Shown here in pieces: positions 1-21,680 of a stretch of DNA of 21,680 nucleotides. Both the position numbers and the translations under genes were made by a program. This DNA comes from a virus. Under the pieces are notes generated by a model that ran no database searches, was not told the DNA's origin, and was given only the letters and a program-made list of their open reading frames with translations. How positions within the stretch are numbered: the first letter of the stretch is position 1; the number at the start of each line of letters is the position of its first letter. The DNA lies in IMG/VR virus record IMGVR_UViG_3300025108_000439, positions 1 to 21,680 of that record; one strand, given 5' to 3'.

Positions 1-1037
1 CAACAGGCCCAAAAGGTGACACTGGTGATACAGGACCAACAGGTGCTACAGGACCAGCAGGAGCAAACAGTACTGTAGCAGGACCGCAAGGACCAGCAGG
101 TAATACAGGTCCAACTGGACCGCAGGGTGATACTGGTGCTACAGGACCACAGGGTGCAACTGGACCAGCAGGTGGTGGACTAGCAGATGTAGTTTCAGAC
201 ACATCACCTCAACTAGGTGGCAACTTAGATGTTAACGGTAAAGACATTGTAACTCTAAGTAATGGTGATATAGATTTAGATCCAAATGGAACAGGTGTTG
301 TAGTATTCAAAGGTAATGCTACTAAAGGTTCAGGACAGTTTAAATTAAATTGTGAGAATAACTCACACGGTATAACAATTAAAGGCCCGGCTCATAGTGC
401 TGGTGCAAACTATACATTAACATTGCCAACAACAGACGGTGATGCAGATCAAGTATTAAAAACAGATGGTTCAGGTGGCCTATCATGGGTTGACCAATCA
501 GGTGGTGGCGGTGGTGCAACTGCATTAAATGGATTAACAGATGTTAGTACAGCAGGTGTAACATCAGGACAAGTATTAAAATATAACGGTACCAGTTGGG
601 CACCAGCGGCAGATAATAACAGCGGCGGTGGTGGCGGATCAGGTGCTAAAGTATTAAGATTCAAACTAAACTATGATAGTTCGGGTAACTTAACATCAAC
701 ATCTAATCTAAGCACAGGAATAAGTAGTGCTATTATTGATAGTGCTAGTGGTGGCGACATGACTATAACATTCGATAGCGGTACTTATAATTATCCTCCA
801 GGTTCTGTAATGGCATATGGATATGACTACGTCAACAATGTCTACTTACTGGTACCAATGTCAACTACAATGGGATTGAGACAAATAGCAGGCGGTGGTT
901 CATCAGGTTCACCTACTTTGTTTAACGGCAGTTCAGCAGTTGCAGTAAAGTTGAGATTACGTGAAGCAGAAACAGGAGCCAGTAGAAGTTTTGGAACAAC
1001 TACTCATGCCTGGATTCAGTTCACAATGTATGATTAA
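1..1037 (+). CDS. Collagen-repeat virion (tail fibre-like) protein, 5' partial
   Basis: The reading frame is open from the left edge (first full codon at position 3) to the TAA at 1035-1037, so the start lies outside the window. The visible part begins with about 60 residues of Gly-X-Y collagen-like triplets ([12 protein letters not shown]), then a Thr/Gly/Asp-rich region with the phrases [19 protein letters not shown] and [20 protein letters not shown], which I know as recurrent linkers in marine phage tail and fibre proteins. Gly-rich runs (GGGGG) lead into a roughly 135-residue C-terminal domain of beta-rich character. Its place just upstream of two more repeat-rich virion genes supports a structural role, such as fibre or surface appendage. 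The exact role in the particle is inference. A TTG near 423 is only an internal codon of this frame, not the start. Confidence 0.85.
3..182 (+). repeat. Collagen-like Gly-X-Y triplet repeat region
   Basis: In the frame starting at position 3, glycine recurs at every third codon ([20 protein letters not shown] and onward) with one short interruption (ANSTVA). At DNA level this is a degenerate 9-nt period built from ggt/gga plus ccn/acn codons. It continues beyond the left edge. Such repeats probably form a trimeric rod and are prone to length change by slippage or recombination. Confidence 0.9.
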
Positions 1038-1052
1038 AATAGGAATTCAATA

Positions 1053-3083
1053 GTGGCTTTGATTAATTACAAAAGCAGTCAAATAAAACTAAATCATCCT
1101 AATAAAGTATTAGGTGTTTCAGTATCAGCGATTACAGGAAAAAATTACTGGGACCATCAAAACGGTTCAGGAGACATTTGGTACTCCGGTTCTGGTAGTA
1201 AGAAATATTATCAATGGACTATTACACTTACTGTAACAAGTCAAAATCACGGTTCACATTTAAGCAGAGATGACTTCACTTATAATGGATTAGATGTCGC
1301 TGTAGGCGACTGGATAGCAGGAGCAACCACTGGCCAATGTGTTAAAGTTGTCAGTATAGATAGTAAAACAACGAACACGGTTACATGTGTTGTTGAGGAT
1401 TGGTTGCGTTATAACACCTTTAAAGCAAGTGATGGTAACGGTATATTCGGCACAGGTTCTGCTATTATATTCTCATTAAACGAATTAGGTCTACCAATGT
1501 TAGATCCATTACCTACTACAGCGGCTAGCAGTTTTTATGCTACAGTAATGAGTAGGTTCCAATACTTGAATCCAAGTTTAAATTATGTACTAGAAAAAAC
1601 CTCACATGGGTTTAACAAAGGCGATGTAATATGTGCTGATGCTTCTGGTTATGTTAAAGCAACATCATCAACAATGGCTAAAATGATCGGCATAGTAGTT
1701 GAAGATGGTCCAGGTCCTAACATGTTTATGGTTTCACCTAACAGTAGAATAATTGACTTCGAACCAGGCATACCAGGAAGTAGAGGCGACTACATTTATG
1801 TTGACACTGACGGTGATCTAACAACAACTGATACAGGTAAAATTGCATTCTTAAAAATACAAGATTCTATACCAACACTTTTAGAAGGAACAGTAGACGG
1901 ACCTACTGTACCAGATGGGCATGTACTAAAACTAAATGGTACAACAATTACATTTGCAGGTACTGGCGGTGCTAACGCAACAATAAGTCAAATGACTAGT
2001 ACTATTAACAATGGTACAAGTACACATAGCACTACAGCAAGTACAGTACCAACAAAGAATATTGTAAGCAGTGATGCTGATAGTACAGCATACGGATTAG
2101 TAGGTGGTTACCCATCGTTTGCCGCTTCATTTAATAGTGGATCTGGTGTGACGACAGTAACGTTTAGTACGACAACTGGCGGACAGTCCAAGTACGGTGC
2201 CGCAGTTTCTATACCAAGCGACATGGCAAAAGATATCAATGACGAAGGCATACCTAATCTAACAGCAAGTGCCAATAGTGCAGATACTCAACTAACACTC
2301 ACTGAAGCAAATGGTAATACAATAACTATTGCTAATGTAACAAGTGATACTAATGGTAATCCTTTTGTAGGTGGTAGTAATATATCAGGTTTAAATGCTA
2401 CAACAAATGGACCAGGTACAAGCAGACTAAATTTAACAAGAACAGATGGTGGCGAAATATTAATTTACGAAGGCACCGAACACTTTAGAGTAAACACAGG
2501 AATTGCTAGTGGACATAACGGTATGTACCCATTAGCATTAAATGTAGAACAAGGTATCAGAGCAGGTTCAGTTACAGTTGTTAACAACATAGCCGCAAGG
2601 AATAACTTAACAGCACAAACAGGTGATCAGGCTCATGTACTTACGGCGGCAGATGGCGAATGGGCATTATACTTATATGATGGCAGTAGTTGGGTTAAAA
2701 TATCTGATGCTGACAGTAGTGTAGTTGATGCTAGAACATTGACATCTACATTTACTATGCCAATAAGCGGTTTTGGAACTGCTACAACTAACACACTTGG
2801 TAATATATCACCAGGTGGTAAAATAACTTCGGTTGCTATTGAAGTAACCACAGCATTCACAGGCTACTCAGGTGGTACACCTAGTATTGAAATTGGTACT
2901 ACAGCAGACCCTGATCAGTTTGTAGATGATCCAAGTAATGACTTAACAGAAGTAATGACATTCATGCCTAACTCAGAGCATGTACACCCTTCAACAGAGA
3001 CGCAGGACCTAGAGGTAAAAGCAAGATGTAATCACTATGGAGCATCCGCTGGAGTAGTAACTGTTAAGCTCACATATATCTAA
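1053..3083 (+). CDS. Large virion structural protein (tail/fibre-like), 676 aa
   Basis: The GTG start at 1053 has an AGGA-type ribosome binding site at about 1040-1044 and lies 15 bases after the upstream stop. The protein is rich in Thr, Ser, Gly and Asn and poor in Cys, as phage appendage proteins are. Residues about 160-250 (HGFNKGDVICADASGYVKAT and following) look like a small surface-decoration module. Around residues 505-555 is an IAARNNL...GDQAHVLTAADGEWALYLYDGSSWVKI phrase that recurs in marine phage tail proteins. The C-terminal 115 or so residues (TSVAIEVTTAFTGYSGGTPS onward, ending VTVKLTYI) resemble the end of the 1116-residue protein downstream, suggesting a shared terminal domain. 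It is probably cotranscribed with the partial gene upstream. I cannot assign a T4 equivalent. Confidence 0.85.
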   Translation: MALINYKSSQIKLNHPNKVLGVSVSAITGKNYWDHQNGSGDIWYSGSGSKKYYQWTITLTVTSQNHGSHLSRDDFTYNGLDVAVGDWIAGATTGQCVKVVSIDSKTTNTVTCVVEDWLRYNTFKASDGNGIFGTGSAIIFSLNELGLPMLDPLPTTAASSFYATVMSRFQYLNPSLNYVLEKTSHGFNKGDVICADASGYVKATSSTMAKMIGIVVEDGPGPNMFMVSPNSRIIDFEPGIPGSRGDYIYVDTDGDLTTTDTGKIAFLKIQDSIPTLLEGTVDGPTVPDGHVLKLNGTTITFAGTGGANATISQMTSTINNGTSTHSTTASTVPTKNIVSSDADSTAYGLVGGYPSFAASFNSGSGVTTVTFSTTTGGQSKYGAAVSIPSDMAKDINDEGIPNLTASANSADTQLTLTEANGNTITIANVTSDTNGNPFVGGSNISGLNATTNGPGTSRLNLTRTDGGEILIYEGTEHFRVNTGIASGHNGMYPLALNVEQGIRAGSVTVVNNIAARNNLTAQTGDQAHVLTAADGEWALYLYDGSSWVKISDADSSVVDARTLTSTFTMPISGFGTATTNTLGNISPGGKITSVAIEVTTAFTGYSGGTPSIEIGTTADPDQFVDDPSNDLTEVMTFMPNSEHVHPSTETQDLEVKARCNHYGASAGVVTVKLTYI

Positions 3084-3088
3084 AAAAC

Positions 3089-3096
3089 GATAAATA
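3089..3096 (+). promoter_or_regulatory. T4-type late promoter (GATAAATA)
   Basis: GATAAATA lies 58 bases upstream of the ATG of the 1116-residue virion gene. It matches the T4 gp55-dependent late consensus TATAAATA except at the first base. The start site expected about 6-7 bases downstream (about 3102) falls at the beginning of a small inverted repeat. Confidence 0.7.
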
Positions 3097-3100
3097 CAAG

Positions 3101-3126
3101 TAACACAAATCATTTTGAATGTGTTA
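3101..3126 (+). other. 5'-leader inverted repeat downstream of late promoter
   Basis: TAACACA (3101-3107) and TGTGTTA (3120-3126) form a perfect 7-bp inverted repeat with a 12-base loop, at or next to the predicted late transcript 5' end. It may form a 5'-terminal stem-loop on the mRNA. The stem is short and AT-rich, so chance is possible. Confidence 0.4.
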
Positions 3127-3153
3127 TGCATAATACAATTTTAGGAGAAACAA

Positions 3154-6100
3154 ATGGCTGATATTAAGAACTTTGGTATAAAAGGTCTTTCTTCAGACGT
3201 GCAAATGGGTAAAAGCGGCGGTCGTTTAAAATACGACAGCGGCAATAATCAATTTGATTTTACTCAGTCCAATGGGTCAACACTAGAGAACGTAAGGTTC
3301 GGTAGTGTTACCGCAGGTACATGGACGGGCACGGCTATTGGATCTCAGTACGGTGGTACTGGGCAAGACTTTAGTAGCAGTTCAGGTATTATCAAAGTCT
3401 CAGGCGGTACATTTAGTGCAGGCTCGGCGATATCTTTAACATCAGAAGTAAGCGGCACTTTGCCTATTGCTAATGGTGGTACAGGTGGAACAACGGCGGC
3501 TGGTGCTAGAACTGGTTTAGGACTTGGTAGTATTGCTACACAAGACATAACAAACGTAACACTGACAGGTGGTACAATTAACGGAGTCATCATCGGTGGT
3601 TCAACTGCCGCGGCAGGCTCTTTCACAACAATAAACGCCTCCGGCGCAATTACTGGTGACTTAACTGGTAATGCCGATACGGCAACTGCACTAGCAACTG
3701 GTAGAACTATCGGTATGACAGGTGACATGACATGGACATCAGCATCGTTTGATGGTTCAGGTAATGTAACAGGTGCAGGTACATTAGCAACAGTTAACAG
3801 TGACGTAGGATCGTTTGGTACAACCACAGCAATTCCAGTAGTTACAGTTAATGCTAAAGGTTTAGTTACAGCAGTTAGTACTGCAAGTATCTCAACAAAC
3901 TTAACTATTGCGGCAGACAGTGGAAGTAATGACACAGTAGCATTAGGTACTGATACATTAACTTTTGAAGGTACTTCAAACGAGATAGAAACAGCAGTAT
4001 CTAACAACAAGATTACTATTGGTCTACCAAGTGATGTAACAATAGGTAACGACTTAACAGTTACTGGTACACTTAACTCAGATGATATTACATCATCAAC
4101 AGTTACAATTACTGGTGATGCAGTAGTTTCAGGAACTTTAACAGTAAATGGAACAACTACTACAGTAAACAGTACAACAGTACAAGTAGACGACCCAACA
4201 TTTGAACTAGGTGATCCTGGTATAAGTGCTGATGACAACTTGGACAGAGGTATTAAATTTAACTGGCACAATGGATCAGCGGCAAAGACAGGTTTCTTTG
4301 GTTATGATGATTCAGCAAGTGAGTTTGTATTCATAGCAGATGCTACTGATAATTCAAACACATTCACTGGTACAGCATCAGACATTAGAGTTGGTGATAT
4401 AGCCGGTGGTGCAATAGTAGGTACTTCATTAACAGGCGCCAGTGGTGCTTCAATTACTGAATTCAGTACAGATGGAACACTAGCAGGTAACAGTGATACA
4501 GCAACTCCAACTGAAAAAGCAGTTAAAACTTATGTTGATACACAACTAACAGCTCAAGACTTAGACTTCCAAGGCGACAGTGGTGGAGCACTTGCTATTG
4601 ATTTAGACAGTGAAACATTAACTATTGCAGGTGGAACAGGATTAAGTTCAGTAGGTTCAGGCAATGGCGTAACAATAAACCTAGATAACACAGCAGTAAC
4701 GGCTGGTTCATATGGTACAACTACAGCAATTCCAGTATTAACAATTGATGCACAAGGTAGAGTTACAGCGGCTAGTACAGCGGCTATTTCTACTTCTTGG
4801 ACATTAACAGGTGATTCAGGAACACAAACTGTAGCAGGTGGAGATACTGTTGACATAGCAGGTGGTACTAATATTACTACTGTAGCAGGTGCAACAGATA
4901 CATTAACTGTAAACCTAGATACTACCTTAACAGGTATGACAGCAGGTACATTTAGTGGTGCAGTAACAGCCGGATCATTAACTGACGGTACAGCAACTTT
5001 AGCCTCTGGTTCTATAACTGGTGGTGTAGCAGGTACATTTAGTGGCTCATTAGAAGGTGGTACATTAACAGATGGTACATTAAGTATTAACTCTGGTAGT
5101 ATTACTTCAGGTGTTGCAGGTACATTTAGTGGTGTAGTAACAGGTGGTTCATTTACAGATGGTACAGCAACATTAAACGCAGGATCATTAACTGGTTTAG
5201 TTAATACAACTGCCAGTGGTGCAGTAACAGGTGGTAGTTTAACTGACGGTACTTTAACTGTAACTGGTGGTGCTATTACAGGTGCAACTAACGTAACAGC
5301 AAGTGGAACAGTACAGTTTGGATCATTAAGCGATGGTTCTATTACAGCAACAGGTTTCCAAACATCACTTACAGATAGCGATACTATTATCCCTACTTCA
5401 GGTGCTGTTAAAGACTATGTTGATGCAGTGGCAACAGCGGCTGACTTAGACTTCCAAGGCGATGCCGGTGGTGCTTTAAGTATTGATTTAGATAGTGAAA
5501 CACTTGATATTGCTGGTGGTAGTAACATTACTACAACTGGTTCAGGTAACACACTAACAGTAGCCTTAGATGCAACAGTAAGTGGATTAACATCAGTTAG
5601 TGCAACTACATTAACAGACGGTACAGCAAGTTTAAGCTCAGGTGCTTTAACTGGTATTACTGATTTAACAACATCAGGTAACATGATTGTTGGTGGTAAC
5701 TTAACAGTAAGTGGTACAACTACTTCTGTAAACAGTACTAACACAACGATTGCTGATACATTGGTTGTATTACAATCAGGTTTAACAGGTGCTAACCCTA
5801 ATGACATTGGTCACATATACGAAAGAGGCTCCGATGGTAACAACGGATTCTTTGGTTGGGATCAAAGTGCTGACAGGTTTATGGCGGCAACTACAACAGC
5901 AGACGGTTCAGGTACTGGAGACTTAACTCTTACAGCGGCTGGATTAGAAGTTGGTGCATTAGTGGCAACAGGCGTAACAGCATCAGGTGTTGTAAGTTTT
6001 GGTACTTTAACCGACTCAGGTGAAAGCATTGCAGTAACTAAGTTTGTTGATGAAGCAGACGGAATTACAAATAACAACAATGATACTAGTATTCCAACAT

Positions 6101-6504
6101 CAGCGGCAGTTATCGACTATGTTGAAAACAATGGCGGCGACGGGCTTATGCTTCGTCAAGCACTTGTATCAGGTTCAACTACAATTAACACAGGTGCTAT
6201 GCCAAATGTTAGTGGTAGAACTTACTACGCAAGTAAAGTTGTTATCAAAATTGGTACTGCATTTAGTGGTGGATCATTTAACCAAATTCTTGTTAAAGAG
6301 AATGGCGGTGCAGGTGATTCATTAGTAGCGGCGGATGACGCAGATGCGGCAACAGCCGGAACTTATATCGTAGAATTAGATGGTGATTTAGAACTAACTA
6401 AGAATGCGGCAGTACAAGTTCAGTTTATGCAGAGCAATGGCTCTACAGCGGCAACTACTACAGCAGGTGCTGGTACAATTACTGTACATTACAACTACGT
6501 TTAA
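3154..6504 (+). CDS. Repeat-rich long fibre-like virion protein, 1116 aa
   Basis: The ATG at 3154 has an AGGAG ribosome binding site at about 3143-3147 and a late promoter upstream. The protein is almost entirely Gly/Thr/Ser/Ala/Asp with very few charged or aromatic residues. It carries several repeat systems: GTTTAIPV..T..A.G.VTA.STA twice (residues about 223 and 520), a 42-residue AVK-YVD...DLDFQGD block twice, and five 29-residue units at residues about 597-741. Two modules near residues 340-420 and 840-925 share NSTT...GFFG.D.SA..F, a phrase I associate with structural proteins of marine T4-like phages. The C-terminal 110 or so residues form a separate beta-rich domain ending ITVHYNYV, related in layout to the end of the preceding gene's product. 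Translation stops just before a strong terminator. The most likely role is a fibre or surface appendage; the T4 equivalent is not clear. Confidence 0.88.
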   Translation: MADIKNFGIKGLSSDVQMGKSGGRLKYDSGNNQFDFTQSNGSTLENVRFGSVTAGTWTGTAIGSQYGGTGQDFSSSSGIIKVSGGTFSAGSAISLTSEVSGTLPIANGGTGGTTAAGARTGLGLGSIATQDITNVTLTGGTINGVIIGGSTAAAGSFTTINASGAITGDLTGNADTATALATGRTIGMTGDMTWTSASFDGSGNVTGAGTLATVNSDVGSFGTTTAIPVVTVNAKGLVTAVSTASISTNLTIAADSGSNDTVALGTDTLTFEGTSNEIETAVSNNKITIGLPSDVTIGNDLTVTGTLNSDDITSSTVTITGDAVVSGTLTVNGTTTTVNSTTVQVDDPTFELGDPGISADDNLDRGIKFNWHNGSAAKTGFFGYDDSASEFVFIADATDNSNTFTGTASDIRVGDIAGGAIVGTSLTGASGASITEFSTDGTLAGNSDTATPTEKAVKTYVDTQLTAQDLDFQGDSGGALAIDLDSETLTIAGGTGLSSVGSGNGVTINLDNTAVTAGSYGTTTAIPVLTIDAQGRVTAASTAAISTSWTLTGDSGTQTVAGGDTVDIAGGTNITTVAGATDTLTVNLDTTLTGMTAGTFSGAVTAGSLTDGTATLASGSITGGVAGTFSGSLEGGTLTDGTLSINSGSITSGVAGTFSGVVTGGSFTDGTATLNAGSLTGLVNTTASGAVTGGSLTDGTLTVTGGAITGATNVTASGTVQFGSLSDGSITATGFQTSLTDSDTIIPTSGAVKDYVDAVATAADLDFQGDAGGALSIDLDSETLDIAGGSNITTTGSGNTLTVALDATVSGLTSVSATTLTDGTASLSSGALTGITDLTTSGNMIVGGNLTVSGTTTSVNSTNTTIADTLVVLQSGLTGANPNDIGHIYERGSDGNNGFFGWDQSADRFMAATTTADGSGTGDLTLTAAGLEVGALVATGVTASGVVSFGTLTDSGESIAVTKFVDEADGITNNNNDTSIPTSAAVIDYVENNGGDGLMLRQALVSGSTTINTGAMPNVSGRTYYASKVVIKIGTAFSGGSFNQILVKENGGAGDSLVAADDADAATAGTYIVELDGDLELTKNAAVQVQFMQSNGSTAATTTAGAGTITVHYNYV
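4510..5520 (+). repeat. Paired 126-bp in-frame direct repeat (4510-4635 and 5395-5520)
   Basis: The two copies have the same length (42 codons) with no insertion or deletion. Each runs from an AVK-x-YVD segment through DLDFQGD.GGAL.IDLDSETL.IAGG. The bases between them hold other repeats of the same fibre gene. A third, shorter echo (TSAAVIDYVENN) lies near 6096-6130. The copies are diverged at third positions, so the duplication is old or has been kept under protein-level selection. Confidence 0.85.
4942..5376 (+). repeat. Five tandem 87-bp (29-residue) repeats in the fibre gene
   Basis: Units start at 4942, 5029, 5116, 5203 and 5290, an exact 87-bp period. The first three begin with the same 12 bases coding AGTF, followed by SG; the last two begin NTTASG and NVTASG. 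Each unit contains a (G/F)GSLTDGT-like core and ends near a Gly-Ser/Ala-(I/L)-T-G turn. Regular spacing without indels suggests a repeating beta-structural rung in a fibre shaft. Confidence 0.88.
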
Positions 6505-6527
6505 TAGTTAATTTAACTTAAAACATT

Positions 6528-6557
6528 AAAATACCTCACTTTAGTGGGGTATTTTTT
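6528..6557 (+). terminator. Rho-independent terminator after the fibre gene
   Basis: A 9-bp stem (ATACCTCAC at 6531-6539 with GTGGGGTAT at 6544-6552, one G-T pair) closes a TTTA loop and runs into a T tract. It lies 24 bases after the stop codon of the 1116-residue virion gene. Confidence 0.9.
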
Positions 6558-6567
6558 TGGCTAAAGT

Positions 6568-6575
6568 GATAAATA
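6568..6575 (+). promoter_or_regulatory. T4-type late promoter (GATAAATA)
   Basis: GATAAATA lies just after the terminator and 52 bases before the ATG at 6628. Together these isolate the small downstream gene as its own late unit. The same bases are part of a wider inverted repeat, GTGATAAA (6566-6573) with TTTATCAC (6597-6604). Confidence 0.7.
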
Positions 6576-6583
6576 ATAGTAAC

Positions 6584-6602
6584 GATAAAGATATTCTTTA
6601 TC
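6584..6602 (+). other. Compact stem-loop at predicted 5' end of a late mRNA
   Basis: GATAAAGA (6584-6591) and TCTTTATC (6595-6602) are a perfect 8-bp inverted repeat with a 3-base loop. It begins about 2-3 bases after the start site expected from the late promoter at 6568-6575, and ends about 10 bases before the GGGAGA ribosome binding site. A role in mRNA protection is inference. Confidence 0.5.
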
Positions 6603-6627
6603 ACATAAACATTTGGGAGAATTAAAA

Positions 6628-6921
6628 ATGGCACAGACTAAAGTAAACGGTTTTACTAAAGACTTAAACGGTTTCGGAAGAGACATTCACGTGGCTACAG
6701 CCACTCACGCAGGTGCAGGTGGAATGACACAGGCTAAGATGGATGGTCTTATCCAAGCACTTCAAAACTTGAACTACTCAGTTACAGGTATTGACGGCTT
6801 TGCAGTAGCGGCTACAACAGCAGTACATGTTGCGTACGAAGGTGGACCAGCAGTTGCTGATGATTCATCAGACGCATTTGGACAGGCTGGTGTTGCATGG
6901 GCAGGCGTTTGCGACTTCTAA
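6628..6921 (+). CDS. Small late protein, unknown (97 aa)
   Basis: The start is ATG 6628, with the GGGAGA ribosome binding site at 6615-6620. A TTG at 6613 in the same frame overlaps that site and is not chosen. The 97-residue product begins MAQTKVNGFTKDLNGFGRDI and has an Ala/Gly/Val-rich middle with no clear membrane segment, cysteine cluster or catalytic motif. It sits alone between two terminators with its own late promoter and a 5' stem-loop. That arrangement suits a protein made in large amount late in infection, such as a minor or decoration virion protein, but nothing in its sequence proves this. Confidence 0.85.
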   Translation: MAQTKVNGFTKDLNGFGRDIHVATATHAGAGGMTQAKMDGLIQALQNLNYSVTGIDGFAVAATTAVHVAYEGGPAVADDSSDAFGQAGVAWAGVCDF

Positions 6922-6945
6922 GATTAGTATAAACTATATAGAATT

Positions 6946-6974
6946 AAAAAGCACACTTAGGTGTGCTTTTTTTT
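6946..6974. terminator. Bidirectional terminator between convergent genes
   Basis: A 6-bp perfect stem, GCACAC (6951-6956) with GTGTGC (6961-6966), has a TTAG loop and is flanked by AAAAA on the left and eight T on the right. It reads as a rho-independent terminator on the + strand (after the gene ending at 6921) and on the - strand (after the ferredoxin gene, whose stop is at 6981-6983). Confidence 0.88.
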
Positions 6975-6980
6975 GACTTG

Positions 6981-7304
6981 TTATTCTGCTAGGATTAGAT
7001 CTATTGCTTCTTGTGTTGAATAGGGTGAGGCTTCAGCCATAGCAGGTTGCTGATCAATAATGTTTTTGTATTCTTCTACTTTTTCTGCGTTAATGGCTAT
7101 AAAAGGAATTTGATCTGCTGGTAGTTCATCCTCACTCCAAATAGCATCAACCGGACATGCTGGTTCACACAACGCACAGTCAATACATTCATCTGGATCA
7201 ATGACAAGCATGTTTGGGCCTTCATAAAAACAGTCTACAGGACAAACAGTTACACACTCAGTATCTTTACAGCCAACGCAAGGGCTTCCTACTACAAATG
7301 TCAT
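6981..7304 (-). CDS. fdxA: 7Fe ferredoxin ([3Fe-4S][4Fe-4S], FdxA type)
   Basis: The 107-residue product is a close match to the bacterial seven-iron ferredoxin family typified by Azotobacter FdI, a soluble one-electron carrier. The cysteines lie as in that family: C9, C17 and C50 for the [3Fe-4S] cluster; C21, C40, C43 and C46 for the [4Fe-4S] cluster; C12 and C25 are the extra conserved cysteines. The phrases [12 protein letters not shown] and [15 protein letters not shown] are diagnostic, and the length matches the family. No ligand is missing, so it should be functional. Its ATG directly follows the TAA of the gene before it (no gap), with an AAGGA site at about 7312-7316, so the two are cotranscribed from the late promoter at 7895-7902. 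This is a cellular metabolic gene within a phage structural/late region, presumably host-derived. Its electron partner is not evident; the neighbouring product is one candidate. Confidence 0.93.
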
Positions 7305-7889
7305 TTACGATGTCCTTGGTAACATGTGGTATGAGTGTGTAAAAAACATAGCCTTTTTCTTAGATAAGTTGGGAGTGAATCCCCACGGTATATGTGCTGG
7401 GAAGAATACTACCTTCCATGGTTGGTACTTGATAAAATGTGTGTACTCTTGTACATCAGGGTCTGGTGTAGCATACAATTTTGTATCTAACGAATCTAGA
7501 TATAAGTTACTCGTAGTCTCATCTCCTTCAACAAATACAACACACTGATACCAACGCATTCTATTTATACTAGCAGGTATGTTCATACCCGAATCTATAC
7601 ACACCAACTGGTTCTCACAGCTCTCTAAGTTTTGCAACCCTGCTGGTAATTGAAAATGGTTTACAACATTATCAAAAAACATTTTACTACACAACTGGCT
7701 AAGGCTAAACACACTATCTGTAACTTTTTGTATCTTTGTAATGTGTCCAAAATGTAACTTTACCTTGTGCATATTAGCAAATTGCTGTAACACCATTGCT
7801 TTCATTTCGTTATCTAGCTCTAATTTACCCTCAAAAACCCAGTTAGGGAATACAGGATAAGTGGACATTGAGGGTGCAGTTTTCTTCAT
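7305..7889 (-). CDS. Unrecognised protein, faintly 2OG-Fe(II) oxygenase-like (194 aa)
   Basis: The frame could extend to a TTG at 7955, but that overlaps the divergent sigma70 promoter. I chose ATG 7889 because a perfect late promoter (TATAAATA, 7902-7895) lies exactly 5 bases upstream, implying a leaderless mRNA; ATG 7868 (protein beginning MSTYPVFPNW) is the alternative. Neither has a clear ribosome binding site. The C-terminal part (KVVFFPAHIPWGFTPN followed by S-K-K-K-A-M-F-F-T) recalls the FPxxxPH.V.PN.S strand of small phage 2OG-Fe(II) oxygenases, and the opening YPVFPNWVFEGKL recalls their N-terminus. However, I see no HxD pair and the usual histidine in that strand is replaced by Trp, so an active iron site is doubtful. 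It abuts the ferredoxin gene in one transcript, which hints at a linked role. Function is unassigned. Confidence 0.75.
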   Translation of the reverse strand: MKKTAPSMSTYPVFPNWVFEGKLELDNEMKAMVLQQFANMHKVKLHFGHITKIQKVTDSVFSLSQLCSKMFFDNVVNHFQLPAGLQNLESCENQLVCIDSGMNIPASINRMRWYQCVVFVEGDETTSNLYLDSLDTKLYATPDPDVQEYTHFIKYQPWKVVFFPAHIPWGFTPNLSKKKAMFFTHSYHMLPRTS

Positions 7890-7894
7890 ACTTG

Positions 7895-7902
7895 TATTTA
7901 TA
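7895..7902 (-). promoter_or_regulatory. T4-type late promoter (TATAAATA), leftward
   Basis: On the - strand TATAAATA is a perfect match to the T4 late consensus. Five bases separate it from the ATG at 7889, so the expected start site falls on or next to the initiation codon. It should drive the two-gene ferredoxin cassette that ends at the bidirectional terminator near 6950. Confidence 0.72.
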
Positions 7903-7948
7903 CACTTAGACCATAGTAATATAGCGGTTTTGGCATCGTAGAAAAAGG

Positions 7949-7976
7949 TTGACAAATCCTAGAATCTTGCTATAAT
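7949..7976 (+). promoter_or_regulatory. Sigma70-like extended -10 promoter
   Basis: TTGACA (7949-7954) and TATAAT (7971-7976) are both perfect, separated by 16 bases, with a TGC extended -10 at 7968-7970. It precedes the gene at 8011. The same GGTTGACA-N16-TATAAT layout recurs at 9066, 9345 and 15468. A TATAAATT at 7982-7989 just downstream is one base off a late promoter. Confidence 0.85.
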
Positions 7977-8010
7977 AGTTGTATAAATTAATAAAAAGGT
8001 AGGAGTTTTT

Positions 8011-8436
8011 ATGTTCACAATAGTAAATACAGAGAAAGGCACGTTACACGTTGAGCCTAGCAGACCAAGTTGGAAAGGGTCTAATTACAAATCACAAGGT
8101 GCGGCTAAGGCTGGTATCACTAGAACTATTAAGTTTTATGAAAATGCAGTTGCTGATGTTGAAAAAGTAGTTGCCGAAGGTAAGCCTGAATATCATTCAA
8201 GATGGTACAACTTTTACAGAGAAGCATTTCCGGCAACTGAAGATGAGCCTTTAGGACGTGACATGCTTAATGTTGCTGATAGACTTGAAGTTGTAGCACT
8301 TGATGACTATGTTGAGCCTCAAATTACCAGAACAGGCAGAAGCCCTTACAACGGTAATGAGATTACAGTAACTATTGGTATTAACAGCATTGGGACACAC
8401 ATGGACCCATTGTGTGAAAGCCATTACACTAGATAG
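8011..8436 (+). CDS. Hypothetical protein (141 aa)
   Basis: The ATG at 8011 follows a strong AGGTAGGAG ribosome binding site (about 7998-8006) and a sigma70-like promoter, so the gene is well supported and probably expressed early or in the middle of infection. The product is soluble, with no membrane segment and no motif I recognise. The N-terminal half is basic (WKGSNYKSQGAAKAG, then an amphipathic stretch FYENAVADVEKVV) and the C-terminal half is beta-like (ITVTIGINSIGTHMDP). It is followed 18 bases later by the HAD-like gene and is probably cotranscribed with it. Confidence 0.85.
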   Translation: MFTIVNTEKGTLHVEPSRPSWKGSNYKSQGAAKAGITRTIKFYENAVADVEKVVAEGKPEYHSRWYNFYREAFPATEDEPLGRDMLNVADRLEVVALDDYVEPQITRTGRSPYNGNEITVTIGINSIGTHMDPLCESHYTR

Positions 8437-8454
8437 GAGAAAAGTTACTTGCAT

Positions 8455-9045
8455 ATGGTAAAGAAAGAAAAAATTATTTTAACAGATGTAGACGGAGTAG
8501 TCCTCGATTGGGAAGAGGGCTTTTCTGTTTGGGCTGAACATCACGGACACACAAAAGTTGATGGCTATCAGTTCATGTACTCTATCGGAGAACGATACGG
8601 TATGTCTTATCAAGCAGGTTCCAACCTAGTCAAAGTATTCAATGAGAGTGCCGCAATTGGCTTTCTCCCTCCCCTCAGAGATGCACAGTATTTTGTTAAG
8701 AAGTTGTCTGAGCAACACGGCTATAAGTTTATAGCAGTTACTTCTCTGTCTTTAGATCCTTATGCTAAAGAACTTAGGACTAGGAACTTGAACAAGTTAT
8801 TTGGCGATGCATTCGTTGATGTTATTTGTTTAGATACTGGTGCTGATAAGGACGATATCCTTGCAGAATTAGGTACCAAGTACACCAATAACTTCTGGAT
8901 TGAGGACAAGCCTGACAATGTACAAGCAGGAATCAATGCTGGATTTAAAGGTATTTTGGTAGAACACGGGCATAATATGACAGAACCTAAGGGTTATGTA
9001 GTAAAAAATTGGCAAGAAATTTATAATTATATTATAAATCAATAG
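8455..9045 (+). CDS. HAD-superfamily phosphatase-like protein (196 aa)
   Basis: The product has HAD motifs in order: motif I DVDG with the two catalytic Asp at residues 11 and 13, motif II T96/S97 after a hydrophobic strand (KFIAVTS), a candidate motif III lysine (K132), and motif IV-like FWIEDKPDN at about 147-155. The family hydrolyses phosphate esters; the size and the IEDKP..V..G...G pattern resemble 5'(3')-deoxyribonucleotidase-like or other small phage HAD enzymes, and a role in nucleotide turnover is plausible but not proven. The start is ambiguous: AGGAG at 8435-8439 is ideally spaced for the TTG at 8449 (two codons longer) and far for the ATG at 8455. The ATG is reported here. It shares the promoter at 7949 with the gene before it. 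Confidence 0.85.
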   Translation: MVKKEKIILTDVDGVVLDWEEGFSVWAEHHGHTKVDGYQFMYSIGERYGMSYQAGSNLVKVFNESAAIGFLPPLRDAQYFVKKLSEQHGYKFIAVTSLSLDPYAKELRTRNLNKLFGDAFVDVICLDTGADKDDILAELGTKYTNNFWIEDKPDNVQAGINAGFKGILVEHGHNMTEPKGYVVKNWQEIYNYIINQ

Positions 9046-9061
9046 GTTACGCACCCATATA

Positions 9062-9078
9062 ACGGTTGACAAAACCGT
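9062..9078. other. Inverted repeat over a -35 box (possible operator)
   Basis: ACGGTT (9062-9067) and AACCGT (9073-9078) form a perfect 6-bp inverted repeat with a 5-base centre. It overlaps the -35 hexamer of the promoter at 9066-9093. Such a placement would suit a repressor or activator site, but a chance match cannot be excluded. Confidence 0.35.
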
Positions 9079-9093
9079 GTAATTTGCTATAAT
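9066..9093 (+). promoter_or_regulatory. Sigma70-like extended -10 promoter
   Basis: TTGACA (9066-9071) and TATAAT (9088-9093) are perfect, with a 16-base spacer and a TGC extended -10 (9085-9087). It serves the 76-residue gene at 9125. Confidence 0.87.
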
Positions 9094-9124
9094 ATACACT
9101 TACTTACAGCAAATAGGAGACAAT

Positions 9125-9355
9125 ATGTCTACCGAGCTACGCAATATCCCAAGCCAGTCTGAAATCACCCAAACACGTTTTTTTGGTGGTAAAGAACGCG
9201 GTACTTGTATTCAACTCACTCAACGTAAAGAAGAAGTAATCACTGAGTTTGCTGACAGCATGTTTAACAAAGTCCAGCTCACTCGTGAAGAGGCTCTTCA
9301 AGTTGCTCAAGAGTTGTTGCTGTTTGCAAATGGTAATGAAGTGGTTGACATTTAA
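9125..9355 (+). CDS. Small hypothetical protein (76 aa)
   Basis: The ATG at 9125 is preceded by a strong ATAGGAGA ribosome binding site (about 9113-9120) and its own sigma70-like promoter. The product is small and soluble; its C-terminal half (QLTREEALQVAQELLLFAN) looks like an amphipathic helix, and the N-terminal half contains a short basic stretch. I do not recognise a family. Its strong promoter and site, and its position as a single-gene unit, resemble small early host-takeover proteins of T4-like phages, but that is only analogy. The -35 box of the next promoter lies inside its last codons. Confidence 0.85.
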   Translation: MSTELRNIPSQSEITQTRFFGGKERGTCIQLTQRKEEVITEFADSMFNKVQLTREEALQVAQELLLFANGNEVVDI

Positions 9356-9372
9356 GTAAAGTTTGCTATAAT
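9345..9372 (+). promoter_or_regulatory. Sigma70-like extended -10 promoter
   Basis: TTGACA (9345-9350, within the last codons of the previous gene) and TATAAT (9367-9372) are perfect, with a 16-base spacer and a TGC extended -10 (9364-9366). The stretch TTTGCTATAATA is the same as in the promoter at 9066. It serves the gene at 9404. Confidence 0.87.
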
Positions 9373-9403
9373 AGTTGGGTAATTAGGAATTTAGGAGTAG
9401 AAT

Positions 9404-10102
9404 ATGTCAAACAAGAATCCATTGTTTACAGTCAACGAAGTGTTATCAGCCGCATGTGCTGTACACAGAATCAATAAAGGTTTTATTAAATCTGCAGATG
9501 CTAGGCCTGATGAAGGCACAATAGCAAATAGCTCGTTTCTGTATAACCATTTCTTGGGAACATTTGATAAGGCTAGTGGCGAGAACAAACGCGACCTAGT
9601 TGAGATACGTCCCGGTGATGAACAACAGGCTGAAGCAATTATTGATTACCTAAAGGGTTTAACTTTCAAGGCTATGGAACGTGACCTAACAGACTTTGAG
9701 AAAAATGTTCTCAAGTTAGTATCATCAGATAGCATTGGTAAAGACCGAATTGGCATTGCCGCTAGTTTGCCTAAAGTTTATTCTAATAAACTAGATTCAG
9801 ATGTTTGGGCAGAACGAGAAGGTAAACTATCAGATGTTTCTGATTATGTTGGTACAGTTGGCAAACGTGACAACTTGACTATCAAGATCGAAAACATTAG
9901 ATACATTGCTAGTGTAGGTTCTAAATTATTTTGTGCAAGTGTCGATGACAAAAACATTGTTAAGTTCTTTAACAATGACATCGAATCTAAAGTAGGTGAC
10001 ATTATTACTATTGGTGCCTACGTCAAGAGTCATAGCATTAGCAAATACCACCGTGGTAAAGAAACTATGGTGAATCGTATTAAAGTCTTAAACACTAAGT
10101 AA
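9404..10102 (+). CDS. Hypothetical protein with a possible OB-like C-terminal domain (232 aa)
   Basis: The ATG at 9404 has a TTTAGGAG ribosome binding site (about 9390-9397) and the sigma70-like promoter at 9345. Residues about 1-140 are mixed helix with no motif I know. Residues about 148-232 begin YVGTVGKRDNLTIKIENI and end VKSHSISKYHRGKETMVNRI then KVL. This layout (G-x-V-G-x-R ... G-x-x-x-x-I-G-A-x-V-K-x-H-x-x-x-x-x-G-x-x-T-x-x-x-R-x-K) recurs at the C-terminus of many phage hypothetical proteins and looks like a small beta-barrel, possibly OB-fold, which would suit nucleic acid binding. This is pattern memory, not a search. The next gene follows 12 bases later with its own ribosome binding site. 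Confidence 0.85.
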   Translation: MSNKNPLFTVNEVLSAACAVHRINKGFIKSADARPDEGTIANSSFLYNHFLGTFDKASGENKRDLVEIRPGDEQQAEAIIDYLKGLTFKAMERDLTDFEKNVLKLVSSDSIGKDRIGIAASLPKVYSNKLDSDVWAEREGKLSDVSDYVGTVGKRDNLTIKIENIRYIASVGSKLFCASVDDKNIVKFFNNDIESKVGDIITIGAYVKSHSISKYHRGKETMVNRIKVLNTK

Positions 10103-10114
10103 AGGAGTACGCAA

Positions 10115-10546
10115 ATGCGTATAGCAGTTACAGGTCCCCGCGAAGGACAACTAGATCCAATGCGGCAGGCTTACACAATGTTAGCAGTCAAACACTTTGC
10201 AAAGCAATTAGGCATACAACGATTGAAGTTGAACATCCTAGTTCGTTTACACGAAGGAATAACCTTAAGTTTTGCAGACTCTAGAGACTGCGAAGGACTA
10301 TGTGAGCCAATCTCTAACCGCAACTTCACCATAGATGTTGCTACATGGGGCGACTGGATTACAACACTTGCACACGAAATGGTGCATGTACGACAGTTTG
10401 CTAGAGGCGAACTAAACAGCACAATGTCGCAATGGAAGAGCAACAAGTATTGCGACAACGTTGAGTATTGGGATCAGCCTTGGGAGAAAGAAGCAAGGCG
10501 ATTGCAACATAAACTAGCAGAATCGTTTTCAAAGGCGCAATGGTAA
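10115..10546 (+). CDS. HExxH zinc metalloprotease-like (SprT-like) protein (143 aa)
   Basis: The ATG at 10115 has a perfect AAGGAG site (about 10102-10107). The product carries a zincin motif, HEMVH at residues 87-91 in a helix (TTLAHEMVHVRQFARGEL), with Glu124 or Glu126 (WEKEARRLQ) downstream as possible third zinc ligand. The size and single domain recall SprT-like phage proteins. The substrate is unknown; processing of a phage or host protein is possible. It is in the same transcript as the gene before it (12-base gap). The N-terminal TGPREGQLDP is also seen in some phage nucleotide-handling proteins and may be chance. Confidence 0.85.
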   Translation: MRIAVTGPREGQLDPMRQAYTMLAVKHFAKQLGIQRLKLNILVRLHEGITLSFADSRDCEGLCEPISNRNFTIDVATWGDWITTLAHEMVHVRQFARGELNSTMSQWKSNKYCDNVEYWDQPWEKEARRLQHKLAESFSKAQW

Positions 10547-10611
10547 TGCACACAATTATTTCAAACAACAAAAGAAGGAGCCGTGTTACTTCATACGGTG
10601 AGGAGAAAGTT

Positions 10612-10809
10612 ATGCACCCGGATTTAGTAGAGCTAGAGCGACTGCTCAAGACACACGATTGGTACTATGAGTACAGCGACGACCACAAGGTGTGGCAACG
10701 AGGACGTGATCAACGTGACGACATACGTCGACAACGTGATATACTTTGTGGTCTCGGCATGGACGAGATTGCAGATAAAATGTACGAAAAGTACAGACCT
10801 AAGGGATAA
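10612..10809 (+). CDS. Small hypothetical protein (65 aa)
   Basis: I chose ATG 10612 because an AGGAG site lies at 10601-10605 with 6-base spacing. In-frame ATGs at 10540 and 10546 overlap the upstream stop and lack a site. The 65-residue product is strongly charged and helical, with the phrase HDWYYEYSDDHKVWQRGRDQRDDIRR near its N-terminus, split by charged runs; I recall DWYYEYSDD-type phrases from other phage small proteins but know no function. The tRNA pair begins 9 bases after its stop. A second AAGGAG (10574-10579) precedes a GTG at 10583 that opens only a 14-codon frame. Confidence 0.75.
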   Translation: MHPDLVELERLLKTHDWYYEYSDDHKVWQRGRDQRDDIRRQRDILCGLGMDEIADKMYEKYRPKG

Positions 10810-10818
10810 AACGTTTAA

Positions 10819-10895
10819 GTCCTTGTAGCTCAATTGGATAGAGCAACGGCCTTCTAAGCCGTAGGTTGCAGGTTCGACTCCTGCCGGGGACGCCA
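10819..10895 (+). tRNA. tRNA-Arg (anticodon TCT)
   Basis: The sequence folds as a full cloverleaf. The acceptor stem GTCCTTG pairs with CGGGGAC; the D arm is GCTC...GAGC; the anticodon stem ACGGC/GCCGT holds loop CTTCTAA with anticodon TCT; the T arm GCAGG/CCTGC has loop TTCGACT. The discriminator is G and CCA is encoded (10893-10895). It reads AGA/AGG, and AGA is common in these AT-rich genes. Confidence 0.95.
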
Positions 10896-10899
10896 ATTA

Positions 10900-10976
10900 G
10901 GGCCTTTAGCTCAGATGGTTAGAGCATCCGACTCATAATCGGCAGGTCGTAGGTTCAAATCCTACAGGGCCCACCA
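10900..10976 (+). tRNA. tRNA with anticodon CAT (Met, or Ile after lysidine modification)
   Basis: It folds as a cloverleaf: acceptor GGGCCTT with AGGGCCC, anticodon loop CTCATAA, T arm GTAGG/CCTAC with loop TTCAAAT, discriminator A and encoded CCA (10974-10976). It lies 4 bases after the tRNA-Arg, so the two are processed from one transcript. The outermost pair of the anticodon stem is a T-C mismatch. The CAT anticodon does not by itself separate elongator Met from Ile2; the lack of an initiator-type C1-A72 mismatch argues against initiator Met. Confidence 0.93.
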
Positions 10977-11022
10977 CTTAATTCTTATAAGTATTTGGTA
11001 GAAGTAAACTACCCAGGAGAAC

Positions 11023-11616
11023 ATGGAACCTTTTGATAGAGCAGGCTGGTCAACAGTAGATTATAAGTTTGAGAGCCTAGCAAAAGACTATGCATTTTAC
11101 ACTGATGAATTGGACCATGACTTAAAGCAAGAGATTGACAAACGTAAAATAGACACAGGTACTTTCTTAGACATTGGCACATGGAATGGACGACAAGCAT
11201 TACACTTATCTAAGATAGGTTTTACAGTAACAGGCACAGACATACACAAGGGTATGTTAGAACATGCAAAACAAAATTTTTGTAATACATGCCCGGACTT
11301 CGATTCTTGTCCTCTACCCGTTACATTCCTACATGACAATATATTAAACACTCAACTGAATACAAAGTTCGATTATGTATTAGACCGAGGTTGTTTTCAT
11401 TGGGTTAGAGATAATATTAAAACATTGTACATTGAGAACATAACAAAGACTGTTGGCAAATTAATGTTTTTAAAAGTTTTAAAATCAAGATCAAGCATAG
11501 AAGAAATAGAAAAACTATTCAGCGAAAGTTTTAACATCATTAGTGTAAAGGATACCCAATTTGCATCAGGGGTAGATACATTAGAGTCATTATTTGTAGT
11601 ACTTGAACCCAAATAA
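11023..11616 (+). CDS. Class I SAM-dependent methyltransferase (197 aa)
   Basis: The ATG at 11023 follows an AGGAG site (11015-11019). The product has a Rossmann-type SAM-binding motif I, FLDIGTWNGRQALHL (residues 48-62), the acidic end of strand 2 at D73 (VTGTDIHKGML), and a motif IV-like segment FDYVLDRGCFHWV (116-128). The DRGCFH phrase resembles thiopurine methyltransferase/TehB-like enzymes that act on small molecules. An unusual cysteine group, C87, C90 and C96, lies between motif I and motif IV and could bind a metal. The substrate is not evident. The gene stands between the tRNA pair and an SDR gene. A 5-bp hairpin, GGTAG/CTACC (10997-11013), ends just before the ribosome binding site. 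Confidence 0.88.
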   Translation: MEPFDRAGWSTVDYKFESLAKDYAFYTDELDHDLKQEIDKRKIDTGTFLDIGTWNGRQALHLSKIGFTVTGTDIHKGMLEHAKQNFCNTCPDFDSCPLPVTFLHDNILNTQLNTKFDYVLDRGCFHWVRDNIKTLYIENITKTVGKLMFLKVLKSRSSIEEIEKLFSESFNIISVKDTQFASGVDTLESLFVVLEPK

Positions 11617-11652
11617 CTATAAGTAAATGTAATCAGATTGGAACATTGAACA

Positions 11653-12333
11653 ATGAAAGTAGCAATTACAGGTCACACTAGTGGCATTGGACAAGCAATT
11701 AAAGATGTACTAGAGCTAACAAGCGGGTACGGGCAACAGAAACTAGAACTTAAATGCTATAGCAGAAGCAACGGATGGAATCTTGCAGAAGCAAACGGTA
11801 GAGCGTTGATGCAAGACATCATAGAATTTGACCCTGATATATTTTTTAACAACGCATGGCATCCTGGTGTACAGAATATGTTGTGTACTAAGTTGCATAA
11901 AAAATGGTCAGATACAAACAAAGTTATTGTTAACACAGGCTCTATTACTGCCTATGTACCTCATAGTATACTTGATGAGTCTAATGTTTATGCACAGGAT
12001 AAGAAAGCATTAAAGGACTATTGTGTACTAGAGAGTTTTAAATACCCATATGAAAACAGTTGTAGACTTATTAATTTTAGTTGGGGGTTTGTAGAAACTG
12101 GATTAATAGGTAGAGACGATGTTAATAAACAAGCACTAATTGATCCTCTTGAATCGGCTACTATGATGATCGAACATGCCGAGAGAGCATTACACAAGAA
12201 GGATAATTACAGTCAGCCAGAAGTAGTTATTAATAGTTTGTACATGTCAGAAGAAGAACAAAATAAAACGTTCAGCACAGCCGCACGTGGTGTAGCAAAG
12301 CATTTGATTAAAACACGAAAATTAAGTAAGTAA
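11653..12333 (+). CDS. Short-chain dehydrogenase/reductase (SDR), 226 aa
   Basis: The product has the SDR cofactor motif TGHTSGIG (residues 6-13), an NNAW segment at 66-69 in place of the usual NNAG, a serine in NTGSITAY (S97), and the catalytic YAQDK (Y113 and K117). All three classical catalytic positions are thus present, so it is likely an active NAD(P)-dependent oxidoreductase; the substrate cannot be told. It is a little short for the family (about 250). The ribosome binding site is weak (GGAA at 11640-11643). The gene sits between the methyltransferase and tRNA-Leu, which begins 7 bases after its stop. Confidence 0.88.
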   Translation: MKVAITGHTSGIGQAIKDVLELTSGYGQQKLELKCYSRSNGWNLAEANGRALMQDIIEFDPDIFFNNAWHPGVQNMLCTKLHKKWSDTNKVIVNTGSITAYVPHSILDESNVYAQDKKALKDYCVLESFKYPYENSCRLINFSWGFVETGLIGRDDVNKQALIDPLESATMMIEHAERALHKKDNYSQPEVVINSLYMSEEEQNKTFSTAARGVAKHLIKTRKLSK

Positions 12334-12340
12334 AAGTTTA

Positions 12341-12427
12341 GCCCGGGTGGTGGAATTGGTAGACACAAGGGACTTAAAATCCCTCGCCAGCAATGGCATG
12401 ACGGTTCAAGTCCGTCTCCGGGTACCA
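12341..12427 (+). tRNA. tRNA-Leu (anticodon TAA)
   Basis: This is a class II tRNA of 87 bases: acceptor GCCCGGG with TCCGGGT (two G-T pairs), anticodon stem AGGGA/TCCCT with loop CTTAAAA (anticodon TAA), a long variable arm (GCCA/TGGC), T arm GACGG/CCGTC with loop TTCAAGT, discriminator A and encoded CCA (12425-12427). It reads TTA, the most used Leu codon in the neighbouring genes. Confidence 0.95.
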
Positions 12428-12435
12428 AATAGTAT

Positions 12436-12443
12436 GATAAATA
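12436..12443 (+). promoter_or_regulatory. T4-type late promoter (GATAAATA)
   Basis: GATAAATA lies 9 bases after tRNA-Leu and 32 bases before the ATG at 12476. A weak inverted repeat, GTATA (12448-12452) and TATAC (12460-12464), follows at the predicted start site. Confidence 0.7.
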
Positions 12444-12475
12444 CATAGTATACATTAATTATACAGGAGTTAAAC

Positions 12476-13237
12476 ATGTCAGAAGACAAGCCACATTTAG
12501 TTCTACAATGGGTACACAATGCAGATACCCAAGAGTTAAAATGCACAATTGACGAGAACCTATCTTACCTTGCACACAAAGGTGGCCACGAGGGTTACAC
12601 AAAAATATACAATGGTAATGAAACTTTTGTAAGTCCAGGTCAATGGGAAGTCACAGAAAAGTATTGGATATCGGAACTACACGGAGAGGAACTTGGTTAC
12701 TTTCAACCAGACGATGATCGAGAAGGTATTGAACCAAAGAACGGAAAAATGGAAGGTCGTAAAAATGGATTTGGTAGAAACGGTGAGTACCTAGATCATA
12801 TGGCAAGGAGCCAACTACAACTCAACGGTGGTGACATGGCATTTATTGTTGACGAAAGTATAAATTTTAATTTTCCAGATGCACATAGCCCAGCACCATT
12901 ATTTCACACACCAGATAAAGGATTAACAATATACAAATCATTACCTACTGCTAATACATTTTATAACGGTAGACATAACAAAGACCATGTTGAAGAAGAT
13001 GGTACTTGGCAAATGGTACCTCAGCCTTGCATGATGCAACCTTTTTCAAGAGGACGTATTCTAAGCAGTTATGAGGAAATGGAAATTGCTGGTGTGCCTT
13101 ACTCTGTAATAAAGAAATGTAAAGAAGGTAATTGGGACGATGCTCCTTATCCTGAGATACAGAATAACTATGTGTACTCAACTATTAACACCGCACCAAT
13201 CACCCCAGAAAATGTTAATGCAGTCTGGGACGAATAA
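12476..13237 (+). CDS. Late protein of unknown function (253 aa)
   Basis: The ATG at 12476 has a CAGGAG site (12464-12469) and a late promoter. The product is soluble, hydrophilic and rich in Gly, Asn, Asp and Glu, with short aromatic patches (WVHN, QWEVTEKYWISEL). The middle (KNGKMEGRKNGFGRNGEY) is basic and Gly-rich; the C-terminal part has PQPCMMQPFSRGRIL and ends near TPENVNAVWDE. I recognise no domain. Late expression and the lack of enzyme motifs favour a virion or assembly role, but this is inference. Confidence 0.82.
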   Translation: MSEDKPHLVLQWVHNADTQELKCTIDENLSYLAHKGGHEGYTKIYNGNETFVSPGQWEVTEKYWISELHGEELGYFQPDDDREGIEPKNGKMEGRKNGFGRNGEYLDHMARSQLQLNGGDMAFIVDESINFNFPDAHSPAPLFHTPDKGLTIYKSLPTANTFYNGRHNKDHVEEDGTWQMVPQPCMMQPFSRGRILSSYEEMEIAGVPYSVIKKCKEGNWDDAPYPEIQNNYVYSTINTAPITPENVNAVWDE

Positions 13238-13240
13238 ATA
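13233..13240 (+). promoter_or_regulatory. Probable late promoter (AATAAATA)
   Basis: AATAAATA overlaps the stop codon of the upstream gene and differs from the T4 late consensus only in the first base. The expected start site (about 13246-13247) coincides with the first bases of a large inverted repeat, and the 61-residue gene follows at 13299. Confidence 0.5.
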
Positions 13241-13245
13241 ATCAA

Positions 13246-13286
13246 GGGGAGATCTGTTATTAATTATAACAGTCTGCAGTCTCCCC
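13246..13286 (+). other. Two-tier hairpin at the 5' end of a late leader
   Basis: The outer stem is GGGGAGA (13246-13252) with TCTCCCC (13280-13286); the inner stem is CTGTTAT (13254-13260) with ATAACAG (13266-13272) around a TAATT loop. One unpaired base on the left and seven on the right join them. No T tract follows, so it is not a standard terminator. It starts where the late promoter at 13233-13240 would begin transcription and ends 12 bases before the ATG at 13299, which has no ribosome binding site. Confidence 0.75.
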
Positions 13287-13298
13287 ACCCACAATACC

Positions 13299-13484
13299 AT
13301 GAATGAAATAACTCCAGTTCAGCGGCTACCTAGCACTTATACTTTTACGCAATCAGTGGAGAAAGTTGTCCCTACTGCTAATGGTGACAAAATACAAAAG
13401 ACTAATTATGTTGTTACTGTTTACGATCACAACGGAAGAATTCAGACTACTACAGCCTCACATCAAATAAACTATTTAGTTTAA
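13299..13484 (+). CDS. Small hypothetical protein (61 aa)
   Basis: The frame runs from ATG 13299 to TAA 13482-13484. No Shine-Dalgarno sequence precedes the ATG; instead there is a CCCC-ending hairpin arm and the bases ACCCACAATACC. The product is mostly polar with alternating beta-like stretches (TYTFTQSVEKVV, NYVVTVYDHNGRIQTT) and no recognised motif. It ends 3 bases from the stop of the convergent gene at 13488. Its reality rests on dense fit between neighbours, an uninterrupted frame and a likely late promoter, so confidence is moderate. Confidence 0.6.
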   Translation: MNEITPVQRLPSTYTFTQSVEKVVPTANGDKIQKTNYVVTVYDHNGRIQTTTASHQINYLV

Positions 13485-13487
13485 CAG

Positions 13488-14594
13488 TTAGAATTTATGA
13501 GTATCACGTCTATCGCGTTTAGTCACCTGGTCTATCTCCCATTGGTGGAGTTTGTTTATAGAAGCATTTATTTCTGCAACAAGTCTCTTGGGAAGTCTTG
13601 ATTGGAGTCCTGGATGTGCAAAGTTTCTTTTTACAGAAAAGGATCTAGCAAAGAACCAAGGATCTTTTACTTGTTCGCATAACAGGTCTGTGAGTTTATC
13701 CATCTCGGCAGAGCCATGTGCAATCTTAGGATTCTGTCTAAGAAAGTTATACATCTCCACTTCGGGTGCCAGCCAGTCTTCGAAATTTACTTTCCAGTTT
13801 TGTGGATTCTCTAATGCTAAAGGATCTTGTAAAAAAGAACGTGGCATTTCTCTTTGCAAAACTTTAAACATGTCATGGCCCGGTTGGCCAATTTGGTCTC
13901 TTATCCCATGTTTCTTAGGAGTGTTCCAGCGATTAACTTCTTCACGTTCCTCGCCAATGTGTAACTTATTTGTTGTATACTCAGTCCAATTTCTCAAGTC
14001 TATGAACTCTACATTTGCTTGTTGGTTGAAGTATGGCGTTAATGCAACTACTGTTAATACTGGATCTAAATGGTTTTCACCAAATGTATAATCTATATAC
14101 GGCTTCTGGCTATCTGAATATACTGTATTTTTTATTGTTCTTACAAAGTTCTGCCACACATACATTTGCCTCGTTCTGTGAGCGGCTGTATCTTCAGTTA
14201 ACGGAAACATTGCTTCAATTTCTTCCTTGCCGCCGTTGTGATAGTAAGGATCCATAGTGCTTTCTGTTGCTGACTTTATATCCCAATCATGATTAATCAT
14301 AATTAGACCAGAGCAGTATCTATGCATAGGATCTCTAATACAGAACTTTATGTTGTTATGTTTTATTTCAGCATATGAACCAAAGTTAACTAGAGTACCT
14401 TCAGTAGGACACCATTCAGCAAAACTATGCTCTTGCATATCAAGTGTTATGCCTCTAATTAGTTCATGGTGATATGATGATTGATCTGCGTCTGTTAACG
14501 AGTTTATATAAGAACTTGCATTACGTTTGAATAATCCCCAAGTCTCTAAAGTTTTGCCTGTTTGTTTATCTCTTAGGTGAAAATATGATATCAT
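13488..14594 (-). CDS. Sulfotransferase-like protein (368 aa)
   Basis: The ATG at 14594 has an AAAGGAC site about 12 bases upstream and a GATAAATA late promoter on the - strand. Near residues 84-100 is FCIRDPMHRYCSGLIMI, which resembles the 3'-phosphate binding strand of PAPS-dependent sulfotransferases (R-D-P-x-x-R-x-x-S-G). Further on, YTFGENHLDP (about 169-178) and VEFIDLRN (about 195-202) recall later segments of phage and bacterial sulfotransferase-like proteins. I do not see a clear N-terminal PK.G(T/S)-type 5'-phosphosulfate loop, so activity is uncertain and the family call is tentative. It runs against its neighbours and is expressed late, which would suit modification of a virion or cell-surface component. 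Confidence 0.85.
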   Translation of the reverse strand: MISYFHLRDKQTGKTLETWGLFKRNASSYINSLTDADQSSYHHELIRGITLDMQEHSFAEWCPTEGTLVNFGSYAEIKHNNIKFCIRDPMHRYCSGLIMINHDWDIKSATESTMDPYYHNGGKEEIEAMFPLTEDTAAHRTRQMYVWQNFVRTIKNTVYSDSQKPYIDYTFGENHLDPVLTVVALTPYFNQQANVEFIDLRNWTEYTTNKLHIGEEREEVNRWNTPKKHGIRDQIGQPGHDMFKVLQREMPRSFLQDPLALENPQNWKVNFEDWLAPEVEMYNFLRQNPKIAHGSAEMDKLTDLLCEQVKDPWFFARSFSVKRNFAHPGLQSRLPKRLVAEINASINKLHQWEIDQVTKRDRRDTHKF

Positions 14595-14615
14595 GCGTCT
14601 GTGTGTCCTTTATGT

Positions 14616-14623
14616 TATTTATC
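14616..14623 (-). promoter_or_regulatory. T4-type late promoter (GATAAATA), leftward
   Basis: On the - strand GATAAATA lies 21 bases upstream of the ATG at 14594. It is back-to-back with the rightward late promoter at 14634-14641, with only 10 bases between them. Confidence 0.7.
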
Positions 14624-14633
14624 GTTTATTTTA

Positions 14634-14641
14634 GATAAATA
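14634..14641 (+). promoter_or_regulatory. T4-type late promoter (GATAAATA)
   Basis: GATAAATA lies 32 bases upstream of the ATG at 14674 and diverges from the leftward late promoter at 14616-14623. Confidence 0.72.
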
Positions 14642-14673
14642 CTGTTATAATCAATTTTTCGTAGGAGGAAAAA

Positions 14674-15108
14674 ATGGCAGAGAAAGAACAAGCAGAAGTC
14701 ACGATGAGTCGTGCCGAGTACGATGCCTTACAAGCCAAAGCAGGTGAAGAGGCACCAGTTGGCGGCGTAAAATACGATTCCAGAGGTTTTAAAACTATCG
14801 AAGGAATGGAGGCCGCTGATATTAATGGTGACGGACATATATCTGATACAGAAGCAAAAATGCACTTAGAGTTCAAAAGAAAAGAACTAGAAGATGCTGA
14901 TGCAATGAGAGATGCTCAACGTAAGATGGCATGGTTCTCATTATTTGGAATGTTACTATACCCATTTGCAGTAATTGTAGCCAGTTTGGCAGGTTTAAGC
15001 GAAGCACAGGCTACCTTAGGTAGTATGGCACCAACATACTTTGTTGCAGTTGCCGGTATTGTAGCGGCATTCTTCGGAGCTCAGGCTTTTAGTGCCACCA
15101 AAAAATAG
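14674..15108 (+). CDS. EF-hand membrane protein (144 aa)
   Basis: The ATG at 14674 has a strong TAGGAGG site (about 14662-14668) and a late promoter. The N-terminal 80 residues are hydrophilic and hold a canonical EF-hand loop, DINGDGHISDTE, at 49-60, with D49, N51, D53, H55, S57 and E60 at the calcium-coordinating positions. A charged helix (HLEFKRKELEDADAMRDAQR) follows, then two hydrophobic segments at about 86-108 and 118-139, separated by a short SEAQATLGS loop, and a basic tail. The order is thus soluble calcium-binding domain, helix, membrane hairpin. The size and two-segment topology would suit a holin-like or other envelope protein, but many other roles are possible. I recall similar proteins in marine T4-like phages without a function. 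Confidence 0.88.
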   Translation: MAEKEQAEVTMSRAEYDALQAKAGEEAPVGGVKYDSRGFKTIEGMEAADINGDGHISDTEAKMHLEFKRKELEDADAMRDAQRKMAWFSLFGMLLYPFAVIVASLAGLSEAQATLGSMAPTYFVAVAGIVAAFFGAQAFSATKK

Positions 15109-15120
15109 GTGTTCATAACG

Positions 15121-15169
15121 AATATGTGTTCCATACAAGTTAGATAAATACTAATATGGAACACAAATT
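15121..15169 (+). promoter_or_regulatory. Long inverted repeat flanking a late promoter and covering a start codon
   Basis: Arms at 15121-15135 and 15155-15169 pair over 15 positions with one mismatch (11 perfect pairs: TGTGTTCCATA with TATGGAACACA). The 19-base centre contains the GATAAATA late promoter, and the right arm contains the ATG at 15156. A transcript reading in from upstream would hide the start codon in a hairpin. A transcript starting at the late promoter would lack the left arm. No T tract follows, so it is not a terminator. Confidence 0.8.
15143..15150 (+). promoter_or_regulatory. T4-type late promoter (GATAAATA) inside an inverted repeat
   Basis: GATAAATA is followed by exactly 5 bases and then the ATG at 15156, the same geometry as the leftward promoter at 7895-7902. 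The predicted start site falls on the initiation codon, giving a leaderless mRNA. Confidence 0.7.
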
Positions 15170-15464
15170 TGTTAAACATTTTGCAAGACTTATCACAGAC
15201 GCAGAGTTATCAAACGATGATGTCGCAGAGTATTACGACATTGTCGAGTCCCATATCCCCACTAAAGTAGTTGTTGCTTACACTGACGATCACGAAATGG
15301 TTAGTGCTGAAGTAACACTATACTCCACCACAGAAGATAGAACAATATACGAAGTGGTACTACAAGAAGCAGTTGATGACGAAGAAGGCGATGCTATTAC
15401 AAAGGATCTCTTTGAAGCATTTCCAAATATTGACTTTGACTTCGAATCCTCACTAGAAATTTAA
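15156..15464 (+). CDS. Small acidic protein, unknown (102 aa)
   Basis: ATG 15156 is the only plausible start; the next in-frame ATG is more than 50 codons further on. No ribosome binding site precedes it, and the ATG lies 5 bases from a late promoter, within one arm of an inverted repeat. The product is strongly acidic, especially in its C-terminal half (LQEAVDDEEGDAITKDLFEAF, in short runs, then DFDFESSLEI), with a helical N-terminus (FVKHFARLITDAEL). No family is recognised. Its acidity recalls DNA-mimic or chaperone-like phage proteins only in a general way. Late expression is inferred from the promoter. Confidence 0.8.
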   Translation: MEHKFVKHFARLITDAELSNDDVAEYYDIVESHIPTKVVVAYTDDHEMVSAEVTLYSTTEDRTIYEVVLQEAVDDEEGDAITKDLFEAFPNIDFDFESSLEI

Positions 15465-15467
15465 AGG

Positions 15468-15495
15468 TTGACACCAGCCAGAATCCGTGTATAAT
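15468..15495 (+). promoter_or_regulatory. Sigma70-like promoter upstream of dsbA-like gene
   Basis: TTGACA (15468-15473, just after the upstream stop) and TATAAT (15490-15495) are perfect with a 16-base spacer. A separate late-promoter match lies downstream at 15509-15516, so the gene at 15543 probably has two promoters. Confidence 0.85.
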
Positions 15496-15508
15496 GTACC
15501 TAACGGCG

Positions 15509-15516
15509 CATAAATA
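15509..15516 (+). promoter_or_regulatory. Probable late promoter (CATAAATA)
   Basis: CATAAATA is one base off the T4 late consensus and lies 26 bases before the ATG at 15543. With the sigma70-like promoter at 15468 it would allow both early/middle and late expression. Confidence 0.55.
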
Positions 15517-15542
15517 AACTTATAACATACACAGGAAAGCAA

Positions 15543-15806
15543 ATGGCATTTAATAAAACATTTAACGAAGAAGAAAAAGCAAGACTGAAGAAGTTAATCG
15601 ACGAAGGTATGCAAGTTACCTACGAAGTTGAAACACTCAAAGAAGGTCTAAGAGAAACTGTCAAAGCAATAGCGGAAGAAATGGAACTAAAGCCAGGCGT
15701 ACTTAATAAGGCAATTAGAATTGCACATAAGTCTAGTTTCCAAGACGAGTTTGATAAGTTTGACGAGCTTGAAACAATTCTAGAGACAGTCGGCAGAACG
15801 TTATAG
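15543..15806 (+). CDS. dsbA: DsbA-like dsDNA-binding late-transcription protein (87 aa)
   Basis: The ATG at 15543 has a CAGGAAAG site. The 87-residue, highly charged, all-helical product matches T4 DsbA in size and layout: an N-terminal helix, a central IKDIR-like helix (here LRETVKAIAEEM), and a C-terminal stretch LKPGVLNKAIRIAHKSSFQD then EFDKFDELETIL, corresponding to the K-x-F-N-x-L-L-x-x-Y-H-K ... E ... V-E-L-Y-D part of T4 DsbA. In T4 this protein binds double-stranded DNA and aids late transcription. It has both a sigma70-like and a late promoter here, which would fit a factor linking the two phases. The family call rests on pattern resemblance, not on a search. Confidence 0.82.
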   Translation: MAFNKTFNEEEKARLKKLIDEGMQVTYEVETLKEGLRETVKAIAEEMELKPGVLNKAIRIAHKSSFQDEFDKFDELETILETVGRTL

Positions 15807-15814
15807 CATTTACT

Positions 15815-16345
15815 ATGCGAGAACCTTTCGAAATCTGTCCACAGGTTTTCGATGACTCTGAATTAGAATTCATTAAATCATGTGGCAATGCAAGTACTAC
15901 TGAAAAGCAGACTGGCCTCCTTACGAGGACAAAAAGTACAATAGCATTACCTTCTAAGATTACAAAAAAACTTGAAAAAGCAGTACAACAAAGCAGTTAC
16001 TACAGTTCGTTTAAATTACTTTCTCCAACAACATTTGAGAAGTTTATATTATCTAAGTATGATTTAGGGGAAGGCTTTGGTATTCACCAAGATGTATCTC
16101 AAAACAGTTTTTTAAGTAATGGTGAACATGACAGAAAAATTACTATCATAGTTCTACTTGATAATGATTATGAAGGTGGAGATTTTTTTATACATGACGT
16201 AGGATTAGATGCACCATTTCTAATAACGTTACAGCCAGGAGATGCACTATTGATGCCTAGTTTTTATGAACATTCAATGAGAGATATTACAATAGGACAA
16301 CGAGTATCTCTTACCACTTGGGTATTAGGACCACGTTGGTGTTAA
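15815..16345 (+). CDS. 2OG-Fe(II) dioxygenase, prolyl 4-hydroxylase-like (176 aa)
   Basis: The product has a complete 2OG-Fe(II) dioxygenase signature: the iron-binding pair H91 and D93 (GFGIHQDVSQN), the distal histidine H153 (PSFYEHSM), and R163 ten residues later for the 2-oxoglutarate carboxylate. Between them lie the usual strands ITIIVLLDNDYEGGDFFIHD and LQPGDALLMPS. It should act as an Fe(II)- and 2-oxoglutarate-dependent hydroxylase; in phages the target may be a protein, nucleic acid or small molecule. The ATG at 15815 has no clear ribosome binding site and lies 8 bases after the dsbA-like stop, so translation may be coupled. No separate promoter is visible. Confidence 0.9.
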   Translation: MREPFEICPQVFDDSELEFIKSCGNASTTEKQTGLLTRTKSTIALPSKITKKLEKAVQQSSYYSSFKLLSPTTFEKFILSKYDLGEGFGIHQDVSQNSFLSNGEHDRKITIIVLLDNDYEGGDFFIHDVGLDAPFLITLQPGDALLMPSFYEHSMRDITIGQRVSLTTWVLGPRWC

Positions 16346-16351
16346 ATTATC

Positions 16352-16380
16352 TTGACATTTCTTTTACATTAATATATAAT
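16352..16380 (+). promoter_or_regulatory. Sigma70-like promoter of the DNA polymerase gene
   Basis: TTGACA (16352-16357) and TATAAT (16375-16380) are perfect with a 17-base spacer, a full consensus promoter. Only 8 bases separate the -10 box from the ATG at 16389, so the transcript would begin within about two bases of the start codon. Confidence 0.88.
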
Positions 16381-16388
16381 AGGTACAT

Positions 16389-19079
16389 ATGAGTTACGTT
16401 GATGCATTCTATGATAAGAACAAAGACATTGTAAGAACTGTTGAGCGTGTCAATGGTGAAAGAATTTATGTTGACCATCGTCCAGAATACAATTTTTTTG
16501 TTGCTGATCCTAAAGGTAGTCACACTAGTGTCTATGGTGAAAAGGTTACAGAGATAAGATGTAAAAGCAACAAAGAGTTTCGCAAGAACGTTGCAATTAA
16601 TACGCACAACAAAAAGTTTGAAAGTGATGTTCGACCACTAAACAAAACAATAGCAAAGCATTACAATGGTGCTGAGCAACCTATACTACAAACAGCATTC
16701 CTTGATATTGAGGTAGACTTCGATCCTGAGAGAGGCTACAGTTCTCCCGAAGATGCATTTATGGAAATTACTTCTGTAGGAGTCTACTTACAATGGATGG
16801 ATGCTATGGTATGTTTGGCTGTTCCACCTAAGACATTAAGTTGGGGACAAGCTCAAAGCATAGCAAGTAAGATGCCTGAAGTTGTGCTGTTTAAAACAGA
16901 AAAAGAAATGCTGAAAACGTTCTTAGAACTTATTGATGATGCTGATGTGCTAAGTGGATGGAACTCAGAAGGTTATGATATTCCTTATCTAGTAAACAGG
17001 ATCGTAAAAACATTAGGCAAGGCAGAAACAAGAAAGTTATGCTTGTTTGATCAGTTTCCAAAGCAAAGAACATATGAAGCATTTGGTAGCGAACGTGAGA
17101 CATATGACTTAGTAGGGCGTGTACACTTAGACTATATGCAGTTGTACAGGAAGTATAACTATGAAGAGCGACACAGTTACAGACTAGACTATATTGGTGA
17201 GATGGAAGTAGGCGAGAAGAAAGTTGCTTATGAAGGCTCACTAGATAGACTTTACAATCACGACTTTGAAAAGTTCTTAGAATACAACATACAAGACGTT
17301 ATGTTGCTAGACAAAATGGATAAGAAGTTACAGTTCATTGACCTAGCAAATACTATTGCACATGATAATACTGTACTGCTACCCACTACAATGGGTGCTG
17401 TAGCAACTACTGAACAAGCAATTATCAACGAAGCACATAGACGTAACATGGTTGTGCCAGACAGGAAAAAGTATTCTAAAGACAAAGAGAACACACAGGC
17501 GGCTGGTGCCTATGTGGCTTTCCCCAAGAAAGGCTTTCACAAATGGATAGGCAGTATGGACTTAAACAGTCTATATCCTAGTGTGTTTAGAGCATTGAAC
17601 ATGGGGCAAGAAACAGTAGTAGGACAACTTCGTCCGGACTATACTGATCAAGAAATTAACGATAAGGTAACTTTAGAAAAGAAATCTTTTGCTGATGCTT
17701 GGTTAGGCAAGTTTGGTAGTAACGAATATGAAATGACAATGGCCAAAGATGTTGATCATACATTGCATCTTGACATGGAAGATGGCTCATCAGTAGAAGT
17801 AACAGGAGCAGATGTATATAACTTAATATTCAACTCCGGTCAGCCTTGGAATATTAGTGCAAACGGTACTATATTTAAGACAGACTTCCAAGGTATTGTA
17901 CCTGGGTTGTTGGAGAGATGGTATGCTGAGAGAAAAGAACTACAGGCTAAAAAGAAACAAGCAACTACACCAGAGGAAATTGCTTTTTGGGATAAAAGAC
18001 AGCTCGTTAAGAAAATTAACCTCAATAGTTTATATGGTGCTATTCTTAACCCTGGTTGCCGCTTCTTTGATAAACGTATTGGACAATCCACTACGCTCAC
18101 AGGTAGAGCAATCACGAAACACATGGGAGCAGAAACAAACAAAATGCTCACAGGAGTGTACGACCACACAGGAGAAACAATAGTTTATGGTGACACTGAC
18201 TCTGTTTACTTTAGTGCCACACCTGCATTGCCAAAAGGTGAGGACTTAGATATGGATAGTGCAATTAAATTGTATGATCATATATCAGACACAGTCAGTG
18301 ACACATTTCCTAAGTTTCTAAACAAAGCATTTAACATTCCGCTTAGTGCTGGTGCTGTTATGATTGCTGGTAGAGAAGTAGTTGGCAAGAGCGGTTTGTT
18401 TATTACTAAGAAGCGTTATGCAATCAAGTGTTTAGACATTGAAGGGTACCAACCTGAGGGTGGTAAACTAAAAATTATGGGCATGGATATCAAGCGAAGT
18501 GATACGCCCGAGTTTGTGCAGGACTTTTTAGAAGAAGTATTAGACAACGCACTTGATGGTATGAGCGAAGACGAAGTTATACAAAAGATAAAAGACTTCA
18601 AGGATGACTTTAGGGCAATGGAACCTTGGAAGAAAGGTATGCCTAAACGTGTAAACAACTTAACCACATATGGTGAGAAACTTAACAAACAAAGACGTAT
18701 GAGTGCAACACACACAAAACTGCGTAAACTAGACGCACTAAAGCCTAAAGAGAATACAATGATACCTGGGCATGTTAGAGCAAGTATCAATTACAATGAG
18801 GCTAGAGAAGCCTTTAGCGATGCATACAGTATGGCTATCATGGACGGTATGAAAGTTATTGTGTGCAAACTAAAAAGTAATGCACTAGGCTATACAAGTA
18901 TTGCATACCCAACAGACGAAATGCATATACCTGCTTGGTTCAAAGAGATGCCGTTCGATGAAGAAGCAATGGAAGAGAGTGTGCTAAACAAAAAGATTAA
19001 TAATGTGTTAGGTGCTATGGGTTGGGACTTAACTAGAATGAACGAAAGCAAAGTACTAGGTACTTTCTTTGAACTATAG
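16389..19079 (+). CDS. 43: DNA polymerase, family B, T4 gp43-like (896 aa)
   Basis: The length is almost that of T4 gp43 (898) and the motifs are in the right order. The 3'-5' exonuclease has Exo I FLDIEVD (D106, E108), Exo II WNSEGYD (D197) and Exo III YNIQD (Y299, D303). The polymerase has motif A MDLNSLYPS (D391), motif B KKINLNSLYG (541-550) and motif C YGDTDS (600-605, D602 and D604). All catalytic acids are present, so both synthesis and proofreading should work. It is the replicative polymerase and would act with the clamp encoded at 19833. A consensus sigma70 promoter lies so close to the ATG that the mRNA is probably leaderless; only a weak AGG precedes the ATG. In T4, gp43 represses its own translation by binding a leader hairpin; such a leader cannot exist on this short transcript. 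Confidence 0.98.
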   Translation: MSYVDAFYDKNKDIVRTVERVNGERIYVDHRPEYNFFVADPKGSHTSVYGEKVTEIRCKSNKEFRKNVAINTHNKKFESDVRPLNKTIAKHYNGAEQPILQTAFLDIEVDFDPERGYSSPEDAFMEITSVGVYLQWMDAMVCLAVPPKTLSWGQAQSIASKMPEVVLFKTEKEMLKTFLELIDDADVLSGWNSEGYDIPYLVNRIVKTLGKAETRKLCLFDQFPKQRTYEAFGSERETYDLVGRVHLDYMQLYRKYNYEERHSYRLDYIGEMEVGEKKVAYEGSLDRLYNHDFEKFLEYNIQDVMLLDKMDKKLQFIDLANTIAHDNTVLLPTTMGAVATTEQAIINEAHRRNMVVPDRKKYSKDKENTQAAGAYVAFPKKGFHKWIGSMDLNSLYPSVFRALNMGQETVVGQLRPDYTDQEINDKVTLEKKSFADAWLGKFGSNEYEMTMAKDVDHTLHLDMEDGSSVEVTGADVYNLIFNSGQPWNISANGTIFKTDFQGIVPGLLERWYAERKELQAKKKQATTPEEIAFWDKRQLVKKINLNSLYGAILNPGCRFFDKRIGQSTTLTGRAITKHMGAETNKMLTGVYDHTGETIVYGDTDSVYFSATPALPKGEDLDMDSAIKLYDHISDTVSDTFPKFLNKAFNIPLSAGAVMIAGREVVGKSGLFITKKRYAIKCLDIEGYQPEGGKLKIMGMDIKRSDTPEFVQDFLEEVLDNALDGMSEDEVIQKIKDFKDDFRAMEPWKKGMPKRVNNLTTYGEKLNKQRRMSATHTKLRKLDALKPKENTMIPGHVRASINYNEAREAFSDAYSMAIMDGMKVIVCKLKSNALGYTSIAYPTDEMHIPAWFKEMPFDEEAMEESVLNKKINNVLGAMGWDLTRMNESKVLGTFFEL

Positions 19080-19087
19080 GAGTTTAC

Positions 19088-19276
19088 ATGAATAATGTAA
19101 TTAAAAAAGCAGAGGTAGTGGAAGACAACGGATTTGTTGTACACCTTTGGAAAAACTATGAACAGTTTGGTACAGTTGATGTACGAAACAAAAGCATACA
19201 CTATGCAAATGATGTATGTGAGAATTGGGAAACAGGTATTCTCAAAGAAGATAACGAATATATCATAAGGAGTTAA
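19088..19276 (+). CDS. Small hypothetical protein (62 aa)
   Basis: The ATG at 19088 follows an ATAGGAG site (19076-19082) that overlaps the polymerase stop, so it is cotranscribed with the polymerase gene. The product is soluble and mixed in charge (VVHLWKNYEQFGTVDVRNKS is its most ordered-looking stretch). I recognise no family. Confidence 0.8.
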   Translation: MNNVIKKAEVVEDNGFVVHLWKNYEQFGTVDVRNKSIHYANDVCENWETGILKEDNEYIIRS

Positions 19277-19277
19277 T

Positions 19278-19439
19278 ATGATTAATAAAGATCCAGGAAA
19301 GAAACATTTCTATTTCAGCATGTTGAAAAGCGGAATGAGAATTGCAGGTTGCGTAGGCTTTATGGCAGGACTGTCGTTTGGTGTTTTTGTGATGGCATTC
19401 TTAGTAGCAGAGGTAATAGGAATTGTTGAAGAATTTTAA
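19278..19439 (+). CDS. Small single-span membrane protein (53 aa)
   Basis: A short frame runs from ATG 19278 to TAA 19437-19439. It has an AAGGAG site (19267-19272) and starts 1 base after the upstream stop, strong signs of a real, coupled gene. The product begins MINKDPGKKHFYFSMLKSGM and has one long hydrophobic segment, about residues 21-49, rich in Gly, Phe and Met, ending with EEF. The basic N-terminus predicts that this end stays inside the cell. The HFYFSMLKS phrase recurs in small membrane proteins of marine phages and bacteria as I recall them, with no known role. Confidence 0.8.
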   Translation: MINKDPGKKHFYFSMLKSGMRIAGCVGFMAGLSFGVFVMAFLVAEVIGIVEEF

Positions 19440-19446
19440 AAAAACA

Positions 19447-19481
19447 CTTGACAATACACCTAAAGAGTGTATAATGTCAAG
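19447..19481. other. Imperfect palindrome spanning a whole promoter
   Basis: CTTGACA (19447-19453) pairs with TGTCAAG (19475-19481), and inside these ATACAC (19454-19459) pairs with GTGTAT (19467-19472); two extra A bases on the right break the symmetry. The repeat runs from the -35 to just past the -10 box of the promoter at 19448-19475. It could be an operator or a chance effect of the hexamers. Confidence 0.55.
19448..19475 (+). promoter_or_regulatory. Sigma70-like promoter
   Basis: TTGACA (19448-19453) and TATAAT (19470-19475) are perfect with a 16-base spacer. It serves the membrane protein gene at 19500 and possibly the clamp gene after it. Confidence 0.85.
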
Positions 19482-19499
19482 TATGATTATAGGTATTAA

Positions 19500-19808
19500 A
19501 TGCAAATAAGTCCAAAATTTATAGATTTTGTAGAGAAAGTAGTAAGTTATGCACCAGTTGAACATGACACAAAGATGGCTATGACGGAGGCGATTATAGA
19601 TACTAGTGTTGCCGCTGTTATAAACATTCCATTAAACTTTTTAATGGTTTGGATGTTTATTGATGTACTTGTTTTAGGTTCTACATGGACTAGTGTTATA
19701 ATGACAACAACATTTACTATCTATGCAGTAATAAGGAAGACTAGAGTAAGAATGTTTTTTTACAAAAGTAATCTAAAAAAACAAGCCAAGAAGGCATTAA
19801 CCACCTAA
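19500..19808 (+). CDS. Small two-span membrane protein (102 aa)
   Basis: The ATG at 19500 lies about 18 bases after the predicted start site and has only a weak AGG site. The product has two hydrophobic segments, about residues 35-59 (AAVINIPLNFLMVWMFIDVL) and 62-79 (TSVIMTTTFTIYAVIRKT), then a strongly basic tail (RVRMFFYKSNLKKQAKKA). The E..I..SVA..IN.PLNF ... TT.FT.YAV.RK..VR.FF layout resembles a family of small phage membrane proteins of unknown role that I know from other tailed phages. It lies between the polymerase group and the clamp gene. Confidence 0.85.
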   Translation: MQISPKFIDFVEKVVSYAPVEHDTKMAMTEAIIDTSVAAVINIPLNFLMVWMFIDVLVLGSTWTSVIMTTTFTIYAVIRKTRVRMFFYKSNLKKQAKKALTT

Positions 19809-19810
19809 AT
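19803..19810 (+). promoter_or_regulatory. Weak late-promoter-like site (CCTAAATA)
   Basis: CCTAAATA overlaps the stop of the upstream gene and differs from the late consensus in the first three bases at two or more positions, so it is weak. It lies 22 bases before the ATG at 19833. Late transcription of the clamp gene from it is doubtful. Confidence 0.25.
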
Positions 19811-19832
19811 ACATATACACACAGGAGAAAAT

Positions 19833-20591
19833 ATGAGCGGGAATAATTATATCAAGGACACACTAAAAGATGTGTTAAAGCATACGCACAACTTAGGCAT
19901 CTTTGAGATGGTTAAAGTTACAGGAACTGCAACGGAGACTAGTATTGAAACAGTCGATGCAGATAAAACTGTTATCTTCAAAGGCAAAACAGTTAATCCT
20001 GTCCCTGACTTTGTTGATGCAACTGTAGGTTTAAGCAGAATGAATGTGCTAGATGGGTACTTGAAGTATCCAGACTTTGATGATGCTGATGCTACAGTAC
20101 AAGTTGTTAAGCAGGACCGTAATGGTGTTGATGTACCAACTGAAGTAGAGTTTATATCACAAGCAGGTACAGATGCACATTATAGATTTATGTTAGCAGA
20201 CGTTGTTAACCAGCAACTTAAAGAGATTAAGTTTAAAGGTGCAGAGTTTGATATTAACATTGTGCCTAGTGCAAAGAACTTAAAAGACTTAGGATATTTT
20301 AATGGTGTGCTTAGTCAGTTCGAAAGTACATTTAGTCCAAGAACAGAAGATGGCAAACTGTATTTTTATATAGGTGATGCCGGTGGTGACAGAACTAAGA
20401 TTTTAGTTAACGAAGCACCCGACGGTACAATGACACATGAGTTTCATTGGCCACTAGACATCGTGCTAAGAATACTTAGACTCGGTGACAATGCAAATTG
20501 TGTATTAAGCATTAATGCTAAAGGATTACTACAGATTATTGTAGACAGTGGTATTGGGACATACACATACTTACTACCTGCGAAGAACTAA
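19833..20591 (+). CDS. 45: Probable DNA polymerase sliding clamp (gp45-like), 252 aa
   Basis: The ATG at 19833 has a CAGGAG site (about 19821-19826). The product is close in size to T4 gp45 (228). The N-terminus (YIKDTLKDVLKHTHNLGIFE) resembles the opening helix of phage clamps. VDATVGLSRMNVLDGYLKYP at about 62-81 corresponds to the D-L-N-x-F-L-G-x-L segment. The C-terminal part (NCVLSINAKGLLQIIVDSGI, then TYTYLLPA) has the beta pattern that closes clamp domains. The clamp would ring the DNA and tether gp43; in T4 it also activates late transcription, which fits the many late promoters here. The position just downstream of the polymerase group supports the call. Overall similarity to gp45 is low by eye. 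Confidence 0.88.
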   Translation: MSGNNYIKDTLKDVLKHTHNLGIFEMVKVTGTATETSIETVDADKTVIFKGKTVNPVPDFVDATVGLSRMNVLDGYLKYPDFDDADATVQVVKQDRNGVDVPTEVEFISQAGTDAHYRFMLADVVNQQLKEIKFKGAEFDINIVPSAKNLKDLGYFNGVLSQFESTFSPRTEDGKLYFYIGDAGGDRTKILVNEAPDGTMTHEFHWPLDIVLRILRLGDNANCVLSINAKGLLQIIVDSGIGTYTYLLPAKN

Positions 20592-20594
20592 TTT

Positions 20595-21680
20595 ATGGAT
20601 GACTTAGGAAAAAAACAACGAGATTATGCAGTCTATCTGCCTGCTGTTAGTAGTTTCTATACTAAGCAGTTAGACAAGATAGTTAATAAAGTACCCGAAA
20701 AGTCTCGGGTGCCTGCAGGTTTCGAACATGGTAATGAAGGTCTCGACTTCTTTAAAGATGAGAACTCTTACTTTCATTATCCATATGGCTTATACTCAGC
20801 CGGTCATGCTCATTTAGATATTACTAAGAGCCATGCTGATGAGCCAATGATACAAGAGCGAGATAGAAATACAGTTAAAGTATTACTAGGCGACTCAGGT
20901 GGATTCCAGATAGCAACAGGTGTTATGAAAATGGATTGGGCAAATGCTAAAGATCCTAATGACCCTGCCAGGACAGCAATCTGTGAAAAGATATTACGTT
21001 GGTTAGAGCATACAGCAGACTGGAGTATGACATTAGACATTCCAGCCTTTGCGGCAGTAGAGCCTCTAAGTAGCAAAACAGGACTAACAGAATTTTCTGA
21101 TACATTGGATATCAGTTTACTTAATTTAGATTACTTTGTACGCAACCGTGTTCCGGGTGCAACAAAGTTTCTAAACGTACTCTCAGGCACAGACGAAGCA
21201 ACGTCTAAAGAATGGTATGAGGCAGTTAAACACTTCTCTGATCCTACTTTTTGTGCTGAAGGTTACGGGGAGGCTAGCAGGGCACTCGAAGGTTACGCCT
21301 TTGCTGGTATTAACATGAAGGACCTTAGTTGTGTTCTAAACCGACTACTTGACCTACGAGCTGACGGCTTGCTGGAAGGAAAGGATTGGATACATTTCTT
21401 AGGTACTGGTAAACTACAATGGGCCTGTTTCTTAACTGCTATTCAGAGACAGTTGCGATTGTATGATAACCCGAACATCACGTTGAGCTTCGATGCCGCC
21501 TCCCCATTCGTTAACACCGCATATGGTCAAACTTATGCACATAACTTCTTTGAGCCAGGTAAGTTTGGATACTTTATGGACAGAGCGTTTGATCAACAAG
21601 CATTAGTAGGCAGTGACTTACCTGCTCCGTTTGGGCATAGTCCTGTGATGGAAAGGCTCACAATGGGCGACTTATGTACA
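20595..21680 (+). CDS. TGT/DpdA-like guanine transglycosylase superfamily protein, 3' partial
   Basis: A frame opens at ATG 20595, 3 bases after the clamp stop, and continues past the right edge (362 codons visible). There is no strong ribosome binding site, so it may be translationally coupled. Its landmarks match the queuine tRNA-ribosyltransferase fold in order: LLGDSGGFQIATG at 97-109 (D100-S-G-G-F-Q105), WSMTLDIPAF at 143-152 (D148), EGYAFAGIN at 232-240 (the GGLAVGE position), HFLGTGKLQW at 267-276 (the YLMGVG position), and LSFDAASPFVNTAYGQ at 297-312, where D300 fits the catalytic nucleophile of the FDCVxPTRxxRxG motif. The usual C-x-C-x2-C zinc site, expected roughly 40 residues after that motif, is not seen by the window end. 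Such enzymes exchange guanine for a 7-deazaguanine in tRNA; the phage DpdA relatives act on DNA. Which applies here is unknown. Confidence 0.85.
   Translation, partial: MDDLGKKQRDYAVYLPAVSSFYTKQLDKIVNKVPEKSRVPAGFEHGNEGLDFFKDENSYFHYPYGLYSAGHAHLDITKSHADEPMIQERDRNTVKVLLGDSGGFQIATGVMKMDWANAKDPNDPARTAICEKILRWLEHTADWSMTLDIPAFAAVEPLSSKTGLTEFSDTLDISLLNLDYFVRNRVPGATKFLNVLSGTDEATSKEWYEAVKHFSDPTFCAEGYGEASRALEGYAFAGINMKDLSCVLNRLLDLRADGLLEGKDWIHFLGTGKLQWACFLTAIQRQLRLYDNPNITLSFDAASPFVNTAYGQTYAHNFFEPGKFGYFMDRAFDQQALVGSDLPAPFGHSPVMERLTMGDLCT

Follow-up and report, generated by a model that had tools for sequence, protein, structure and literature searches.

In bacteriophage T4, genes e, soc, 49 and I-TevI have a translation start that is closed off by a helix in longer RNAs; transcripts from their late promoters lack the 5' strand of that helix (PMC3014915). 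For gene e, the hairpin represses expression about 100-fold (PMC3014915). The late promoter of T4 is a TATA box that precedes the transcription start by about one helical turn (PMC2988020). We analyzed a related arrangement in a 21,680-base viral record (the window, meaning the whole stretch of DNA under study) from a marine T4-like phage with genes for a T4-like DNA polymerase and a DsbA-like protein.

The locus resembles the four T4 genes in that the start would be hidden on a longer RNA from upstream, with a late promoter placed within the hairpin and a late RNA that is predicted to lack the 5' strand. It differs from them because the T4 late RNA has a leader with a Shine-Dalgarno sequence, whereas the RNA of the window's gene is predicted to start at the ATG, and because the masked RNA is early or middle in T4, whereas the adjacent upstream unit in the window is late. 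The stem is also longer and has the stronger score (z -7.8 versus -3.6 for gene e in a masked-start scan). With the T4-type late promoter (TATAAATA; gp55/gp33/gp45) it shares the box in front of open reading frames. A large subset of the boxes in marine heterotroph T4-like phages stands 5 nt from the ATG of an open reading frame, a placement that is not found in T4 and Syn9. As in known leaderless phage mRNAs, the RNA of the window's gene is predicted to have its AUG at the 5' end, or directly beside it, and no Shine-Dalgarno sequence; unlike them, the gene would belong to a recurrent, genome-wide class of late genes in T4-like phages.

The hairpin, its promoter and its start codon

The core arms, 15121-15135 (AATATGTGTTCCATA) and 15155-15169 (TATGGAACACAAATT), match as complements in 14 of their 15 positions and flank a 19-nt center, exactly as a first-pass annotation of the sequence had described (arms of 15 positions with one mismatch around a center that holds the promoter box). 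According to a repeat finder, which extends the arms to 15116-15140 and 15150-15174, no other inverted repeat in the 21.7-kb window is as long or as good. Folded as RNA, the extended hairpin (15116-15174) has 22 pairs and a free energy of -23.5 kcal/mol. The 49-nt core alone reaches -16.3 kcal/mol (z -6.5), and none of 200 dinucleotide shuffles was equally stable. The coordinates of the hairpin and of the neighboring features are collected in Table 1.

Table 1. Features of the window, and start codons of the 5-nt type in HTVC008M (last two lines, positions in that genome)
Feature	Position	Strand	Remarks
Leaderless-type late promoter no. 2 of the window	7895-7901	-	ATAAATA-N5-ATG; gene 7305-7889; without hairpin
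Consensus early promoters	7949, 9066, 9345, 15468, 16352, 19448	+	perfect TTGACA-N16/17-TATAAT
tRNA-Arg(tct) gene	10819-10895		
tRNA-Met(cat) gene	10900-10976		
tRNA-Leu(taa) gene	12341-12427		
Opposite-strand gene	13488-14594	-	1.1 kb
Late promoter box of upstream gene	14635-14641	+	followed by a strong Shine-Dalgarno sequence, AGGAGG
Upstream gene, 144 aa	14674-15108	+	EF-hand-like stretch, C-terminal hydrophobic segment
Left arm of hairpin	15116-15140	+	non-coding; pairs 15116-15123, 15125-15135, 15138-15140
T4-type late promoter box GATAAATA	15143-15150	+	in hairpin loop; predicted transcription start 15156
Right arm of hairpin	15150-15174	+	contains start codon and codons 2-6
Downstream gene, 102 aa	15156-15464	+	acidic
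Next transcription unit	15468-15516	+	early promoter TTGACA-16-TATAAT 15468-15495, then late box ATAAATA 15510-15516; precedes DsbA-like gene
DsbA-like late-transcription protein gene	15543-15806	+	
T4-like DNA polymerase gene	16389-19079		
HTVC008M ATGs of the 5-nt type	6280, 7562, 19456, 31132, 49760, 75559, 142360	+	
HTVC008M ATGs of the 5-nt type	18916, 16007	-	

The ATG at 15156 had been proposed as the only usable start, and this holds: the in-frame ATG at 15123 runs into a TAA at 15144, and the N-terminus MEHKFVKHFARL of the downstream protein aligns with the starts of 16 homologues. The start codon is not preceded by a Shine-Dalgarno sequence. A leader peptide encoded by the mini-ORF of 7 codons that starts at this ATG in the left arm was considered and dismissed, as L005, L006 and L017 have no consistent ATG-initiated version. 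The downstream protein gave no Pfam match, only weak PHROG matches, and no homologue in annotated phages. Its AlphaFold2 model (pLDDT 80) has weak ferredoxin-like/PII-like fold matches (TM about 0.5), too weak to name a function.

On read-through RNA, the modelled probability that the ATG is unpaired is below 0.01, and the pairing is conserved, which supports the proposed hiding of the start. A late promoter inside the hairpin, also part of the first-pass annotation, is likewise supported by the predicted box in the loop, which is present in every relative. The ATAAATA motif by itself shows no enrichment over the window (10 copies versus 8.0 expected); all seven plus-strand copies are located 12-65 nt upstream of the start of an open reading frame. 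For the leaderless RNA alone, the modelled accessibility of the AUG shifts with the length that is folded.

Taken as a whole, the 47-nt spacer that separates gene 14674 from gene 15156 probably acts as a regulatory cassette. In RNA entering from upstream, most likely late RNA that begins at 14635, the start codon would be buried in the right arm of the 22-pair hairpin and closed to free ribosomes as well as to ribosomes finishing the upstream gene. The promoter in the loop would start a separate RNA at, or within one nucleotide of, the A of the ATG; lacking the left arm, this RNA could not form the hairpin and would be translated as a leaderless mRNA. With the start buried on read-through RNA and the left arm missing from the gene's own late RNA, the gene would be expressed only from its own late promoter. 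A masking logic like that of T4 gene e is well supported, and the hairpin probably insulates gene 15156 from upstream late RNA and ribosomes, so that translation takes place only from the gene's own leaderless late RNA.

Masking of the start might instead be a by-product, if the hairpin served the upstream gene in RNA processing or as a 3'-end element (an RNase III site or a stabilizer). With about 20 near-continuous pairs, the hairpin comes near the stem length required by RNase III; it also lies just behind the upstream stop codon. An intrinsic terminator, however, is ruled out: the stem is AT-rich without a T run after it, and a terminator scan made no call at the hairpin. A processing or 3'-end role also leaves unexplained why a promoter is present in the loop with fixed spacing and why the hairpin occurs only at loci with that promoter, and we regard it as improbable. 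Elsewhere in the window, a strong and symmetric terminator hairpin (AAAAAGCACAC/GTGTGCTTTTT) is found between convergent genes at 6946-6971.

Conservation of the stem in relatives

Nine viral contigs carry the gene family with the same promoter; they represent seven distinct sequences and about five diverged lineages. Searching by DNA pattern did not reveal hairpin loci beyond these nine contigs, nor any in bacterial genomes. The box and its exact 5-nt distance to the ATG are unchanged in all seven distinct sequences. The RNA structure is conserved as well, with the same hairpin in six of the seven (z -4.9 to -6.3). L005 has lost the hairpin (z -0.8) and retains promoter and spacing, so masking is not indispensable. 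The ATG has a probability of being unpaired that is mostly below 0.01 in five of six distinct sequences; in L007, a mismatch falls on the middle base of the ATG.

Since the right arm codes for protein and hardly varies, the non-coding left arm was the place to test for conserved pairing. When only the left arm was shuffled and the coding right arm was kept, zero to one of 1000 shuffles were equally stable in five of the six distinct sequences. When left and right arms were re-paired among the relatives (all 720 combinations), the native pairing came first, sharing this rank only with the exchange of two right arms of identical sequence. A functionless hairpin, arising as a chance complement of the conserved N-terminus, would be in keeping with the missing hairpin in L005, but the shuffles and the swap test speak against it and make it hardly conceivable.

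Using pairs taken from each sequence's own fold, we found two-sided changes at six positions of the stem and wobble-compatible one-sided changes at another six. For example, a C-G pair is replaced by T-A at codon 3 in L007, and pairs just before the ATG are changed on both sides in L006. The paired changes in the two arms that would be anticipated for a functional RNA stem are thus seen, as compensatory or wobble changes, in four of the five diverged lineages, and L005 is the one that fails. In an ungapped column alignment covariation was no higher than in controls, but this comparison is uninformative, since L005, L007 and L017 have a left arm that is displaced by one base with respect to the promoter.

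The dyad is symmetric around the promoter and could be imagined as a DNA operator for a dimeric protein that regulates the late promoter. However, the arm sequences vary among the relatives, and what is kept is pairing as RNA, including G-U pairs that break the symmetry of the DNA. We rejected the operator for these reasons and consider it very unlikely. Separately from the main stem, the stretch AGGTGTTC at 15107-15114, right behind the upstream stop, is nearly invariant in the relatives; it may add outer pairs in some of them.

Spacing of late promoter boxes and start codons

The distance from ATAAATA to ATG was counted in seven marine T4-like phage records (HTVC008M, Melnitz and five uncultured phages). 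An ATG was found 47 times at 5 nt and 14 times at 6 nt, versus a mean of 1.9 at neighboring spacings. Few ATGs are located 9-14 nt from the box, and a broad hump follows at 15-40 nt. T4, Syn9 and P-SSM2 together have one ATG at 5 nt and none at 6 nt, and control motifs do not give a 5-nt peak. A scan of about 80 loci recorded the 5-nt spacing 31 times and, by the rules of that scan, no spacing of 1-4 or 6-16 nt. In HTVC008M, all nine ATGs of the 5-nt type are GenBank starts annotated by the depositors.

The bimodal distribution says that the leader is either absent or long enough for a Shine-Dalgarno sequence. With a box about one helical turn from the transcription start, the 5-nt spacing makes the predicted +1 position fall on the A of the ATG or on a neighboring base. 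Judged from these sequences, the RNAs of genes with the 5-nt spacing are probably leaderless. The leaderless late RNA that had been predicted for gene 15156 is thus supported both by its own spacing and by the 47 occurrences in this spacing class. A search of openly accessible papers found no description of leaderless late genes in T4-like phages.

Hairpins are not a general property of such genes. Over 81 distinct sites with 5-nt or 6-nt spacing the mean z is -0.5, and on this ground we rejected the idea that hairpins generally accompany leaderless late genes. Among the 81 sites, only the family of gene 15156 combines a z below -4 with a hairpin that clearly spans promoter and start; the one other site with z below -4 looks like an upstream terminator. 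The family also ranks first in the masked-start scan at late promoters, which also picked up as positives gene e and two homing-endonuclease genes of T4. On balance, we lean towards the view that the late genes of marine heterotroph T4-like phages include a second class, whose mRNAs are leaderless through the 5-nt promoter spacing, and that one lineage has added a hairpin by which one such gene would be expressed from the leaderless RNA alone and never from the upstream message.

Two further sites deserve mention. The ATAAATA-N5-ATG arrangement of gene 7305-7889 (minus strand) also occurs in L101; the listed start of this open reading frame (TTG 7955) is probably wrong, the true start being ATG 7889. 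In Melnitz (MZ577097, about 76310-76363, plus strand), a terminator-like stem has a late box (TTATAAATAG) in its loop, 21 nt before an ATG, and possibly combines the terminator of the upstream gene and the promoter of the next gene in one element.

The probable read-through RNA from upstream

The masked read-through RNA probably comes from the upstream gene 14674-15108. An equivalent late promoter with leader is present in five homologous loci (L034, L052, L053, L057 and L072). The masked RNA is most likely another late RNA, because the upstream gene has its own late promoter, and the nearest consensus early promoter is far away and beyond an opposite-strand gene. In the region upstream of the gene there are also two divergent late boxes, arranged back-to-back and 12 nt apart (14616-14622, minus strand; 14635-14641, plus strand), between genes 13488-14594 and 14674-15108.

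The first-pass annotation had suggested that the gene is off early and on late, and the early-off half of this proposal is not borne out. A true timing switch of the T4 gene e type, with distant early read-through RNA and a gene silent until late transcription, has the precedent of e, soc, 49 and I-TevI (PMC3014915), and the plus strand has no convincing terminator between 9345 and 15121, which would make long early read-through possible. Against it, the adjacent upstream gene is late, and the early promoter consensus is absent between 9372 and 15468. The nearest such promoter on the same strand (9345) is about 5.7-5.8 kb away, with the 1.1-kb opposite-strand gene standing in between. The consensus is likewise missing from the 1.6-5 kb of upstream sequence available for the relatives, except for a weak candidate about 2.8 kb upstream in L007, and other late genes closer to the early region lack a hairpin. 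Nothing in the analysis points to early-off control through long read-through, and we consider the timing switch unlikely.

The arrangement differs in other homologues of gene 15156. In about 45 of them, only -1 to 12 nt lie between the upstream stop and the start of the gene, z is near 0, and late box and hairpin are both absent; this geometry is the classic layout of a gene coupled in translation to a late gene. A few other homologous loci have a gap of 57-160 nt after the upstream stop. In L213, where the distance to the upstream stop is still short, the 5-nt promoter is present and the hairpin is missing. Where others show the coupling geometry, the window's lineage has the 47-nt spacer with its own promoter and mask.

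Insulation of gene 15156 from upstream late RNA would extend the classic masked-start control of T4 to uncultured marine phages, in a form without any leader RNA. For the cultured phage HTVC008M, the spacing class predicts that nine named genes have RNA 5' ends at their start codons. If this is true, late protein synthesis in marine T4-like phages would partly rely on leaderless initiation, with a bearing on gene calling, on the prediction of expression and on host translation in streamlined marine bacteria.

Follow-up and report, generated by a model that had tools for sequence, protein, structure and literature searches.

The window analysed here is an entire virus record of 21,680 bases. 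An ATG at position 20595 opens a forward reading frame that continues for 362 codons, without a stop, to the last base (20595–21680, + strand); because the window is the whole record, the gene is cut short where the contig stops. A second contig, L006, is 99.94% identical to the window over 6,775 bases ending at the window's last base and continues beyond it, giving a complete gene of 521 amino acids (L006 5690–7255). We annotate the window frame as the 5′ part of a putative TGT/DpdA-like guanine transglycosylase gene, based on the open frame, the L006 overlap and the fold match of a predicted structure to tRNA-guanine transglycosylase (TGT). The window is otherwise mostly forward-coded, with a 368-aa reverse-strand ORF (13488–14594) that has no Pfam match and overlaps forward ORFs.

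Neighbouring genes were counted in 94 non-redundant loci. A family B DNA polymerase gene lies upstream (16389–19079, + strand; PF00136, 2.8e-36) and was present in 89 loci. In Paride this gene is in two parts with a homing endonuclease gene between them (L002 5611–10837), and the second half gives a weak intein-splicing match. The gene directly upstream of the transglycosylase gene (19833–20591, + strand) encodes about 245–252 residues, is conserved in 92 of 94 loci and belongs to phrog_12062, whose function is unknown. A sequence-only reading of the window had called it a sliding clamp. That assignment is unsupported: the protein has no Pfam or PDB match, and hhalign against T4 gp45 gave a probability of only 1.0. 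In PA5oct, the gene at this position is listed as structural on mass-spectrometric evidence.

Conserved downstream are an ORF of ~ 174 aa (78/94), a 129-aa ORF (71/94) and a GT-B-like glycosyltransferase gene (59/94), with FolE (37/94) and QueE (32/94) farther on, the latter two counts being limited by flank length. The 174-aa ORF (L010 11758–12264) yields a confident model (pLDDT 91.4), but no solved structure resembles it at E ≤ 0.001. The 129-aa ORF (phrog_17812; L010 13318–13698, L002 14769–15143) has conserved HxH and SCE...E motifs and the look of a QueD-like T-fold, but hhalign gave a probability of 0.1, and it is at most a possible QueD relative. The glycosyltransferase gene is the next gene downstream in Paride (L002 13623–14681) and in L010 (14108–15301) is followed by nucleotide-sugar epimerase and phosphoribosyltransferase genes. 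The glycosyltransferase may decorate a modified base with sugar or do unrelated work at the host surface.

Active-site residues and predicted fold

The proposal of a guanine transglycosylase had started from five TGT landmarks. All five are at the positions claimed, and a set of residues is invariant in an alignment of 43 diverse phage relatives (the others 35–76% identical to the first sequence), which argues against chance. The residues invariant in 43/43 are D100, S101, G103, Q105, D148, P150, G198, G233, H267, L269, G270, D300 and S303. In the first landmark, DSGGFQ (aa 100–105; 20892–20909, + strand), the D, S, G103 and Q are also invariant in 52/52 bacterial homologues, and hhalign places D100 opposite D89 of Escherichia coli TGT and D76 of DpdA2 from Vibrio phage nt-1. 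The second, TLDIP (aa 146–150), contains D148 (21036–21038, + strand) at the position of the base-recognition Asp; it aligns with E. coli TGT D143, falls near nt-1 DpdA2 D112 and is likewise conserved in all 52 bacterial sequences. GINMKD (aa 238–243) and FLGTGK (aa 268–273) follow on the same strand, the latter overlapping an H267-F-L-G270 segment (21393–21404, + strand) that aligns with HMLG of DpdA2 and YLMG of TGT. The last, SFDAASP (aa 298–304; 21486–21506, + strand), holds D300 (21492–21494), which falls opposite D266 of DpdA2 and D264 of E. coli TGT, is kept in 51 of the 52 bacterial homologues and is a candidate catalytic nucleophile judging from these alignments. The placement of D100, D148 and D300 opposite the catalytic positions of TGT and DpdA2 in profile alignments backs the landmarks.

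The family alignments and hhalign put S197-G198 (21183–21188, + strand) at the IIQG position of TGT; residue 197 is Ser in 22 and Gln in 21 of the phage sequences and Gln in 51/52 bacterial homologues. On sequence grounds this split is a candidate difference in the substrate pocket and may mark different substrates. The zinc-binding CxCxxC motif of TGT had been reported missing from the visible part of the gene. We find that this holds, and that it extends to all 43 full-length phage sequences.

An AlphaFold2 model built from the 43-sequence alignment had a mean pLDDT of 92.3 and a pTM of 0.91. A PDB search with this model gave 15 matches at E ≤ 0.001, every one of them a tRNA-guanine transglycosylase (probability 1.00), with the enzyme from Zymomonas mobilis (2bbf) the best, and the next four were also TGT or QTRT2 structures; the first 19 places are thus all TGTs. 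TM-scores were moderate, about 0.4–0.5. Among viral models in BFVD, the matches included nt-1 DpdA2 (E 8e-9) and a Motura protein annotated as a tRNA guanine transglycosylase. The sequence-only reading had staked its case on a TGT barrel, and that is the predicted fold; in the model, D100, D148 and D300 lie at or just past barrel strands, as they do in TGT.

No sequence-level match to the family was found in Pfam, PHROGs, NCBIfam or PDB chains. The Pfam TGT domain (PF01702) matched 0/25 records, a failure that does not discriminate because the known DpdA phages nt-1 and 9g fail too. In profile comparison by hhalign, the probability against a seven-member DpdA2 set was 94% with the phage members and 97% with phage and bacterial members combined, and column-shuffled control profiles gave at most 1.3%. 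With just one E. coli TGT sequence on the other side, the combined profile scored 56%, again pairing D100, D148 and D300 with D89, D143 and D264. Given the TGT-type fold and the aligned active site, we place the family in the TGT superfamily with DpdA2 as its nearest characterised relative.

These results bear on two alternatives. Xylanases and other barrels do occur lower in the PDB list, so the landmarks could be a chance likeness in some unrelated TIM barrel, a glycosidase for instance. We give this practically no weight: TGTs fill the first 19 places, motifs and catalytic residues align in order, and the gene is linked to QueE and FolE; the model and the DpdA2 profile match have already largely refuted it. 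The protein might instead keep the TGT fold without exchanging bases, for example by binding 7-deazaguanine or working in the manner of a DNA glycosylase. TGT paralogues without catalytic activity are known, the PDB matches include QTRT2, and the Gln of IIQG is replaced by Ser in half of the phage members. We nevertheless regard this as very improbable, since the nucleophile and the general-acid Asp are invariant in the phage sequences and kept in all but one bacterial member, and searches of these genomes turned up no second transglycosylase.

Relation to known transglycosylases

DpdA2, known from Vibrio phage nt-1 (YP_008125322), KVP40, pf16 and ACP17, is likewise a phage-encoded member of the TGT superfamily found with FolE and QueE. 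It shares the order of motifs with the new family (D-S-G-G-[LF]-Q, D-x-P/DEIP, H-x-LG, S-[FY]-D-[AS]-[AS]). However, we saw no BLAST-level similarity between the two (13 versus 70 phage records), neither profile recovers the other's phages, and QueC is present in nt-1 and comparable phages but mostly absent from phages with the new family. Against phrog_10773, which represents DpdA2, the best E-value was 0.13, from the member in Vibrio phage 2.275.O; the similarity is distant and seen only from profile to profile. Virions of nt-1, which encodes this DpdA2, have dPreQ0 in their DNA (PMC6884629; PMC12028318).

The other known enzymes are farther away. DpdA1 of phage 9g and its relatives shares the proposed reaction, and 9g dpdA adjoins a clamp gene and folE/queD/gat-queC, but 9g DpdA has DSGAFS and is ~ 200 aa shorter than the new family, and hhalign gave probabilities of 0.2–1.2, i.e. 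no detectable similarity. Bacterial DpdA (NCBIfam NF041059), also a DNA transglycosylase of the TGT superfamily, resides on bacterial genomic islands; it was absent from the families listed for 28 members of the phage family and exceeded the cut-off in 1 of 14 bacterial genomes bearing homologues (Sphingobium lactosutens, on another contig). Compared with bacterial TGT, the new family lacks the zinc site, differs in its C-terminal region and falls below detection by the Pfam TGT model.

We found no name for the family in the literature examined. Two further subfamilies, DpdA3 and DpdA4, were reportedly defined by Cui et al in 2023, DpdA3 for Campylobacter phages. No protein of CP220, reportedly a DpdA3 phage, matched the new-family profile. 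The best reading of the sequence comparisons is that of a probably new, unannotated DpdA-type subfamily.

A tRNA-guanine transglycosylase that alters host or phage tRNAs, with FolE, QueD and QueE feeding tRNA queuosine and not DNA modification, would also agree with some of these observations: tRNA TGTs are the best matches among solved structures, and queuosine in tRNA uses the same precursor pathway. We consider it improbable. The zinc motif is absent from 43/43 members, DpdA2 exceeds TGT in profile similarity (97 versus 56, the TGT side being a single sequence), and the gene stands near a replicative polymerase. In addition, Pseudomonas aeruginosa and similar hosts encode their own TGT. A transglycosylase acting on DNA is therefore preferred over one acting on tRNA because of the missing zinc site, the similarity to the DpdA2 of nt-1, with its dPreQ0, and the polymerase alongside.

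7-Deazaguanine synthesis genes in the carrier phages

The sequence-only reading had stated that the window holds no genes for preQ0 synthesis. This is correct, and it is explained by the window ending inside the transglycosylase gene: in its close relatives, FolE and QueE lie 3–9 kb downstream, past the position at which the window ends. Where the downstream flank reached at least 8.5 kb, QueE was found in 21/31 loci and FolE in 17/31, whereas 0/33 upstream flanks of at least 8.5 kb contained either.

We then searched, over their whole length, 22 larger records carrying the transglycosylase gene (19 IMG/VR contigs plus Paride, Phosso and 2.275.O). The suggestion that folE, queD, queE or queC might be found outside the window proved right in these relatives for FolE and QueE and in part for QueD: QueE was present in 22/22 records, FolE in 18 and QueD in 11. 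QueC was nearly absent, being convincing in a single record, Vibrio phage 2.275.O; one other record gave a match that passed the cut-off but was weak and partial. QueF, too, exceeded the cut-off only in 2.275.O, where the transglycosylase gene precedes queF, yhhQ, queC and folE homologues. The genomes of Paride and Phosso, both deposited as complete, encode FolE, QueD and QueE and lack QueC. Near folE, Paride also has two QueD-like (PTPS) genes with a ClpX-like gene between them (OR805295 39822–43260); one of the two may have diverged as a paralogue and serve a different function.

No DpdA2 homologue was detected in the 22 records and no DpdA1 homologue in the 12 tested, while the positive controls nt-1 and 9g were detected. 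As several of the 22 records are fragments, gene absences in those count as weak evidence. With DpdA1 and DpdA2 missing, the new family is the sole transglycosylase candidate in these records. The proposal that the phage modifies guanines through a DpdA-like enzyme is thus supported by the profile similarity to DpdA2, the linkage to QueE and FolE and the absence of DpdA1 and DpdA2. Where it speaks of preQ0, we would now say CDG or preQ0: the 7-deazaguanine pathway is there, but QueC is missing from all records bar one.

Proposed reaction and reach of the family

Our preferred reading, which we hold with considerable confidence, is a TGT-superfamily guanine transglycosylase that inserts a 7-deazaguanine into DNA and forms a new DpdA-type subfamily distantly related to DpdA2. 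DNA as the target, the identity of the base and the biological role are what we infer from the evidence above. By analogy with TGT, D300 would attack C1′ of deoxyguanosine and guanine would leave with D100 as the acid/base partner, a role that the alignment also suggests. A free 7-deazaguanine, held by D148 and a pocket of Q105, G198 and G233, would then be joined in guanine's place. The phage's own FolE, QueE and, in some cases, QueD would supply the base through a pathway leading to CDG. The inserted base could be CDG itself (the QueE product), a CDG derivative, or preQ0 finished by a host QueC; the choice is left at these three because QueC is missing from nearly all of these genomes. The likely benefit is that phage DNA is disguised and resists host restriction enzymes.

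Relatives occur at no fewer than 567 places in IMG/VR, and the family is common in giant (jumbo) phages and metagenomic phages. Deposited phages with the gene are eleven records of the PA5oct/Paride group, Phosso and 2.275.O, in all of which it is called a "hypothetical protein"; a scan with the 2.275.O protein as query found no further members. A scan of bacterial genomes returned 62 loci. Six resemble phage contigs in MAGs, with FolE near four of them. The others are mainly proteobacterial (25–43% identity), and homologues with intact catalytic Asp residues occur in Shinella, Rhizobium, Sphingobium, Novosphingobium, Azospirillum, Limnohabitans and others (L193–L248); D100, like D148, is present in all 52 that were aligned. 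A tyrosine recombinase is encoded near 34/56 bacterial homologues and a Vut_1/YhhQ-like transporter near 9, and in 35/38 cases the homologue adjoins a large ORF (≥ 450 aa) without a confident Pfam domain. These loci may represent a genomic-island module for DNA modification or defence that has so far gone undescribed. A broader version of this idea, to which we give a minor share of credence, is that the family is a superfamily branch of its own, common to jumbo phages and bacterial islands. The phage enzyme would then insert CDG or a base derived from it, to which the neighbouring glycosyltransferase and nucleotide-sugar epimerase might add a sugar, giving a glycosylated 7-deazaguanine in DNA. 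Its bacterial counterpart, found with the large neighbouring ORF, an integrase and in some cases a YhhQ-type transporter, would belong to a distinct DNA-modification or defence module that is as yet undescribed.

On our preferred reading, the family provides a candidate transglycosylase for phages equipped with 7-deazaguanine genes in which no DpdA is recognised; Hutinet et al (2019; PMC6884629) expressly allowed that such enzymes might have escaped detection. It is nameless in Pfam, PHROGs and NCBIfam though frequent in metagenomic phages. Among its carriers, the Pseudomonas phages PA5oct and Paride are available as isolates (Paride can replicate on dormant cells), which makes virion DNA accessible, and the absence of QueC predicts that an unusual base would be found there. 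The chromosomal cousins, for their part, suggest a second bacterial use of transglycosylase chemistry.
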